Virus record (IMG/VR): IMGVR_UViG_3300022920_000004
Location: 35,001 to 99,000 of that record
DNA from: a virus
Reading direction: 5' to 3' (one strand)
Length of the DNA stretch: 64,000 nucleotides
The position numbers and the translations under genes are program-made. Below are positions 1 through 64,000 of this stretch, piece after piece. Below the pieces are notes generated by a model. The model had not been told where the DNA came from and did no database searches. It worked only from the letters and a program-made list of their open reading frames with translations. Numbering within the stretch: position 1 is the first letter of the stretch; every line of letters begins with the position of its first letter.

Positions 1-1391
1 GGTATATTACGTTCTTTAGCTTCTAACACTTTAGTTAATTCAGGATTTCTTCTAATATGAAGTCCTTTAGCATCATCATCAACATACACATTAGCAGCAA
101 TAGGTTCAATACCTTGTGATAAATTACCAGCAAGTTTTGAACTACTTCTATTAGGTGCTATAGCCATCAATGTTAAATTTCTCCTATTGTATCCTTTAGT
201 CCATTCAGGTTCACCATACAATTCAGCTAATTTTGTAGTAGCTAATTCAGCTTGTTTACGAATTAAACCAAATATTTTATTAGTTTGCCCAATAGCATAT
301 ATTGATATAAAAGGTATCTTTTTACTTTGTAAATAACTATGCCAACCTAAAGTTCCTAATCCTAATGCTCTTGATTTTTTAGCAAATCTAACAGCATCAT
401 CAATACCTTTAATATGTTCACCTTTATTAATAAATTCTTGAATTACAGCATCTAAAAAGAATATTGCTAATTCAACTGTATCAGTATCTTTCCATTCATC
501 AAATTTATGTAAATTCATAGAAGATAAACAGCATACTAAAGTATGATTTTCATCAGTGGGTAAAAATATTTCTGAACATAAATTACTATGATGAACTTTT
601 AAATTATGCTTTTTCCAAAATTCAGGTAAATTTCTATTAGCATTATCTTTAAACATTGTATAAGGTTCACCTGTTTTAACTCTCTTTTTAAGAGTAGCTA
701 ACCAACGTTTACGTTCTCTACCATTAGAAGCTTTTACAGCATGCATAAAACTATCAGAAATAACAGCCCCTTGATGTATATTATGACATTGCCTGTTTAT
801 ATCACCTTTAGGTTCTCTAACTTCTAAAAAATCATCATAATCATTATGCTCAATATCAAGATACATTGCTACAGCTCCTCTACGAGTTGAACCTTGTTTA
901 CTTGATATAATTGTACTATCATATGATTTCATGAATGGAATTACTCCATCAGATGTACCTAATAAACCATTTTTAATTAGTGTACCAGCACTTCTTAAAG
1001 GTGTAAAATCATAAGCAGTTCCTCCACCATGTTTAGATAACATTCTTAATTCAAGTTCTTTACGACCTATATCATGCATATCATCGCCAACTCTACCACT
1101 AAAACATGATATTGGTAAACCTTTATTTGTACCAAAATTAACCATAACTGGAGTTGAAGGAATTAACCAACCATTCCAAAATATATGAAAAAATTTACTT
1201 TCTAATTCAGGATTATTTAATAACTTACTAGCTGTTCTAGCTAATCTTTTATATGCTTGTTTAGGTGTTTCATCACCATTTAAATAATTACCTTGTATTG
1301 TTGTTAAATATAAATCATTATTCCCCCATTCAGGATAATCAACATTTACTTCCCAACCTCTGTCTTTACCTTTTTTATGTGTTTCTATCAT
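1..1391 (-). CDS. nrdA: Class I ribonucleotide reductase large (alpha) subunit, partial
   Basis: Reduces ribonucleoside diphosphates to dNDPs with NrdB. The reading frame starts at an ATG at 1391-1389 and stays open to the window edge, so about 463 N-terminal codons are visible and the C-terminus lies outside. Visible family motifs are the GLPISC region with the first active-site Cys, NLCSEI with the thiyl-radical Cys and its Glu, and a later NRSSSKLAGN segment matching the phosphate-binding region. No clear N-terminal ATP-cone is visible before the catalytic core. It begins 3 nt after the nrdB stop, so the two are co-transcribed. The family call is firm. Confidence 0.93.
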   Translation of the reverse strand, partial: MIETHKKGKDRGWEVNVDYPEWGNNDLYLTTIQGNYLNGDETPKQAYKRLARTASKLLNNPELESKFFHIFWNGWLIPSTPVMVNFGTNKGLPISCFSGRVGDDMHDIGRKELELRMLSKHGGGTAYDFTPLRSAGTLIKNGLLGTSDGVIPFMKSYDSTIISSKQGSTRRGAVAMYLDIEHNDYDDFLEVREPKGDINRQCHNIHQGAVISDSFMHAVKASNGRERKRWLATLKKRVKTGEPYTMFKDNANRNLPEFWKKHNLKVHHSNLCSEIFLPTDENHTLVCCLSSMNLHKFDEWKDTDTVELAIFFLDAVIQEFINKGEHIKGIDDAVRFAKKSRALGLGTLGWHSYLQSKKIPFISIYAIGQTNKIFGLIRKQAELATTKLAELYGEPEWTKGYNRRNLTLMAIAPNRSSSKLAGNLSQGIEPIAANVYVDDDAKGLHIRRNPELTKVLEAKERNI

Positions 1392-1394
1392 ATA

Positions 1395-2363
1395 TTAAAA
1401 TAAATCATTATCGTTCCAATCTTCATTAGGTTTACTATAACCAGTTTCACGATTAGCAAAGAAATCTGTTTGCTGTTCACCTGAAACTAATATATAAAAC
1501 CACTCCATTTCATTTAATAATTGTTTATTTACATTATAAATAGGTTTTAAATTTAATTCTACTAATTTTCTATTAGCCCTATCATACATAAAATTCTTTA
1601 GTTGCTCTTTAGTAATTGTTTCTAAATCACCTAATTCAAAAATCTTATTAATATATGTAAATTCACTTTGTATTGCATAATGAATACCATCATAAACTGA
1701 TTTTCTCAATTCTTCAGTCCATAATTCAGGATTTTCCTCAATTATAGTTCTAAATATTTTACAACCAGCTTCACTATGAGTGCTTTCATCTTTTACACTA
1801 AAAATCATTTGTTGTCCTATACCAGTTAGTCTATTTGATTTCCTAAATGATAATAATACTGCAAATGAACTAAATAACTGTATTCCTTCTGCTGCTGCGC
1901 TAAATAGTGCTATACTTCTAGCTATTTCTGTTAAATTTGTTGTATCAGGATCAACATCCATTAATACTTTTAATTTAGCCATTGTAGCTTCATCTTCTAA
2001 AAATGCTTCAAAATTATCTAATCCTAATGTATCATTTAAATATGAATACGCATTAGCATGTATAGTTTCAAAAGCTCCAAAAGTTTGAGCCATCATTTTT
2101 ATTTCTGGAACTGGAAACCATTTTGGAACATAAGAACTCCAATAATCTCCAACTTCACATTCTGTTTGGGTAAATCCTTTTAAAATATTACCTATTACAT
2201 TTTTCTCTTCTTCATTTAAGTGCTCTCTCCAATCTGTAACATCATTTTGCATATTTATTTCAGTATGTAACCAATGTGCATTTTGTTGTTTAAACCAATA
2301 GTCATATGCCCATTGATATTGAAAAGGTTTGAAAGCAACTCTTCCTTCGTTAATTTTACTCAT
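1395..2363 (-). CDS. nrdB: Class I ribonucleotide reductase small (beta) subunit
   Basis: Supplies the diiron-tyrosyl radical for NrdA. The 322-aa protein has the expected ligands: E99, H102 (ETIHANAY), E159 (AAAEG), E193 and H196 (DESTHSEAG). The radical Tyr is Y106, at the usual spacing of seven after E99. Counting 31 residues back from E99, where E. coli has D84, gives E68, so the first metal ligand appears to be Glu. That alignment is by eye. The length is a little below E. coli NrdB (376 aa). It lies just upstream of nrdA in one leftward unit. Confidence 0.95.
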   Translation of the reverse strand: MSKINEGRVAFKPFQYQWAYDYWFKQQNAHWLHTEINMQNDVTDWREHLNEEEKNVIGNILKGFTQTECEVGDYWSSYVPKWFPVPEIKMMAQTFGAFETIHANAYSYLNDTLGLDNFEAFLEDEATMAKLKVLMDVDPDTTNLTEIARSIALFSAAAEGIQLFSSFAVLLSFRKSNRLTGIGQQMIFSVKDESTHSEAGCKIFRTIIEENPELWTEELRKSVYDGIHYAIQSEFTYINKIFELGDLETITKEQLKNFMYDRANRKLVELNLKPIYNVNKQLLNEMEWFYILVSGEQQTDFFANRETGYSKPNEDWNDNDLF

Positions 2364-2419
2364 TATTTATTTTTTATTATTATAAGATTATCTTTTAACT
2401 CTATTTAATAAAAAATATA

Positions 2420-3025
2420 CTACCACATTTCTGTGTTTTTGTTTAATTTTGTTTTAATGTTTTCTAATACTTTAAAATCAAAAGTCTCATTTTCAATATC
2501 AATAATGTCACCTAATTCAGCTTCACTACTAATAACTATTTTTTGAGTTTTTGATGATAAAGATTGTTCTAATTTTTGTCTATATTTAGTTGTTTTAAAT
2601 AATATATCTTTAACTTTTGTCAAAAACGGTAATGAATTTGGATTCTCTCCATACATTACTGTCCAAAATTCTAATATCAATTCTTTTGCATCATCTTTAA
2701 ATTCTGAGTATTTACTGTTTTTTAAACAATTATATTCATGTAAATATTCTTCAGGAAATTTAAAAATGTACAAAACTTGATTACCTATATCGTACATATC
2801 TATAAATAATTCATTATTTATTAAATGATGTTCGTAGGTTGTAAATTTTGGATTTGACAAATCAAAATCATGTAATATATAAATACAATTTTCATATTTA
2901 CCTTCATTATCAACCATAAATGTGTTGTTAAGATAAGGTAAGTATTGTTTTTCTATATTTACAAGTTCTGATATTAGAGGTAAAAGGTAAGTTTTTGATT
3001 TATTGAACTTAACTTTTTTTACCAT
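2420..3025 (-). CDS. Hypothetical protein, 201 aa
   Basis: I do not recognise this family. The protein is lysine-rich with mixed charge and has no signal peptide, membrane segment or obvious catalytic motif. It starts at ATG 3025 and lies between a 43-aa gene and nrdB in the leftward nucleotide-metabolism unit. Confidence 0.7.
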   Translation of the reverse strand: MVKKVKFNKSKTYLLPLISELVNIEKQYLPYLNNTFMVDNEGKYENCIYILHDFDLSNPKFTTYEHHLINNELFIDMYDIGNQVLYIFKFPEEYLHEYNCLKNSKYSEFKDDAKELILEFWTVMYGENPNSLPFLTKVKDILFKTTKYRQKLEQSLSSKTQKIVISSEAELGDIIDIENETFDFKVLENIKTKLNKNTEMW

Positions 3026-3029
3026 TTAA

Positions 3030-3161
3030 TTATTTTTTATTTGCTATATCTATAGTTGTAGGATATTTAAATAATCTACAAATATCATCAATAATGCAGT
3101 CTCCATATTCAGGATTATTATATTCTATTAATATATCTCTTAATAATTCATGTTTATCCAT
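3030..3161 (-). CDS. Small hypothetical protein, 43 aa
   Basis: The frame begins MDKHELLRDI and ends at a TAA at 3032-3030. It exactly fills the space between the nuclease gene, which stops 1 nt before this ATG, and the 201-aa gene. That tight packing is the main support. It is acidic, with two Cys, and its function is unknown. Confidence 0.55.
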   Translation of the reverse strand: MDKHELLRDILIEYNNPEYGDCIIDDICRLFKYPTTIDIANKK

Positions 3162-3162
3162 A

Positions 3163-4161
3163 TTAAATATTTATAAATTCATCATTAATTTTAACTAAAC
3201 CATTATTCTCGTATTGTTCTTTAGACATATTAAATACTTCATTTCTCCAATGCCATTCAATATTATCAACTAATTCAATTAATCCTCTATATTTATAACC
3301 AGCATTTGTTGTAAAGCCATTTAAAGCCCCTTTAAACCATTTATCAGTAAATTCTAATGTAGTAGGTATTTTCTCATATCTACCACAATATAAAAACTGA
3401 AATGGTAGTATTTCATAACTTTCTAAATCATTTGTTAAAGCGTAATATTGTAAAGCTAAACTATAAATAACTCCTTGTAAGTAGTATCTATATTTAATAA
3501 AGTTACTTAGAAATTCACTTACAGGTTTACTACCAGTTTTCAAATCAATACCTCTAATAGTTTTATTTACGTGGTCTATTTTAATATAATCTAAAAATGA
3601 TAAAAATTTAAAATTACCAATTTCAAAGTTAACTTCAACTTGATACTCCAAATCACCTAAAATAAAATATCTACTAAATTCATGTGTTTTTAATACACTA
3701 ACCATTTCTTCAGCTTCTTGTACTAATAAATTAGTTACTAGAGTTTTATTATATGACTCAATCATAGCTATAACATAATTATTAGCTTCTTTTGTATATT
3801 TAGCTAATAATTTAGTATCATCTTTAGTAGTTTTCCATAAACCTAGTTCTTTAATACAATTTAAAATAAAAGTATTTTCATCTGTGTTTATTTTACCTAA
3901 ATGTTCTACTAAATAATCACATAAAGTACCTAACATTGCTGTAGGTTTTTCACCATCAAATACATAATATTTATCTGTAATTTTAAAATCTGGTTGCAAC
4001 ATATCATCTACTAAACTACCAAAATCTAAAAATTCACCACTAATTTTTTTTCTATCAATTAAGGAACGTGGTCCATCCCTATCAAATTCAGATACTCTAC
4101 CAAATGAAAGTCTTAAATCTGTAATTAAATTATTTTCAATCATTGCATCATCTAACGTCAT
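3163..4161 (-). CDS. PD-(D/E)XK superfamily nuclease (RecB/Cas4-like)
   Basis: Predicted Mg2+-dependent DNA exonuclease. The 332-aa protein has a central segment with an Asp in a FLDYI strand followed by GIDLKTG, the D...DxK signature of this superfamily, at roughly residues 185-215. A conserved Tyr and Gln follow downstream (YYLQGVIYSLAL), as in RecB-family nucleases. It sits near a RusA-type resolvase and, further downstream on this strand, nrdAB, consistent with recombination or nucleotide recycling. The exact subfamily is not assigned. Confidence 0.8.
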   Translation of the reverse strand: MTLDDAMIENNLITDLRLSFGRVSEFDRDGPRSLIDRKKISGEFLDFGSLVDDMLQPDFKITDKYYVFDGEKPTAMLGTLCDYLVEHLGKINTDENTFILNCIKELGLWKTTKDDTKLLAKYTKEANNYVIAMIESYNKTLVTNLLVQEAEEMVSVLKTHEFSRYFILGDLEYQVEVNFEIGNFKFLSFLDYIKIDHVNKTIRGIDLKTGSKPVSEFLSNFIKYRYYLQGVIYSLALQYYALTNDLESYEILPFQFLYCGRYEKIPTTLEFTDKWFKGALNGFTTNAGYKYRGLIELVDNIEWHWRNEVFNMSKEQYENNGLVKINDEFINI

Positions 4162-4175
4162 ATATTGTGTTTAAG

Positions 4176-4397
4176 TTAATAACCTAATTCATCATAAGCA
4201 ACTTCAATTTCATTAATTAAAGTATCTTGTACTTCATTTAAAACAGCATATTCAATACTGTCTTTTTCCATATCAATCATTTTTCTTTCAATTAATAGTC
4301 TTGCACTATTAATATTATCTTTTTTAATAAAATCATTAAATCTTATTAAATCATCTTCACCTAAAATTGGTGCTACTATTTTTGTTAATTTACTCAT
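4176..4397 (-). CDS. Small hypothetical protein, 73 aa
   Basis: An acidic, probably all-helical protein (SKLTKIVAPIL start) with no recognised motif. It is 14 nt upstream of the nuclease gene and directly abuts the RusA-like gene, so it is part of the same operon. Confidence 0.6.
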   Translation of the reverse strand: MSKLTKIVAPILGEDDLIRFNDFIKKDNINSARLLIERKMIDMEKDSIEYAVLNEVQDTLINEIEVAYDELGY

Positions 4398-4865
4398 TTA
4401 AAATATTTTTATAAATACACCATGACCAATCTTGTCAACGCTGTACCATTGTTCTGTTCTTAAATTATTTTCATTTGGCAATTCCCCATTAATTGTCATA
4501 GGTATAGGAAATACATATTTTACATTATCATCTTCTATTATATTATGAGATGTTAATAAATCTTGTATTAATTCTACACTATTACTAAAATCAAAAAGAG
4601 CTTTAGTTTTTCTTACATGATGATAACCTATAAATATAGGATTTTCTTTACCAATCATCATTTCTTCAAACTTACTTCTAAGTTTTTCTATTTCATTAGG
4701 TTTATTAGGGTCTACATAACCTTTAACTTCTTTCTTTCTTGAGTTAAAATGTTGTATTCCTAATGTTCTGATGTACTTACTAACTGTTGGGGAATGAAAT
4801 ATTCCTCTACTAGTTTTGACTTTGCTGTTTTTTAAACTTGGTACTGAACCTGGTATAAAAATCAT
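4398..4865 (-). CDS. rusA: RusA-family Holliday junction resolvase
   Basis: Resolves Holliday junctions or branched DNA before packaging. The 155-aa size fits RusA (about 120-160 aa). The N-terminal PGSVPSLKNSK matches the family's P...K.N start. The core DFSNSVELIQDLL...IIEDDNVKYV holds the conserved acidic residues (the family pattern D..N..K...D.L...G...DD..V). Its ATG overlaps the stop of the upstream 74-aa gene by 4 nt, indicating translational coupling. Confidence 0.85.
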   Translation of the reverse strand: MIFIPGSVPSLKNSKVKTSRGIFHSPTVSKYIRTLGIQHFNSRKKEVKGYVDPNKPNEIEKLRSKFEEMMIGKENPIFIGYHHVRKTKALFDFSNSVELIQDLLTSHNIIEDDNVKYVFPIPMTINGELPNENNLRTEQWYSVDKIGHGVFIKIF

Positions 4866-5086
4866 AATCGTATTAAATTATAATCATCTTCATAATCATT
4901 ATTTTCTAACCAAGTTTCTATTTCAGTTTCAGTGTTTTTAAAATTATAACTTTCAATTTCAGAGACTATAACTAACTCTAATAATGAAGTTGACACCTCA
5001 TAAAGTCTAATTAATTTACTACCTGTTGCAAATTCAAAATTATCATCAACACTAGTTTCCTTTTCTACTACATAATATAAATTCAT
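4862..5086 (-). CDS. Small hypothetical protein, 74 aa
   Basis: A strongly acidic protein with no recognised domain. It overlaps the rusA start by 4 nt and so is translated with it. Confidence 0.6.
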   Translation of the reverse strand: MNLYYVVEKETSVDDNFEFATGSKLIRLYEVSTSLLELVIVSEIESYNFKNTETEIETWLENNDYEDDYNLIRL

Positions 5087-5098
5087 TATATTTTATTT

Positions 5099-5257
5099 TT
5101 AACAGGATTGATCACAAGGAGCACTCCCACAAGTTTCACATTCAGTAGGTGAAAATCCACATTGTTCGTAAGCATCACCTTCTACAGTTTTACTACCACA
5201 ATCTGGACATTCACCATCTATTTCATCTTCACTATAACCACTTCCATCAAAACACAT
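5099..5257 (-). CDS. Small Cys-rich protein, 52 aa (zinc ribbon-like)
   Basis: The frame encodes a 52-aa acidic peptide with CPDCG and CETCG knuckles plus further Cys near the C-terminus, suggesting a small zinc-binding ribbon. Its ATG shares a base with the stop of the next upstream small gene (TAATG), the arrangement common in this genome. Function unknown. Confidence 0.6.
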   Translation of the reverse strand: MCFDGSGYSEDEIDGECPDCGSKTVEGDAYEQCGFSPTECETCGSAPCDQSC

Positions 5258-5391
5258 TATTCATCTTTATTTTCAGTTCTACAAATACCACACACTTGAT
5301 TACCTTCTTTTAAAGCATCCATTTTAGGAATATGTGTAGTTTCTTTATTACATTTTTTACAACGTAAATCTTTTAATTTAACTTTTTTCAT
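5257..5391 (-). CDS. Small zinc-ribbon protein, 44 aa
   Basis: The frame has two CxxC pairs (CKKC and CGIC) about 25 residues apart, the usual layout of a single zinc ribbon. It is basic at the N-terminus. It overlaps the upstream 155-aa gene by 14 nt and the downstream Cys-rich gene by one base. Possibly a nucleic-acid-binding accessory protein, which is inference. Confidence 0.6.
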   Translation of the reverse strand: MKKVKLKDLRCKKCNKETTHIPKMDALKEGNQVCGICRTENKDE

Positions 5392-5845
5392 TATTATACC
5401 ATTTTATAAATTTTATTACTGCTTCGTAAGTGCTTTCAATTTTAGTGTTCAGTGTTGAATACAATTCAAAGTAATTTTTATCTAATACTGAATTACAATT
5501 AGTAGATAATCTACAATTATCTCCTTCTATTTCAATTATCATGTTACCGTTAAAAAGGTTTTCAATTTTTTCAACAACACCCATTAATAAATTCCAATCT
5601 GTATTATAATTTAAACTCCATTTATAATTATCATAAGGCTTTTTATCATTATAATAATCTTCATCTGCAAAACTACCAAACTTTTTCTGTTTTAGGAATT
5701 CTTCACTTGGATTTTTTACATAAATATCTGTAGTTTCCCAACCACCAGCTTTATCACCAGCTTCATATAAATCATTTTCATATTTACCATCAGGTATATA
5801 AATCCAACCATCAAATTCTGCTATTAATCTATTATTTTCTTCCAT
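5378..5845 (-). CDS. Hypothetical protein, 155 aa, paralogue of the upstream 113-aa protein
   Basis: The C-terminal half carries W..LMG..EKI and ends TYEAVIKFIKWYNN. The neighbouring 113-aa protein has W.WLMP..SKI and TYKAIIEFIEWYN at the same places, so the two share a C-terminal domain and probably arose by duplication. No enzymatic motif is visible. The genes overlap by 14 nt. Confidence 0.65.
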   Translation of the reverse strand: MEENNRLIAEFDGWIYIPDGKYENDLYEAGDKAGGWETTDIYVKNPSEEFLKQKKFGSFADEDYYNDKKPYDNYKWSLNYNTDWNLLMGVVEKIENLFNGNMIIEIEGDNCRLSTNCNSVLDKNYFELYSTLNTKIESTYEAVIKFIKWYNNEKS

Positions 5846-6173
5846 TATACCATTCTATAAATTCAATTATTGCTTTATATGTATTATTAATTTGAGGTAT
5901 GTTATCAATAATTATATTATATTTTTCTAATTCATCTAATTCACAACATATTTCTAAAATTTTACTAATACAAGGCATTAACCAATCCCAAGATTCTTTA
6001 AATCTAAGTGATGTAACATACCAAGTTTCATCTTCCATCTCATCGTAAATAAGGCTATTTAATAAATTTAATTCACTACTTGGCATCCATAATTTAATAT
6101 ATGAATTTTCACATTTTAAATTCATAAAATTAGCTATTAATTCATCACCAGATAATTTTTTCTGAGCTCCCAT
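5832..6173 (-). CDS. Hypothetical protein, 113 aa, paralogue of the downstream 155-aa protein
   Basis: It shares the W..LM...I and TYxAIIxFIxWYN C-terminal pattern with the adjacent 155-aa protein. It is acidic, probably cytoplasmic and of unknown function. It overlaps the uracil-DNA-glycosylase-like gene by 29 nt. Confidence 0.65.
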   Translation of the reverse strand: MGAQKKLSGDELIANFMNLKCENSYIKLWMPSSELNLLNSLIYDEMEDETWYVTSLRFKESWDWLMPCISKILEICCELDELEKYNIIIDNIPQINNTYKAIIEFIEWYNGRK

Positions 6174-6834
6174 TGTTTTCTTCTATTATTTTATTAATAT
6201 CATTAAAATGTGTACAATTCCAATCAATGTTTTTTTTAACAGCATCATTTGGGTTTGTAAATTCTAAAATATAATTATTATTACTATTTATATATTGTTT
6301 AAATGATTGAGCTTGATTACCCCATAAACAGTATATAATACCTGTATTAACCTCGCTAAGAGACTTTAATAAATATTTAATAAAGTAACTCCAATATATA
6401 GAATGACTTCCTTGTTTTCCTCTAATTGCACTTAAAGATGTGTTAATACATAAAACACCTTGTTTAGACCAATTACTTAAACCATAATCCATAAAATATA
6501 AACCATCTTTAACATTATTAGTTATACATTGCTCTATTTTAGAAAGGGGTTCACTTATGTAAACCCCATGTTTTTCTTCATTAGCAAATGCAATACCAAT
6601 ATCTTTATCATTAGCGTAAGGATTATCTCCTAATATAACAACCTTTAATTTATTATAATCAGTATCTGTAAAAGCTTTAAAAATATCCTTTTTTAGAGGA
6701 AATACTTTTTTACCACTTCTATATTCTTCATTAATAAATTTAATAAGTTTATGCATATATTTACTATCTAATAAATCCTGTCTTAATAAACTATACCAAG
6801 TATTAAATACTTGTTTTTGTACATTAAAATTCAT
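6145..6834 (-). CDS. Uracil-DNA glycosylase family 1-like protein with substituted catalytic residues
   Basis: The fold is recognisable from VVILGDNPYA (residues 65-74, matching GQDPYH), GIAFAN with its base-stacking Phe, CINTSLSA with the uracil-contacting Asn (N131), the GSHSIYW segment and LWGNQAQ. At the two catalytic places the residues differ: the water-activating Asp (E. coli D64) is N71, and the C-terminal HPSP His (H187) is N194 in TNPNDA. Y73, which excludes thymine, is kept. It may be inactive, or it may use Asn as family 2 (GINPG) enzymes do. The start overlaps the upstream amidoligase gene by 11 nt. Confidence 0.8.
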   Translation of the reverse strand: MNFNVQKQVFNTWYSLLRQDLLDSKYMHKLIKFINEEYRSGKKVFPLKKDIFKAFTDTDYNKLKVVILGDNPYANDKDIGIAFANEEKHGVYISEPLSKIEQCITNNVKDGLYFMDYGLSNWSKQGVLCINTSLSAIRGKQGSHSIYWSYFIKYLLKSLSEVNTGIIYCLWGNQAQSFKQYINSNNNYILEFTNPNDAVKKNIDWNCTHFNDINKIIEENNGSSEKIIW

Positions 6835-8566
6835 CTTCTATTTCTAAATTTTCAATTAATGCATTTACAACTTCTTCTTCATTATTATGAACTGCTACAG
6901 GTGCAATTGGTGGATTTAAACCTTCTAAAAATATTTCAATATCCCTATTTACAATAGCTTCAACATTATTTCTTCTAATATGTCTTGATGTTTCCCAAGT
7001 AAATTCTTTAATTTCATCTTGAATTTCTTTATTTTTAACAGGAACACTCCAATCTATTCTAGAATATGCAGATATTGCACTTTCATCACCTTTAACATTA
7101 CCTTGACAGTTTTGAGAATAAGTAATATCTTTTCTATCTCTAACATAACTATAAATACAACTGTATAAATTAGATTTATAAGCATTACTAAGATGAATAT
7201 TATTGTAGATGCTTTTTTCTAAAATACTATATAAGTTATTATTTCTAAAAGTTCTTTTATAATTAGACAAAATAGCTGTAGTATTATCTTTAACAAAATT
7301 AATAATACTTCCACACATTACAATATAATTAATTACTTTATTGGCTTCAAATGTAGGTGTATGAATTCTAAATTCAACAGTTTCTTTATTATCAAATATT
7401 AAAGGTAACATATTAGCCCATAAATAACGTGTTTTCACTTGCCACTTCCTATTACCATTTGGGTCTGAAGGATGGGATTTAACATTATCTAATGAATTAT
7501 AATTACCTTTAAAATCAACACCTCCAGATAAATAAGCAAATAAAACATCAAAATTATCAACAATATTTTCATTATTAATAACTTTATCCATTTGACTTAT
7601 TAATTTGTGAGATGGTAATTGTTGAGTATAATCATTTTGTTTAACTCCAAAATTATATTTCTTATATAAAGGAAATAATTCATATACATCATCTTGAATA
7701 TGAACTAAAGTTTTATATAATGCTAAAATAAATTCCATTGTTCTAGGAATACCACCTATATGTAAATGTAATGCACAATTATCATCAAAATCAGTTCTAT
7801 CTTTTAATAATTTACAAGATTCTACTACAGTTTGCAAACCTTTTTTACCAGATAAAGGTATTGTTACATATTCAATACCAGTAATACTACCATCTCTTAA
7901 AGGAATTAATCCTAATGGTTTAGCTAATCTATCAGGAATATTACCTTTAGTAGTTTCAAATTCTAATCCAAAACTTAAACCTTTAATAACATCACCATAT
8001 CTTTCAATATTTCTATTAATTTCAAGATTATTATTGTTGTAATCTTCAGTATAATTACCTATAATATTTTTACAATTATATTCTAAACTTCTTTTATAAG
8101 AAGAGTTAGGTATATGTTTTTTATTAAATGATTTTGCTTGAATACTATTTATATTATAAAATATACCATCTTGTAAACGTTCTCTAAATTTATTAGTATT
8201 TTTAAAAACATCTGACGATAAACTAATAATACAACCAATATTATTATTAACATATACATTTTTAAATTTATTAGGTGTAAAATATCCATAAATTAAATTA
8301 CCATTTATTACATCAACAATACCATTTAATAAATTACAATTATTTTTAACTACATACTCTTCAAGTTCATAGTCATATGTTATATAACCAGTTTCATATC
8401 TATAATATTTATCATTAATATAATAACAATCGCCTGAATCTATTATTTTAACATCTCCTATAATATAATAATCTCCAGATATTCTACGACATTTTGATTT
8501 ATCAATAGAAACTCCATTGATTGTAGTAACCATAACTACTTTTTTTTCTTCTATATTTTCGTTCAT
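6824..8566 (-). CDS. Amidoligase (GCS/glutamine synthetase-like fold), 580 aa
   Basis: Predicted ATP-dependent carboxylate-amine ligase of the Amidoligase_2-type family. It has FGLEFET at 199-205 (metal/ATP-binding Glu residues), IEYVTIPL at 231-238, LHLHIGG at 266-272 and TVEFRIH at 396-402, the order expected for this superfamily. Residues 1-190 form an N-terminal extension rich in Tyr and Asn with a repeat-like Y-rich start. The next gene upstream, 3 nt away, is a class II amidotransferase, and a second amidoligase follows that. The family is known to form amide bonds; the substrate here is unknown. Confidence 0.83.
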   Translation of the reverse strand: MNENIEEKKVVMVTTINGVSIDKSKCRRISGDYYIIGDVKIIDSGDCYYINDKYYRYETGYITYDYELEEYVVKNNCNLLNGIVDVINGNLIYGYFTPNKFKNVYVNNNIGCIISLSSDVFKNTNKFRERLQDGIFYNINSIQAKSFNKKHIPNSSYKRSLEYNCKNIIGNYTEDYNNNNLEINRNIERYGDVIKGLSFGLEFETTKGNIPDRLAKPLGLIPLRDGSITGIEYVTIPLSGKKGLQTVVESCKLLKDRTDFDDNCALHLHIGGIPRTMEFILALYKTLVHIQDDVYELFPLYKKYNFGVKQNDYTQQLPSHKLISQMDKVINNENIVDNFDVLFAYLSGGVDFKGNYNSLDNVKSHPSDPNGNRKWQVKTRYLWANMLPLIFDNKETVEFRIHTPTFEANKVINYIVMCGSIINFVKDNTTAILSNYKRTFRNNNLYSILEKSIYNNIHLSNAYKSNLYSCIYSYVRDRKDITYSQNCQGNVKGDESAISAYSRIDWSVPVKNKEIQDEIKEFTWETSRHIRRNNVEAIVNRDIEIFLEGLNPPIAPVAVHNNEEEVVNALIENLEIEDEF

Positions 8567-8569
8567 TGT

Positions 8570-10414
8570 TTAATTTATTTGTAAAGTTGCTATTTTTTCC
8601 ATTTTAAGTGTTACATTTTTTAATATTTTAATAGAATCCATTGCTATTTTATTATCTCCATATTTCTCTAATTGACTTATGAAAGATGGTAATGAAATAT
8701 AAAAATTTATTAACATTTTATCTAAGTCAGCTCTTACTAAGTCATTAGTAAAATCTATTTGAGGTTTAGTTTCTTCCTTTTTATCATTTAACACTATTGT
8801 CATTAATGCAGTACTTGTTTTCAGTAAATCTTTATCTGAAACTAAATCCTTTTTCTTTTCAGGTTTAAAAGGAATTGTAGTTGCATTTCTAGCTGATTTA
8901 GTTTCTATTAAATTACCGTCTTTTATTTTATAAATTCTATCAGAACCTAACATACAATATATTCCTGTAAATAAAATACCATCTCTCATAATACCTTGAT
9001 TATTATAATGTGGAAATTTTTTTGTTATATCTACAATAGGATGTTTTGCAGCCCAAGATAATCTTTTTATATCAAGTATCATATCTCCATCTATCACAAA
9101 AGTATTTAATTGTGTAAAATCTAAATCAGTTTTAAGTTGAATACCATCAATAAAATAATATAAAGGTGGGTTAGTAATTTCTTTACCATCAATACCATGT
9201 ACAAAAGGTATAAAAGAATGTTGATCTAATTCAAACTCATCTTTTATGAAATCTCCTTGCCAAAATTCTTTATTTACAATATCATAAAATGCATCACTAG
9301 CAGCTTTAGGATCTTTTTCATCTAAAAAGTAATATCCATATCCTTTAACAAAAGTATAAATACCATTTATTAAATGACCATTTCTATAAAATCTAAGTTT
9401 ATTAAAATATACTCTACCATTATAATCATTTATATTTCTAATAGGTTTTTCATCATGAATACTAACTTTTGAAGAATTTTCAGAAGCTTTGAGCTGTTGT
9501 TTAGCTTTTCTAGCAAGTCTTCTAGTTGTAGCACCTCCTGTTATTAAATTTTTAACAGGTTCATGAGTTTTATTAAACTTATTACTATAAATTTGTTTAT
9601 ATTGATAATCATAAGTTTGCGTTGAATTAGATCTATCTACTTTAATTATAACAGCATTATCTACATCACCATCAGTAATTTTATATACTTTATTATGTTC
9701 AAATTCTCCTACATTTTTAATATCAGCACCTATAGCATAAAGTGAATCTTCTATAGAAGAAATATATAAGCTATTTTTAGATTCCTTATAATAATATAAA
9801 GGTCTTTCTTCAATATTTTCAGGAGTGTATCTATTTTTTTTACTTGCCCCATGATAACAATACATTACATTAGGTTCATTAACATTATAAAATATTAATG
9901 CTGCTGCTCCATTATAATCATTTAGTACTTTAAAATCGTTTTCTTGATGAATAATTTCTAATAATATTTCAGAATCAATTTTATTCCTATAAGTGATTAA
10001 TTCTTGTCCATTTTTTAATTCAGAAATGTCTCTAACATTTTTTTCAATACCATAATTTTCAGCAAGAACATCTTCATTATGTAAAGAGCCATTATGTACT
10101 CCAATAAAATCTAAAGTACCATCACCATTACCAAATCCAAATGGATGAGCATTTGTTTCATTATGAGCTCCACCTGTAGCCCATCTTGTATGCCCTATAA
10201 CAATTGGTATTGTTACAGGGTTTATATATTCTCTATTGTCAGCAACAAAATCTCTAAATAGTTTTTGTCCTGCTGTACCGTATTTTATAGTACCATCTAC
10301 AGTAATTCCACAAGAATGTTTACCTCTTGTTTCATTAATTATTCCTAATATATTAAATTTATCTACGTTAAAATCTTTAACGTCTTTACCAGCAAATGCT
10401 ATTACTCCGCACAT
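8570..10414 (-). CDS. Class II glutamine amidotransferase-domain protein, 614 aa
   Basis: The N-terminal Ntn-hydrolase domain (about 1-255) begins MCGVIAF, so Cys2 becomes the nucleophile after Met removal. HTRWATGG at 75-82 and VHNGS at 106-110 complete the GlmS/PurF-type glutaminase signature. The C-terminal 350 residues do not look like a sugar-isomerase (SIS) or asparagine-synthetase domain and I cannot assign them. Known role of the domain: hydrolysing Gln to release ammonia for a partner. Its place between two amidoligases suggests it supplies ammonia or a glutaminyl group to them. Confidence 0.85.
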   Translation of the reverse strand: MCGVIAFAGKDVKDFNVDKFNILGIINETRGKHSCGITVDGTIKYGTAGQKLFRDFVADNREYINPVTIPIVIGHTRWATGGAHNETNAHPFGFGNGDGTLDFIGVHNGSLHNEDVLAENYGIEKNVRDISELKNGQELITYRNKIDSEILLEIIHQENDFKVLNDYNGAAALIFYNVNEPNVMYCYHGASKKNRYTPENIEERPLYYYKESKNSLYISSIEDSLYAIGADIKNVGEFEHNKVYKITDGDVDNAVIIKVDRSNSTQTYDYQYKQIYSNKFNKTHEPVKNLITGGATTRRLARKAKQQLKASENSSKVSIHDEKPIRNINDYNGRVYFNKLRFYRNGHLINGIYTFVKGYGYYFLDEKDPKAASDAFYDIVNKEFWQGDFIKDEFELDQHSFIPFVHGIDGKEITNPPLYYFIDGIQLKTDLDFTQLNTFVIDGDMILDIKRLSWAAKHPIVDITKKFPHYNNQGIMRDGILFTGIYCMLGSDRIYKIKDGNLIETKSARNATTIPFKPEKKKDLVSDKDLLKTSTALMTIVLNDKKEETKPQIDFTNDLVRADLDKMLINFYISLPSFISQLEKYGDNKIAMDSIKILKNVTLKMEKIATLQIN

Positions 10415-10415
10415 A

Positions 10416-11243
10416 TTATATCTTTATTTTTTCTTTTGTTAATATTGTTACTATTTCTTTATTTATTTCTGTATATAATTCTTTAGCTAAATCTACATTA
10501 GATTCATTTATTGCTAATTGTATATTATCACCATACTTTTCAAATATCTCTGATAAATCATTGTTTAAAGCTAATTCTACAGCTTTAATAGTTTCATTAT
10601 AAACCCATTCAATAGTTTCATCAGATTGTATCCAAAAGTTAGATAATATTCTACATTCAACACCAAAATCTTTAAATCTAAATGCCCCTGCTTTACCATA
10701 CATTCTTCTACGTCTTGTATCAGGATCTAACCATACTGAAGGTAAACCTAGTAATATATCAAAAGCTTTAACAACGTTTTCTTGCTTCTCTTGAGTTACA
10801 TTAGGGAAACCTATATGAACGTGCCCTCCAGCACTTCTAAGTCTTCCTTTAGATGCTGGTGGTGTATTAGCTTCACGTTTCCAAACATTAAAATCAGGTT
10901 CGCAACCAAATCTTTTAGCTTGTTCAGTTTTAAGATACTTTTTATCCAACATTGATGAAGCTGAATAATTTAAAGATATATTATTTTTTTCAAACTTCTC
11001 ATTTAAATAATTTTTTACAAGGTTAATGTTATCTTTAAATTCATCCATTGTATTTGATGGTGGAATATTAAACTCCACCATTACGTTATCTTCTTGTACA
11101 CAATGTCCTTTATCTGTAATAGGTAAAGGTTCTTCTTTTGTACCACCAACTAATCCTTCTGCTGATATAATTTGACCATCTTTTTCTAAGAATAATTCTG
11201 GGTCACATCCTAATGTTATTACTGTTCTTTTATTATTTTTCAT
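10416..11243 (-). CDS. Phage-type COOH-NH2 ligase (second GCS-like amidoligase), 275 aa
   Basis: Predicted ATP-dependent amide-bond-forming enzyme. It has GCDPELFL at 12-19, EDNVMVEFNIPP (about 51-62), GGHVHIGF at 139-146 and a basic-aromatic block ending VECRILSNFW, in the order typical of this glutamate-cysteine-ligase-like family. The length is normal. It lies 1 nt upstream of the class II amidotransferase gene, implying co-translation. Its acceptor and donor cannot be read from the sequence. Confidence 0.83.
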   Translation of the reverse strand: MKNNKRTVITLGCDPELFLEKDGQIISAEGLVGGTKEEPLPITDKGHCVQEDNVMVEFNIPPSNTMDEFKDNINLVKNYLNEKFEKNNISLNYSASSMLDKKYLKTEQAKRFGCEPDFNVWKREANTPPASKGRLRSAGGHVHIGFPNVTQEKQENVVKAFDILLGLPSVWLDPDTRRRRMYGKAGAFRFKDFGVECRILSNFWIQSDETIEWVYNETIKAVELALNNDLSEIFEKYGDNIQLAINESNVDLAKELYTEINKEIVTILTKEKIKI

Positions 11244-11256
11244 TTATTTTCTAATT

Positions 11257-11421
11257 TTATTCAATATCTATATTCACTTTGTCAACTAACATCCACTCAC
11301 AACTATCTATAATAAATCCAAATTCTGTTAAAAATTCTAAGATATCATCCCATTCATTTAAATCATAATTTTTTATATAAATTGTATTGTCTGTTTTATC
11401 TAAAATAATTAACTTTTTCAT
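11257..11421 (-). CDS. Small hypothetical protein, 54 aa
   Basis: The frame begins MKKLIILDK and ends at a TAA at 11259-11257. It fills the space between two confident genes on the same strand. Acidic, with a single Cys. No known family. Confidence 0.55.
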   Translation of the reverse strand: MKKLIILDKTDNTIYIKNYDLNEWDDILEFLTEFGFIIDSCEWMLVDKVNIDIE

Positions 11422-11441
11422 TTATTGTTATTTGTTTTTCA

Positions 11442-11822
11442 CTATTTTATTAATTCTAATGCTTTTTGTAAACCTTTTTCTAATGCTTGTTCGTATGTGT
11501 TCCAGCAGCCTGATTCATTAGGTCCTGAAAATTCAGAATCAGCAATATGAGTTCCTCCTCTTTCAGGTGTATAATGCGATTCCCAACAATACCCTGATGC
11601 ATTAGCATATGAGTTTACAATTATTTGATACTCTTCTCTCAACCAACGTTGTAATAAACTTTGTGTTGGTCTTAGTATAACTCTACTTACGTCTATTTGA
11701 GAATCTTCATAAACTAACCATTCATAAAAAAATTCACCATCTTCATAAAAGTAAGACATCCAATCAAATCCTTTTTTCTTAGCTAATTCAGCAACTTCAA
11801 AACTTACTAATTCATCTTTCAT
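11442..11822 (-). CDS. Conserved phage hypothetical protein, 126 aa
   Basis: The layout, with an EVAELAKKKGF start, a TQSLLQRWLREEY segment and a TYEQALEKGLQKAL end, resembles a protein common in phages and prophages of Bacteroidetes and Firmicutes. That resemblance is recalled, not searched. No function is known. It lies inside the amide-chemistry region but need not belong to it. Confidence 0.7.
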   Translation of the reverse strand: MKDELVSFEVAELAKKKGFDWMSYFYEDGEFFYEWLVYEDSQIDVSRVILRPTQSLLQRWLREEYQIIVNSYANASGYCWESHYTPERGGTHIADSEFSGPNESGCWNTYEQALEKGLQKALELIK

Positions 11823-11834
11823 TTTTCTAATTGT

Positions 11835-12275
11835 TTAATTTGAATAATATTTATCAAAAGCATCCATTACTAAATTATAATTATGCTCATTGTAATTAGG
11901 ATATTCTTTTATAAATTCTGAAATTGGTTTTATTTTAATATCTTTTAAAAATTCAAAATTTCTAATTACTATTGCTCCCTTCGTACCTATTATATCTTCA
12001 ATAGCGTAATATTTACTACTACCTCTACCCATTGATGCTATTTCATCATAAGCATCCATTTTATCATAAGATTCACCTAGTATTTTTATAATATTTAAAA
12101 TAGAGAAATCTGAAGTGTAAATGTCACCATACAATATTACACCTTCTTCAATATTTCCTTGCATTTCACCTTCTAATCCAAATAAACTATTGTAATCACA
12201 AGGTTTTTCATTTACTAAAAAACATTTTTGTATATCATCATATTTTAAAGTAACAGATTTTAAATTTTCTATCAT
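11835..12275 (-). CDS. Hypothetical protein, 146 aa
   Basis: The frame is open to an ATG at 12311, but I prefer the ATG at 12275. That ATG shares a base with the stop of the upstream amidotransferase-like gene (TAATG), the usual junction in this genome. No recognised motif; acidic, with several Gly and Tyr residues. Confidence 0.6.
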   Translation of the reverse strand: MIENLKSVTLKYDDIQKCFLVNEKPCDYNSLFGLEGEMQGNIEEGVILYGDIYTSDFSILNIIKILGESYDKMDAYDEIASMGRGSSKYYAIEDIIGTKGAIVIRNFEFLKDIKIKPISEFIKEYPNYNEHNYNLVMDAFDKYYSN

Positions 12276-12955
12276 TACTTGCTTAATAAGTTTCTCACTA
12301 AATCTAAACAATAATTAGAAGTTTCTGTATCACAACTACTAAATTCAGGATGTCCTTGTATAGCTAAAGCATTTGTATTTTTATAATATACAATTTCAGG
12401 TTCTAAAAACTCTCTAGGAATTTCCATTTCTTCATTTCTACCATTTAAATAAGTATCACTTTTAAAATAAGTAGACCAAGCTATTAAATCATAAGCATCT
12501 TTACTTAATTCATTAGGATACATCATTTGATGGTGTGTAGAAGTCATATTTAAAATAAGATTTTCTTTTGTACTAATAGTATGTTCACCTCCATGTCCAT
12601 TAACATGTTGTATTAAACTACCACCAGAAAGTGCTGTTAAAAACTGAGCTCCTCTACAAATTCCAATTTTAACTACAGATTTAGGTAATCTTTCCCAAAT
12701 ACTAACTTCAAAAGCATCTCTTTCTTTATCAATATGTGTAAATTTACCAATGTTTTGTCCATAGTAATCAGGATTAACATCTGAACCACCAGTAAATACG
12801 ACTAAATCAATAGTTTCTTCTTTTTTAACTAATTTACTAAAATCCGTTAAACTATTAATAACTTTAATGTTAAAATCTTTTAATTTTCCTAACCAAGTTA
12901 AATAATCGTTGTTAGAATTTCCTACTATAATAATATTTTTTTTAATTTTTGACAT
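12275..12955 (-). CDS. Class I glutamine amidotransferase-like / peptidase C26 (gamma-glutamyl hydrolase-like), copy 1
   Basis: Predicted Cys hydrolase acting on gamma-glutamyl amide bonds. The 226-aa protein has FTGGSDVNP (54-62), the nucleophile elbow GICRGAQ with C100, THHQ (140-143) and GHPE with H202 and E204, so the Cys-His-Glu triad is complete. This pattern is nearer PuuD-type gamma-Glu-amide hydrolases than synthetase-bound amidotransferases. It lies near the ATP-grasp and cyclotransferase-like genes. A second copy is at 19548-20246. Confidence 0.85.
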   Translation of the reverse strand: MSKIKKNIIIVGNSNNDYLTWLGKLKDFNIKVINSLTDFSKLVKKEETIDLVVFTGGSDVNPDYYGQNIGKFTHIDKERDAFEVSIWERLPKSVVKIGICRGAQFLTALSGGSLIQHVNGHGGEHTISTKENLILNMTSTHHQMMYPNELSKDAYDLIAWSTYFKSDTYLNGRNEEMEIPREFLEPEIVYYKNTNALAIQGHPEFSSCDTETSNYCLDLVRNLLSK

Positions 12956-12966
12956 AATTTTTTATT

Positions 12967-13161
12967 TTATTTATTTTCTTTAATTGATTCTATTATTGTG
13001 TATTGACTTGGGTAACTTGCTACTAATATACGAGGTAAATATTGATTAGAATTTTTTTTATAAAAATCAATTCTAAGATTTTTCATAGTAACTTCATCAG
13101 CTATAACATCCGTACCAAATTTACTACTTGGCATACTTACGTATAATCTATAAGTTTTCAT
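12967..13161 (-). CDS. Small hypothetical protein, 64 aa
   Basis: A basic protein with no recognised motif. It overlaps the end of the ATP-grasp gene by 14 nt and precedes the class I amidotransferase-like gene by 11 nt, so it is part of that unit. Confidence 0.6.
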   Translation of the reverse strand: MKTYRLYVSMPSSKFGTDVIADEVTMKNLRIDFYKKNSNQYLPRILVASYPSQYTIIESIKENK

Positions 13162-14002
13162 ATTTATCTATTAATAATTTAGGTAACTCTTCTATATACT
13201 TTTCAGAGGTTTTATCTCCAAATGAGGCGGCAGAATTTATTTCCACTACTATAAATTTAGGTGCTTCTCTCAAGTCACCGTCTTTATTTTTAGCAGATTG
13301 TATTCTTAAATCTACAGCTCCCATATCTAATCCTACAGCTTTTAAAGCTTTTACAGATTCGTCAATAACTTCATCCCAATTAACTGGTTTATCAAATAAT
13401 TCATTATCTTCTAAAATCCAATTGCAATGAGCATCATTTCTATACCATCTAACGTCTTGAGGAGCATCAGCTTGTAACATCTTTCTACAAGTATAGAAAC
13501 ATCCATTCTTAGAAATATGTAGTCTGTATTCTCTGTTATAGCTGTAATACTTTTCAAAGATATATTTACTTAAATCTTTACCTTCCATCCAAGCTTCTAA
13601 TGATTCTTGAGTATCGTGTTTTTTATTACCAGTTCCTCTACTACCAAATATATGTTTAGATATAATTGGATAAGGTAATTCTTCTATATTTTTATTTTCA
13701 CCAGTAAAGCTCTCCATAAAATTATCACCAGTATTTAAATACCAACCAGCAGTTTTAACTTCATCTTCAGTAAAACAAGTTTTCATTAATAGCTTATTAC
13801 TACTATTTTTAATAGCTTCAACAGTATTTAATTCAATTCTACCATCTGTAAATTCTTTACTACTACCAAATCTAATTACAGATTTAAATGGTAACAATGG
13901 TAATGTTTTATTTTCACGTCTTAATATATCGTGAGAAGGGTGGCGACTTCTAATAGCTGGTCTCCATCTTGTAAATCTATTTCTAATAGGCATGTTGTGC
14001 AA
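13148..14002 (-). CDS. ATP-grasp ligase
   Basis: Predicted ATP-dependent carboxylate-amine ligase of the RimK-like ATP-grasp fold. The 284-aa protein has Lys116 before the glycine-rich loop GSRGTGN (120-126), EYRLHI (158-163), then GAVDLRI (D231) and VVEINSAAS (E254, N256), the expected Mg-ATP ligands in order. The first residues are Arg-rich, and an alternative start lies three codons in (MPIRNRF). It overlaps the cyclotransferase-like gene by 20 nt. It probably ligates an amino acid or peptide; the acceptor is unknown. Confidence 0.83.
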   Translation of the reverse strand: MHNMPIRNRFTRWRPAIRSRHPSHDILRRENKTLPLLPFKSVIRFGSSKEFTDGRIELNTVEAIKNSSNKLLMKTCFTEDEVKTAGWYLNTGDNFMESFTGENKNIEELPYPIISKHIFGSRGTGNKKHDTQESLEAWMEGKDLSKYIFEKYYSYNREYRLHISKNGCFYTCRKMLQADAPQDVRWYRNDAHCNWILEDNELFDKPVNWDEVIDESVKALKAVGLDMGAVDLRIQSAKNKDGDLREAPKFIVVEINSAASFGDKTSEKYIEELPKLLIDKYENL

Positions 14003-14396
14003 GGCTTTTTTTAAACATTAAGTGTTCTTTCCAATCGCCACTTTTTACGATTTCTTGTTTATTTAATGGTGTATTATAAATATAACCAATAGCTTCTCCA
14101 AATGGAGTTTCAATAGTTGTTTTTAAATACATGCTCATAAAAGGATTATCTTCATTAAAACCTTCTAAGTTATCTAATTCAGCTAATGTATGATCATCAA
14201 CTTCATATACTTCCATATTTACAGAAGTGTTACCATTTTCATATAATCCAGGATAACTCCCTAAATCAACTAATGTAAATTCAGGTTCAGTTATAAAAGA
14301 ACCTTTAAATTCACTATCTTCTAAATATATATGATTATGTAATCCTTTCATTAAAGAACCATATACAGCTACTAAATATTTTTTATTGTTGTTCAT
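13983..14396 (-). CDS. Gamma-glutamylcyclotransferase-like (AIG2/GGCT fold) protein
   Basis: Known members release 5-oxoproline from gamma-glutamyl amines or peptides. The 137-aa protein has the family's N-terminal VYGSLMKGLHN loop (11-21), a GSYPGLY segment and LDNLEGF with E78 at the usual catalytic Glu, followed by a Tyr-rich strand. It overlaps the ATP-grasp gene, so making and trimming of a gamma-glutamyl linkage may be coupled. That pairing is inference; the fold call is strong. Confidence 0.83.
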   Translation of the reverse strand: MNNNKKYLVAVYGSLMKGLHNHIYLEDSEFKGSFITEPEFTLVDLGSYPGLYENGNTSVNMEVYEVDDHTLAELDNLEGFNEDNPFMSMYLKTTIETPFGEAIGYIYNTPLNKQEIVKSGDWKEHLMFKKSLAQHAY

Positions 14397-14410
14397 TGTT
14401 TTTAATTGTT

Positions 14411-14551
14411 TTAACTGTAAATTTTAGTTATACCAGCAGATTTAATTCTTTGTTTACGTGGTAAAACTTTGTTATTATTAGTGTACTTACATTTAGGTTC
14501 AAATATCCAAAACATTAAACCTAGTATTATGTTGTATTTAAATTGTATCAT
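14411..14551 (-). CDS. Small hydrophobic-start protein, 46 aa
   Basis: A short frame with an N-terminal hydrophobic stretch (IILGLMFWIF) followed by a basic tail with two Lys/Arg clusters. It could be a small membrane-associated peptide. It fits exactly between the primase stop and the cyclotransferase-like gene, but support is only positional. Confidence 0.4.
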   Translation of the reverse strand: MIQFKYNIILGLMFWIFEPKCKYTNNNKVLPRKQRIKSAGITKIYS

Positions 14552-14552
14552 T

Positions 14553-15596
14553 TTAAAAAGGTAATATATTATTAAGTTCTTGTTCTAAAATTGTAATAGC
14601 TTCTTCTTTATTAGTATTTTTAATTAAATCAGAAAAATCTTTACTTTTATAAATTGTAGGTATAAATACATTTTCAATATCAAATTCTTTTGATAATTTT
14701 TCTGCAAATATTTGTCCCCAATTTTCTTCTTTATCAAAATCATTATCATATAATAAATAAACATTAAAAAATCTATTTTTAAGTTCTGCAATTATATGTG
14801 TTTTAGGTGTTACACTTTCAGCTTGTAAACTAACAGCAGGTATTCCATACACCTCAGTTATAGCCATAACATCTTTTAATGATTTAGTAATTATCAAATG
14901 TGTACCACTTTCAGGTAATTGTTCCCAACCTTGCCAAGTAGAATAATCGTGGTTATTTAACCATTTATATTTTTCATTAAAAGGTTGATATATTTTAAAT
15001 GTTTCTAATCCATCTTTATATTCTGTAAAACAATAAGCATATTTATCAGCTTTTATTGGTTTATCATTTATAAAAATATAATCAATTGGTCTTACATGAT
15101 ATTTATCTAAAGTTTTTTTAGTTACACCAAAATCACTCCAAAATTTAATATCATACATTTTCCAATCTCTAGAACGTTTATTTAAATTAATTGGTCCACC
15201 TTCTTTAATTAAATTAGTTCTATCTTGTTTATCATAAGTAGTTTCGTGTACAACATTATCATATTTTTTATATACAAAATTATTTTGTATATTAAAATCT
15301 ACAATAATCTTAGATAAAGCTTGTATAAAATCAATATTAAATTTCATTTGAACAAACTTTACAAAATCTCCACTACCTTTGACAAAATCTTTAAAACATA
15401 CTTCACCATCTTTACCTATAAAAAATCCAAAGGAAGGGTTAGGGTCTTCTCTTAAAGGGGAATGTAATCCTCCTCTAAGTTCAACATCTTTACCATCCAT
15501 ATATTTTTTATAAACATCAATATCTTGTATATATTCAAGAATACCTTGTTTTGTAACTAATGGTTTATCTAAATATTTTTTATCATTTAAATTCAT
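14553..15596 (-). CDS. DnaG-type DNA primase
   Basis: Makes RNA primers for replication. The N-terminus has HSPLREDPNPSFGFF and VCFKDFVKGSGD, matching the CHC2-type primase core although the zinc Cys residues are largely missing. The C-terminal TOPRIM has TKSLKDVMA, with the usual Glu changed, and LLYDNDFD...NWGQ with the acidic DxD-like cluster. At 347 aa it has no helicase domain, and a separate DnaB-type helicase lies at 21027-22154. Confidence 0.83.
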   Translation of the reverse strand: MNLNDKKYLDKPLVTKQGILEYIQDIDVYKKYMDGKDVELRGGLHSPLREDPNPSFGFFIGKDGEVCFKDFVKGSGDFVKFVQMKFNIDFIQALSKIIVDFNIQNNFVYKKYDNVVHETTYDKQDRTNLIKEGGPINLNKRSRDWKMYDIKFWSDFGVTKKTLDKYHVRPIDYIFINDKPIKADKYAYCFTEYKDGLETFKIYQPFNEKYKWLNNHDYSTWQGWEQLPESGTHLIITKSLKDVMAITEVYGIPAVSLQAESVTPKTHIIAELKNRFFNVYLLYDNDFDKEENWGQIFAEKLSKEFDIENVFIPTIYKSKDFSDLIKNTNKEEAITILEQELNNILPF

Positions 15597-15956
15597 TTAG
15601 TAGTCATTCCATTCTTGACATTCACTAACATCGTAAGATTTAATTTTTTTTCCATTTTTGTCAGCAATTATTAATTCAATATTAGAACCATAATAACCAT
15701 TATTAGAACCATAACCAGGTACTTTTACAGAATGTCCTTTAATTGGTTTTAATTCAATACCATAATCTTCAATTCTATTAAAAAAGTTTTCATCTGTTAA
15801 ATCAAATTCCAAACCTTCAAAATCTTTTATTGTAGAATCACTAAAATCTAAATAATGGTGTTCACAACAATCTTGGTCGTGGTCAGAATATATTTTAAAA
15901 CCATTATCAAATTCAACATCATCACTAGTTACTTTTACTACTTTTAAATATTTCAT
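15597..15956 (-). CDS. Conserved phage hypothetical protein, 119 aa
   Basis: The frame is open 14 codons further upstream, but that extension runs through a terminator hairpin at 15981-16006, so the start is placed at ATG 15956 (MKYLKVVKV). The protein is acidic with a DCCEHHY metal-ligand-like cluster (Cys, His) and a Gly/Tyr-rich loop. Similar proteins are common in phages, which is recalled rather than searched. Function unknown. Confidence 0.65.
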   Translation of the reverse strand: MKYLKVVKVTSDDVEFDNGFKIYSDHDQDCCEHHYLDFSDSTIKDFEGLEFDLTDENFFNRIEDYGIELKPIKGHSVKVPGYGSNNGYYGSNIELIIADKNGKKIKSYDVSECQEWNDY

Positions 15957-15970
15957 ATTTATAATTTTTA

Positions 15971-16006
15971 AGTTTATTAAAATAGGGGCTGTTTCCAACC
16001 CCTATT
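15971..16006 (-). terminator. Intrinsic terminator after the SSB-like gene
   Basis: A perfect 8-bp stem AATAGGGG/CCCCTATT (15981-15988 and 15999-16006) with a 10-nt loop, followed on the minus strand by a short T-rich run. It lies 8 nt past the SSB-like stop codon, which fits a highly expressed gene insulated from those downstream. Confidence 0.75.
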
Positions 16007-16014
16007 AATATTAA

Positions 16015-16557
16015 TTATACCCAATCATCATCAGCTCCTGCATCAGAAGCCTTGGTTGTTGGCGCATCTTGTGCTACTTTTTCAAGTAAATCACCATTTT
16101 TAACTCTCAATCTTGTATTTTCAGTATCTGCTGGTTCAATAAAATCAAAGTATCTAATATTTAAATACTGAGAAGGTTTATAGTTAGCACTTCCGTAAGT
16201 ACAGAAAGTGTTAAATAATTTACCTTCACTATTATCTTTAATTAGCTTCATAATTTTATTCAAAGCATCTTTAGCAGATTCTGCTGGAGGAAACTTATAG
16301 TCTGCTCCTAAAACAGCTCTACCAACGTGTAATGCTCTACTAATAAGAACTTGTTCATTACCTTCGTAATAAAATCCTGCACTTGCAGAAGCACCTTCAC
16401 TATCTGTAAATACCACATTGTAATCTGGAGCATTTACATGTCCATCCAATGACTTTTTTTCTACTTTTATTGTAACATTGTCAACTTTCCCTCCTACACC
16501 GTTATTAAATACTTTAACAACTTTCTCTGCGAAATCTACTCCATTCAAATCGATCAT
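16015..16557 (-). CDS. ssb: Single-stranded DNA-binding protein-like, 180 aa
   Basis: Assigned from position and form: it lies between recombination/replication genes, has a beta-rich middle with many Val, Phe and Tyr, and ends in an acidic tail, DAGADDDWV, like the partner-binding tails of SSBs. No clear OB-fold signature could be confirmed by eye. It has its own terminator downstream, consistent with high expression. Confidence 0.55.
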   Translation of the reverse strand: MIDLNGVDFAEKVVKVFNNGVGGKVDNVTIKVEKKSLDGHVNAPDYNVVFTDSEGASASAGFYYEGNEQVLISRALHVGRAVLGADYKFPPAESAKDALNKIMKLIKDNSEGKLFNTFCTYGSANYKPSQYLNIRYFDFIEPADTENTRLRVKNGDLLEKVAQDAPTTKASDAGADDDWV

Positions 16558-16616
16558 AATCTATCTTCGTTTTTAATTATTATTATTGTTTACTATTAAT
16601 TTTACTATTTTACTTA

Positions 16617-17378
16617 TTAGTCTAAAAATATTTCAGACCAATCTACTTTAATATTGTTATCATCATCAGATTCAATCAATACTACTTTTTTGTTTACTAA
16701 ATGTGCACATCTACCACCGCAAACTAATGATTCAGTTGCTGTAAAGTCTACTATAGTTTGGTTGTCCTTTCTATAGATATAACCTACCGCATCTACTTGA
16801 GAAGCTACAATTCTAGCCATTTGACCAGTTAATGCTAAACCTCTTTCATTCATTTCTTCACCACCTTTACCTACTAATTTCTCTTTCATATGTCCTAAAA
16901 TAATTAGAGTATCACAAATCTCTTCTAATTCATTTAAAACCATACTTAAAGCCATTCTCGTAAATCTGTAACCAGCTCCGTTAGCTAATAAAGTTACATC
17001 ATCTCCATCCCAATTTTTACCCATATTGGTATTTTTATATAATTTATTTGCAAGTGGAAGCACAATATCTTCCAAAGAAGATGCTGTATCTACTGCAATA
17101 TATTTATATAAATAAGTACCACTTTCTTTATTACGGGCTTTAATTGAATTAATAACATCCTTTAATACTATTAAAGGTGATCTATCAGATTCTCTAGCTA
17201 ATTGAAGTACATTTATTTTTAATGCTTCTACAAAATTACTACCATCTTCTAAATCTATAGTTAAACAATTATCTAATTGAGCTGTTGCGACTGTTTTACC
17301 CGTTTTAGGATTACCATAAATGATAATCTTTTTAGGGTTAACTCTACTAGCTTTTTCTTTTTTTATTGGTAATTCCAT
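16617..17378 (-). CDS. Sak4/RecA-like phage recombination ATPase (AAA_24 type)
   Basis: Predicted P-loop ATPase of the phage single-strand annealing group. The 253-aa protein has Walker A at IIYGNPKTGKT, a Walker B-like YIAVDTASSL, and an LIILGHMKEK strand with downstream Gly and Gln positions typical of RecA-like cores. It sits next to the SSB-like gene, which such ATPases use as partner in other phages. The Sak4 label is by resemblance. Confidence 0.75.
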   Translation of the reverse strand: MELPIKKEKASRVNPKKIIIYGNPKTGKTVATAQLDNCLTIDLEDGSNFVEALKINVLQLARESDRSPLIVLKDVINSIKARNKESGTYLYKYIAVDTASSLEDIVLPLANKLYKNTNMGKNWDGDDVTLLANGAGYRFTRMALSMVLNELEEICDTLIILGHMKEKLVGKGGEEMNERGLALTGQMARIVASQVDAVGYIYRKDNQTIVDFTATESLVCGGRCAHLVNKKVVLIESDDDNNIKVDWSEIFLD

Positions 17379-17411
17379 CTTTCATCATCATCCGTCCATC
17401 CACCACTTTAA

Positions 17412-17870
17412 TTAATCTATATAATCTATTATTTTTACTTTACAACTTGGAAATCCTTGATGTTTAAAAGTATTTCTAAAAAAATCTTTTTCTAAATAAT
17501 TCGAGTAAGGAGTAAAACCTCTAAAATTAGTTTTTCTAATATTAGGACAATATCCAAAGTAAAAATATTGTTCAAAAGTTTTTTGATATTTTAATATACT
17601 TTTTATTATTTGTTTAACTGCATGTTTAGGAAAATAATATTTACATACTCTAATAATATCATCTAAACTTCTACTTTTGTCTTTATGACAATGATGCCCT
17701 TCTCTAGAAAATACAGTTGCTTCAGATTCTCCATCTTGATAGTCTAATATCCTTTTTAAGATACTTCTAATACTTTTTGGTACTTCAGTATCTTTTCTAA
17801 ATTTAATCTTTCTACAAGTGTTATAATAATTCTCTAAATCTTCTTTTGTATTTACTTCACTTTTTTTCAT
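17412..17870 (-). CDS. Hypothetical protein, 152 aa, member of a local paralogous family
   Basis: It shares with the 166-aa protein at 20239-20739 the pattern of a Cys near an RS..D motif, a KYYFPK..VKQIIK helix and GYCPNI.K. A third, weaker relative is at 22182-22634. The Cys/His content is compatible with metal binding. No function is known. Confidence 0.65.
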   Translation of the reverse strand: MKKSEVNTKEDLENYYNTCRKIKFRKDTEVPKSIRSILKRILDYQDGESEATVFSREGHHCHKDKSRSLDDIIRVCKYYFPKHAVKQIIKSILKYQKTFEQYFYFGYCPNIRKTNFRGFTPYSNYLEKDFFRNTFKHQGFPSCKVKIIDYID

Positions 17871-17889
17871 TGTTTTAATTTAATTATTA

Positions 17890-19020
17890 TTAACTTGAAT
17901 ATGGTAACATTTCTGCTGGTATTGCTGATTGCTCAGTATGATTAGATAATGTAAAATCATTTATATCAAAATTTTCAAATATATCATTAAATAATATATT
18001 TTCTTTTTCATATTCATCTATTACTTCAATAGCTGAATCACCTATTAATAATTCACATTCACTATTATGCATATTAGTACTTCTACTTAATTGCTCTTTA
18101 ACAGCATCTAAGTGGGGTTCATAAATATGTACATTACTTAAATCACCTATAATACTTTTAGGAATCATATTAGTCATTTTACCTATAATCTGTGCTAAAA
18201 GTGCATAAGAAGCTATATTAAATGGAATTCCTAAATAAGAATCACATGAACGTTGATGCCATTTTAAAGTGAATTGATATTTGGGAGTACTAAAATCCCC
18301 TCTATTCTCTAAAGTTTCATAATAAGGTTGTATTTTAAATCTCTCGTTATCATTTAAAGGTTCAACCAATATCTCAAAAGACCAATGACAAGGTGGTAAA
18401 GCCATATTATCTAATTCAGCAGGATTCCAAGCTGTAACTATATGCTTAGTACCCATAGGATTTTCTTTTAATCCTTTAATAAGATTAGATATTTGGTCTA
18501 ATTTTTTACTAGGAAAATCTTCATCATAAACAGGTAAACCTTCTCCAGCTTCCAGTCCTTGCATATAACCAGCATCTCTTTCCTCAAAAGGAATACTCCA
18601 TTTTCTCCATTGAGCTCCATATATCCTACCCAAATCTCCTTTTATAGTTCCTCTGCCATCTTTAACAGCATCAACAAAATTATCTAATGTAAATGGTGTA
18701 AAATCAGTATTAACTATATTTCCAGAATATTGATTTTTATAATAATTATAAGCATCTTTATTCCAAATATTAATACCATTATCTACAAGATATTTAATAT
18801 TTGTATCTCCTCTTAAAAACCACAAAAGCTCCCCTACAACACCTTTCCAATATAACTTTTTAGTAGTTATAGCAGGAAAACCATCTTTAAAATCATGTTT
18901 AAATGTATAAGATGGTATTTGAATTCTATTTATACCTTTTCTATTAGGATCTTCATACATAAAACCATCATCTAATATTGTCTGTAAAAGATGATGGTAA
19001 GTTTTATCTATAACGCTCAT
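17890..19020 (-). CDS. thyA: Thymidylate synthase
   Basis: Methylates dUMP to dTMP with methylene-tetrahydrofolate. The active-site Cys lies in MALPPCHW, dUMP contacts in QRSCDSYLGIPFN (the Asn of PFN is present, so dUMP rather than dCMP) and in NVHIYEPH, and the GRIYGAQWRKW segment is clear. The Trp and Leu that separate true synthases from hydroxymethylases appear kept (NIWNK, MALPPC). At 376 aa it is longer than E. coli ThyA (264 aa), with an insert before the catalytic region and a C-terminal extension. Confidence 0.93.
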   Translation of the reverse strand: MSVIDKTYHHLLQTILDDGFMYEDPNRKGINRIQIPSYTFKHDFKDGFPAITTKKLYWKGVVGELLWFLRGDTNIKYLVDNGINIWNKDAYNYYKNQYSGNIVNTDFTPFTLDNFVDAVKDGRGTIKGDLGRIYGAQWRKWSIPFEERDAGYMQGLEAGEGLPVYDEDFPSKKLDQISNLIKGLKENPMGTKHIVTAWNPAELDNMALPPCHWSFEILVEPLNDNERFKIQPYYETLENRGDFSTPKYQFTLKWHQRSCDSYLGIPFNIASYALLAQIIGKMTNMIPKSIIGDLSNVHIYEPHLDAVKEQLSRSTNMHNSECELLIGDSAIEVIDEYEKENILFNDIFENFDINDFTLSNHTEQSAIPAEMLPYSS

Positions 19021-19022
19021 GG

Positions 19023-19412
19023 TTATAAATTGTGTTTATTACGATAATTATCTAAATAATCTATTCTGTGTAAAATACTAATTTCTTCTAAGATATCATA
19101 ATTCAATCTATCTCCAAATTTCTCATTAACAACAGGTTCAGAAGGTGTTAAACCTAATTCAATGTCATCAATCATATCATCAATAGAAACTTCATGTTTT
19201 AATCTCATACCTGCTAAAGTACGTTCTCTAATTTCTTGGTTTTTTATAGATGCTTTATTAAAATTATGCATTCTATCTCCCCCACGAGCATATTCTTTTG
19301 CTTTAATTTTAAGAACATTTTTAGTTCTTTCCATTATTTTATCAAAGTATTTATCAAAATCTTCTTGTGATAAATCTTCTAAAAATAAATTATGTAATTT
19401 TTGTTTACTCAT
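19023..19412 (-). CDS. Phage all-alpha protein, 129 aa (DUF1599/Nmad1-like?)
   Basis: A helical acidic/basic protein with KIKAKEYARGGDRMHNF and GMRLKHEVSIDDMI. This reads like a common siphophage protein family sometimes placed near DUF1599 or MazG-like folds. It is directly upstream of thyA (2-nt gap), which suggests a link with nucleotide metabolism. The assignment is tentative. Confidence 0.55.
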   Translation of the reverse strand: MSKQKLHNLFLEDLSQEDFDKYFDKIMERTKNVLKIKAKEYARGGDRMHNFNKASIKNQEIRERTLAGMRLKHEVSIDDMIDDIELGLTPSEPVVNEKFGDRLNYDILEEISILHRIDYLDNYRNKHNL

Positions 19413-19422
19413 AATTATTGTT

Positions 19423-19548
19423 TTAAAATATTATATTTGCTGTTAACATACCACCTAAATAAACTAATATCCAAGCTATGTTCCATTGTAGTCTACTATA
19501 ATGTGTTGTAACATTATGTTCATTATCTTTTAAAGTATACTTTTTCAT
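19423..19548 (-). CDS. Small single-pass membrane peptide, 41 aa
   Basis: The frame starts MKKYTLKDN and has one hydrophobic segment (NIAWILVYLGGMLTANIIF) at the C-terminus, predicting a tail-anchored peptide. Its ATG shares a base with the stop of the upstream amidotransferase-like gene (TAATG), supporting translation. Confidence 0.5.
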   Translation of the reverse strand: MKKYTLKDNEHNVTTHYSRLQWNIAWILVYLGGMLTANIIF

Positions 19549-20246
19549 TACACTAAAATTTTATTAATTTCACTTATTGCAAATTCACAATTAAATTCTT
19601 CAGGATGATATTGAAAAGCAACTATAGGTAAATTTTTATGTTTAAATGCTTCTGTAAAACTAATATAATAATTTTTACCATACTTTTTTTCTGTTAAAAA
19701 CTCAGGTTCTAATAAAGAAGGACATCCTGAAATTACTGGACTAAAGCCAATAGCTTCTAAACCATCTCCTAATTTTTTAGCTGATTGATGATGAATAGTA
19801 TTAATTTTAAAAATACCATTTTCAGTCCATAAATCATCTTTAGTTTCAGATCTTGCACCATAACCTTTAGTTTGATTATGCCCTTTAACATCTTGAAATA
19901 AAGTTCCACCAAAAAAAGCATTTAAAGTTTGAAAACCTCTACAAATACCAACTATAGGTTTATTTGCCATTATAAAAGCAGGAATCATTACTGAATCTAA
20001 ATACTCATATTGAACATTACATCTACCTGTAGAATGATGAGGTATTTCATTATATCTCATTGGATTAATATCAGCACCTCCAGGAATTAATAACATGTCA
20101 CATTGTTCAGCTATTTTTTCTGGGTCATCATATTGTGTAATTAATCTTGGTATACCAAAATTTAATATAAAATTAATATAAGGTGCAGTTTGTTTCATTT
20201 CACCACCAATACTATCTGCGTAAATTCCTATTGTTTTTTTATTCAT
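19548..20246 (-). CDS. Class I glutamine amidotransferase-like / peptidase C26, copy 2
   Basis: The 232-aa protein has IPGGADINP (54-62), the nucleophile elbow GICRGFQ with C102, IHHQ (151-154) and QYHPEE with H214 and E216, so the Cys-His-Glu triad is intact. Like copy 1 at 12275-12955 it resembles gamma-glutamyl-amide hydrolases. Identity between the copies is limited to motifs, so they may act on different bonds. It overlaps the upstream 166-aa gene by 8 nt. Confidence 0.85.
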   Translation of the reverse strand: MNKKTIGIYADSIGGEMKQTAPYINFILNFGIPRLITQYDDPEKIAEQCDMLLIPGGADINPMRYNEIPHHSTGRCNVQYEYLDSVMIPAFIMANKPIVGICRGFQTLNAFFGGTLFQDVKGHNQTKGYGARSETKDDLWTENGIFKINTIHHQSAKKLGDGLEAIGFSPVISGCPSLLEPEFLTEKKYGKNYYISFTEAFKHKNLPIVAFQYHPEEFNCEFAISEINKILV

Positions 20247-20739
20247 CTTTAGTTTTTAATTTTGTAACTTGTTTTTCAATTTCTTCTGTTGTGTAACCTA
20301 ATTTTTTATATAAATAATATATAGTAAATTTATCTATTTCTTTAATTTCATTTTTACCAAATAATCTACGATAATCATAATAAGTTTCATTAAAAGCAAC
20401 TTTATTAATTTTATCTTCATCATCTATTACCCAATCTCCTGTATATAATACAATTTTATGAACGTGAGGACAATATATTAAATTATAATAATCATTATCT
20501 GTACATTTATCAATTATAATTTTTATTAATTGCTTATGTGTAATTTTAGAATAATAAGTTCTCATTAACTTATATAAATCAGAAAATGATCTTTTAGCAC
20601 CACATCTACATTGTTGTTTTGTACAATTTTTATCATAAAAAGTATAGGGAAAATCATAATCACTTTCATATAATCTATTAAAAAAATCTTCAGGTTTTTC
20701 ATTAACCTTTCTTTTATCTCTTACGTATAACTTATCCAT
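20239..20739 (-). CDS. Hypothetical protein, 166 aa, member of a local paralogous family
   Basis: The centre has CRCGAKRSFSDLY, a YYSKITHKQLIKIII helix and IYCPHVHKI, matching the 152-aa protein at 17412-17870. The two Cys pairs and His suggest a metal site. Function unknown. Confidence 0.65.
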   Translation of the reverse strand: MDKLYVRDKRKVNEKPEDFFNRLYESDYDFPYTFYDKNCTKQQCRCGAKRSFSDLYKLMRTYYSKITHKQLIKIIIDKCTDNDYYNLIYCPHVHKIVLYTGDWVIDDEDKINKVAFNETYYDYRRLFGKNEIKEIDKFTIYYLYKKLGYTTEEIEKQVTKLKTKDE

Positions 20740-20740
20740 T

Positions 20741-21040
20741 TTAAAGATTTTTAATATACATTGTTAAATCTCCCATTTTAGGATAACCAACTCTTCTTTC
20801 AAAAGTATGTACAGGTTTAAATCCTACAGTTTCTAAATTTTTAGCAAGTATGTCTTCTCCAGGACTTACAATAGTAAATATTGCAGTTTGTCCATTACCA
20901 GTTGTAATACCTACTTCAGTATTAGCAAGTTTTTCTGCTGTTAATTTTATAATAGCTCTTGTTAAATTATTTAAAGAAGTATCATTATCAACTCTACTTA
21001 ATTGCATTAATGCACAACAATCTGTTCTATGTTTTTCCAT
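20741..21040 (-). CDS. Conserved phage hypothetical protein, 99 aa
   Basis: It starts with RTDCCALMQLS and ends in a strand-rich region. This resembles small phage proteins with a TDCCALMEI start seen in other lytic phages, which is recalled only. It overlaps the helicase gene by 14 nt. Function unknown. Confidence 0.6.
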   Translation of the reverse strand: MEKHRTDCCALMQLSRVDNDTSLNNLTRAIIKLTAEKLANTEVGITTGNGQTAIFTIVSPGEDILAKNLETVGFKPVHTFERRVGYPKMGDLTMYIKNL

Positions 21041-22154
21041 TTTGTTTATCTTTTTTTCTTATGTTTTCTATTTTTCTATACACTTTTCTTAAATTTAATT
21101 CATCATTTGGTAATGGTAATTCTTTAAAAATGTTTACAGCTCCGTCAAAATATAATGGGCATATTGTACCTGCACCACCTTCTCTACCACCTAATATCTC
21201 TAAAAATCTGATAAAATCTTTAAAGAATGTTATATCGTAGTCAAAATGTGTTGGTATTCCATATCTAAATGGACTATGTAAACCTAATATTACATTAAAA
21301 TCTCTTTGAGTTGTTTTATTGTCACCTAAACCATCAAGAGTAGGTTTATTATTTCTAGCTTTACCATGTTCAATTGATTCACTAGCAGCAGCTTGTTGTT
21401 GAATTACAACAGGTATATAATTATACCTATTTCTAAGTCTAACAAAATACTTTGATGATAATAATGAAATTGACTCCCTTAATGATAGTTGTCTACCCTG
21501 TTGTTTCTCTTCTGAAATCAATCCGATATGATCAACTATGCACATTACATACTCTTCAGGATCATTTGGTTTATAATAATCAAACGTATCATGTTCCTGA
21601 CCATCAATAGTTATCTTTTTAGTTACAATAGTTCCATTTTTCCTAGCGTAAGTCTCTAATACAGCATTTATACCAGTCGGATTTCGTATATCATCTATAA
21701 AGGTAACAATTTCTTCAACTTTATCAAAATAAGGTTTATACTTAATAATTAACTCTAATATCTCTGGAGATACTGGAGCATCTTTTTTAGTACTTCTTAA
21801 ATCTTTAGGTGATACTCTTACACCTTCTTTTAGATATAATATATTAGAAAATATTGACCTCATTAATTCTCCTGATGTCATTTCTAAACTAAAATAAAAT
21901 ATTTTTAATTTAATATCTAACCCTTCATCTATAATTTGTCTAATTGGATTAAATACAAATAACCAGTTTGTTATCTGTGACTTCCCAATTTTACTTGATG
22001 CAGTTGCTAAATAAGATTTACCTTGTTCAATCCCTGGAGATTCTTCCTCAAATCGAGGTAATCCCCAAGGAATACAATTTATTTTGCCTGATAGAATTCT
22101 TTTACGACGATCTATCAGGTCTTCATATACTCTATTAAATAATTTATCGCTCAT
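21027..22154 (-). CDS. DnaB-type replicative helicase (RecA-fold ATPase), 375 aa
   Basis: Unwinds DNA at the fork. Walker A is ATASSKIGKSQ, Walker B VMCIVDHIGL, with the DnaB-family FYFSLEMTSGELMRS and a QQQAAASE segment before GLGDNKTTQRDFNVILGL, the H3/H4 region. The N-terminal DnaB domain is absent, so this is a core-only helicase like those of many phages. It is encoded separately from the primase at 14553-15596. Confidence 0.88.
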   Translation of the reverse strand: MSDKLFNRVYEDLIDRRKRILSGKINCIPWGLPRFEEESPGIEQGKSYLATASSKIGKSQITNWLFVFNPIRQIIDEGLDIKLKIFYFSLEMTSGELMRSIFSNILYLKEGVRVSPKDLRSTKKDAPVSPEILELIIKYKPYFDKVEEIVTFIDDIRNPTGINAVLETYARKNGTIVTKKITIDGQEHDTFDYYKPNDPEEYVMCIVDHIGLISEEKQQGRQLSLRESISLLSSKYFVRLRNRYNYIPVVIQQQAAASESIEHGKARNNKPTLDGLGDNKTTQRDFNVILGLHSPFRYGIPTHFDYDITFFKDFIRFLEILGGREGGAGTICPLYFDGAVNIFKELPLPNDELNLRKVYRKIENIRKKDKQNGKT

Positions 22155-22181
22155 ATTATGTTTTCACATAATACTAAAAGT

Positions 22182-22634
22182 TTAATTTAAATAATTGTTA
22201 ATTGCGTAATATGATTTAATCATTGGGTTATAATTTCCATATTTAACATAGTTAATATTACTTTCATTACAGTCATCTTCATCATAATCATTTATAAAAT
22301 AATAAGTACTATGATTACTTTCTGTAGATTCAAATACAATTTGGTTAATATTACCACAATATAATGTTTGAATAGAACCTTTTGAAAGTAAATCTAGTAA
22401 TACATAACTAATCATATATATGCTATATTTTTTATTAAATAAATATTCTCTAAGATATTTTACAGTAACTCCACTATAACCTTTTAAACAATAACCACAA
22501 TAATCATCAACATATTTTCTAGAATCACCATCTAATATGTCTAACCACATTGAATCATTTTTATTAAAATAATGTAATAAAGTAACCTCAATATCTTTTA
22601 AACCATTAATTATTTTTTGTCTATTCATAACCAT
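22182..22634 (-). CDS. Hypothetical protein, 150 aa, weak relative of the 17412/20239 family
   Basis: It has DDYCGYCLKG, a helix YLREYLF.KKYSIYMISYVLL, and TLYCGNINQIVF, at the spacing of the Cys-helix-YCPxI pattern in the 152- and 166-aa proteins. The match is weaker. It overlaps the next gene by 14 nt. Confidence 0.6.
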   Translation of the reverse strand: MVMNRQKIINGLKDIEVTLLHYFNKNDSMWLDILDGDSRKYVDDYCGYCLKGYSGVTVKYLREYLFNKKYSIYMISYVLLDLLSKGSIQTLYCGNINQIVFESTESNHSTYYFINDYDEDDCNESNINYVKYGNYNPMIKSYYAINNYLN

Positions 22635-23271
22635 ATTGTTTTAATACTGGTAATACATCGTATTCATGTGTTTTAGCTTTTCTAATTTTAGATAACAAAT
22701 TACTATTTCCATAACTAGAGTTAGTAAATCCAAATACACCAATACCTTTATATCTTCTATAATGCCAAACACCTTTTAAATCTTCAACTACAGCACATAC
22801 TAAAGAATGCCCCCAACCACCTGCATGGGTAGTACAACTATTTGCAAGTAATATAGCTTTTAATGGGTCTATATTAGGTTTTAAATCTAATATGTTTTTA
22901 GTTAATCTAGGTATGCAATCATAATGATTAGTACCTTCCCATAAAAATCTTATAGCTGTTAATATAATCATTGTTTTACCATAACCTAAATTAGGTATAA
23001 CTAAATAATCATTTTCTATAGTAATTTTAGGTTCAATTTTAATCATTAATTTAATCCAAAACTCTATTAAATCTTTATTCATTTCAGAACATTTTAATTT
23101 AAGTTTTAATTTAAACCACTTATTATTTCTAGGTAATTCACTAAAACAAGCTGTATTAACAGAAGATTTTAATAATCTATTATATTTACCATACAATTCA
23201 TAGGTTACGCACATTCTACTATTTATTTCAACAATATCAATAATCTTTTTTATTTTTTCATCATTTGTCAT
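22621..23271 (-). CDS. Hypothetical protein, 216 aa
   Basis: Not recognised. It is Lys-rich in the first half, then has a C-terminal THAGGWGHSLVCAVVEDL segment with Cys and His. No signal peptide or membrane segment. It lies upstream of the helicase in the same unit. Confidence 0.6.
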   Translation of the reverse strand: MTNDEKIKKIIDIVEINSRMCVTYELYGKYNRLLKSSVNTACFSELPRNNKWFKLKLKLKCSEMNKDLIEFWIKLMIKIEPKITIENDYLVIPNLGYGKTMIILTAIRFLWEGTNHYDCIPRLTKNILDLKPNIDPLKAILLANSCTTHAGGWGHSLVCAVVEDLKGVWHYRRYKGIGVFGFTNSSYGNSNLLSKIRKAKTHEYDVLPVLKQYGYE

Positions 23272-23318
23272 TTTTATTCACTATTTTTAAGATTAAATTA
23301 AACTTTTAGTATTATATT

Positions 23319-23957
23319 TTAATTTAAAGTGTTAGTCCAATTTTCATTTTTATTTCCTACTAAATCTATTTCATCTATAAATGCAGATAGCCTAGAAGAT
23401 TCTTCTTTACCATCTCTTTTAAATATAAAATAATCAGCTTGTTGTAAAAATCTGTAATCACCATTAAATTGATTAATATAAATACTTACAGCTTTTAATA
23501 TATTTTCAAAAGTATATTCAGGATTTTCAAGCATCCAACGCTTTAATTTATCTTTACAGCTCTTTGGAGAACCCATTGAGCCAGGTTTTAATCCTTGCCA
23601 TTGTTTACGATATTCATCAATACCATTTTCAACAGCTTCGTTTATGTATCTTTGAGATAGTTTCTTTTTAATACTATCTTTTTTAACAGAAACAGTTTTA
23701 TCTGTAAAAGAATTTTCAATCAATACTTTAGATTTTTCTCTTAGTATATATTTTATCTCTTTTCTTTCATTTTCTTCTTTTATTGTTATTTTTATAAATT
23801 TTTTACTTTCTAAACTTTGATAATGAAAATATAAATCATCATAATCTATATTTTCATTTAATTCACTAAAGTATATCTTTAGTAAACATAAAAATTCATT
23901 TATAGACAAATTATTTTCTGCTAATACTTTAACATCTAATATAATTTGTTTATTCAT
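23319..23957 (-). CDS. Hypothetical protein, 212 aa (possible replication accessory)
   Basis: The N-terminal 70 residues look like a winged-helix region (short helices then a beta-hairpin with KKFIKITIKEENE). A C-terminal WQGLKPGSMGSPKSCKDKLKRWM segment leads to a helical region. This layout occurs in phage replication-initiation or helicase-loader proteins, and it lies near the helicase and polymerase genes. That role is inference. Confidence 0.6.
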   Translation of the reverse strand: MNKQIILDVKVLAENNLSINEFLCLLKIYFSELNENIDYDDLYFHYQSLESKKFIKITIKEENERKEIKYILREKSKVLIENSFTDKTVSVKKDSIKKKLSQRYINEAVENGIDEYRKQWQGLKPGSMGSPKSCKDKLKRWMLENPEYTFENILKAVSIYINQFNGDYRFLQQADYFIFKRDGKEESSRLSAFIDEIDLVGNKNENWTNTLN

Positions 23958-23966
23958 AAATTTATT

Positions 23967-24134
23967 TTAATTTTTTAATACGTAATATTCTTTGTTATTA
24001 TTTTTAGCAATTTCTTCATCATACCTACTAAATTTTATAAATAATACTGAGTGTGTAAAACCATACTCAAAATTATCTTTTAATACTACTAAATCACCAT
24101 ACTTTGGCGTTTGTGTTAATTCTACTGTTGGCAT
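23967..24134 (-). CDS. Small hypothetical protein, 55 aa
   Basis: The frame starts MPTVELTQT and ends at a TAA at 23969-23967. It overlaps the upstream 63-aa gene by 41 nt, more than typical here, so one of the two starts or frames may be wrong. No recognised motif. Confidence 0.45.
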   Translation of the reverse strand: MPTVELTQTPKYGDLVVLKDNFEYGFTHSVLFIKFSRYDEEIAKNNNKEYYVLKN

Positions 24135-24285
24135 AATTTTCTATTTTTAAATGTTTTAATATATCATTAATATGTATTTCCATATCTAAATCTTCTTCAA
24201 TTTTATCTTGTACTTCAAATGGTTCACTTATATTATAAGTGCTTGTTACTAAATCTACTGCTAATTTAATATGGTTATATTTCAT
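24094..24285 (-). CDS. Small hypothetical protein, 63 aa
   Basis: An acidic helical protein just upstream of the 55-aa gene and downstream of DNA polymerase. No recognised family. Confidence 0.5.
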   Translation of the reverse strand: MKYNHIKLAVDLVTSTYNISEPFEVQDKIEEDLDMEIHINDILKHLKIENYANSRINTNAKVW

Positions 24286-24307
24286 ATTTATTTTATATTA
24301 TTAATTA

Positions 24308-26281
24308 TTAATGAGTCCAATAGTCTGTAATTACAGCATCTGCTTTTAATGGTATAGTTTTACACCATATTTCACCTGCTCTTTGCATACAATCTTCTAA
24401 ATTTCTTGCAGCAATTTCTGTATAATTTTCTAATACTTCTAAGTTTATTTCATCATGTATTAAATTAGTTATAAAAATATAATCATTTAAGTTATTATCA
24501 TTTAACCATTTCCTAAAAAATATAGCTGCTAATTTAGTAATACTACCTGCTGCACCTTGTATAATATAATTAAGACAAGCTCTTTCATATTTACCTTTTA
24601 AAGAATAATAACGTTTCCAATCTTGGTCTTTTTTATATTCTCTTAATTTATCAAAATCACCAAAATAAAACTTTCTTTTGGTTACTGGGTCTATTTCTAT
24701 AAATCCTTGATTCATAGATTTTTTAATAGATTCATCAAAAAATAGTTTTAATTTTGGAAATGCATCAAAATAAGCATTATAAATATTTTCACCTTCTTCA
24801 GGAGAAACACCTAAATTATTAGAGATAGTAAAACCATTTCCTCCATAAGCTAATGCAAATGAAACTGATTTAGCAATTTGTCTTTTTTCTGGATGTTGTT
24901 TTTTAATCTCAGGTAAAGATAATTCTTGTAATTCAGGATATATTTTTTGAGCATTATAACTATGCATATCTAAATGTCCTTCATAATAAAAATTAAGAAT
25001 ATCTGGGTCTAATGATGTATTTGCTAAACAAATATTTTCTTGTCCACTATAATCAGAATTTACAATTTTATAACCTTTTGGAGCATCAAAAGCTCTTCTA
25101 AAATTATCATTACTTGGTATATTCTGTAAATTTGGATTACTACTAGAAATTCTACCAGTATTTAATATTTGCTTATAATTACTGTGTAATCTTTTAGTTA
25201 TTGGATTAATATATTTAAAGAAAGCAATTCCAAAAGTTGTACAACATTGTTCTAATTCTTTATACCTTAAATATATATCTAATAAATGTTTATATGTTTC
25301 AGGTATATCTTTATTCATTGTTTTTAAAGAAGCTTTTACAACTGTTGCATTAACAGTATAACTTAATTTTTTAGTGGATTTAGAGACTTCCTGTGGGCAT
25401 ATTTCTAAGTACTTAAATAAATCAATTACTTGTTTAGAACTTCCCCAATTTATACTACATTTTAAACCTGTTTCAAATAAATTTAATTGTTTATCTACAA
25501 ATCTAGTATCTTTAAAGCTATTTAAAATATATTTATTTAACTCAATTTCTAAAGTAGAATATGTAGCTTTATTATTATTATAGGTGTTTTCCCATATATC
25601 TGTATTAAAATTAATACCTTTATATTCTATATCACCTAATACTTGTAAGAATAACATTTCTAATGATACACATTTAGATAAATCTTTTCTAACTATATCT
25701 TCAGCTTGATGCTTTTCTATCATTAAAGGATATAAAATATCTTCAGCTCCATAGAGTATTTGTTTTTTAGTAAATGGTTTATCACCAATTGTTAAAAACT
25801 CTAATCTTGTTGCTTTCTCTACTTCAATTCCTAAATACTTTTCATTTAAATCTTTTAATCCTAACTTTGGTGAATAACCATTAAATAATATTTGTTCTAC
25901 AATCATAGTATCATAAACATTATTTAATTTAATTCCATTGTTGTGTAGAATATGTTTATATTCAAACTTTATATTATGACCAAGTTTGACTATGTGATTT
26001 GACTCAAGTATCTCTTTTAGGGGATTTATATCAACATATCTGTAATCTATTACATATTGTCTATTTATATCACCTACTTGAAACATTACAATATTTGATA
26101 AGTATGGGTCAAGTCCTTCTCTTTTACCATACTTACCATTAAATTTCATTGTGGTTTCAATATCTATTGCAATCAAAGCTTTATTCTTTAAATACTCTAC
26201 ACAATCTTGTATAGTTGTTGTATTTAAATCAAATAAATTATTTGGTCCAATATAATATATATTTTTTTCATTCTTCATCAT
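24308..26281 (-). CDS. polA: DNA polymerase, family A (PolI-like) with 3'-5' exonuclease
   Basis: Phage replicase. The 657-aa protein has an N-terminal DEDDy exonuclease (AIDIETT near 36, later YGAED), then the polymerase: motif A SDYSGQE, motif B KRQIAKSVSFALAYGG (Phe at the dideoxy-discrimination position) and motif C LIHDEINLE. There is no 5'-3' exonuclease domain. The length fits phage PolA enzymes with exo plus pol domains only. Confidence 0.95.
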   Translation of the reverse strand: MMKNEKNIYYIGPNNLFDLNTTTIQDCVEYLKNKALIAIDIETTMKFNGKYGKREGLDPYLSNIVMFQVGDINRQYVIDYRYVDINPLKEILESNHIVKLGHNIKFEYKHILHNNGIKLNNVYDTMIVEQILFNGYSPKLGLKDLNEKYLGIEVEKATRLEFLTIGDKPFTKKQILYGAEDILYPLMIEKHQAEDIVRKDLSKCVSLEMLFLQVLGDIEYKGINFNTDIWENTYNNNKATYSTLEIELNKYILNSFKDTRFVDKQLNLFETGLKCSINWGSSKQVIDLFKYLEICPQEVSKSTKKLSYTVNATVVKASLKTMNKDIPETYKHLLDIYLRYKELEQCCTTFGIAFFKYINPITKRLHSNYKQILNTGRISSSNPNLQNIPSNDNFRRAFDAPKGYKIVNSDYSGQENICLANTSLDPDILNFYYEGHLDMHSYNAQKIYPELQELSLPEIKKQHPEKRQIAKSVSFALAYGGNGFTISNNLGVSPEEGENIYNAYFDAFPKLKLFFDESIKKSMNQGFIEIDPVTKRKFYFGDFDKLREYKKDQDWKRYYSLKGKYERACLNYIIQGAAGSITKLAAIFFRKWLNDNNLNDYIFITNLIHDEINLEVLENYTEIAARNLEDCMQRAGEIWCKTIPLKADAVITDYWTH

Positions 26282-26302
26282 CTTTCTTCATTAATATATT
26301 AT

Positions 26303-26980
26303 TTATATTTCTAATATGTTACCATTACTACTTAATTCTCCAAATTTACCATCTGTTAAAACACTTCCATTACTAAATATAGTATTATATCCAGCTAATT
26401 TAGTTGTCCCAGCATTTATAATATCCTTGTTATTATGTATATGACCAAATAAACATAATTTAGGTTGTATTTTAAGTAATCTTTTTTTAAGAGCACTACA
26501 ACCACACATTTCTACATTATGATCTACACTATAAGATAAATCTAATATTCCTTTAGGTGGTCCATGTACTACAACTATGTCAGTGTCATCAGGTATAGAT
26601 TGCCAAACTCTGTCAAGTTTACTTCTATTTTTCATAAAATACCAATTACCAAATTGAGGTGTATGAGGACTTCCCCATATTTTAATACCTTCTATTTCAA
26701 TTGATTCATTTTCTAAATAATCTATAGAATATTCTTTACAAAGTTCTTTAAACTTTTTACCTTCGTGAAATGCTAAAGCATCGTGATTACCAGATATTAA
26801 TACTTTACGTTTAATAGGTAAACAAGCATACCAATTTAAGAAATCTCTAGTTTCAGGTTCATTTTTATATACATCATAATAGTTACTAAAATCACCAGAA
26901 TGTATAACTATATCTATATTATCAGGTATTTTTAATAAACTGTGATATGAGTGAGTGTCTCCAATGTGCCAAATTTTCAT
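26303..26980 (-). CDS. Calcineurin-like metallophosphoesterase
   Basis: The 225-aa protein has the five family motifs: IGDTHSY, SGDFSNY, SGNHDAL, VVHGPP and GHIHNNK, which bind two metals. It may be a phosphodiesterase or phosphatase acting on a nucleotide or phosphoprotein, like other phage members of this family. It lies directly upstream of the polymerase, 21 nt away. The exact substrate is unknown. Confidence 0.88.
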   Translation of the reverse strand: MKIWHIGDTHSYHSLLKIPDNIDIVIHSGDFSNYYDVYKNEPETRDFLNWYACLPIKRKVLISGNHDALAFHEGKKFKELCKEYSIDYLENESIEIEGIKIWGSPHTPQFGNWYFMKNRSKLDRVWQSIPDDTDIVVVHGPPKGILDLSYSVDHNVEMCGCSALKKRLLKIQPKLCLFGHIHNNKDIINAGTTKLAGYNTIFSNGSVLTDGKFGELSSNGNILEI

Positions 26981-26982
26981 AA

Positions 26983-27108
26983 TTAAATTGATCTATATTT
27001 TCTCTTGCTTCCCCATAATTGTCTATAAGATTTATTTACTAATGAGTATTTAGAGATACTTTTATTAATTGATTCTCTCGATTGTTGGGTTGTATTTTTG
27101 TTATTCAT
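26983..27108 (-). CDS. Small basic protein, 41 aa
   Basis: The frame starts MNNKNTTQQS and ends at a TAA at 26985-26983, just past the metallophosphoesterase start. It is Lys/Arg/Ser-rich. Support is positional, and it lies just after a terminator hairpin. Confidence 0.4.
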   Translation of the reverse strand: MNNKNTTQQSRESINKSISKYSLVNKSYRQLWGSKRKYRSI

Positions 27109-27121
27109 ATTTAATATTTTA

Positions 27122-27152
27122 AAGGAGAGCTACTAATATAATAACTCTCCTT
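27122..27152 (-). terminator. Probable intrinsic terminator
   Basis: Perfect 8-bp stem AAGGAGAG/CTCTCCTT (27122-27129 and 27145-27152), just after the stop of the coiled-coil gene (27160). The T-run following on the minus strand is short (TTTAAAATATT), so efficiency is uncertain. Confidence 0.6.
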
Positions 27153-27159
27153 GATTTTA

Positions 27160-27441
27160 CTATTTTGTTGGAAATAATTCTTTAATTAAATCTTCTAAAC
27201 GTTTTTGACCTTTAGTTAAAGCTTCAACTTCATTTTCAGCAGATACAATATCAACAAGTGATAATGTTTGCGACGATTTCAAACTTTCTAATTTGGCTTT
27301 TGACGCACTTACCGCTTGCTTTGTTGCCAATAAGTCTGCTTGCGCTTGCAATTCTTCCTGTGATAACTGGTATCCTAATACTTGCTCCTCTAATTGTGCT
27401 TGACTCTGGTTTAATCTTTGTTCTCTTGTTAACTTGCTCAT
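27160..27441 (-). CDS. Coiled-coil protein, 93 aa
   Basis: Rich in Gln, Glu, Leu and Ala with long heptad-like helices from end to end and no Cys or Trp, so it is probably a coiled coil. Its codons are noticeably less AT-rich than the neighbours. It overlaps the upstream 294-aa frame by about 190 nt on the same strand, and the overlapped portion of that frame is low in recognisable structure, so this frame is likely the real one here. Confidence 0.65.
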   Translation of the reverse strand: MSKLTREQRLNQSQAQLEEQVLGYQLSQEELQAQADLLATKQAVSASKAKLESLKSSQTLSLVDIVSAENEVEALTKGQKRLEDLIKELFPTK

Positions 27442-28135
27442 AATTATTGTTTGTATTTAATTTAATATAATTTAAAATTGTTTCTTTTTTAATTGGTGTA
27501 TTAACTTTACTGAAAAAATCTTTTTCATCAGGCATTTTAAAAACTTTATTATTAATACTAACACCTAAACCAAAAGCTTCTGTGTATTGTACTTTTGTAG
27601 GTCCTGATATCCACTTGTAACCTAAACTAAATAAAAAAGTTTGTATAATTTTATGGTCTTCAGGTGTTAAATTACCTATTTTACATTTCTTTAAATCACC
27701 TATTTCAAATGGTTTACTAAACATTATATCTCTATCTACTGTAGGTTTAATAGGTGGTTTGTATGAGTTACTAAATCTAGTTATAAATGTACTAAATAGA
27801 TGACTATTACCACCAAATTCTTTGGTTGTTATCCAACCTGTAGATATATAATCAAATCCTGTAATAGTTCTAAGATCGTTATCTACGTTTAAATAAGTAC
27901 CACCAACTTCAGGTATTTGATTAATATTTGTTATACCTGCTTCAAACCATTTAATTTCATTATTTGTAGCTTTTCTAACTTTTGAAGAATGACTTAGCCC
28001 ATCTTGGTAATATGCAGAGTTTTTAGTAAATTTAGTTAATTTATTAATTTCCCATACATCACCTTTTTTACCACCATGTCTACTACTTGTAACAGTTGTA
28101 ATTATTTTTACAACTATATCTCCTATTTTAAACAT
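27251..28135 (-). CDS. Hypothetical protein, 294 aa, C-terminus doubtful
   Basis: The N-terminus (FKIGDIVVKI) looks like an SH3-like barrel seen in many phage proteins. The middle includes DHKIIQTFLFSLGYKW. The last 60 or so residues run antiparallel in frame to the coiled-coil gene and look unstructured and basic, so the true product may end near 27440 through an indel or a missed stop. Function unknown. Confidence 0.55.
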   Translation of the reverse strand: MFKIGDIVVKIITTVTSSRHGGKKGDVWEINKLTKFTKNSAYYQDGLSHSSKVRKATNNEIKWFEAGITNINQIPEVGGTYLNVDNDLRTITGFDYISTGWITTKEFGGNSHLFSTFITRFSNSYKPPIKPTVDRDIMFSKPFEIGDLKKCKIGNLTPEDHKIIQTFLFSLGYKWISGPTKVQYTEAFGLGVSINNKVFKMPDEKDFFSKVNTPIKKETILNYIKLNTNNNYEQVNKRTKIKPESSTIRGASIRIPVITGRIASASRLIGNKASGKCVKSQIRKFEIVANIITC

Positions 28136-28138
28136 AAT

Positions 28139-29107
28139 TTATAATTTAGTAGTTCTAATATAATTAAGTATAATATCCCATTGTATTTGACTTATACAAC
28201 CTGTATTTTTTAAATCTTGCATACTTAAACAAGGTTTATTCATCATAATATATTCTTCAGCTTTTTCTTTTGTTGAGAACCCTTTAATATCTTTATGTTT
28301 TTCAATTAATCTTGTATCTCTACTAGTACATAATCTTTTAAAACATTTAAAAGAATCATCTTCAGCGTCTAATTCTACAAAATAATATTTATCACCTTCA
28401 AAAATATCAACACCATCTTCTGTTTTAAATAATGGTTTTTTAATATGTGATAATTTATTTATTTCTTTCAACCAAAACTTTAAATCTTGAATAGTTGTTT
28501 GTTCACTACAAGGGTTTGATTTTGCACTTATTTTTACATTATCACCAACAGTAAATACTTCACCATCACTAAGTCTTTTAACTGAGTGTATTTTAAATCT
28601 ACCATTTAAACAATGTTTTAAACTTAAATGTGCTTTTGTAAAACTAGCCTCATATTTACCATCTGTTTTTAAAGTAAATGTTATACCATCATAATTACCA
28701 CCATCTCTTTTAAAAGCCAATATCTCATAATCTCTATCAACTATTTCTCTTATTAATTTATAAGAATCTGTAACTATACCATTACCACTATTATCTAATT
28801 TTTCCATCCAAGGATATCCACCACTTGTAATTCTAGTAATTATAGCTTTAAATGGTTTAGATTTACAATGAATATATTGTAATTCATAAGTTTTACCTAC
28901 TTCTAATTTTAGAGGATTTTTATCAACTATTTCCTCCCAATACTCAGGGTTATTTTCTACATTTTTTGCAGAAAATACAATATTTAAAGTATCTGTTAAT
29001 CTTTCTCCTAAATATAAAGGAGATGAGCATTTTGAACTAGTTATTATAGTTCCAACTTTTTGTTTACCACAACCAGGATACCATTTCAATAATTTGTATT
29101 TTTTCAT
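28139..29107 (-). CDS. Hypothetical protein, 322 aa
   Basis: It begins with YPGCGKQKVGTII and includes NPEYWEEIV, then DGEVFTVGDNV and FSTKEKAEEYIMMNKPCLS. These short motifs recur in Bacteroidetes phage proteins with several SH3-like modules, which is recalled rather than searched. It is 3 nt from the 294-aa gene. No enzyme motif. Confidence 0.6.
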   Translation of the reverse strand: MKKYKLLKWYPGCGKQKVGTIITSSKCSSPLYLGERLTDTLNIVFSAKNVENNPEYWEEIVDKNPLKLEVGKTYELQYIHCKSKPFKAIITRITSGGYPWMEKLDNSGNGIVTDSYKLIREIVDRDYEILAFKRDGGNYDGITFTLKTDGKYEASFTKAHLSLKHCLNGRFKIHSVKRLSDGEVFTVGDNVKISAKSNPCSEQTTIQDLKFWLKEINKLSHIKKPLFKTEDGVDIFEGDKYYFVELDAEDDSFKCFKRLCTSRDTRLIEKHKDIKGFSTKEKAEEYIMMNKPCLSMQDLKNTGCISQIQWDIILNYIRTTKL

Positions 29108-29137
29108 TTTATATATTTTTTAATTATTAATTATAAT

Positions 29138-29325
29138 AAACTCTTTGTCCAAATTTCAGTTATGGAGCATACCCTTTTACTTCAGGTAGTTTGGCTAACA
29201 CCATGAGCTGAAGACACTCATGATATACATCTACAATAAAAACAATTGCTGATACAATCTTTGTATTACTTGATTTAAATTTACAAGTCTAAATACTTAT
29301 TATTTTATCTTTAATCAAAGAGTTT
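29138..29325. repeat. Structured element A closed by a 10-bp inverted repeat
   Basis: Closing arms are AAACTCTTTG (29138-29147) and CAAAGAGTTT (29316-29325). Inside are CTTCAG/CTGAAG (29180-29185 and 29208-29213) and the overlapping CATGAG/CTCATG (29202-29207 and 29217-29222). They overlap at 29208, so they may be alternative foldings. The element may be a structured RNA; its strand is not determined. Confidence 0.4.
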
Positions 29326-29513
29326 AAAATAAAAAAAAGCTATGATCTAAGTATATTTATATACTTATATATATTTCTTTTATGTTACTTTTCTTTAGCA
29401 CTAGGTAATTTTAGTTTCATAAGTTTTAAGAGGTTTAAATTTGTTAAGTTATAGTAGTATATCATTTTATTGTTAAAGTTGCTTAAAACATATTTAAAAT
29501 GCTTTAAAAGTAT

Positions 29514-29572
29514 AAATAGACATCTGTTATGTATTCCCGATCTACAGTTATGTGTTTCCAGATTGTCTATTT
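29514..29572. repeat. Structured element B, long stem with internal direct repeat
   Basis: Arms AAATAGACATCTG (29514-29526) and CAGATTGTCTATTT (29559-29572) pair over about 13 bp with one bulge. The interior holds two near-identical 16-18-nt units with the core GTTATGT. This is not a standard terminator, since no long T-run follows. Confidence 0.4.
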
Positions 29573-29624
29573 ACTTCAATTAACCTTAAAAATTATTTAA
29601 AACTATGAACTTCAAATAATATTG

Positions 29625-29792
29625 TTATTGAGCAAATTGTAAGCGACTAGCACTTCTACAATTACTCATTTTAAGTTTATCCCACGATTGTTTCTTTGTA
29701 TATCCTAAAGATAAAAACATAGTCATCATGTCTAATTGTGATCTTACAGGAACACCTGTATTTTTGTTAATTCTTTTACGTTGTAATTTCAT
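29625..29792 (-). CDS. Small basic protein, 55 aa
   Basis: The frame starts MKLQRKRINKN and ends at a TAA at 29627-29625. Lys/Arg-rich at the start with a helical middle, possibly DNA- or RNA-binding (inference). It precedes the gene-free region. Confidence 0.5.
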   Translation of the reverse strand: MKLQRKRINKNTGVPVRSQLDMMTMFLSLGYTKKQSWDKLKMSNCRSASRLQFAQ

Positions 29793-29818
29793 AGTGTTAT
29801 AATTTATAAGATTAATTG

Positions 29819-29950
29819 TTATACAATAATAGTACCAGGTTGTACTAAATAATTTTTATGATCTGAAACTTTTCTTTTGTTTAAATTCATAATGATTTTG
29901 TCAATAATTTGTCCTCTGTTTAATTCTACTCTGTTTTCTTGATTTTGCAT
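29819..29950 (-). CDS. Small hypothetical protein, 43 aa
   Basis: The frame starts MQNQENRVEL and ends at a TAA at 29821-29819. It is Asn/Lys-rich with no motif; support is positional packing. Confidence 0.4.
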   Translation of the reverse strand: MQNQENRVELNRGQIIDKIIMNLNKRKVSDHKNYLVQPGTIIV

Positions 29951-29969
29951 AATGTTTGTTTATTTATAT

Positions 29970-30239
29970 TTAATTAATTAAAAATTTATCTCTTTGTAAT
30001 TGAATATGTTCTTTTTTAACATCAATTTCTTTTTGATGCATAATTATTTTATCTCTTTGAATTTGTTGATGATGAGCTATCATAACACCTTCCTTAGTAG
30101 CATTTATACTATTACGTGCTAATTTATTTATTTCAATAGATTTTTTTATTGAAAGTTTACCACTTATAATATCATCTATGCAGTTTGATAATTTATCTGT
30201 AACATTATTAAGAGTTTTTAAGTTGTTTTGAATGTTCAT
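29970..30239 (-). CDS. Small helical protein, 89 aa
   Basis: It appears all-alpha with Lys/Gln-rich coiled-coil-like C-terminus (HHQQIQRDKI, KEHIQLQRDK). It overlaps the end of the adjacent 182-aa gene by 32 nt. No recognised family. Confidence 0.55.
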   Translation of the reverse strand: MNIQNNLKTLNNVTDKLSNCIDDIISGKLSIKKSIEINKLARNSINATKEGVMIAHHQQIQRDKIIMHQKEIDVKKEHIQLQRDKFLIN

Positions 30240-30756
30240 TTTTAAGTTTTTTTAAGGTTCTGTGAAATAATAATTGTTGTTTTTTAGCATTTATAATATT
30301 ATTTGGTAATATATCTTGTGGTGTATTTAATAATCCAGCAACATAACTATTTTTTAAACTATTAATTCTAATAATACTATGTTTTTTTTGAATATTACTT
30401 ACTTTATCTTTATTATTATTAGCATATCTTTTAACAAAAAATAAATGATTTATATAGTTACATTTAAAACAAAGCCATTTTCTATCTTTATGAGATATAG
30501 AAGAATTACATTTTCTACATTTTTGTATATTAAAATATTTATATAATAAAGTTTCTATTAATAAAACTGTTTTTTTATTATTAATTCTTATTGAAACAGT
30601 TGGTGTTAAATAATTTTTATTCTTTTTATAATAAACATTTAATACTTTATTAACTTTTTGTATTTTATTAGCATATTTAGTATAATTTATAATAACTTGA
30701 CCATCTTCTCTAATAGAATATTGTTTATTAGTATTTTCTATAAAATGTGTTTTCAT
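30208..30756 (-). CDS. Protein with a zinc finger, 182 aa (possible HNH-type/NUMOD relic)
   Basis: The frame is open another 18 codons, but that extension reads into the 3' end of the tRNA-Leu, so ATG 30756 (MKTHFIENTN) is chosen. It has a YSIREDGQV-type start, as in NUMOD-like DNA-binding modules, and a zinc finger CRKCNSS...CFKC. The HNH motif itself is not visible. It could be a decayed homing endonuclease or a DNA-binding protein. Confidence 0.5.
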   Translation of the reverse strand: MKTHFIENTNKQYSIREDGQVIINYTKYANKIQKVNKVLNVYYKKNKNYLTPTVSIRINNKKTVLLIETLLYKYFNIQKCRKCNSSISHKDRKWLCFKCNYINHLFFVKRYANNNKDKVSNIQKKHSIIRINSLKNSYVAGLLNTPQDILPNNIINAKKQQLLFHRTLKKLKNEHSKQLKNS

Positions 30757-30783
30757 AGTTTTATGTTTAATTATTAATGTTTG

Positions 30784-30961
30784 TAGTTGAGGCAGGATTT
30801 GAACCTGCAATATAGTTACTATTATTCACTATAATAATTATATATGTTTACTAGCTTTATTTTAAATTTTCCACTCTAATATTAAAGAGCTAAGAAGGTC
30901 TCTTCTCCAGTTATCTTTAGTTGCTAATATAATTTACGTCTACCAATTCCGCCACTCAACT
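30784..30961 (-). tRNA. tRNA-Leu with an insertion in the anticodon loop
   Basis: The acceptor arms AGTTGAG (5' end, 30961-30955) and CTCAACT pair over 7 bp. The D-arm region GCGGAATTGGTAGACG is typical of tRNA-Leu, and the T-arm GCAGG-TTCAAAT-CCTGC is normal. An anticodon stem AATTATAT/ATATAATT and a variable-arm stem TATAGT/ACTATA can be drawn. Between them lies about 80 nt more than a tRNA-Leu needs, so it seems to carry an insertion in the anticodon loop. TAG is a possible anticodon if the insert is removed. It is too short for an autocatalytic group I intron. Confidence 0.6.
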
Positions 30962-30968
30962 GTTTAAA

Positions 30969-31060
30969 AACTATTTACTTCTGGATCTTTACCAGCCTTC
31001 TATTATACATGTAGCTCTCAGTTAAGAGTCACTACGAGTTTTATTACTTTGTAAATAGTT
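30969..31060 (-). repeat. Structured tRNA-like element C, 10-bp closing stem
   Basis: Arms AACTATTTAC and GTAAATAGTT (30969-30978 and 31051-31060) are perfectly complementary. Inside, on the minus strand, are GTAG..CTCT..AGAG..CTAC and CTGG-TAAAGAT-CCAG hairpins. The cloverleaf-like layout, directly upstream of the tRNA-Leu, hints at a degenerate tRNA, but the T-loop is not TTCRANY. It could also be another structured RNA. Confidence 0.4.
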
Positions 31061-31067
31061 TAATTTA

Positions 31068-31322
31068 TTATATTTTATTATGTAAAAGTTTAAGATATTT
31101 TAAATAAGCTTTTGCTATTTTTTTATTATGAAATCTTTTGATTCCTGAATCACTTAAATCAATTCTTGAATCATGTTCTCTTTTACTTGTTGCACTAGTT
31201 TTATTTTCTATTTTAATTAATTGTATTGTAAAAGGATAATAATGATTACATTTACTACCATCTTGTATACAATAATAAGCATCTCCTATTTTTTTTGTTA
31301 CTTTATCTTCTGTTTTAAACAT
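31068..31322 (-). CDS. Small hypothetical protein, 84 aa
   Basis: A basic protein with a Lys/His-rich C-terminus (FHNKKIAKAYLKYLKLL). The end recalls the FSTKEKAEEYI segment of the 322-aa protein at 28139-29107. Function unknown. Confidence 0.5.
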   Translation of the reverse strand: MFKTEDKVTKKIGDAYYCIQDGSKCNHYYPFTIQLIKIENKTSATSKREHDSRIDLSDSGIKRFHNKKIAKAYLKYLKLLHNKI

Positions 31323-31349
31323 GTTTATTTATTATTGGGTTAATTTAAA

Positions 31350-31427
31350 AACTATTATAATCTTTATGGAAACTTGTTGCACTTTGCCACATTGAGATTA
31401 CTAGTCCATGCAATTGGAATAATAGTT
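31350..31427. repeat. Structured element D, 9-bp closing inverted repeat
   Basis: Arms AACTATTAT (31350-31358) and ATAATAGTT (31419-31427) are perfectly complementary and resemble those of element C. A smaller TTGCA/TGCAA stem lies inside. No T-run follows, so it is not a standard terminator. Confidence 0.4.
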
Positions 31428-31433
31428 AATTGT

Positions 31434-31907
31434 TTATATTAAATTTAATATTTCTTTAATTGCAAACCATTCTGGTGCTATTAAATATAGTAAGCCGTGA
31501 TATATTGTAAATAAAGAGATTGTAGATGTAATTATAGCTAAGATTAAACCTACTATAGCAGGTGTACCTCTACTAGCATCACACCAATCCTTAATATTTT
31601 CATTTTTTTGATTAATTAATGCTAATTTATAATTTGTAAAAAACATTATCCAAAATAATACAGATAATAATGGTATTAACATATAAGCTACACCTTTAGC
31701 TATTTGTAATTTTACAACCATTGTGAAACCTGCTTCAGCCATTGGTGCTACATTTTCAACCATTTTATTGAAACCATCTGATATTTTACTACCATATTTA
31801 TCAATAATTCTTTCTGTTTCTGTAATATTTGGTATACTATCTAAAGTAGATTGAGTATATGATTGTAATGATAATAATAATACTAATATTGTTATAAATT
31901 TTTTCAT
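31434..31907 (-). CDS. Signal-peptide/membrane protein, 157 aa
   Basis: It begins with a signal-like sequence (MKKFITILVLLLSLQSYT) and has two or three further hydrophobic segments (VAYMLIPLLSVLFWIMFF, IVGLILAIITSTISLF, LLYLI). It is probably an inner-membrane or envelope protein. A holin-like role is possible but unsupported. Confidence 0.6.
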   Translation of the reverse strand: MKKFITILVLLLSLQSYTQSTLDSIPNITETERIIDKYGSKISDGFNKMVENVAPMAEAGFTMVVKLQIAKGVAYMLIPLLSVLFWIMFFTNYKLALINQKNENIKDWCDASRGTPAIVGLILAIITSTISLFTIYHGLLYLIAPEWFAIKEILNLI

Positions 31908-31928
31908 TTTGTTTAATTTAAGGTTAAG

Positions 31929-32192
31929 TTAAAATATTGCATAATTTTCTTTAGGTTTTGCTAATTCAAAAGCATCATCAAAAACTGTAATATTTTTTAA
32001 TTTAGTTCCATATGATCTACAATCTCCAGTTAATACTTCCGCATTAATTGTTAAATGTCTATCATCACTCCATCTTTGTCTAATTGATTTAATACGAATA
32101 GTTTCAATATTACGTATTGTAATATCATTAGATTTATATCTATTAGCTTTAGGTTGTAATATATCACCTATTTTAAATTGTGGTTTAGCCAT
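31929..32192 (-). CDS. Small hypothetical protein, 87 aa
   Basis: It starts MAKPQFKIGDILQP, an SH3-like FKIGD opening seen also in the 294-aa protein. Basic, with no catalytic motif. It ends 21 nt before the membrane-protein gene. Confidence 0.55.
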   Translation of the reverse strand: MAKPQFKIGDILQPKANRYKSNDITIRNIETIRIKSIRQRWSDDRHLTINAEVLTGDCRSYGTKLKNITVFDDAFELAKPKENYAIF

Positions 32193-32194
32193 AA

Positions 32195-32662
32195 TTAATC
32201 TACTAAAATGTTAGCAATATCTTTTAAGTCTTTAGCTAATTTAGCTTCAGCAGATAAATTTGCTTCTAATTTAGTTTTAACTTTATTAAGTTTAGCTAAT
32301 TCTTGTTGAAAACCTACTTCAACAGTTCTTTTTTTAATATCAGCTAACCATTGATTTGCTGAAAAACCATTTAATTTAAATACAGGTTTTTTAACACCTT
32401 CTGGTAACATTTCTTTAGCTGCTTCATCATAACATTTTTGTCTGTTAGTAACTGATGAATAAGCTTTAATTAATGTATCAACGTCTTTAATATCATTGAT
32501 TTTACCAAAACCATCTAATTGTTCAGTTGTTTGAGGTTTATCTTCAACACCTTTTTTTAATAATTTAATTTTCTTTACTACAGTTTCTAACATTCCTGGA
32601 ATGTCTGCTTGTGTAAATTGAGTTGCTGTTGATAACTGAGTATTTTCTTCTTTTGTGTTCAT
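32195..32662 (-). CDS. Hypothetical protein, 155 aa
   Basis: Mostly helical, Lys/Glu-rich, with no signal peptide. Its C-terminal half looks like a coiled coil. It is not recognised; it belongs to the same leftward unit. Confidence 0.55.
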   Translation of the reverse strand: MNTKEENTQLSTATQFTQADIPGMLETVVKKIKLLKKGVEDKPQTTEQLDGFGKINDIKDVDTLIKAYSSVTNRQKCYDEAAKEMLPEGVKKPVFKLNGFSANQWLADIKKRTVEVGFQQELAKLNKVKTKLEANLSAEAKLAKDLKDIANILVD

Positions 32663-32664
32663 TT

Positions 32665-32886
32665 TTAGTATATTTGATATAATTTGTTATTGTTTATTAA
32701 TTTATTTTCTCTTTTATTCAATTCAGATTCAAGTATTTGAACCCAATTATTTACGTGACGACCTTTATATCGTTCTGTAATACGTCCATTTAAAATACAA
32801 TTTACTGTGTTTCTTAAATGATCACTTGTCATGTTAGCTACAGCTATTTTATCTCCATTTCTAGTAGTCCAATAATGTTTTATCAT
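32665..32886 (-). CDS. Small hypothetical protein, 73 aa
   Basis: It has Trp/Arg-rich residues near its N-terminus (HYWTTRNGDKI). No family is recognised. It is packed against the 155-aa gene. Confidence 0.55.
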   Translation of the reverse strand: MIKHYWTTRNGDKIAVANMTSDHLRNTVNCILNGRITERYKGRHVNNWVQILESELNKRENKLINNNKLYQIY

Positions 32887-32895
32887 ATTATATGT

Positions 32896-33009
32896 TTAAA
32901 ATATTTGATATAATATAGTTGGTGTAACTACAGTTTTTATCTCTCTTGGTTTATGATAACTATAGTCATCATAATAATCACCATAATCATAATATTTATC
33001 ATTCCACAT
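32896..33009 (-). CDS. Small Tyr/Asp-rich peptide, 37 aa
   Basis: The frame starts MWNDKYYDYG and ends at a TAA at 32898-32896. Eight Tyr residues in 37 make it unusual. Support is positional only. Confidence 0.35.
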   Translation of the reverse strand: MWNDKYYDYGDYYDDYSYHKPREIKTVVTPTILYQIF

Positions 33010-33013
33010 AATT

Positions 33014-33232
33014 TTATCTGTTTTTAGGATGTTTCCATATTACTACATCACTATATTTTATTGCAAGCCCTATTATTGTAGCTATCAATGTTAAATAACC
33101 CAATAATATAGCTAATAATAGAACTAAGATATCTTTTGTTTTAATATTTTCTTCAGCATGATATATTATTAATAATGTAGCTATTAAACCTGCTATAAAC
33201 CAAGTTATTAATATAATTGTTTCTGTTGTCAT
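33014..33232 (-). CDS. Small membrane protein, 72 aa
   Basis: Two hydrophobic segments (IILITWFIAGLIATLLI and ILVLLLAILLGYLTLIATI) are separated by a charged loop, predicting a two-pass membrane protein. It resembles the 78-aa protein at 34392-34628 (both with an IW/TW..GL...L start). Holin-like size. Confidence 0.6.
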   Translation of the reverse strand: MTTETIILITWFIAGLIATLLIIYHAEENIKTKDILVLLLAILLGYLTLIATIIGLAIKYSDVVIWKHPKNR

Positions 33233-33411
33233 AGTTGTAATTTTAATTGGTTAATGTTTGTTTTTATTTGTTTATCAAAGTATTTAATACAATTCTTACT
33301 AACACTAGATTGTTTACCAGTTTTAATAAATTGTACTAAATATGTATGAGTAAATCTCTGTAATATTAATACAGCTTTATTATTAACTGTGTAAATTCTA
33401 TGTGTTTTCAT
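33229..33411 (-). CDS. Small basic protein, 60 aa
   Basis: Lys/Arg-rich with no membrane segment; overlaps the neighbouring membrane-protein gene by 4 nt. Function unknown. Confidence 0.5.
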   Translation of the reverse strand: MKTHRIYTVNNKAVLILQRFTHTYLVQFIKTGKQSSVSKNCIKYFDKQIKTNINQLKLQL

Positions 33412-33413
33412 TG

Positions 33414-34082
33414 TTATAAGTTTTCTTTAATCCAATCTTGTGGGATTATATCGTGTTCATAAGGGTACTTACTTTTTCTATTACCAATTATCTTTTGAGC
33501 CATCTCATATGTTAGTAATTCAAAAAGACCAATTACCTCTTCCCTACTATAACTATCTTTAATAAAGCTAGTAATAATATTATTAGATTGATTTGTTTTA
33601 AGTATACAATCCCAATGTTCTGAAGGCATATTAAAATGACCTCTATATACATACTCAACTTCAATTTCATCAAATGGTTTATTACAATAAGCTTGTATTA
33701 GTTGTTGTGATAGTTGTGGTAAAGGTTTAACTTGCGGAACACCATTTATTTCTTGTTGTCTTTTACCTGTCATATAAGGAGTTGTTAAAGAAGTATCTGT
33801 CGTTGCTATTATTTTATGATTAGTAGATAAACTATTACCTATTAATTTCATAAATGATGCATCAGCTTTGAAAACTGTTTTTTGAACTTTGTTATAAACC
33901 CAATCACCTTCTTTAATTTCATCATCTGAAGTGATGTATAAATGATATGAAGCTGCATTTATATCTCTTAAATATGATTGAGTAAAATACTCTTTAAAAT
34001 ATTTATAACTACCCATTTGCATAATTAAAGCATTATTTGCTTTACTTGTAGGTAACATTATTACTTTACATTTCTTTTTCAT
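33414..34082 (-). CDS. Hypothetical protein, 222 aa
   Basis: Not recognised. It has a mixed helix/strand composition, a MPTSKANN start and IIPQDWI near the C-terminus. Such internal stretches recur in Bacteroidetes phage proteins, as a recollection. No catalytic motif. Confidence 0.6.
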   Translation of the reverse strand: MKKKCKVIMLPTSKANNALIMQMGSYKYFKEYFTQSYLRDINAASYHLYITSDDEIKEGDWVYNKVQKTVFKADASFMKLIGNSLSTNHKIIATTDTSLTTPYMTGKRQQEINGVPQVKPLPQLSQQLIQAYCNKPFDEIEVEYVYRGHFNMPSEHWDCILKTNQSNNIITSFIKDSYSREEVIGLFELLTYEMAQKIIGNRKSKYPYEHDIIPQDWIKENL

Positions 34083-34114
34083 TTTATTAGTTTTAAATTG
34101 TTAGTTTTGTTTAA

Positions 34115-34143
34115 AAATAAAAAGGGTGTTGTTGTACACCCTA
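34115..34143 (-). terminator. Intrinsic terminator downstream of the tRNA-like gene
   Basis: Stem AGGGTGT/ACACCCT with a 6-nt loop, followed on the minus strand by a clear T-rich run (TTTTTATTTTT). It lies between the tRNA-like gene and the 222-aa gene, so it stops transcription reading out of the tRNA region. Ends are approximate. Confidence 0.75.
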
Positions 34144-34175
34144 CAGGTTACTGCTTTTTAAATATTATTTTGTAC

Positions 34176-34240
34176 TAGATGTTGGACTCGAACCAACGCC
34201 AATCGATTAACTTGCGACTGCTCTACCAATTTTTAAGTCT
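34176..34240 (-). tRNA. tRNA-like gene, possibly tRNA-Asn(GTT), 5' end unclear
   Basis: The T-arm GTTGG-TTCGAGT-CCAAC is clear, as is TTGGTAGAGC from a D-arm. The anticodon arm has stem AGTCG/CGATT with a loop containing GTT flanked by A-rich bases (9 nt rather than 7). No partner for the 3' acceptor strand (ATCTAGT) is found upstream. It may be degenerate or have an unusual 5' end. Ends are approximate. Confidence 0.4.
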
Positions 34241-34249
34241 TTTGCCTGA

Positions 34250-34336
34250 CTATACTAATACTGATATTAAAAAGATTACTATAATTATAATTATTAGAAA
34301 TGCAGTTTTAATTACTCTACTGTCATTATTTTTCAT
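34250..34336 (-). CDS. Very small membrane peptide, 28 aa
   Basis: A frame with ATG at 34336 and a TAG at 34252-34250. One hydrophobic segment (TAFLIIIIIVIFLISVLV). It abuts the tRNA-like gene. Weak support. Confidence 0.3.
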   Translation of the reverse strand: MKNNDSRVIKTAFLIIIIIVIFLISVLV

Positions 34337-34391
34337 AGTTATTTATTTTTTAGCTATATATCTACAAACTATTTGTAGTTTTAGTTAGAGT

Positions 34392-34628
34392 TTATTTAAT
34401 TGAACCTTTATTCTTTCTTTTAAGTTCTCTATTTGGTGATATTATATGTATATCAAATAATATAATAGCAACTAAACCTGTTGTTAATATACCTCCAAAT
34501 GTTCCTGCTAATATGTATTTCCAATCTCCTTTTTCATATTTAGGTGATTGTGATGTAGCTACTACTATTAAAGATGTAGCTAATCCTACTAATAACCATA
34601 TTAGTATTAATATTTTAATGTTTATCAT
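34392..34628 (-). CDS. Small membrane protein, 78 aa
   Basis: Two membrane segments (ILILIWLLVGLATSLIVVA and YILAGTFGGILTTGLVAIILF) with a charged loop and a basic tail. Same layout as the 72-aa protein at 33014-33232, so they may be paralogues. Confidence 0.6.
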   Translation of the reverse strand: MINIKILILIWLLVGLATSLIVVATSQSPKYEKGDWKYILAGTFGGILTTGLVAIILFDIHIISPNRELKRKNKGSIK

Positions 34629-34779
34629 TTTGTTTAGTTATTTTATAAATAATACCCCATACTATAATGTTAAGTAACCACATTATATTTATTATTAAAT
34701 CTTCTTTATATATAATCGTTAATGTAAATGTTATTATAGATATTATAAATATAATTAACATAAAATGTCTTAATTTCAT
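34615..34779 (-). CDS. Small membrane protein, 54 aa
   Basis: Frame starting MKLRHFMLII with a hydrophobic N-terminal segment and a second one near the C-terminus. It overlaps the 78-aa gene start by 14 nt, typical of coupled genes here. Confidence 0.5.
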   Translation of the reverse strand: MKLRHFMLIIFIISIITFTLTIIYKEDLIINIMWLLNIIVWGIIYKITKQNDKH

Positions 34780-34808
34780 AGTTTATTATTTATTAGGTTA
34801 ATTTAAAT

Positions 34809-34839
34809 ACCTAACTTTTGAAGTTATCTCCAGTTAGGT
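34809..34839 (-). terminator. Hairpin after the 62-aa gene, possible terminator
   Basis: Perfect 8-bp stem ACCTAACT/AGTTAGGT (34809-34816 and 34832-34839) with a 15-nt loop. It follows the stop of the 62-aa gene, but the trailing run is only ATTTAAAT, so termination may be weak. Confidence 0.4.
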
Positions 34840-34848
34840 TTAATGTTG

Positions 34849-35037
34849 TTATTTATTAAAATGTAAAGCTACTACTTTACGTTCTCCATTGTATAAGTCA
34901 AGGTACATATTATCATTATTTAAATGAATATCTTTTACGTCACTGACTAATACATTATGTTCTTTTTCTACTTGTGTTAAAATAAATTCTAACATTTTAG
35001 TAGTAACCTCTATTTGTTTTTTACTTTTTAGTGACAT
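34849..35037 (-). CDS. Small hypothetical protein, 62 aa
   Basis: A charged, probably helical protein (KSKKQIEVTTKMLEF) with a strand-rich end. It lies after the terminator that insulates the 123-aa gene, so it may need its own promoter. Function unknown. Confidence 0.5.
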   Translation of the reverse strand: MSLKSKKQIEVTTKMLEFILTQVEKEHNVLVSDVKDIHLNNDNMYLDLYNGERKVVALHFNK

Positions 35038-35085
35038 AATATTGTTATTTATATTGTTAAACCTGTATACTAAAGTACTAAATGA

Positions 35086-35113
35086 CTTAAATAAAAGGGG
35101 ATTTTACTCCCCT
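35086..35113 (-). terminator. Intrinsic terminator after the 123-aa gene
   Basis: Stem AGGGG/CCCCT (35096-35100 and 35109-35113) with an 8-nt loop, followed on the minus strand by TTTTATTT. It closes the unit of the 123-aa gene. Confidence 0.7.
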
Positions 35114-35121
35114 AATATTTG

Positions 35122-35493
35122 TTATGCCTCTGCTGCAATTGGAGCTTGTACTTCAACTTCAGATGTTACATCTAATAATGCTGCAGGTCCTAAATGTTTA
35201 CCTGCCTCAACAACTTCCATAAGAGTTGCCTCTTTAATGGCTGTGAAGTTAAATTGTCTTCCATATTCAGCATCAGGTTCTCCCTCTGTTGCTTGGAATA
35301 AATACGCTTTACCTACCTCGTAACCATTACGCTCTGCAAGTGTTCCTGCAACAATACGTTTGTTAGGTGCTTGACCCGCAACTACGTTTAAGATAACAGG
35401 CATTTTACCGTGTTTATCAGGTGATGCAGGTGTTTCATTTGAACCTGTAAATGATGCTACTGTTGCTAAAAACATTGTGTTTAATCTACTCAT
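35122..35493 (-). CDS. Hypothetical protein, 123 aa, probably highly expressed
   Basis: It has a hydrophobic-polar start (TMFLATVASFTG), then a beta-rich region, and ends in an acidic VEVQAPIAAEA tail. Its codons are less AT-rich than the neighbours and it has its own terminator. Together these suggest strong expression, which is inference. No known family. Confidence 0.6.
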   Translation of the reverse strand: MSRLNTMFLATVASFTGSNETPASPDKHGKMPVILNVVAGQAPNKRIVAGTLAERNGYEVGKAYLFQATEGEPDAEYGRQFNFTAIKEATLMEVVEAGKHLGPAALLDVTSEVEVQAPIAAEA

Positions 35494-35780
35494 AATATTT
35501 GTAAGTACGATGCTCTTCAGCTTTAGATGGCTTTATTGCCGTTAAGTTATACTGATTTGGTACAGTTCAGTTGCTGTTGTATTATAAATGATAGCTAGGA
35601 ACATAAGTATGCAAAACCTAGTGACTGTTTTTTTATTTATTTTTACCTATCATTATATTAAATGTGCTATATGTTTTATAGCGATGTAATTACGTGATTG
35701 TGTGATAGTGTGCATTGATATACGACTGTGTGATAATGAGTGTAAAATACTAGGCTCACACTCACTATAACACAATAACT
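35494..35780. other. Gene-free stretch upstream of the 123-aa gene, with stems
   Basis: No gene is seen. It contains nested inverted repeats: AATGATAG/CTATCATT (35587-35594 and 35647-35654) enclosing CTAGG/CCTAG, and a long imperfect hairpin near 35727-35778 whose arms (GTGTGATA..TGAGTGT and its partner) pair over about 17 bp with two mismatches. It may be a structured leader or operator. Confidence 0.45.
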
Positions 35781-35960
35781 CTAAGCTTCAACAACTATAT
35801 CACTCAAATCATCTTGATTAGCGTTTTCAATAGCATCTCCTAATAATAACATAGCTTGTGCTATACCAAATGGTGTGTTATCAAAGGTTGATGACATCTC
35901 TCTTGATGAATTAGTATGATTGTTATCATTTACTTTAACTGTAATCGTAATAGTTTTCAT
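35781..35960 (-). CDS. Small protein, 59 aa
   Basis: An upstream in-frame ATG at 36011 would add 17 hydrophobic residues, but ATG 35960 (MKTITITVKV) gives a more compact acidic protein. It has DNNHTNSSREMSSTF in the middle. First gene of the leftward side of the divergent region. Function unknown. Confidence 0.5.
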   Translation of the reverse strand: MKTITITVKVNDNNHTNSSREMSSTFDNTPFGIAQAMLLLGDAIENANQDDLSDIVVEA

Positions 35961-36011
35961 AATTATATATATTTTTAAGTTAATATTCAAAGAAACACTC
36001 TTAACTACCAT

Positions 36012-36468
36012 TGAGTGTTGACATCATTTAAGTAGAACCAAATACCATTGCTGATATTATCATAGGGCTGATGACATTTGATTAAGCACCTAATATTAGT
36101 AAGTGTAGCGAAGCAATAAAGTTCTATATCATTTTAACAATGATACTATATTTACACTATACTGATTAACACTTAATCAATGAAGAAAACCTAATCCCTC
36201 CAGAACTAAAGAAGAGTGTGACCCTCAAGCTTACAAAGGGGGTGGTAACCCAATTTGGAAGTGAAGAGGGGGTGATGTATTGGGTTAGTCCACACATTCA
36301 CTAAATTTTATTTTTTCCCAAAAATTTTTTAAAAATATTTTTTTTTCACAATTAAGCCATACATATACACAATTTAAGTCTCTTTAAAAATAATTTGAAA
36401 ATAAGTGCTCTAAAACTTGCATATTAAAAAAATTTATTGTACCTTTACAAAATATAAAACAATAGCAA
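36012..36468. promoter_or_regulatory. Divergent control region between leftward and rightward blocks
   Basis: No gene is seen in these 457 bases. They hold inverted repeats TATCATT/AATGATA (36127-36145), GATTAA/TTAATC (36164-36178) and AACCCAAT/ATTGGGTT (36247-36254 and 36279-36286), the last framing a purine-rich stretch, then T-rich tracts and a promoter at the right end. It may combine operators, promoters or an origin; the latter is a guess. Confidence 0.5.
36417..36447 (+). promoter_or_regulatory. Flavobacterial-type promoter P1
   Basis: TTG at 36417-36419 and TACCTTTA at 36440-36447, spaced 20 nt, matching the TTG-N17-23-TANNTTTG consensus except for the last base. The downstream gene's ATG is about 20 nt away, so the leader is very short. 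Confidence 0.65.
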
Positions 36469-36822
36469 ATGAAAATAATAATTGCAGGTTTAAGAAACTT
36501 TACTGATTATAACCTCCTAAAAACAACTATTAATAATTTACTAGATAAATCTAATATAACTATTACAGAAGTTGTAAGTGGTGGAGCTAATGGTGTTGAT
36601 AAACTTGGTGAACAATACGCTAACGAATATAACATACCTATTAGGAGATTTAATGCTGATTGGAATAAATATGGTAATGCTGCAGGACCTATTAGAAATA
36701 AACAAATGGCTGAGTATGCTGATAGATTAATAGCTTTCTGGGATAATAAGTCTAGAGGTACTGGAAGTATGATTAAATTAGCTAAAAACAATAAATTAAA
36801 AGTATATATTAAACAAATATAA
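36469..36822 (+). CDS. SLOG-type (DUF2493/YspA-like) nucleotide-binding protein
   Basis: The 117-aa protein has VSGGANGVDKLGEQYA and PIRNKQMAEYADRLIAFWD, the glycine-rich loop and following motifs of this Rossmann-like family, thought to bind nucleotide or its derivatives. Members in phages have no fixed role. It is the first rightward gene. Confidence 0.8.
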   Translation: MKIIIAGLRNFTDYNLLKTTINNLLDKSNITITEVVSGGANGVDKLGEQYANEYNIPIRRFNADWNKYGNAAGPIRNKQMAEYADRLIAFWDNKSRGTGSMIKLAKNNKLKVYIKQI

Positions 36823-36824
36823 TT

Positions 36825-37217
36825 ATGAAAAATAAATATTACACACCAAGTATTGAAGAATTCTATGTAGGGTTTGAATGTGAGATATATGATGACGATG
36901 ATAAAACTTGGGATTTAGTATATGTTGATACACAACCAGGTCTTTGTAATATTACTGGGTTAGATTTAGATATTAGAGTCAAATACCTAGACAAATCTGA
37001 TATAGAGGATTTGGGGTTTACACATATAGGTGCTTTATGGTTTGAGAGTAAAGAACTTGATTGTAGAATTAGAAAATGGAAGGGTTTAGAGATTGATATC
37101 TACCACGATTGGAGTAGAAATGATGGTGAACACACTGATCATTATAAAGTCTTCAGAGGAACTATTAAAAACAAATCTGAATTAAAAATACTCTTAAAAC
37201 AACTTAATATAAAGTAA
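36825..37217 (+). CDS. Paralogous family protein 1, 130 aa
   Basis: It shares KYYTPSIEEFYVGFECE at the start, a VKYLDKSDIEDLGF middle and an IKNKSELK.LLKQLNI end with the proteins at 39599-39958 and 41127-41531. Function unknown. A strong terminator follows. Confidence 0.7.
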   Translation: MKNKYYTPSIEEFYVGFECEIYDDDDKTWDLVYVDTQPGLCNITGLDLDIRVKYLDKSDIEDLGFTHIGALWFESKELDCRIRKWKGLEIDIYHDWSRNDGEHTDHYKVFRGTIKNKSELKILLKQLNIK

Positions 37218-37222
37218 TACTA

Positions 37223-37249
37223 AACCCGTCTTAACAGATGGGTTTTTTG
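37223..37249 (+). terminator. Intrinsic terminator
   Basis: Stem AACCCGTCT/AGATGGGTT (37223-37231 and 37236-37244, one G-T pair) with loop TAAC, followed by TTTTGT. It ends the first small rightward operon. Confidence 0.8.
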
Positions 37250-37298
37250 TTGTAATAAAGTTAATTATAAAATATTTTAAAAATAAATCACTTTTTAC

Positions 37299-37329
37299 TT
37301 GCATATGTCAAATTTTTATTGTACCTTTG
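37299..37329 (+). promoter_or_regulatory. Flavobacterial-type promoter P2
   Basis: TTG at 37299-37301 and a perfect TACCTTTG at 37322-37329, spaced 20 nt, the same as P1. The first convincing ATG is at 37461, so the leader is about 125 nt and contains a G/A-rich stretch. No better gene was seen in it. Confidence 0.75.
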
Positions 37330-37460
37330 CGGTGTTAATAACAAACACAACAAACATACAATGGCTTTCCATCAATTGGGGCTATGACGTTTCTGAAGGG
37401 GAAGGAGTATTTAAAAGAGGAGGGGAAACTCTTTAGCACCTAATAATAAAATATATAAAT

Positions 37461-37631
37461 ATGAAGGAAGAATTTAAATGGATTAATTATGATGAGTGGA
37501 AGTTTGAAAAGACTAGGGGTAGAAGTATTATATGGAAAGGTTTATCTAAAGAGACTTATCCTAAAGTAAAAGACGTTGTTGAACGTTATATTATAGGATG
37601 TGATCCTTATGATGAAGCACCTAATAAATAA
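37461..37631 (+). CDS. Small hypothetical protein, 56 aa
   Basis: The frame starts MKEEFKWINY and ends at TAA 37629-37631. It is the first frame after promoter P2 and has GRSIIW near its middle, also seen as KIMGRS in the next protein. Function unknown. Confidence 0.5.
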   Translation: MKEEFKWINYDEWKFEKTRGRSIIWKGLSKETYPKVKDVVERYIIGCDPYDEAPNK

Positions 37632-37641
37632 AATATAGATT

Positions 37642-37818
37642 ATGATAAAATTAATAAGTAACAAAGATCCTGAATTCTTTTTTAAGTATACAAACTCTTT
37701 AATGGATTTATATAATAAACAAAAACAAATGGATTTTACAGAAATGTTAAATAAATTTCCTATTAAAAATAGTAATGAAATTTATGAATGGAAAATAATG
37801 GGAAGATCTGCTAAATAA
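37642..37818 (+). CDS. Small hypothetical protein, 58 aa
   Basis: The frame starts MIKLISNKDP and ends at TAA 37816-37818. Lys/Asn-rich with no motif. Flanked by copies of an AGCACCTAA/TTAGGTGCT-type sequence (near 37616 and 37830). Confidence 0.45.
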   Translation: MIKLISNKDPEFFFKYTNSLMDLYNKQKQMDFTEMLNKFPIKNSNEIYEWKIMGRSAK

Positions 37819-37865
37819 CCCTTACTATTTTAGGTGCTTTATTAAAATAATTTAAAAATAAATAT

Positions 37866-38072
37866 ATGGATTACAACAGAGAAAGAATATTAGATGATTT
37901 AGTAAGAGAACGTGAGATGAAAGAACACTCTGAAAGATTTCAAGGGTACTTCTTACAACATAAATTAGGGTATATTACAGATGATCAATTAAACGATTGG
38001 TTATTAGGTAAGAGAGAATTTGGAGTAGTTGTTAGAGACCCTAAAAATGAAATACCTTTTAAAAAAATTTAA
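37866..38072 (+). CDS. Small hypothetical protein, 68 aa
   Basis: An acidic/basic helical protein (REREMKEHSERFQGYF) with no recognised family. It precedes promoter P3. Confidence 0.5.
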   Translation: MDYNRERILDDLVREREMKEHSERFQGYFLQHKLGYITDDQLNDWLLGKREFGVVVRDPKNEIPFKKI

Positions 38073-38089
38073 AAATAAATGCTAAATAA

Positions 38090-38121
38090 TTAGGATATGT
38101 CAAAAAAATGTTGTACCTTTG
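38090..38121 (+). promoter_or_regulatory. Flavobacterial-type promoter P3
   Basis: TACCTTTG at 38114-38121 with TAG in place of the TTG box 20 nt upstream. The sequence between (GATATGTCAAA...TTGTACCTTTG) matches P2 closely. The ATG of the next gene follows after a short leader. Confidence 0.65.
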
Positions 38122-38146
38122 TACAAGAATTAAATAATTAAAGTAT

Positions 38147-38434
38147 ATGACTAAAATAAACATAGAAGAAACTTATAATAGTATTAAAGAGGATATAAGT
38201 AAAGATTATAAAAAATTTATATTAGAATCTAAAACATTCTTAGATAAATATAGACAAAATAGGAAAGATGATGTATTCCTTGGATATGTTGAAGAACCTG
38301 GATCTGGTTATAGATATATTATTACTATTTATATTAGGGGCTTTAGATCAACTGAATCATTAACTTCTAATATTCATTTAGATGCTAATTATAAACAAGT
38401 AAGTGAGAATGTTAAAAGAAGATCAACTAAATAA
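38147..38434 (+). CDS. Hypothetical protein, 95 aa
   Basis: A charged protein with a helical N-terminal half and a strand-rich middle (GSGYRYIITIYIRG). No recognised family. It is the first gene after promoter P3. Confidence 0.5.
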   Translation: MTKINIEETYNSIKEDISKDYKKFILESKTFLDKYRQNRKDDVFLGYVEEPGSGYRYIITIYIRGFRSTESLTSNIHLDANYKQVSENVKRRSTK

Positions 38435-38451
38435 TTTTACATATTATAACG

Positions 38452-38727
38452 ATGAGTGGAATCAAGGAAATACTAACAAATAGAGTACATAAAATACATA
38501 ATAAAAGTCATAGAAGAATGATGACTAAGAATGGTGTATTAGATAAAGTAGATTTACAAATTAATAAAAGTTTTAGTATTATAGATGCTTTAGATGATTT
38601 AAATCACTTAGTTAAATACACTCAAGATTATCCAGTAGAGGATAGTTCTATTGTACATTTTGAAACTGACTTAGTGGTTATGAGTAGAGAGAATTATGAT
38701 GAACTTTTAAAATTAATAGATGGATAA
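38452..38727 (+). CDS. Hypothetical protein, 91 aa
   Basis: Basic at the N-terminus (NRVHKIHNKSHRRMM), acidic after. Overlaps the next gene by 8 nt. No known domain. Confidence 0.5.
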   Translation: MSGIKEILTNRVHKIHNKSHRRMMTKNGVLDKVDLQINKSFSIIDALDDLNHLVKYTQDYPVEDSSIVHFETDLVVMSRENYDELLKLIDG

Positions 38728-38905
38728 TAGGGATAAGAGTTTTTGTATACACAAAAGTGTATATAGATATCAATTAGAATTTGGAACTGTAGTATTTTTT
38801 GATAAAGAAGAAGGTCTTAATATAATGCAATTTGATATAAGAGATGGTGAAGATATTATAAAAAGTATTGATGAAATATTAAAATATGAAAAAGATAATA
38901 AATAA
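38720..38905 (+). CDS. Small hypothetical protein, 61 aa
   Basis: An acidic protein with a His/Cys near the start (SFCIHKSVYR). Coupled to the genes on either side by short overlaps. Function unknown. Confidence 0.45.
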   Translation: MDNRDKSFCIHKSVYRYQLEFGTVVFFDKEEGLNIMQFDIRDGEDIIKSIDEILKYEKDNK

Positions 38906-39162
38906 TGGGATTAAATAGACAAGCTAAAAGGATTGAACGTAAGAAAGCATTAAAAGATGCTAAGTTTCATAAGAAAGAGTTTTACGCTAAGTTAAATGAG
39001 TTAGATTATATATCTAGCTTATTAGCTGTAGAAGGTGTTATACTTACTGAGGATAACATTGTAGAGGAAGTTGCTAAGGTATCTTCTATTACTTTAGGTG
39101 CTATGGAGAAGATGATATTAATTAATAAACAAAGTCAGTTAGATGAAAAAGATAACACTTAA
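38905..39162 (+). CDS. Small hypothetical protein, 85 aa
   Basis: Strongly basic at the start (RQAKRIERKKALKDAKFHKK), then acidic. The basic region suggests nucleic-acid binding. It overlaps the previous gene by one base and the next by 20 nt. Confidence 0.5.
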   Translation: MGLNRQAKRIERKKALKDAKFHKKEFYAKLNELDYISSLLAVEGVILTEDNIVEEVAKVSSITLGAMEKMILINKQSQLDEKDNT

Positions 39163-39433
39163 AAATGTTAAAAGCTTCATTAGAGGACATTATAATTTAT
39201 ACTTAGATAAACTAGGTATGTATCCTAGACATAAACAAGAACAAATCCTGTATAGAATATCTCTATGCAGTGATTGTGTTTCTAATAAAGGTTGTAAGTA
39301 TTGTGGTTGTGCTCCTAATAAAAAGGTTTATGATGATAAGTCTTGTAATGATGGTGAAAGGTTTCCTGATATGCTTAATGAAGTAGAATGGGATAAGTTT
39401 AAAATTGATAATAAAATAACTGTAGATGAATAA
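39143..39433 (+). CDS. Cys-rich protein, 96 aa (zinc-binding)
   Basis: Eight Cys in the middle (LCSDCVSNKGCKYCGCAP, later KSCNDG) suggest one or two zinc sites. It may bind nucleic acid or act as a small regulator; no family is assigned. Confidence 0.55.
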   Translation: MKKITLKNVKSFIRGHYNLYLDKLGMYPRHKQEQILYRISLCSDCVSNKGCKYCGCAPNKKVYDDKSCNDGERFPDMLNEVEWDKFKIDNKITVDE

Positions 39434-39599
39434 CTACGTAGAAGACCATAATAAAGTATCTGAAGCTATAACTGCTGTAGAAGATATGACAACTATGTTA
39501 GAGGTGTTTATGGAGAATACTAATACTAATATACAGTTTGAACCATCTGTAAATAAAGTTGATGGTAAATGGAGATCTGAATTAAAAATATATAAATAA
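39426..39599 (+). CDS. Small hypothetical protein, 57 aa
   Basis: The frame starts MNNYVEDHNK and ends at TAA 39597-39599. The next gene's ATG overlaps this stop (TAATG), which supports translation of both. Acidic, helical. Confidence 0.5.
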   Translation: MNNYVEDHNKVSEAITAVEDMTTMLEVFMENTNTNIQFEPSVNKVDGKWRSELKIYK

Positions 39600-39958
39600 T
39601 GGAGAAATATTATACACCTGAAATTGAAGAGTTTCATGTTGGTTTTGAATATGAATATAATTACGAAGAAGGTATTACTAGGGTTTTAGGTACTAATGAT
39701 ACAGTAGATACTGAAGAGGTTAGAGTTAAATATTTAGATAAAGAAGATATAGAGAGTTTGGGGTTTAAGCTAGATAATGTACATAACGAGGTTAAATTTA
39801 ACTACTTAATGTTTCCTTATAGATTAGAGCATACACCTCATAACAACAGGTTAGATATCTATAAATGGGGTGACGAGTGCGATATGATAGGTTATATTAA
39901 CATCAAAAATAAATCAGAGTTAAAAAGATTATTAAAACAATTAAATATAATTGAATAA
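39599..39958 (+). CDS. Paralogous family protein 2, 119 aa
   Basis: It shares EKYYTPEIEEFHVGFEYE, VKYLDKEDIESLGF and an IKNKSELKRLLKQLNI end with the proteins at 36825-37217 and 41127-41531. Function unknown. Confidence 0.7.
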   Translation: MEKYYTPEIEEFHVGFEYEYNYEEGITRVLGTNDTVDTEEVRVKYLDKEDIESLGFKLDNVHNEVKFNYLMFPYRLEHTPHNNRLDIYKWGDECDMIGYINIKNKSELKRLLKQLNIIE

Positions 39959-40257
39959 TGGAAAGATTAGAATACCTTAACAAAGAATTAAAACATATAA
40001 CCTCAGTTAATAGAGGTGCTCCATTTCCATTATTTGATACGGAATATGTAGAATTAGTACAACAAGAAATAATTAATATAATGGATAAAATTAAAATAGA
40101 CTACGATGATGAACCTGTAGTATCTTGTAAACATTGTAAATCATTGTTTATTAAAGTAGATGAAGATGATAATAACTTATGTATGAAATGTGGTTCTATA
40201 AATGAAGTGATAGAACATAAAGATATATTTGATTACAAGAATAAATATAACAAATAA
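39958..40257 (+). CDS. Zinc-ribbon protein, 99 aa
   Basis: A C-terminal ribbon with two CxxC pairs (CKHC and CMKC, about 20 residues apart) after an acidic helical N-terminal part. Possibly transcription-related, which is inference. Confidence 0.55.
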   Translation: MERLEYLNKELKHITSVNRGAPFPLFDTEYVELVQQEIINIMDKIKIDYDDEPVVSCKHCKSLFIKVDEDDNNLCMKCGSINEVIEHKDIFDYKNKYNK

Positions 40258-40526
40258 TGAATAAGGTACAACAAAGTATTGTTCAGGATAATTATATTTC
40301 TAAACATCCTGAGTTATATAACATTATGAAACAACGATGTGAAGAGATGTTAAAAATTAAAACTATTGAATTCCATGATAAATTAGATGATAATAATTTA
40401 ACAGTTGTTGGAAGTGATAGTGGTAATATGTATTTTAAAACTGGTGTTGGAGAAATTACTAAAGAAGAATTTCTTAAAATAATGGAAGGAAAAACAATTG
40501 AATATGAAGAACGGGAAGATAGCTAA
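40257..40526 (+). CDS. Hypothetical protein, 89 aa
   Basis: Acidic, with a Met/Asn-rich start. Overlaps the next gene by 29 nt. No recognised family. Confidence 0.5.
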   Translation: MNKVQQSIVQDNYISKHPELYNIMKQRCEEMLKIKTIEFHDKLDDNNLTVVGSDSGNMYFKTGVGEITKEEFLKIMEGKTIEYEEREDS

Positions 40527-40893
40527 TATTAATGTTAGTAGAAAGCGTTTATATTATAGGTGGTTAGAAATAACTAAACCTTTTCATAAACTAACTTCTC
40601 AACAACATAATATACTAAGCTTATTATTATACTATTTCTTTGAATATAGAAAGGATATAACTAATGATAAGTTATGTTGGAAGATGGTTTTTGATTACGA
40701 TACCAAGCAACTAATAAAGAAAGAACTTGGTATTAAAGACCCTAATCTACAGAATGTATTAACATCACTTAGAAAGAAAGGTGTAGTTATTGACAATGAG
40801 ATTGTATCTACTTATATACCAAATATAGAAGTTGATAGTAATAATTTTAAGATAATATTTAATTTTAATATTGTAGAAGATGGAAAGCAATAA
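40498..40893 (+). CDS. Hypothetical protein, 131 aa (possible winged-helix)
   Basis: It has a helical core (HKLTSQQHNILSLLLYYFF) and an LQNVLTSLRKKGVVID stretch reminiscent of a winged-helix recognition region. An alternative start lies at the third codon (MKNGKIANI). A transcriptional role is possible but unproven. Confidence 0.55.
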   Translation: MNMKNGKIANINVSRKRLYYRWLEITKPFHKLTSQQHNILSLLLYYFFEYRKDITNDKLCWKMVFDYDTKQLIKKELGIKDPNLQNVLTSLRKKGVVIDNEIVSTYIPNIEVDSNNFKIIFNFNIVEDGKQ

Positions 40894-41137
40894 AACTGTA
40901 ATAATAAAAAAATCTTTTAAAAGTAAACCTGATAGTTTAAGAGGGATACGTCCAGAAAATGCATTATTTCATATAGGAGACCCTGATATGGGAGAATTAA
41001 ATCATATTGAAGTTGAAGAGTTTAAAAAACTTTATGATGCTTGTAAACCTAAAAGTATTAATAATGTAGGTATAATAATAATAGGGACATCAGGAGAAAC
41101 CGATAATAATTTTAAAAATATTTTTTATGGAAAGTAA
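40880..41137 (+). CDS. Hypothetical protein, 85 aa
   Basis: Not recognised. It has RGIRPENALFHIGDPDMG and ends in NNFKNIFYG. Overlaps genes on both sides by 11-14 nt. Confidence 0.5.
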   Translation: MESNKTVIIKKSFKSKPDSLRGIRPENALFHIGDPDMGELNHIEVEEFKKLYDACKPKSINNVGIIIIGTSGETDNNFKNIFYGK

Positions 41138-41531
41138 ATACTATATACCAGATATATCTGAATTTTATGTTGGGTTTGAGTGTGAAGTTTATAATAAATA
41201 TTCAGAAGAATGGTATATTTTTTTATTTAACCAAGTTTTTGAAGACACATCTGTAGCGTATAATTTTACGGAAGGAAAATATAGAGTTAAATACTTAGAT
41301 AAATCTGATATAGAAAGTTTAGGGTTTAAACAAATAACTGATGACTGTTTTAATTTACCTTTAAATGATGATGAAGAACTTAGGTTATTGTATGAAGATA
41401 ATATTATAGTTATTTTCTTAGCTGACCAATATAACCGTAGTTTATTTAGGGGTTTAATTAAAAACAAATCTGAATTAAAGAAAGTTTTAAAACAATTAAA
41501 TATTGTAGATGAGGAAGAGAAGAAATCCTAA
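41127..41531 (+). CDS. Paralogous family protein 3, 134 aa
   Basis: It shares SKYYIPDISEFYVGFECE, VKYLDKSDIESLGF and an IKNKSELKKVLKQLNI end with the proteins at 36825-37217 and 39599-39958. Function unknown. Confidence 0.7.
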   Translation: MESKYYIPDISEFYVGFECEVYNKYSEEWYIFLFNQVFEDTSVAYNFTEGKYRVKYLDKSDIESLGFKQITDDCFNLPLNDDEELRLLYEDNIIVIFLADQYNRSLFRGLIKNKSELKKVLKQLNIVDEEEKKS

Positions 41532-41796
41532 GCTTAAATCTGTAATACATAATATAATTAAAGATAATGAGATAACGGATCAACAGTTTGATGAAATAAC
41601 AGAATCTCCTTATAAGTTTACTAAAGAGACTATAGAGAAACTAAGTCTACAAACAGTAAATGAAGAAGAGTTTAATAAGTTAGAAACTAATTTTATGTAT
41701 AAGTTTATTGGTAAATTATATACTAATTATAGAATGGTTAAAGTAACACAAAATAGAGTATCAACATTTTTAAATAAGAATAAATGGAAGAAATAA
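41509..41796 (+). CDS. Basic protein, 95 aa
   Basis: Lys/Arg-rich start (RKRRNPKLK) and end (NKNKWKK), with a helical middle. It may bind nucleic acid. It overlaps its neighbours by 23 and 13 nt. Confidence 0.5.
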   Translation: MRKRRNPKLKSVIHNIIKDNEITDQQFDEITESPYKFTKETIEKLSLQTVNEEEFNKLETNFMYKFIGKLYTNYRMVKVTQNRVSTFLNKNKWKK

Positions 41797-42143
41797 AACA
41801 CATGACACAGGAAGATGTAAACCAAGTAATTGAAGGTTTTCCAGTAGTACCAACATTTAATAAAGTATTAATTACTTTAAATACTGATGTAGAAGAAGAC
41901 GGATTAATTATATCTAATACTGGATTATCTGAAACACAATATATAGTTGCTAAAGGAGCTAATTGTACATTTGAAGTAGGACAGAAAGTTATAATTGATT
42001 TAGATAAGTTATCAGTTAAAGTACCTTCTGATACAGATCAAACACAAATGACTGTACAGATTAAAATTGATCCTATTCAAGTAGATGAGGTTATGTATAC
42101 ATTGATTGAAGATAGATTTATTAAAGCATTAGATAATAGATAA
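41784..42143 (+). CDS. GroES-like co-chaperonin
   Basis: Predicted cpn10-like lid for the nearby GroEL-like protein. It has VVPTFNKVLITL, a GLIIS stretch where GroES has its mobile-loop GIVL, a beta core and VGQKVIIDLDK (GroES GDIV). The C-terminal ring contact region is divergent. The link is supported by the GroEL-like gene about 1.1 kb downstream on the same strand. Confidence 0.6.
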   Translation: MEEIKHMTQEDVNQVIEGFPVVPTFNKVLITLNTDVEEDGLIISNTGLSETQYIVAKGANCTFEVGQKVIIDLDKLSVKVPSDTDQTQMTVQIKIDPIQVDEVMYTLIEDRFIKALDNR

Positions 42144-42148
42144 TAATT

Positions 42149-42460
42149 ATGAAGAAAACATTAAATAATACAACAGCTAATCAAGCTAAAGACCAAGTTT
42201 CTGATATTACATTTTGGGGTAATGGTGATACATTTAAATTAATAAGTAAAGCCTCTAGTAAAAAAGAAGGTTGGATGAAATCTACTAAAGCTATGGAAAT
42301 AGTTGGTGTAGGTTGTGTAGTTCAAGTTACAACTCAACAAGGTGATAATGTATCTGAAGCAGTTACATTTGTACCAGGAGTAAAAATAGAAGAGTCTTAT
42401 GACTCTTTAGATAATATAAATAAAATTGTAATAAGTAGAAGATTAATAGCATTTAGTTAA
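42149..42460 (+). CDS. Hypothetical protein, 103 aa
   Basis: Strand-rich, Lys/Val-rich, with an EIVGVGCVVQVTTQQGDNVSEA centre. It belongs to the run before the packaging genes. Function unknown. Confidence 0.55.
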   Translation: MKKTLNNTTANQAKDQVSDITFWGNGDTFKLISKASSKKEGWMKSTKAMEIVGVGCVVQVTTQQGDNVSEAVTFVPGVKIEESYDSLDNINKIVISRRLIAFS

Positions 42461-43018
42461 ATGAATCTATTTGAAATGAAAGATTGGGAACTCTCCATTG
42501 TTGAACAAGCATGGGGAATTCTCGCTTTTAAGAAGTTATTAACAAGAGATAAGTCTAAAGGTAAAACTAGGTCTCATTTAGAGATGCAGTTTATATGGCA
42601 TTATACAGATGTTAAATCTACTTATCAATATATAATTGACTTAGAAGTACGAACAGAAGAAATTAAGAAAGACATTGGATTACCTAAAACTTGGAAAATT
42701 GATAATGATGTGCAGGCTGCTATTGATCTTTATGAGGAACGTAGTAGTACTATTATAGAAGCTTTATATAAACAAACTTTAAAATCTGCATCTGCTATTG
42801 GTGAATATTTAGGTAGAACTAAAGAGTTGTTAGGTGAACGAGATGCTCAAGGTAAAATCATTACGGATATATCTAAGATTACTGGGGCTGTAAGTAAGAT
42901 GCCTAATTTAATGCGTGATTTAAAAGCAGCTTATAAGGAAGTTGTTATAGAGCAAGAGGAAGCTGATAGTAAAAAGAAAGGTGTAAGAACATTTAATACA
43001 TTTGAAGACGGTATATAA
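42461..43018 (+). CDS. Possible small terminase subunit, 185 aa
   Basis: A helical, mixed-charge protein that starts MNLFEMKDWEL. Size and position upstream of TerL fit a small terminase subunit, although a GroEL-like gene lies between. No diagnostic motif is visible, so the call is contextual. Confidence 0.4.
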   Translation: MNLFEMKDWELSIVEQAWGILAFKKLLTRDKSKGKTRSHLEMQFIWHYTDVKSTYQYIIDLEVRTEEIKKDIGLPKTWKIDNDVQAAIDLYEERSSTIIEALYKQTLKSASAIGEYLGRTKELLGERDAQGKIITDISKITGAVSKMPNLMRDLKAAYKEVVIEQEEADSKKKGVRTFNTFEDGI

Positions 43019-43019
43019 T

Positions 43020-43256
43020 ATGGAAGAAAATAATAGAGGAACGGGTAGAACTACTAGGTTAGTTCAATTTTATATAGATAAGTTATTTACAACAACTGAT
43101 GAGGTTATAATTTATGATCATTATGACCATAAAATAGCTCATAAGTTTTTAACTGATGCTATAATTAGACGTATGCATAATGAAATACTTCTTAGAAGAA
43201 AAGATCTTATTTTAAAAAGAATTAATTCAAATATATTACAATTAACAAAAATATAA
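43020..43256 (+). CDS. Small P-loop-like protein, 78 aa
   Basis: The frame also allows an ATG at 43002, but 43020 (MEENNRGTGR) is preferred as it avoids a 17-nt overlap. It begins NNRGTGRTTRL, a compact P-loop-like motif seen in several phage proteins. It is too small to be a full ATPase. Confidence 0.5.
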   Translation: MEENNRGTGRTTRLVQFYIDKLFTTTDEVIIYDHYDHKIAHKFLTDAIIRRMHNEILLRRKDLILKRINSNILQLTKI

Positions 43257-44722
43257 TGGAAGAAATTATATCAAATAAAGAAGTATTAACTAAATTACTA
43301 GGTGGTATAGATAAACTAGCTAATACAGTTAAAGTAACTTTAGGACCGAGTGGTAATACAGTTATTATAGCTGATGAATATGGTAAACCTTATGCTACTA
43401 AAGATGGTGTATCAGTATCTAACTATATTAATCTTAAAGACCCTGTAGAAAATATAGGTGTTACAATGATTAAAGAAGTAGCTAAGAAGACTGCTGATGA
43501 AGCTGGTGATGGTACTACAACAAGTATTGTATTAGCTCAAGCACTTATAACTAACGGTATTAAGTTTTTAAACGATGGTGGTACTTATAATGATATTAAA
43601 GAAATTTATTCTACATTATTACCAAAAGTATTAAATCTCATTAAAGATGCCTCTACTACAATTACTGCTGATGATATTGTAGATGTAGCTACTGTATCTG
43701 CTAATAATGATCGTGAAATAGGAGAATTAATACAAGTAGCATTTAATCATTCCACAGTAGTTAAAGTTGAAGAAGGTAAAGCTATTAAAGATAGTTTAGA
43801 GTTAATAACAGGTGTAACATATCCTGTAACATACTTTAGTAAGAAGTTTATAACTAATGAAGCTAAAAATACTGCTGAGATTAATGATGCTGCTGTATTA
43901 TTACTTGGTTGTAAGTTAGATAAATTAGATAACTTAAAGAAAGTATTAACTTATTGTAATAAAGAAGAAAAACCACTATTAATAATAACAGAGTTTATTA
44001 GTGATGATGCTTTACATATGCTGGAGACTAATCATATTAATAATGCTTTAAAAATACTGGCAGTTAAAACACCTGGTTACGCTAACTATAGAAATGAGTA
44101 TATAAAAGATTTAAGTGATCTTACTGATAGTATTATTATAGATGATCTTTCTAAAATGGTTGAAGTAGAGCGATTAGGTAGAATTAAAAGTGTAACAGCT
44201 AAATCTAATGAAACGGTATTAATTCCATATGATGATATTGATATTGAGCAAAGAATTACCAACCTCTTTACATTAAGTAAACAACCTAATTTAGGAGGTT
44301 ATGATAAAAAGATTTTATTAGAAAGAATTGATAATCTTAATGGAAAAGTATCTATTATTAAAGTAGGTGCTAAGTCTGAGATTGAAATGAAAGAACGTTA
44401 TGATAGAATTGAAGATGCTGTGTATGCAGTATCATCAGCACTAGAAGAAGGTGTCTTAGAGGGTGGTGGAGTAGCTTTATATAAGATTGCAGACACTTTA
44501 GATATTGACAGTAGTAAATCACTACATTTAATATTACAAGCTCTTAGAGCTCCTAATAAGACTATTAATGAAAATGGTGCTAAAGTTAATCCTTTTATAT
44601 TTGATGATTACACAGTAGTTGATCCTACTAAAGTAACTAGATGTGCTTTAGAAAATGCAGCATCTGTAGCATTAACTATATTAGGAACTAAAGCAGTTGT
44701 ATTAAATGAACATTTATGGTAG
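43256..44722 (+). CDS. GroEL-like chaperonin, 488 aa
   Basis: Predicted phage chaperonin for folding virion proteins. It has KVTLGPSGN (26-34), KDGVSV with D50 (E. coli D52), GDGTTTS with D85, and GGGVA near residue 405, so the ATPase residues are present. At 488 aa it is shorter than E. coli GroEL (548 aa), with a reduced apical domain and no C-terminal GGM tail. Its start overlaps the previous gene's stop. Confidence 0.9.
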   Translation: MEEIISNKEVLTKLLGGIDKLANTVKVTLGPSGNTVIIADEYGKPYATKDGVSVSNYINLKDPVENIGVTMIKEVAKKTADEAGDGTTTSIVLAQALITNGIKFLNDGGTYNDIKEIYSTLLPKVLNLIKDASTTITADDIVDVATVSANNDREIGELIQVAFNHSTVVKVEEGKAIKDSLELITGVTYPVTYFSKKFITNEAKNTAEINDAAVLLLGCKLDKLDNLKKVLTYCNKEEKPLLIITEFISDDALHMLETNHINNALKILAVKTPGYANYRNEYIKDLSDLTDSIIIDDLSKMVEVERLGRIKSVTAKSNETVLIPYDDIDIEQRITNLFTLSKQPNLGGYDKKILLERIDNLNGKVSIIKVGAKSEIEMKERYDRIEDAVYAVSSALEEGVLEGGGVALYKIADTLDIDSSKSLHLILQALRAPNKTINENGAKVNPFIFDDYTVVDPTKVTRCALENAASVALTILGTKAVVLNEHLW

Positions 44723-46977
44723 ATTTATTAAGTTTAAAGTTAAACAAATATCAAACACCTATAACACAAGAATTAAAAGATTCTTTACATAAGGAAGTAT
44801 GGAATGATTTAGAAGAATATATTTCTACAGTATCATTTATAGAACATATGATATCAGATGAAACTGTTCGTGGTTATGCTAGAGATAAACCTCGTAATAG
44901 TAATGGTCGTATAACTGTAGACTTAACTAAACCTCATATATTAGAAGATATAGATTTTTTTAGAGAGAAAGCTTTATTCTTTGAAAAAAATGGTAAATAT
45001 ACTAATATACCTGTTAATTCAAACCCTAAATCAGAATATGCTGCTTTTTGGAAACAAGAGTTGTATAGATGGGAACATGGTTTAACTAGGGAATCTGATG
45101 GTGAATGGATACCAGGAGAATTATATTTTTACTGGAACTATAGTCCTATATGGTTAGTTAAAGAAGATAAAACTAATAGTAGTGATAATAAAAAGAGTAA
45201 AGGTAAGCGGGTTAGAGAATTTCCTAAACCTTGGTCTGGAGACTATTTATTTCATCATTATATAGAGCAAGCTAAAACTAATGGTAAACATGGTAAACTA
45301 TTAAAATGTAGGGGAATTGGGTTTAGTTTTAAATGTGCTTCTTGGAGCCCAAGAAATATGTATATATACCCAGGTTCAGGTAATCCTAACTTTCATTTAG
45401 CTTCAGAGAAATCCTTTTTGCAAGGAGATAAAGGAATTTTTGGTAAAGTAATGGATTGTTTAGATTGGATAGCTGATAATACACCTTTTGCTAAACTTAG
45501 ACTTACAGATAGTAAGAAAGGGATGGAAATTCAGTTAGGTTATTTAGATGATTATGGTGTACGTAGAGGATTATTATCATCTGTATTTGGTATATCATTA
45601 AAAGATAATCCTGAAAAAGCAAGGGGTATTCGTGGACCTTTAATTCATTATGAAGAAGACGGTTTATTTCCTAACTTAGAAACAGCTTGGAACGTAAATA
45701 GAAAGGCTGTTGAGGATGGAGATGTATCATTTGGATTTATGCTTGCTGGTGGAACTGGAGGAACTGAAGGGGCTTCATTTGAAGGATCTGAAAAGTTATT
45801 CTATAAAGCTGATGCATATAATATATATTCCATACCTAATGCGTTTGATAAGAATGTTAAAGGTGTTACAAACTGTGGTTACTTTTGGGGTGCTTATATA
45901 AATCGTAATAAATGTTATGATGAATCTGTTGGAGAATCTGATGTTGTAAAAGCGTTAATAGAAATATTACAAGATAGATTTTTAGTAAAATATAATTCAT
46001 CAGATCCAAAAGCTATTACACAAAAGAAAGCTGAAGAATGTATAACACCTCAAGAAGCTGTATTAAGAGTTGATGGTACTATATTCCCTGTAGCTGATTT
46101 GAAGGATTATTTAGAAGATATATTTCCACGCAAAGAATCTTTCTTAGCCGAACATTATGTAGGTGATTTAACATATAAAAATGATGGTGGGGTTAAATGG
46201 ACTCCTAATCCAAGTTTATATCCAATTAGATCATATTCTAATGTACCAGCTAATAAACGAGGTGCTGTAGAGATATTTGAAATGCCTAAAAAGAATGGTA
46301 GGGGAGAAATAGCTAGTGGTAGATATATTGCAGGTATTGACCCTATTGATGCTGATACAGGTAACTCATTATTCTCAATGTTAGTAATGGATACATTTAC
46401 TGATAGAATAGTTGCTGAATATACTGGAAGACCTAGAACTGCTAAAGATGCTTATGAAATAACATTAAAGTTATTAATATTTTATAATGCTCAAGCTAAC
46501 TATGAGAACAACTTAAAAGGTTTATTTAGTTATTTTGACAATAAGAATGCACTTTATTTATTAAGTGATACTCCTCAAATCATTCGTGATATGGAGTTAA
46601 CTAAAGCAACTAATGTATATGGAAATAAAGCAAAAGGAACTAACGCAAACGCTAGATTAAACAGTTGGGCTAGATTATTACAAGTAGATTGGTTATTAGC
46701 CAAAGTAAGTAAAGAAGAAGGAGCTGATGATAAGCGACTAAATATACATAGATTAAGATCTATTGGTTATATTGAAGAGCTAATATATTGGAATCCTGAT
46801 GGTAACTTTGATAGGGTATCTGCAGCAGGTATGTTATTTATACTAAGAGAAGATAGACTAAAACGTACTGTAACAGCTAAAGATAATCAATATAAAAAGG
46901 TTAATACTTTAGCTAATGATCCTTATTTTAATAAGAATTATAAAGGTGGTATGGGTTTAGATAAATTAATAAAGTAA
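44716..46977 (+). CDS. terL: Terminase large subunit (TerL)
   Basis: Packages DNA into the prohead and cuts it. The 753-aa protein has a Walker A-like RGIGFSFK at 199-206, Walker B LIHYEEDG at 309-316, and a nuclease region with GIDPIDAD (Asp residues) near 540, as in RNase H-like nucleases. The form suggests a Bacteroidetes phage TerL of the crAss-like kind. It overlaps the GroEL-like gene by 7 nt. Confidence 0.88.
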   Translation: MVDLLSLKLNKYQTPITQELKDSLHKEVWNDLEEYISTVSFIEHMISDETVRGYARDKPRNSNGRITVDLTKPHILEDIDFFREKALFFEKNGKYTNIPVNSNPKSEYAAFWKQELYRWEHGLTRESDGEWIPGELYFYWNYSPIWLVKEDKTNSSDNKKSKGKRVREFPKPWSGDYLFHHYIEQAKTNGKHGKLLKCRGIGFSFKCASWSPRNMYIYPGSGNPNFHLASEKSFLQGDKGIFGKVMDCLDWIADNTPFAKLRLTDSKKGMEIQLGYLDDYGVRRGLLSSVFGISLKDNPEKARGIRGPLIHYEEDGLFPNLETAWNVNRKAVEDGDVSFGFMLAGGTGGTEGASFEGSEKLFYKADAYNIYSIPNAFDKNVKGVTNCGYFWGAYINRNKCYDESVGESDVVKALIEILQDRFLVKYNSSDPKAITQKKAEECITPQEAVLRVDGTIFPVADLKDYLEDIFPRKESFLAEHYVGDLTYKNDGGVKWTPNPSLYPIRSYSNVPANKRGAVEIFEMPKKNGRGEIASGRYIAGIDPIDADTGNSLFSMLVMDTFTDRIVAEYTGRPRTAKDAYEITLKLLIFYNAQANYENNLKGLFSYFDNKNALYLLSDTPQIIRDMELTKATNVYGNKAKGTNANARLNSWARLLQVDWLLAKVSKEEGADDKRLNIHRLRSIGYIEELIYWNPDGNFDRVSAAGMLFILREDRLKRTVTAKDNQYKKVNTLANDPYFNKNYKGGMGLDKLIK

Positions 46978-47055
46978 AAAGCTATATGCGTTCGATGTAT
47001 GTTTTGGATAAAATACCTAATTCTTGTATATTGAACGCTTATAATTATATTAAAT
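46978..47055 (+). repeat. Intergenic leader element before the portal gene, copy 1
   Basis: It begins AGCTATATGCGTTC and has a stem of about 13 bp with three wobble pairs between GCGTTCGATGTAT and GTATATTGAACGC. A related element with the same AGCTATATGNGTTC start precedes the scaffold-like gene at 49438-49519. It may act in RNA processing, termination or promotion. Confidence 0.5.
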
Positions 47056-49437
47056 ATGGGAACATTTCAGAATGTAAAAACACCGCCTCAACGTCTTAGT
47101 TTTTCTAAGAAGGGAAAAGAGTGGAGAAAAAATAATGTAGATCACGGAGATGTTAATTCTTTATATCATAATGAAGGGGTTAGACAATCTTTAAGAAATA
47201 GAGTAATAAATCTTAATTTATATAATGGTATTATAAATGTCAATGATATGAAAGAAGTAGTTAATCCTTATGGGATTGATGCCGATTTTATACCTAAAGC
47301 AATACCACATCATCCTATTGCAGTACCTAAGATAGACTTATTAGTAGGTGAAGAGATTAAACGTAGATTTGATTGGTCTGTTGTAGTAACTAATCCTAAT
47401 GCCATAACAGCTAAAGAAAATGATAGAAAGAATGTTTTAACTCAAAAGATTACGCAATTTATACAAGGTAATTACTCAGAACAAGAACTTGAAATGAAAA
47501 TGAAAGATCTTGAGAAGTATATGAAGTATGAGTGGCAAGATGTTAGAGAAAAGATGGCTAATCAAATTCTTAAACATTATTGGGAAGAACAACAGTTTGC
47601 TTATAAATTTAATAATGGATTTAAAGATGCTATGATAATGGCAGAAGAAATCTATCAAGTAGATATAGTTGCTGATGAACCTGTGCTTGAAAAGCTTAAC
47701 CCATTAAAGGTAAGGGCTGTGCGTAATGGTAACTCTAATAGAATTGAAGACTCTAGTATAATTGTTATAGAAGATCATTGGTCTCCTGCTAAAATAGTGG
47801 ATACTTTTTATGGTGAAATAAAGCCTAAAGAGATTGATGTTATTATGGAATATGGAGGTAGATCTTCTAAAGGAGGTTATAGTGATGACGATAATAACCA
47901 TGTTCTATTACGTGATTCAGTTGAAGACTTTTTAGGGATTGCTGAAATTAATGGTCATAACTTTAGTAGAGATTATACAGATCCTGATGGTAATATTAGA
48001 GTATTAAGAGTTTACTGGAGAAGTTATAAAAAAATTAAGAAAGTTAAGTTCTATGATGAGGAAGGTGAAACTCAGTTTAAATTTATGTCTGAGGAATATA
48101 TTCCTAACAAAGATTTAGGCGAAGAAGTTACTGATTTATGGGTTAATGAAATATGGGAAGGTACTAAAATAGGTAAGGATATTTATATTCAAATGAGACC
48201 TAAAGAAGTTCAATTTAACAGATTGAATAATAAATCTCAATGTCATGCTGGAATTATTGGACAAGTGTATAACACTAACCAAGGTAAAGGTATTTCATTA
48301 ATGGATAGATGTAAAAACTATCAATATTTATATGATGCTATATGGGATAGATTAAACAAAGCTATTGCTACTAACTATGGTAAGATATTTGAATTAGATA
48401 TATCTAAAATACCTGATAACTGGGAAGTTGAAAAATGGATGCACTTTGCTATTGTTAATAAGATAGCTATTGTAGATAGTTTTAAAGAAGGAAATCATGG
48501 TGCTTCTACAGGTAAATTAGCTGGATCGTTTAATACTCAAGGTGGTAGATCTATTGACATGGAATCTGGTAATTATATTCAACAACAAATCCAACTCTTA
48601 GAGTTTATTAAGATGGAGATGGGTGAAATTGTAGGTGTATCACAACAACGTCAAGGACAAATATCTAATAGAGAAACTGTAGGTGGTGTTGAAAGAGCTG
48701 TTAATCAATCAAGTCATATTACTGAACATTGGTTTATGCAACATGAGAATGTTAAGTTAAGAGTATTAACTGCATTTTTAGAAACTGCTAAAATAGCCCT
48801 TAAAGGTAAAAATCCTAAAGTACAGTATATATTAGATGATCAAACTATACAAACTTTAAATGTTGATGGTGATGTATTCTGTGAAGCTGATTATGGTGTT
48901 GTAGCAACTAACTCTAGTAAGACACAAGAAATGGAGCAAACTATAAAAGGTTATGCACAATCTTTCTTACAGAATGGTGGTAATTTATCTACTATAATGG
49001 ATATTTATTTTAGCCCTTCATTAGCTGATATGAGACGTAAGATTGAAATTGCTGAAGATGATTTACATCAAAAGAATTCAGAAGCTTCTCAACAACAAGC
49101 TAAACTTGCTGAACAACAACAAGCTCAAGAATTACAACTTGAACAAGCTAAAATGAAACTTGAAGAAACTATTAATATTAGAGATAATGAAACTAAGTTA
49201 CAAATAGCTCAAATGTCACAAGATGGTTTAGATACGGATTTAAATAATGATGGTGATGGTTTAGATGCTGAAAAACTTAATTTAGAAGAAAGAAAGTTTC
49301 AAAATGATAGAACTAATTCAAGTAATGACCTAATGGTTAAAATAAAATCTTTACATAACGATATGGAGAAACACAGTGATAATGTAAAGTTAAAGGAAAA
49401 ACAACTTAAAAAGGCAGCTAATAAGCCGTCTAAATAA
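47056..49437 (+). CDS. Portal protein, 793 aa
   Basis: Ring at the packaging vertex. Called from position right after TerL, size, and segments such as IDLLVGEEIKRRFDWSVV (near 100) and QRQGQISNRETVGGVERAV in the middle, typical of portals in these phages. The C-terminal 150 residues are a Gln/Glu/Lys-rich coiled coil. Confidence 0.75.
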   Translation: MGTFQNVKTPPQRLSFSKKGKEWRKNNVDHGDVNSLYHNEGVRQSLRNRVINLNLYNGIINVNDMKEVVNPYGIDADFIPKAIPHHPIAVPKIDLLVGEEIKRRFDWSVVVTNPNAITAKENDRKNVLTQKITQFIQGNYSEQELEMKMKDLEKYMKYEWQDVREKMANQILKHYWEEQQFAYKFNNGFKDAMIMAEEIYQVDIVADEPVLEKLNPLKVRAVRNGNSNRIEDSSIIVIEDHWSPAKIVDTFYGEIKPKEIDVIMEYGGRSSKGGYSDDDNNHVLLRDSVEDFLGIAEINGHNFSRDYTDPDGNIRVLRVYWRSYKKIKKVKFYDEEGETQFKFMSEEYIPNKDLGEEVTDLWVNEIWEGTKIGKDIYIQMRPKEVQFNRLNNKSQCHAGIIGQVYNTNQGKGISLMDRCKNYQYLYDAIWDRLNKAIATNYGKIFELDISKIPDNWEVEKWMHFAIVNKIAIVDSFKEGNHGASTGKLAGSFNTQGGRSIDMESGNYIQQQIQLLEFIKMEMGEIVGVSQQRQGQISNRETVGGVERAVNQSSHITEHWFMQHENVKLRVLTAFLETAKIALKGKNPKVQYILDDQTIQTLNVDGDVFCEADYGVVATNSSKTQEMEQTIKGYAQSFLQNGGNLSTIMDIYFSPSLADMRRKIEIAEDDLHQKNSEASQQQAKLAEQQQAQELQLEQAKMKLEETINIRDNETKLQIAQMSQDGLDTDLNNDGDGLDAEKLNLEERKFQNDRTNSSNDLMVKIKSLHNDMEKHSDNVKLKEKQLKKAANKPSK

Positions 49438-49519
49438 AGCTATATGAGTTCTATATATAATTTGACTTTAACTAGAAAAGTTATTATATTGAGTGCTCGT
49501 TATAAAATTTGGGAGAAAT
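49438..49519 (+). repeat. Intergenic leader element before the scaffold-like gene, copy 2
   Basis: It begins AGCTATATGAGTTC like copy 1 before the portal, and its arms can pair with internal mismatches, ending near GTGCTC. The similarity of these two otherwise unrelated gaps suggests a shared function. Confidence 0.5.
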
Positions 49520-50635
49520 ATGGACGATGACAATTTAGAAATGGATCTTTTTGGAGAGCAAGGATTAGAATTAAACCTTGATGGATTAGAAGATTTTCAA
49601 GATAACTCAGAAGCACAAAATGATGCTGATGATGATTCGCAAGAATCAAATGATGAACAAAATAACCAAAGTGAGGATCAGGATTCTGATTCAGAGAGCG
49701 TAGCTGAGGAAGATGACCAGGATGAAGGTAGTGAGGGTAATGATTCTCCCAACTTATTTTCTTCCGTAGCCACTGTTCTTCAAGAACAAGGTTTACTACC
49801 TTCTCTGGATATCGCTGAAAATAAAATAGAGAGTGTTGATGATTTAGCAAATGCTATGAAAGCAGAGGCTGAAAACTTAGCAAAATCTACAATTATTGAT
49901 AAAATTGGGGAAGAGGGTTATGAATATATTAATAAAGGAATTTCTGTAGATGAATATAATGCATATAGAACTACGGCAGATGCTTTAAATAATATTACAG
50001 AAGACTCTTTATCTAATGATATTGAATTAAGTAAAAAAGTAATTTTTCAAGATTATATCAATAATGGTATAAGTGAAAGTAAAGCATCTAAATTAATAGA
50101 ACGTCTTTCTGATTTAGGAGATGATAGTATTATTGAGGATGCTACAGAATCTTTAGCAAACGTAAAAAGTTTTAATAAAGCTACTTTAGACCAACAAGCT
50201 GAAGCTATTGCTGAACAAAATGCTTTAATAGAAAAACAACAACAAGATGTTGAACAGAAATTAAAAAAATCTGTATACGATACAAAAGAATTAATTAAAG
50301 GGCAACCCATAAACAAAGGCTTTCAAGATAAAGTCTATAATAGTATGACTAAAATAGTTGGTAAATCTCCAACAGGTGAATCTGAGAACGCATTAATGAA
50401 ACAGCGAAGAGAAGATCCAGTAGATTTTGATACTAAGTTATATTATGTTTATGAGATGACCAAAGGATTTGAAGATTTTTCTAAATTTACAGCATCAGCT
50501 AAATCTAGTGCTATACAAGATATGGAAAGAGCTTTAAGAAACAATAGTATAAATAACGCAGAAGCACCTTCTTATTTAAAAGATAGTGAAAGTTACAGCG
50601 ATGGTCTAGGGGCTGAATTACATTTTGGTAATTAA
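49520..50635 (+). CDS. Acidic scaffold-like protein, 371 aa
   Basis: Probable internal scaffold for head assembly. An ATG at 49493 would add nine residues, but ATG 49520 (MDDDNLEMDL) follows a good GGGAG ribosome-binding site. The first 100 residues are very rich in Asp/Glu/Ser/Asn, and the rest is helical with a Gln-rich coiled coil. It lies between the portal and the major capsid genes. Confidence 0.65.
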   Translation: MDDDNLEMDLFGEQGLELNLDGLEDFQDNSEAQNDADDDSQESNDEQNNQSEDQDSDSESVAEEDDQDEGSEGNDSPNLFSSVATVLQEQGLLPSLDIAENKIESVDDLANAMKAEAENLAKSTIIDKIGEEGYEYINKGISVDEYNAYRTTADALNNITEDSLSNDIELSKKVIFQDYINNGISESKASKLIERLSDLGDDSIIEDATESLANVKSFNKATLDQQAEAIAEQNALIEKQQQDVEQKLKKSVYDTKELIKGQPINKGFQDKVYNSMTKIVGKSPTGESENALMKQRREDPVDFDTKLYYVYEMTKGFEDFSKFTASAKSSAIQDMERALRNNSINNAEAPSYLKDSESYSDGLGAELHFGN

Positions 50636-50668
50636 ATAACTAGAAAATAAATAAACTAAATATAAATT

Positions 50669-52174
50669 ATGAGTGTAGGTAAATTCGTTGTCACAAAGGG
50701 TAAACACTGGTCGGGGCTAACATTAAAAAACCATATTGGGGCTATTTTTGGAAGTAGACCGCAGTTGGCATCAAAGGTAACTACTGTATTACTTCAATCC
50801 GCAGGAATGAAAAATTTAGATACTTCGTTATCTTTATTTCCTGAGAAAGTATTAGAATCAAGCGATGATTTCGTTTGGAAGTTAGTTGGAAGTGATGAAA
50901 GAAATATTCCATTAACTGAAGCACGTTATAACGGAGCTGTTGTTACTGATGGTGACACAGGAATTGGAGCAGGTAGAACAACATTTGAACTAGTATTCGC
51001 TGAAAAGTGGTTTACTAAAGTTCATGTAATTTCTGGTATTCATCCAGATATCTATCAAATTAGAATTTTAGAAGAGCCTGTTGCAGAAGCTCCTAATAGA
51101 TATGTGTACACATGTGAAGCATGGGGTGGACAAGAATCATTAGCGGGTATTCCTGGTTCTGAATTAGTAGCAAACAATAGATTCTCTATTGAATCTGCTT
51201 ATGTTGAAGACGAACTTTCTATTGAAGGTGCTGGAATTCAATTTACATCTCCTTACTTAATGAGAAATAGTGTTTCTAACTTACGTTTTGAACATAAAGT
51301 TTCTGGAGCAATGATTGATTGTAAAGTTGAACCAGTTTATTTTGCAGGTATTGAGACAAGAGATCCTAATAGCGGTAAAGTACATTCATCTAATACATGG
51401 ATGCAAGAAGTACACTGGCAGTTTGAAAAAGCATTATCTAGAATTAAATCTAGAACATTGATGTTTGGTAAAACAAATCGTGCTGAAAATGGTGGATTCT
51501 TAAACAAAGGAAAATCAAATATTGAAATTAAAGCAGGTTCTGGAATTAGAGAGCAAATTGAAGTAAGTAATACTACTTATTACAATAGATTCTCAATTAG
51601 ATTACTAGAAGATATGCTTTATGAGTTATCTGAAGGTAAACTAGATTTCTCAGAACGTAAATTTATGTTGCGTACAGGAGAAAGAGGTGCAGCACAATTT
51701 CACAGAGCTGTAACTGCTGAAGCATCAGGATGGATTAACTTAACACAAAATAACCCTGCTGTAACGCAAAAGGTTAGTTCTAAGTTTCATTCAAATGCAT
51801 TTAAAACTGGATTCCAATTCACTGAATGGACAGCACCTAATAATGTAAGTGTATCTATCGAGGTTGATCCTATGTATGATGACAAAGTAAGAAATAAGTT
51901 ATTGCATCCAGATGGAGGTGTAGCTGAATCTTACAGATATGATATTTTATATATCGGATCTAGCGATGAACCAAATATCCAAAAGATTAAAGTTCGTGGT
52001 GAAGATGAATTAAGAGGTTATAAAGCTGGTATTAGAGATCCGTTTACGGGTCGTAGAGGTGGAGTTATGAATCATATGGAAGATTCTGCTGTTATTACAG
52101 CAATGTGCATGACTGGAGCGATGGTAAAAGATCCTTCTAGAACTGCAACATTAATCCCTTCAATATTAGGATAG
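50669..52174 (+). CDS. Major capsid protein
   Basis: Forms the head shell. The 501-aa protein starts MSVGKFVVTKG and shows regular, well-folded codon use. Assigned from position after portal and scaffold, from size, and from the strong terminator that follows, marking a highly expressed gene. An HK97-type fold is expected but not visible by eye. Confidence 0.7.
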   Translation: MSVGKFVVTKGKHWSGLTLKNHIGAIFGSRPQLASKVTTVLLQSAGMKNLDTSLSLFPEKVLESSDDFVWKLVGSDERNIPLTEARYNGAVVTDGDTGIGAGRTTFELVFAEKWFTKVHVISGIHPDIYQIRILEEPVAEAPNRYVYTCEAWGGQESLAGIPGSELVANNRFSIESAYVEDELSIEGAGIQFTSPYLMRNSVSNLRFEHKVSGAMIDCKVEPVYFAGIETRDPNSGKVHSSNTWMQEVHWQFEKALSRIKSRTLMFGKTNRAENGGFLNKGKSNIEIKAGSGIREQIEVSNTTYYNRFSIRLLEDMLYELSEGKLDFSERKFMLRTGERGAAQFHRAVTAEASGWINLTQNNPAVTQKVSSKFHSNAFKTGFQFTEWTAPNNVSVSIEVDPMYDDKVRNKLLHPDGGVAESYRYDILYIGSSDEPNIQKIKVRGEDELRGYKAGIRDPFTGRRGGVMNHMEDSAVITAMCMTGAMVKDPSRTATLIPSILG

Positions 52175-52191
52175 TATATTAAAGGCTTAAT

Positions 52192-52221
52192 AGGGGTGTG
52201 TCTTAAACACCCCTTTTTTTA
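52192..52221 (+). terminator. Intrinsic terminator after the major capsid gene
   Basis: Perfect 8-bp stem AGGGGTGT/ACACCCCT (52192-52199 and 52207-52214) with a 7-nt loop, followed by seven T. It partly insulates the capsid gene from the genes downstream. Confidence 0.85.
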
Positions 52222-52238
52222 CAATTAAAATTTTAACA

Positions 52239-53105
52239 ATGGGAGTAGTTAAAGAAACAAGTTTTACATTACCAGATACAAAAGTAACAGTTAAATATAT
52301 TAAAAGACGTAAGGGAATGGCAGCAGGTGAGCATATCACTAATGATCATGTTATTTCAGGAGGAATGTTAATTAATTCCACTAAGCGTTTTACAGTACCA
52401 CTACAACGTAATGGAGGATTGGCTAATATATTAACTAAAGAAGAAAAAGATTATTTAGAAGGTTCTGATGCATTGAGAGGTGCTAATTTATCTATCTATA
52501 GTGATTTTTGGAGAGACTTTTATGTTACACTTAGAAAAGAAGATAATGTATTTGATATGAGTAGACCAATGGAGTTTATTCAAGTTAGATTATTAAAAGC
52601 TTTAAAAGATCATGTGGCACCTTCATGGGCACAACGAAATGACAAGCAAAGTTATCAGTTTGTTATAGTTGCTGAAGGAGAAGAGTTTAAAGAGACTAAG
52701 AGAAAGTACGATGCTAAGAAAGAAGCCTTTAAACTATATGGTAAAGTAGAAGATGATAAAGAACAATTACTTGGAATCTTAAAGTTAATCACTAATAAAC
52801 CTTTATCAAAAGGTTCTAAATTAGATTGGATTCAAGGTCAAGTTGAAGAGTTTATTGATAATTCACCAAGAAAATTTGTTGAGTTAGTTAAAGACACTTC
52901 ATTTAATACTAAGATTTTAATTCATAGAGGGGTTGATGCTGGTGTTATACTAAAAAGATCTAATAAATACAGTACTGTAGATGGTTTATCATTATGCGAG
53001 GCAGATGAAAATCCAACTTTTGATAATGCTGTTAAGTATTTAGATAATGATAGAAATCAAGAAGTTAGATCTTTAGTGGAAGCTAAAATTAAAAACGCTG
53101 AATAA
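52239..53105 (+). CDS. Virion-associated hypothetical protein, 288 aa
   Basis: A Lys-rich mixed helix/strand protein with KAEGEEFKETKRKYD-type helices. Its place after the capsid gene suggests a head or head-tail role. Not recognised. Confidence 0.5.
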   Translation: MGVVKETSFTLPDTKVTVKYIKRRKGMAAGEHITNDHVISGGMLINSTKRFTVPLQRNGGLANILTKEEKDYLEGSDALRGANLSIYSDFWRDFYVTLRKEDNVFDMSRPMEFIQVRLLKALKDHVAPSWAQRNDKQSYQFVIVAEGEEFKETKRKYDAKKEAFKLYGKVEDDKEQLLGILKLITNKPLSKGSKLDWIQGQVEEFIDNSPRKFVELVKDTSFNTKILIHRGVDAGVILKRSNKYSTVDGLSLCEADENPTFDNAVKYLDNDRNQEVRSLVEAKIKNAE

Positions 53106-53108
53106 TAG

Positions 53109-53852
53109 ATGACTACTACAGAATTTTCAAATACGTTTGACATATTATATGATAATATAGCAAGTAAAAGTGCTCCAGGTTTGGACTTATATGAAAAATC
53201 TGTTTACTTAACAAAAGCTCAACTTGAGATAGTTAAGAATCATTATTTAAATCAGAATAAGTATCAAGCTTCATTTGAAGGTAATGAGAAGCGAAGGGTT
53301 GATTTGAAAGAATTAATTAGAAATTATGAAACAAATACGTTACTAGTTTCTAATATTGGTTTATCAAATATGTCTAAGTTTTATGAATTACCCAATGATT
53401 TATTTTTAGCAATTCAAGAGCAAGTTATTTTTAGTTCAACTACTGATACTTGTATAGATAATAAAGTTGTTAAAGTGATTCCTAAGACACATGATGAATA
53501 TAATGTGCAAATTAAAAATCCTTTTAAAAAACCAGATGAAAATGTGGTATGGAGATTGGATTATAGTAAGCAAAATAATATTGATAATGTGGAACTAATA
53601 TCCAAGTATGATATTAAAAAATATCAGTTAAGGTATATAAAATTTCCATCACCTATAATATTAACCTCATTAGTTTTAGGGGATTTTGTAGGAATGGGAT
53701 TATCTATAGATAGTCAAACTGACGAACAAACAAGTGAGTTAGATGAGAGTATTCACGATGAAATAATTAATAGAGCTGTAGAATTAGCAGTTAGAGATTA
53801 CAAAGAATCTAATTTACAAAATAAGATTCAAACAAATTTAAGAGACGAGTAA
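53109..53852 (+). CDS. Head-tail connector candidate, 247 aa
   Basis: It starts TTEFSNTFDILYDNI and continues APGLDLYEKSVYLTKAQ, a layout I recall from connector-type proteins of Bacteroides and crAss-like phages. Acidic tail. The call rests on that resemblance and gene order. Confidence 0.5.
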   Translation: MTTTEFSNTFDILYDNIASKSAPGLDLYEKSVYLTKAQLEIVKNHYLNQNKYQASFEGNEKRRVDLKELIRNYETNTLLVSNIGLSNMSKFYELPNDLFLAIQEQVIFSSTTDTCIDNKVVKVIPKTHDEYNVQIKNPFKKPDENVVWRLDYSKQNNIDNVELISKYDIKKYQLRYIKFPSPIILTSLVLGDFVGMGLSIDSQTDEQTSELDESIHDEIINRAVELAVRDYKESNLQNKIQTNLRDE

Positions 53853-53878
53853 ACAATTTTTAAACTAAATTAAAACAA

Positions 53879-54904
53879 ATGGCAGTATTTGGACCAAATC
53901 AAGTAGGTGAATTAATCGTTGGTAATGCAGTAGCGGCAGAGACTACAGTACCTACTTTTATCGCATCAGCATCTGATAAAGAAATTAAAGTATTATCAAA
54001 GAATGGTGGAGCACCTGCAGTAGGTGTGCCGTTCAACATATTACAAAAGACTAGTGGAGACTCCGCTAAGAATTTAAATTACGAATTCACAGACGTAGTT
54101 AAACCAGGACAAGTAAATAGTGTTACACTAGCAGCTTATAGCCCTGCTGTAGCTAAAGTAGTTACAGTAAGTGGATTTACAGTAGGACCTAGAGCTAATA
54201 CAACTTACGAAGTGTTAATTAGAATTACTGAAGATGGTGGTTCATTATCTACTGAAAACTTTAGGGTTATTCAAGGTTTTTATGTAACTGGCGATGATGT
54301 AACAGGTATTACTAATAATATCATAATGGATGGTATTATAGCTAATATTAATAAAGCACAAGAAAAAGAAGGTACTAACAATTTTACTTTAGCTAGAGTA
54401 GGTACAACTATTACAGTAACTGAGGTATTAAAAGCTAGTGATCCAGCAAAAGATATTGCTGATCCATTACAATTTGATGTACAAGCTTACATTAAAGGTA
54501 ATACACCTAACCCAGCTACAGGAAACACAACTAGTTATAGTGATTTATCAGTAGCTGTTACAACTGCACAAAGCGCAGGTGTAGGTACTGGTAAAGGAAT
54601 TGCTAATTATGAGTGGTTTACTAAAGGTTATAAATATGAAGTATATAGAGACACTGGTTATCCAGCTAATTTTAATACTCCGTACTACGCACAAGACCAA
54701 TCTAAAACATATAATGTAATTAGTATTAATCACTATTCTGAAAATGTTGTAGCAGGTGTTGAACGCCAACCTAAATCAATTACAGTAGCTGTAGAATTTA
54801 CAGTAGGTGATGCAGCAACTAATGCTGCTACAAACGCTGTATTAGCTGATTTAAGAACTGTTTTAGGAGCAGGTAATGTACCAGCAGATTTAGCAGTAGC
54901 TTAA
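53879..54904 (+). CDS. Major tail or tail-tube candidate, 341 aa
   Basis: Beta-rich, Thr/Ala/Val/Gly-rich with many repeat-like strands (TTYEVLIRITE, TITVTEVL). It starts MAVFGPNQVGELI. Its place after the connector and its own strong terminator suggest a highly expressed tail component. A capsid-decoration role cannot be ruled out. Confidence 0.5.
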   Translation: MAVFGPNQVGELIVGNAVAAETTVPTFIASASDKEIKVLSKNGGAPAVGVPFNILQKTSGDSAKNLNYEFTDVVKPGQVNSVTLAAYSPAVAKVVTVSGFTVGPRANTTYEVLIRITEDGGSLSTENFRVIQGFYVTGDDVTGITNNIIMDGIIANINKAQEKEGTNNFTLARVGTTITVTEVLKASDPAKDIADPLQFDVQAYIKGNTPNPATGNTTSYSDLSVAVTTAQSAGVGTGKGIANYEWFTKGYKYEVYRDTGYPANFNTPYYAQDQSKTYNVISINHYSENVVAGVERQPKSITVAVEFTVGDAATNAATNAVLADLRTVLGAGNVPADLAVA

Positions 54905-54930
54905 TCAAAATAATTAAAAATAATTAATCT

Positions 54931-54966
54931 AAGGGGTTGAGTCTTGAAACTCTTCCCCTTTTTTTA
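54931..54966 (+). terminator. Intrinsic terminator after the tail-tube-like gene
   Basis: Stem AAGGGG/CCCCTT extended by GAGT/ACTC past a TT/TT mismatch, followed by a long T-run. It resembles the terminator after the capsid gene. Confidence 0.8.
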
Positions 54967-54977
54967 TTTCAAAAAAT

Positions 54978-55595
54978 ATGATATCAATAAATATATTAAA
55001 AATAACAAATGATAGATCTACTATAAATGTATCTGTAGAAACTTCAGTGGGTAATACTATTGATTCTGCTAAATTATGGACAGATTCTACATTTAAAGAT
55101 TATACAAAAGCTATTGATATATCTAGTAAACTTGAAGGTATTAATAACAAAGAAGTATTTTCTATTAATATAGGGGATATAGGTGAAACAGGTACTTTTG
55201 ACGGTATTTATTTTATTGAATTTACAGCAACTAACGTAGTATCTATAGGGAATGCTTGTGTAGATTATGACGAACTTATTTCATTAGGGGTTGTTGCTAA
55301 TTTAGGATATTTTCAGGAATGTTTATTAGAAGATATTTTAAAAATAAACTATAATACAGATGATGTAATTAATAGTGATAAAATAACAAATATAATAAAC
55401 GTTAAAGTTTTAATGGATGCCTTGTGTATATCAATTAAATTTGGTTATTATCAAGAAGCAATTGATATATTAAATAATTTACGTAAGTTATGTAAATCTA
55501 ATACAAATTGTATTAGCTGTAATGATCTTAATACACCTACTTTTAAAACAGGTTTAAATTTTGGCATTTTAGATGATAATATAATACTAATATAA
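54978..55595 (+). CDS. Hypothetical protein, 205 aa (tail region)
   Basis: It has a strand-rich N-terminal half, then a helical region with several Cys (CLLEDIL, LCKSNTNCISC). Function unknown; next to the tail genes. Confidence 0.55.
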   Translation: MISINILKITNDRSTINVSVETSVGNTIDSAKLWTDSTFKDYTKAIDISSKLEGINNKEVFSINIGDIGETGTFDGIYFIEFTATNVVSIGNACVDYDELISLGVVANLGYFQECLLEDILKINYNTDDVINSDKITNIINVKVLMDALCISIKFGYYQEAIDILNNLRKLCKSNTNCISCNDLNTPTFKTGLNFGILDDNIILI

Positions 55596-55822
55596 TGGAC
55601 GAAATTAAAAATGGAAAAATATTAGTAGCAAATTCTATTAACGCAATAAATTATGCTAAACAATATGGTGAGATGAATTTAAAAAATATTTATTTATTAA
55701 ATATTGTAAATGAATTATTAACTAATTTAGGAAGTATTACTTTTGAAGAAAAACAATGTTTAGATACTTTATATAACTATATACGATACAACAATGTGCG
55801 AGGGAGATATAAAATCATTTAA
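55595..55822 (+). CDS. Small hypothetical protein, 75 aa
   Basis: A helical, Asn/Leu-rich protein sharing its start base with the previous stop (TAATG). It overlaps the next gene by 29 nt. Confidence 0.5.
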   Translation: MDEIKNGKILVANSINAINYAKQYGEMNLKNIYLLNIVNELLTNLGSITFEEKQCLDTLYNYIRYNNVRGRYKII

Positions 55823-56555
55823 TAGTATAGTAGGACAAAAAGACTCTTGTAATAATTTACCATTAGGAATAAAAAATATAATTCCTAGCGTAGATAGTAA
55901 TAGTAAGTACATAGAAGGAGATTACCAATTTGTATTAGGGGATTTTACTAAAAACTTTACAACTTCAGATGGAAGCACGTTTAATACAACTCGTATAGTA
56001 AGTCTTCCTAATGAAGGTGTTATAAAATTTAATAATATTTCAATAACAAATGATTTTGAATTTGATTTAAAAGATATAAGTAAACTTATATATATATTAA
56101 ATGGTTATATTAATTCTTTTACACAAAATTTTACATTTCAAACAAGTAATAATAATTTAAATAAATATTTTAGTAACATGGCTACATTTACATTTAATAT
56201 AAATGAGTACGTAAATTTACCTCCAACAGCAGTGGGAGATAACTCAGTAACAATTGAAAATGCTGCTACATATACTTTTTCACCAGCAGATTTTACAACT
56301 AATACAACCCCAGCTTATAGTGATCCAGAAGGTGATGCTGCTGCAAATCTTAAAGTTTTAACTTTACCTACAGATGGTACTCTTAAATTTAACAATGTCG
56401 ATGTTACTGTAAATCAAATAATACCTTTTACAGGAGCTACAAGTATAACATCTGGAGCATTACAATTTATTGCTTCTCAAGTTAATGATGATGCTGATGT
56501 AGAGACATTCACATTTCAAATATCTGATGCAGGTTCTAATACTTTTGTAGGATAA
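55794..56555 (+). CDS. Tail beta-sandwich repeat protein, 253 aa
   Basis: Two cadherin-like modules (about 35-135 and 143-253), each with a DFTxNFT or DFTTNTTP start, a glycine hairpin (LPNEGVIKFNNI, LPTDGTLKFNNV) and an FTFQxS strand. Between them is MATFTFNINEYVN, matching the start of the following gene. Likely a virion surface protein. Confidence 0.6.
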   Translation: MCEGDIKSFNSIVGQKDSCNNLPLGIKNIIPSVDSNSKYIEGDYQFVLGDFTKNFTTSDGSTFNTTRIVSLPNEGVIKFNNISITNDFEFDLKDISKLIYILNGYINSFTQNFTFQTSNNNLNKYFSNMATFTFNINEYVNLPPTAVGDNSVTIENAATYTFSPADFTTNTTPAYSDPEGDAAANLKVLTLPTDGTLKFNNVDVTVNQIIPFTGATSITSGALQFIASQVNDDADVETFTFQISDAGSNTFVG

Positions 56556-56929
56556 TGGCAACTTTTACAATAAATATAAATGAAAATGTAAATATAGATT
56601 CTCAAATAACTACAGCTACCGTAAGTACAGCGTGTGACTCAGGAATGGTTGTTAGAGTAACTGTACCTGCAGGAGAAACACGAACTGTAAGTGTAATTAA
56701 AACAGGTTCTGCAAACTATGTGGGTGTAAATAGTAGTGGAATAACTGCCGATATAATACCATTAGTAGATGTGGTAGAACAAGTTATTAGTACTACAACT
56801 AGTTATGGTTTAATATTAGATGCTGAACCTGGAGATGGATCTGGTTCATCTTCTATAACTATTAGTACAGTGGGAGGTAACTCTATACAATTAAATAGAA
56901 CTCACCATTCTACACCTACATTCTGTTAA
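56555..56929 (+). CDS. Tail beta-sandwich protein, 124 aa
   Basis: It starts MATFTININENVN, the same module boundary as inside the 253-aa protein, and continues with strands and a Cys-containing end. It looks like a module split from the upstream gene by a stop (TAATG junction). Confidence 0.6.
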   Translation: MATFTININENVNIDSQITTATVSTACDSGMVVRVTVPAGETRTVSVIKTGSANYVGVNSSGITADIIPLVDVVEQVISTTTSYGLILDAEPGDGSGSSSITISTVGGNSIQLNRTHHSTPTFC

Positions 56930-56951
56930 TATAAATATAAATAAAATTAAT

Positions 56952-59672
56952 ATGGCAATGACTTGCGACGAAATAAACCAAGTAGCTTCTGAATTAAAAA
57001 TGAAGTTTGAAGCTGGTATGAAACTAAGTGCTAATGATTTAGATTTATTAGTAGAATTAACATTAGCAGCAAGAGATTGTAGTGGTGAAGTTATTTCTAT
57101 TGATTCATCTCATTACAAAGAACCTCTAAATACAATAACAGATTTAACTAATTTAAACTATTTATTGTTAACAGATCAAGAAAGACATTATGTTAAAGAA
57201 ACTAATGTAGAATATATTTGGCAAGCAGAAGCTACTCAAGGACAATATGAGCCGTTTGACAAAGGAGTTAATACACAAGGTTTTTGGTTAAAAATGGATT
57301 ATATTTCTACTATTTTAGACACAGAAGATATAAAAGTTGAGGGAAGTGGCTTATTGTTATCAGATAGAGATAAAACGGTTGATTCTTTAGGTTATAAAAT
57401 TATAAGAAGTGACTTTGATTTTACTGATATTCCAGTTGGATATGATAATTCAATTTGGGAAATTAGACATTTTCACGATTTAGGTGGTTCAACAATCTCT
57501 TTACCTACAAACGTAACACTAAAGTTTAATGGTGGTAAATTAGAAAATGGCACTTTTCATTGTAATAATACAACATTCAAAGAGCCAAATTTAAGTGGTG
57601 TATATATTAGAGATTTAGTAGGAAATTTAGCTATTAAGTCAAGTTATGAAAACACTTCTTTTATAGAAACTGATATTGCAACAGACTTTATAGATTTAAG
57701 AGGCACGACAAACACTATAAATAAAATTTATATTAAAGGCATTAATTTTTCAAATATTAGAAATGTTTTATATACAGATTCAACTATTGATTTTATAGAT
57801 TTTAGTGATAATAAATTAAATAATATAATAAATGGTGTTGGGGCTACTTCTTGGAAAAGCAATAGAAACTCTATTTTAAACAGTCTTATCGCTACTGGTA
57901 ATAGGTTTGAAAATTATGGGGGTGGCTTAAACTTATTTTCCTTGGTGAAGAACTCCGTAATAAATAGCAACATTTTCATAAATGGCACAGCGTATGGCTA
58001 TCAATCAGCAATCAGAGTAGGGGAATCAGATTTGCCAGATAATAATGCTGATTATGACACATTTGCAGCATATAGGGCAGCAGCAAAGCGTTGTGTTGTT
58101 TCTAATAATATAATTGATAACTATGTAGCAAACTCACCGATAGGCACAAGGTCTATCGTTAATGGTGTTACAGTTACTGGGTGTTCAGAGGTGATTATTA
58201 CTAATAATGTATTTTCAAATATCTCTAAAACAAATAAAGATGAAAATGATGGTCACGCTGGAGCTGTTTATGTTAAAGCAGAAAAATGTTTAATAGATGG
58301 AAATATAATTACTGATTGTGGGGGTACTGAATCGGTAATAATGGTTAAAGGTGGAGCAACTGTTTTTAAATCTGGGTCAAGAACTCAATACCCCAAAAGT
58401 GATAAAGTTTCTGTAACAAACAATAAAATTTATTTTACAGATAACACTATACCTAATCAAGGTGGTATAAAGGTGTTTTCATCAATGACAAATAACATTA
58501 GTAACAACGACATTATTGGAGCTACCAATATAGCCATAGAAACCCCAATATGTTTAAATACTATTGTTCAAAACAACAGAATTTTAAAGTTTAATTTTTC
58601 ACGAGTTATAAATCTCACTAATATTTCGGAAGTGAATAGTGAGCATGATGTTACTTATGATGGTTTATATTTAGATTCTGAAAATTGCGTTGTAGATGGA
58701 AACTTCATCGAAACTGCTAGTGTAATTGATTTTGTTTTAAGTTACTCTTCATTATTTGTGGGGATAGCTTTTCAAAATATACAATACTTTAAAAATTTAA
58801 GTGTAACAAATAACGACATTAACCTGTTAGGGGATGATAGTTTTCCATTATTAACAAACTGTTTATACTTTGTTTTAGAGTCTTATAGTTTACCTTTGGT
58901 AGAATCAGAAGATATAAATATATCAAATAATAATTTCAGAATTTCTAATTCAGATAATAGAGCTTGGTTTTTATCTTTGTATGATTCTAACGAAGGTCAT
59001 ATATTAAATAATTTTAGTATAAAAAATAACACATTAATAAAAGCAGATAATTTATTGAGGGAACGGTCAAGTATTAATTCAATAACCGCTTTACGATATT
59101 TAGGCAAAAACAGTGTTATTAAAGACAATGATGCACCCACTGGAAATGATAAAGAATTGCTAGTTGGTAACATTGCTGGTTCAATTTTTTACGAAGTTGA
59201 TTTATCTACATTAGCCGTAGGTGATAACTTTATAGATATAACTGAAATTCCTTCAAACACTTATACTTCTGTATCTGTATATTATACTGGGTTAAATATA
59301 GTAGGTTCTAGCTTACTAAATATAGGTTATTCAACAGAGGATGAAACTTCTGGTTCTACTGTTGGAGGAGTTACATTAAATGACACTTTACCAAACACAG
59401 ATGTATTGAGAATAGTTAAGTTAAATACTGTTTTTAATAGAAATTACAATAGAAATATTTTACGGATAGTTGTAGGTTCTGGAGCAACAATGCCTTTTTC
59501 TGGAAGAATGAGTATAGCGTTTAAAACAGACACTATTTTGCAAGCAAGTGAAGTTGCTGAAGTTGCAACAACAGCAAGTGGTACTTATGATGCAACGCAA
59601 GTAAATTCTATCATAACAGAGTTGAGAGATTTAAAAACTAAAATGAAAAACGCTGGTTTACTTTTAGGTTAA
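56952..59672 (+). CDS. Beta-helix tail spike or fibre, 906 aa
   Basis: A helical N-terminal part (1-60) is followed by a long right-handed beta-helix region (about 150-720) with many NNxI and SVISNNI-type turns, then a C-terminal beta domain and a short helical end. Probably binds or cuts a surface polysaccharide. No catalytic residues could be named. Confidence 0.75.
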   Translation: MAMTCDEINQVASELKMKFEAGMKLSANDLDLLVELTLAARDCSGEVISIDSSHYKEPLNTITDLTNLNYLLLTDQERHYVKETNVEYIWQAEATQGQYEPFDKGVNTQGFWLKMDYISTILDTEDIKVEGSGLLLSDRDKTVDSLGYKIIRSDFDFTDIPVGYDNSIWEIRHFHDLGGSTISLPTNVTLKFNGGKLENGTFHCNNTTFKEPNLSGVYIRDLVGNLAIKSSYENTSFIETDIATDFIDLRGTTNTINKIYIKGINFSNIRNVLYTDSTIDFIDFSDNKLNNIINGVGATSWKSNRNSILNSLIATGNRFENYGGGLNLFSLVKNSVINSNIFINGTAYGYQSAIRVGESDLPDNNADYDTFAAYRAAAKRCVVSNNIIDNYVANSPIGTRSIVNGVTVTGCSEVIITNNVFSNISKTNKDENDGHAGAVYVKAEKCLIDGNIITDCGGTESVIMVKGGATVFKSGSRTQYPKSDKVSVTNNKIYFTDNTIPNQGGIKVFSSMTNNISNNDIIGATNIAIETPICLNTIVQNNRILKFNFSRVINLTNISEVNSEHDVTYDGLYLDSENCVVDGNFIETASVIDFVLSYSSLFVGIAFQNIQYFKNLSVTNNDINLLGDDSFPLLTNCLYFVLESYSLPLVESEDINISNNNFRISNSDNRAWFLSLYDSNEGHILNNFSIKNNTLIKADNLLRERSSINSITALRYLGKNSVIKDNDAPTGNDKELLVGNIAGSIFYEVDLSTLAVGDNFIDITEIPSNTYTSVSVYYTGLNIVGSSLLNIGYSTEDETSGSTVGGVTLNDTLPNTDVLRIVKLNTVFNRNYNRNILRIVVGSGATMPFSGRMSIAFKTDTILQASEVAEVATTASGTYDATQVNSIITELRDLKTKMKNAGLLLG

Positions 59673-59746
59673 AAAAAACAAACAATCAAAATATGTACAG
59701 TAACCCACAAGCAGCAGTAGGATTAAGTAAATTAAAAAAACGGGTG

Positions 59747-59770
59747 GGTAAAACTACCCATTAAAACAAA
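59747..59770 (+). terminator. Short hairpin after the spike gene, possible terminator
   Basis: Stem GTGGGTA/TACCCAT with a 4-nt loop; only a weak A/T run follows. Termination is uncertain. Ends are approximate. Confidence 0.35.
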
Positions 59771-59793
59771 TCAAATATAAAAATAAACAAACT

Positions 59794-60288
59794 ATGAACG
59801 CTACTCCACACACAGTAATAGGTTATTCAATGATTAAACTAGCAGGTGGCAATCCATTAGGTTGCCTACTTGCTTTTACTAGTCATTTAGTAGCTGACTA
59901 TGTAAATGAAAATGGTTTAAAAACTACTAAACAAAGAATACTTTTTGATGTACTTCCTACTATAATTTTGTTTATTGCGAGTTATTTTTATGGGGGAGTA
60001 GATGAAGCTTATAAAGTGTTTCTAGGTAGTGTATTTGGAAATTTACCAGACTTAATAGATAAGAAAGGATATTTCAAGTATTGGTATCCTGGAGTTCAAA
60101 AATCCTTACCTAAACTTGTTTTCTATTTAGAAAGTAAAGCAAAAATAAAAGATTTCATAAATTGGGCAATGATTCCAACTGAATATTTACATTTTCAAAA
60201 AATAATTTTCAACCCTAAACCTATAGTAGTTAAGTGGCAAGGTTATGCAATGGTATTAATCGTATTAAGTATGTACTATTTTAAATAA
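59794..60288 (+). CDS. Membrane protein, 164 aa
   Basis: It begins TPHTVIGYSMIKLAGG and has three to four hydrophobic segments (VLPTIILFIASYFYGG, YAMVLIVLSMYYF). The TPHTVIG and SHLVADYV segments recall YdjM-type (DUF457) membrane hydrolases, weakly. Its place among tail genes could also suit a lysis role. Function unknown. Confidence 0.5.
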   Translation: MNATPHTVIGYSMIKLAGGNPLGCLLAFTSHLVADYVNENGLKTTKQRILFDVLPTIILFIASYFYGGVDEAYKVFLGSVFGNLPDLIDKKGYFKYWYPGVQKSLPKLVFYLESKAKIKDFINWAMIPTEYLHFQKIIFNPKPIVVKWQGYAMVLIVLSMYYFK

Positions 60289-60339
60289 ACAAAAAAATAC
60301 CTTATATTATAAATCCAATAATAAAATTAAAAGTATAAT

Positions 60340-61308
60340 ATGTATAGAATAAAAATATCAGGAAATTTTTTAGTAATATTAAATGAAACTGACCAATCAG
60401 AACATGCTCGACATCCTTTAAGGGATGCTGATTATGAACCATTTGATGAATTAACAGATAATCCTTTAATTAGGTTTACTGGTATTAATAAATCTTTTGG
60501 TATTAAAGCTGGTAATAAATCTGAGTTTAGATTTAATGAATTATTAGATGATGCTGGCGTAGCTTTCACATCATTTAGTGTATTAAGTGATCTTTTAGAT
60601 AATAATCTGGGAAAGTCTAGCCCCGTAGGTGGGGCTAATGAATATGATGATGGCAGATCAGGCTACTCTCATACAGGAGCTTTTGCAGGCAAACCTACAT
60701 CTAACAATTATGTATGGCAAGCAGGAGCAGGTATTAACTACACACAAGCTGACGTAAATGCAGGAACATTTAAGGTATTTAGCCTTGATAGAGCTGTACA
60801 CGAAGCAGTAGATAATCCTTATTGGACTAGCCCTGCACCTACAGGTCAAGGAGGAATAGGTCTTTTTGAAGGAGAACACCTACCTTATGGTGTGACTACC
60901 TTAGTAGATTATGACTATGATTATGATACTAACTACCCTACGTCAAGTGGAACAGGTTTTGAGGGTTCTACAGGTAGAATAAAGCTAAATGAAATAAAGG
61001 TAGGAGACCAATTAAGAGTAAGATTTGACTTTAACATCATACCTCAGATATCTAACACAACTGTAGAGCCAGCATTATGGTATTCTAACAGGGATGATAA
61101 CGATGATATTACGTTTACCTTCCCGTTAACAGCACAGCCTATATTCTTCGGAGCAGGTTCTGTTGCTAAAACATACCTAAATAGGGTGGAAATTAGTGCT
61201 TGGATTACTTCAGACGAAGACATCAATGCACTTACGTTACCTGCTATCAAGTCAGACAACCCTGTGATAGTACAACCTTTAGGACTACTAATAACTATTA
61301 TAAGATAA
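60340..61308 (+). CDS. Tail or fibre protein, 322 aa
   Basis: A beta-rich protein with no helical coiled coil, starting MYRIKISGNF. From about residue 85 the coding is visibly less AT-rich than the genes before it. It precedes a larger fibre gene by 4 nt. Confidence 0.55.
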   Translation: MYRIKISGNFLVILNETDQSEHARHPLRDADYEPFDELTDNPLIRFTGINKSFGIKAGNKSEFRFNELLDDAGVAFTSFSVLSDLLDNNLGKSSPVGGANEYDDGRSGYSHTGAFAGKPTSNNYVWQAGAGINYTQADVNAGTFKVFSLDRAVHEAVDNPYWTSPAPTGQGGIGLFEGEHLPYGVTTLVDYDYDYDTNYPTSSGTGFEGSTGRIKLNEIKVGDQLRVRFDFNIIPQISNTTVEPALWYSNRDDNDDITFTFPLTAQPIFFGAGSVAKTYLNRVEISAWITSDEDINALTLPAIKSDNPVIVQPLGLLITIIR

Positions 61309-61312
61309 TTTT

Positions 61313-64000
61313 ATGGCTATAAAAATTGTAAGAAATAACGAAGGTAACTGTATAAACTTCTACGGTAGTAGTAATCCGACCTATTGGAATTCTTGTCTAT
61401 CAGGTGAAGTAGATTCAACAGATAACACCTTAGTAAATATAAAAAATGATATTAAAACTGCTGAAGCAGGAGCAACCCAATACGAGTTCTTTAGAATAGA
61501 ATACACAGAGTTTCTTGATGAGGATAATAATGGATTTGCAGATGCTCAAGCTGTAGCAGACTATATCACCTTAAAGGGTAATGTAACGATAGGTACAGGG
61601 GTAACTTATAAGGGTATTTGGGATGCATCTACCAACACTCCTGATATCACAACTAATACCGCTATATTCAACGCAGGAGACTTCTATAATGTAATAGCAC
61701 AAGGTACTCACGACTTAGGTGCAGGAGATGTAGACTTCATTAATGGTGACGAGGTTATCTTTGATGGTACTGATTGGCAACATAAGCCTTATGCGGGTGC
61801 TTTAATAGAGTATGATAGTACATCTATACTACTTAACAACAACGGAGCTGTATATGCTGATGGTGCACAAGGATTAGAAGAGCCTAATGGTTCTGAAGAT
61901 GGATGGTACTTTAAGAATGATGAAGTAGGCAAGAAGATTAACTGGTATTTCTTAGGTAATGAGAATGCAGGTTATCAGATTACTAAAGCTACACTACAAG
62001 GTGGATATGTTAGAATCAAGCTATTACAAGAGCTAGGAACTGACTCTCCATTCTTTTCTTTGTATACTACTCCAAAAGGAGATGGGTATGATAGATTCTG
62101 GTTTAGAAGTAGATATAGCTACATAGGAGACTTTACAGGAATTGCTGTAGGTCAAGAAGTTATAGCGTATTGGGGAGAAGACCCTAGTGTGCACCCTGAA
62201 TTGACAAGAGTTACTTTAACTCAGGATTCATTCAGTAGCTTGATATCTGAGCATCCTGATGTATCTAATGACTCAGTATACACTATGTCACTTGGAACTA
62301 ATTCTGCCGCTACTACAGACTCTATTGAGTTCATAGCAAAGGAATTAGGGTATAAGAACCAACAATACTTAAGAAGCTACCTATTAGAAGCTAAACTAGA
62401 GAGCCTAGTAGTAAGTCCTAATGGTCACGACTTACTTGACGAGGTTGTAGACTTCAAATTAGATGCTACATCTACTAGTATTATGCTAGATAATGGATAC
62501 GCATACGGAGTTAACACAATCAAAGCTGTAGACTTAGGTAATGGATTAATAACTATAAAATCAATACAAGGCGATTTAGAGCACTTTATTAACTTAGACC
62601 ATACAAATGTAACTATTGATGGAGAAAGTGCAGTAGGAGGCTTAAATGACGTTATTAACGTATTGAATGAGCTGTTCACCGTGGGTGCATTTCAATCTGT
62701 TGTAATTTCAGATCCTTACTCAACTATGATAGCTGATGTAGCTGGAGTGGTAACAACAGAATTAACTGCTGCTAAAGGTACTGCTATTGAAACAGGAACA
62801 GATGAATATGGAGCTACTACTGCAGGATATAACGCAGCAGGTTATAAGACACCTGAAACTATTAATCAAGCAGGAGAGTACTTTACATTTGATATTAGAA
62901 ATGAAGGTATAATAGGGTTTGGTTTAATTCCTAGTGATGCTGACTACGCTAATGGAGATTTTAACGGGAACTCTAGTTATGCAGATCCTTCTACATTCTG
63001 TAACGCAGCTAACAGTGGGCATTATGGATTCCAGTTTAGTCACTGGTTTCACCCTAGTCCTAATGGTCCTTGGACTAACTACGGAGCGAACACGTCTTAC
63101 TCTATGAGAGAAGGTTGGAGTAATGCTACTTGGAAGTTCTCAGGAAGTCCTGAAGGTGCTAAGTGGTTGAATGGGGATGTAATAAAGATGAGTGTAGGTA
63201 TTGATGAAAATAACTTCATTGTTATATCTTACTTTGACGAATCTACTTCACTATTCGTGCCTATAGCTAGAACTACATATCCTGTGCCAAATGGCTTAGA
63301 ATATCACTTAGGTATTAAGTTTGGAGATACTACAGTTAGATTAGTAGGGATTCCTAAAATTCACGAGCTTGAAGATTTAGCACCTACAATGTATTTCAGA
63401 GTTGTAGAGTCTCCTGATGGAATATACAATTATCCTGTATTTGCTACTACTGAAGAAGCTGAATACTACGATGATAATAATGGTGGAACGGGAACTTATA
63501 CTACAATAGTATTTCCTGACGACCCTACATTTACAACTTGGTATATACCTACAAATGGTTATACTAATAACGGAACAGAGATTCCTACTACAGATACATT
63601 CTTAAGTAACCCTGTAACATATACAGAGATTACTACATTGTCTAATGCAGACTTAGCACCTGATGCCTTTAGTGATGCTACAATGAATATAAATGAGCTT
63701 AGTGCAGTTAATATTCAGTTACATCCTGCAGGTGCTTCTTATGTTACTAGTATAGTAGATACAGACAGTAGTGGTTTAACTATAGATGTTAATGGTATAC
63801 ACTTAAATGGTACAGCTCCTGAAGTAACAGGTGACAACGTATCTAATCCAAGTGATACTTATACTGTTGAAGTAGTTAGAACTAACTCTTATGGTAGTGC
63901 AAGTGGAACTCTTACGTTAGTTATATCTAACTTAACTGCTCCTGTAACAGCTATTAGTGGATTTAATCACATAACTGGTACTACTGCTATGATTGATAGT
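61313..64000 (+). CDS. Large tail fibre or adhesin protein, partial (over 896 aa)
   Basis: The frame from ATG 61313 stays open to the window end with no stop. It starts MAIKIVRNNEGNC and has an N-terminal segment of predicted strands and helices, Thr/Gly/Asn-rich repeats, a domain with SGHYGFQFSHWFHPSPNG and IDENNFIVISYFD (SPRY-like layout) around 565-670, and Ig-like strands near the end. It is less AT-rich than most genes here. Probably the host-binding protein. Confidence 0.6.
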   Translation, partial: MAIKIVRNNEGNCINFYGSSNPTYWNSCLSGEVDSTDNTLVNIKNDIKTAEAGATQYEFFRIEYTEFLDEDNNGFADAQAVADYITLKGNVTIGTGVTYKGIWDASTNTPDITTNTAIFNAGDFYNVIAQGTHDLGAGDVDFINGDEVIFDGTDWQHKPYAGALIEYDSTSILLNNNGAVYADGAQGLEEPNGSEDGWYFKNDEVGKKINWYFLGNENAGYQITKATLQGGYVRIKLLQELGTDSPFFSLYTTPKGDGYDRFWFRSRYSYIGDFTGIAVGQEVIAYWGEDPSVHPELTRVTLTQDSFSSLISEHPDVSNDSVYTMSLGTNSAATTDSIEFIAKELGYKNQQYLRSYLLEAKLESLVVSPNGHDLLDEVVDFKLDATSTSIMLDNGYAYGVNTIKAVDLGNGLITIKSIQGDLEHFINLDHTNVTIDGESAVGGLNDVINVLNELFTVGAFQSVVISDPYSTMIADVAGVVTTELTAAKGTAIETGTDEYGATTAGYNAAGYKTPETINQAGEYFTFDIRNEGIIGFGLIPSDADYANGDFNGNSSYADPSTFCNAANSGHYGFQFSHWFHPSPNGPWTNYGANTSYSMREGWSNATWKFSGSPEGAKWLNGDVIKMSVGIDENNFIVISYFDESTSLFVPIARTTYPVPNGLEYHLGIKFGDTTVRLVGIPKIHELEDLAPTMYFRVVESPDGIYNYPVFATTEEAEYYDDNNGGTGTYTTIVFPDDPTFTTWYIPTNGYTNNGTEIPTTDTFLSNPVTYTEITTLSNADLAPDAFSDATMNINELSAVNIQLHPAGASYVTSIVDTDSSGLTIDVNGIHLNGTAPEVTGDNVSNPSDTYTVEVVRTNSYGSASGTLTLVISNLTAPVTAISGFNHITGTTAMIDS

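Follow-up and report, generated by a model that had tools for sequence, protein, structure and literature searches.

The window analysed here, a 64,000-nucleotide stretch of DNA that spans positions 35001 to 99000 of an IMG/VR virus record 99 kb long, carries seven intact open reading frames for amide-bond enzymes, all on the minus strand. Six of them lie together within 6.8-14.4 kb, while the seventh, a second copy of a C26 hydrolase, is located 5 kb upstream and is separated from the others by genes for primase, Sak4 and thymidylate synthase (ThyA); a detached second C26 also occurs in two relatives (G001 and G010). All seven reading frames stand at the coordinates given in a preliminary description of this DNA, which placed the set within 13.4 kb. 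Downstream, the cluster is bounded by a uracil-DNA glycosylase (UDG)-like gene (6145..6834, minus strand; phrog_12143 and tblastn to annotated UDGs), which overlaps the first ligase gene by 11 bases, and upstream by a DNA primase gene (14553..15596, minus strand), which stands outside the amide chemistry and is the same neighbour in crAss-like relatives. A variable gene of no assigned function (11442..11822, minus strand; PHROG match to phrog_12005) also lies within the cluster, its product being 37% identical in the nearest relative versus 79-98% for the core genes.

Profile searches against Pfam, PHROG and TIGR placed all seven proteins in the families previously named for them. The gene next to UDG (6824..8566) encodes an Amidoligase_2 protein (PF12224; Pfam E 1e-8, phrog_2443 6e-42), a GCS/glutamine-synthetase-like carboxylate-amine ligase with an N-terminal extension of ~190 residues, whose ExE, HxH and E-F-R pattern, together with weak but consistent fold matches, places it in the GCS/GS superfamily. 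It is followed by a class II (Ntn) glutamine amidotransferase-domain protein (8570..10414; GATase_6, 1.8e-9), in which an N-terminal Cys2 glutaminase, recognisable by its Cys, Arg, Asn-Gly and Asp residues and its fold, is joined to a C-terminal part that sequence searches assigned to no family, and by a second GCS-like enzyme, a phiEco32-like COOH-NH2 ligase type 2 (PF14395, 10416..11243; Pfam 1.9e-8, phrog_3815 3e-81). Further along are a Peptidase C26 hydrolase of the class I GATase fold (copy a, 12275..12955; 1.6e-16), an ATP-grasp ligase with a TTG start (13148..14002) and a gamma-glutamyl(amine) cyclotransferase-like protein (GGACT/AIG2, 13983..14396; 1e-20), which retains Glu78 and scores 75 bits against a Pfam cut-off of 22.8. 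The detached C26 copy b (19548..20246; 2.4e-27) is 25% identical to copy a, and both exceed the Pfam cut-off and carry the Cys-His-Glu triad; paralogue assignment identifies copy a as the one usual in such gene clusters. The ATP-grasp protein resembles RimK/LysX (PHROG 2599, 5e-32; TIGR00768, 9e-10) and has no Pfam match; since it scores 38 bits against the curated TIGR00768 cut-off of 143, it is RimK-like at the superfamily level and is not classed here as a member of the RimK family. No member of the set matched the Mur ligase families, and no PADLOC defence model matched any of the five proteins scanned (Amidoligase_2, class II, PF14395, ATP-grasp and C26 copy a).

The earlier statement that key motifs are kept was borne out, catalytic residues being present in all seven proteins. 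Both GCS-like ligases keep ExE/DGS/HxH/EFR-type residues, with the ExE, DGS, HxH and E-R residues of Amidoligase_2 invariant across 39 relatives; in the class II protein Cys2, Arg77, Asn108-Gly109 and Asp147 are invariant, and C26 copy a shows the GICRG and HPE triad motifs. For neither GCS-like ligase was a convincing sequence relative found among solved structures. The AlphaFold model of Amidoligase_2 is confident (pLDDT 86), and Foldseek gave only weak PDB matches, the best being to GshF, YbdK, glutamine synthetases and Dop and none with E < 0.001, the probability for GshF and YbdK being 0.97-0.99 at E > 0.001. When the whole chain of the class II protein was searched, its first ~260 residues, over which the model is mostly confident, matched GlmS glutaminase (2.3e-12), PurF and EgtC, the last of which hydrolyses gamma-glutamyl amides.

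In comparison with L010, the nearest relative, dN/dS ranges from 0.08 to 0.50 for the seven genes, with C26 copy a at 0.08, values comparable with those of primase and UDG; the cassette is under purifying selection. None of the seven proteins has a transmembrane-like stretch or a signal-like N-terminus, so that they are probably cytoplasmic. As to expression, homologues of the ATP-grasp, glutamine amidotransferase and YtfP/GGCT proteins were detected by mass spectrometry in phage SU10 (PMC4281155); because that preparation was PEG-precipitated and not CsCl-purified, the detection supports expression rather than virion membership.

The source of the window is a crAss-like phage, as indicated by portal, large terminase and major head proteins that match phage families and by replication genes that match crAss-like phages of the Steigviridae. 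Just before the terminase, the window also encodes a GroEL-like chaperonin (43256-44722; PF00118, 3e-47).

Co-occurrence of the cassette genes was assessed in viral loci recruited with the PF14395 ligase, 45 of them flanked by 7 kb or more in both directions; some are near-duplicates, and the figure does not stand for 45 independent events. Amidoligase_2 and the class II protein were present in 45/45, ATP-grasp in 44/45, C26 in 38/45 and GGCT in 35/45, and the first three accompanied the PF14395 ligase together in 44 of the 45. A second sample was drawn through the major head protein and so independently of the cassette. All 18 of its contigs, each 75 kb or longer, carry the PF14395 ligase, Amidoligase_2, the ATP-grasp, the class II protein and C26, and 17/18 carry GGCT, the single exception being truncated by the contig end; most of these contigs have two C26 genes, and in two of them, as in the window, one copy stands apart. 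Since the core parts occur in every capsid-sampled contig, the cassette is fixed in this lineage rather than a sporadic extra, and the near-universal presence of the partners supports the earlier reading of the genes as one functional set. Neither result that the preliminary description had named as speaking against it, fewer than four proteins in the named families or genes that never co-occur in related phages, was observed. Chance proximity of seven unrelated genes, for which it could be said that each family also exists alone in cells, is refuted, because in several groups of phages the genes occur together and keep their order, and retains practically no probability. Beyond the enzymes and replication neighbours no small family is universal in the cassettes, nor was any amino-group carrier or tag gene (LysW-like) found to be common to all of them. 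In individual loci, the ATP-grasp gene of G002 (the contig of L123) contains a single in-frame TAG and the class II genes of G001 and G005 a single in-frame TAA each, for which start-region artefacts, errors or recoding could account. At L052:1992-5393 and L069:440-1288 the PF14395 ligase adjoins a ribonucleotide reductase-clustering gene, the other ligases being absent from the fetched stretch.

The same gene set has been recognised in phages of unrelated groups from about 2009 onwards, and PMC5498523 cites earlier work on it by Iyer and Hardies. A 'peptidoglycan modification cassette' has been published as a hypothesis for RIO-1-like podoviruses, phiEco32, LUZ24, tf, PaP3, 7-11 and CW02, its authors proposing modification of the wall against superinfection (PMC5498523); the same idea is put forward for phiEco32, with reference to Iyer and colleagues 2009, in PMC10580990. 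No biochemical or genetic test of the cassette was found in the literature searched. The window has the defining combination of PF14395 and Amidoligase_2 ligases, ATP-grasp and class II protein in one cluster, and likewise the GGCT and C26 hydrolases of the phage amidoligase cassette. It shares with the podovirus cassettes two amidoligases, ATP-grasp, GGCT, glutamine amidotransferase and adjoining replication genes (PMC5498523), but differs in gene order (GGCT, ATP-grasp, C26, PF14395, class II, Amidoligase_2), in having two C26 copies and longer Amidoligase_2 and class II proteins, and in lacking the separate ~200-aa c14 gene that lies between the two ligases in podoviruses; in profile comparisons c14 resembled neither the N-terminal part of Amidoligase_2 nor the class II protein in its C-terminal part.

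Similar neighbourhoods, which the preliminary description had mentioned as known, also occur in named phages. The crAss-like Cellulophaga phage phi14:2 (Steigviridae) carries five core genes (g037-g041) in the window order between primase and UDG, with identities of 56% for ATP-grasp, 33% for the PF14395 ligase and 38% for Amidoligase_2, and has no C26 in the 41 kb examined. Leptolyngbya phage Lbo-JY46 has all component families and C26 proteins matching both window copies, but the gene order differs, the ATP-grasp and class II proteins are larger, another C26-like match, the third, lies further on, and NAD-salvage genes (annotated PncB and PrsA) stand beside the cassette. The families are also found in crAss-like cr108_1, Pseudomonas phage tf, phiEco32 and zobellivirus T4S1, and the two unassigned genes that cr108_1 and tf each carry in or beside the cassette had no Pfam match above cut-off. 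In total, tblastn with the PF14395 ligase matched 313 phage records. The cassette as such is already known from phages and stands here in a new lineage context, together with the apparently new slot swap described below; it spans phages of very different hosts and is fixed in this crAss-like lineage. Some neighbouring genes may be recorded here. In phiEco32, phi32_gp79 (L006:22602-22850), which has been described as inhibiting sigma70 transcription of the host (PMC8948821), lies inside the cassette between ATP-grasp and GGCT. At L009, a nicotinamide/nicotinate phosphoribosyltransferase (11630-13231) and a phosphoribosyltransferase-domain protein (13813-14667) possibly form an NAD salvage pair, and a spore-photoproduct-lyase-like radical SAM protein is encoded at L009:10594-11454 (PF20903, 2.7e-22).

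The interval between primase and UDG is occupied differently in sister phages. crAss001 has no PF14395 ligase, and its slot (L181:20583-25805) holds five other genes, encoding a ThiF/E1-like protein (Pfam 8e-16, with matches to PADLOC E1-E2 models and BilD), a protein whose JAB match is weak and below threshold, and three proteins of no assigned function; the same arrangement is seen in cr128_1 (L182:4212-8968). In cr116_1 (L183:4830-8986) the slot holds genes that the record annotates as rIIA/rIIB-like, one of them with a HATPase-like match. Among 26 records tested, the PF14395 ligase and ThiF never occurred together: the ThiF records (crAss001, cr128_1 and Flavobacterium Fpv2) lack the ligase, and the ligase records lack ThiF, the E1 gene of Fpv2 lying ~4 kb beyond UDG and outside the primase-UDG interval. 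The E1 protein was found by tblastn in 78 phage records, mainly of Bacteroides and Flavobacterium phages, neither of which appears among the named records of the PF14395-ligase tally. The Steigviridae slot thus appears to alternate between the amidoligase cassette, an E1/ThiF set with a weak JAB-like member, and rIIA/rIIB-like genes, an apparently new observation in that no description of it was found in the literature searched, which is not proof of absence. To call the cassette simply part of a replication block, as in the preliminary description, is not supported: it does lie in that transcription block, yet in sister phages non-replication kits fill the slot. The constant adjacency of the cassette to primase could nevertheless reflect a replication-linked role. 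The swap suggests from position, over the few crAss-like genera covered, that the cassette is host-directed. Such alternation in one slot gives a concrete reason to seek host-directed covalent modification, for which cultured phages are available on both sides, phi14:2 with the cassette and crAss001 without it.

Taken together, the seven genes are probably a crAss-like version of the known, mobile phage amidoligase cassette, acting on the host through one shared pathway; this judgement covers cassette identity, shared pathway and host direction jointly and excludes the target. The proposed pathway would work in the cytoplasm during takeover, building and trimming amide bonds on a substrate on the host side. 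The class II domain may release ammonia from glutamine or, like EgtC, strip a gamma-glutamyl group. The two GCS-like ligases would use ATP to activate carboxylates, coupling these to ammonia or an amine, and the RimK-like ATP-grasp enzyme would add an amino acid, while the C26 hydrolases and the cyclotransferase may remove gamma-glutamyl protecting groups or surplus adducts. The make-and-remove chemistry suggested earlier is supported; the product may be gamma-glutamyl in nature. Gamma-glutamyl build-and-remove pathways are represented in cells by PuuA/PuuD, BtrJ/BtrG and EgtA/EgtC, in which, as in the cassette, a ligase is paired with a C26, GGCT or Ntn hydrolase; these are separate cellular pathways that share only superfamilies with it.

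For enzymes at work in the cytoplasm, peptidoglycan precursors, proteins and small metabolites are all conceivable substrates, among which sequence alone cannot decide. The single most likely target, tentatively adopted from the published prediction, would be a soluble peptidoglycan precursor peptide, the wall being altered against superinfection; the lack of any Mur ligase match among the seven proteins counts against it. Protein tagging, with amino acids or a primary amide attached to a protein of host or phage by the RimK-like ATP-grasp and the GCS-like ligases and taken off again by C26 and GGCT, is a somewhat doubtful alternative: the nearest solved relatives of the ATP-grasp protein include cyanophycin synthetase, alpha-L-glutamate ligase and RimK/LysX enzymes, the GCS/GS fold includes the Pup enzymes, with Dop among the structural matches of Amidoligase_2, and the E1/ThiF and weak JAB-like proteins in the slot of crAss001 and cr128_1 represent protein isopeptide chemistry, but the cassette has no widely conserved small carrier or tag gene. 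It is rather unlikely, though conceivable, that a soluble metabolite such as a gamma-glutamyl amine or peptide blocks host defence or serves replication, gamma-glutamyl being a temporary protection; the three cellular pathways pair the same enzyme types and EgtC is among the class II structural matches, yet the neighbourhood has no other constant tailoring enzyme. A speculative extension of the slot argument, also held to be unlikely, takes the slot to be a place where covalent kits for host takeover or counter-defence are swapped, whether the amidoligase cassette, an E1/JAB-like set for ubiquitin-type conjugation or rIIA/rIIB; the cassette would then be the non-ubiquitin counterpart, covalently modifying host proteins or signals so as to disarm host immunity or exclusion.

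Hypermodification of phage DNA with an amino acid or amide, a DNA base being one of the targets originally listed, is very improbable. The cassette does lie among replication and nucleotide genes, with thymidylate synthase and uracil-DNA glycosylase near, but bulk modification is disfavoured because the DNA of the cassette-bearing phage tf was cut by five restriction enzymes (RsaI, HpaI, EcoRV, SmaI and HaeIII), cloned and sequenced (PMC3517423), and because the window thymidylate synthase looks canonical, with a FNIAS motif containing the dUMP-type Asn; moreover, none of the cassette genes was recognisable as one for a base hydroxylase or DNA kinase. For tf, DNA modification is largely refuted. 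As a separate observation, the locus L099, binned as an 'archaeon' and considered as a possible argument against peptidoglycan, was rejected, since its phage genes and bacterial-type sigma factor make it look like a misbinned phage contig.
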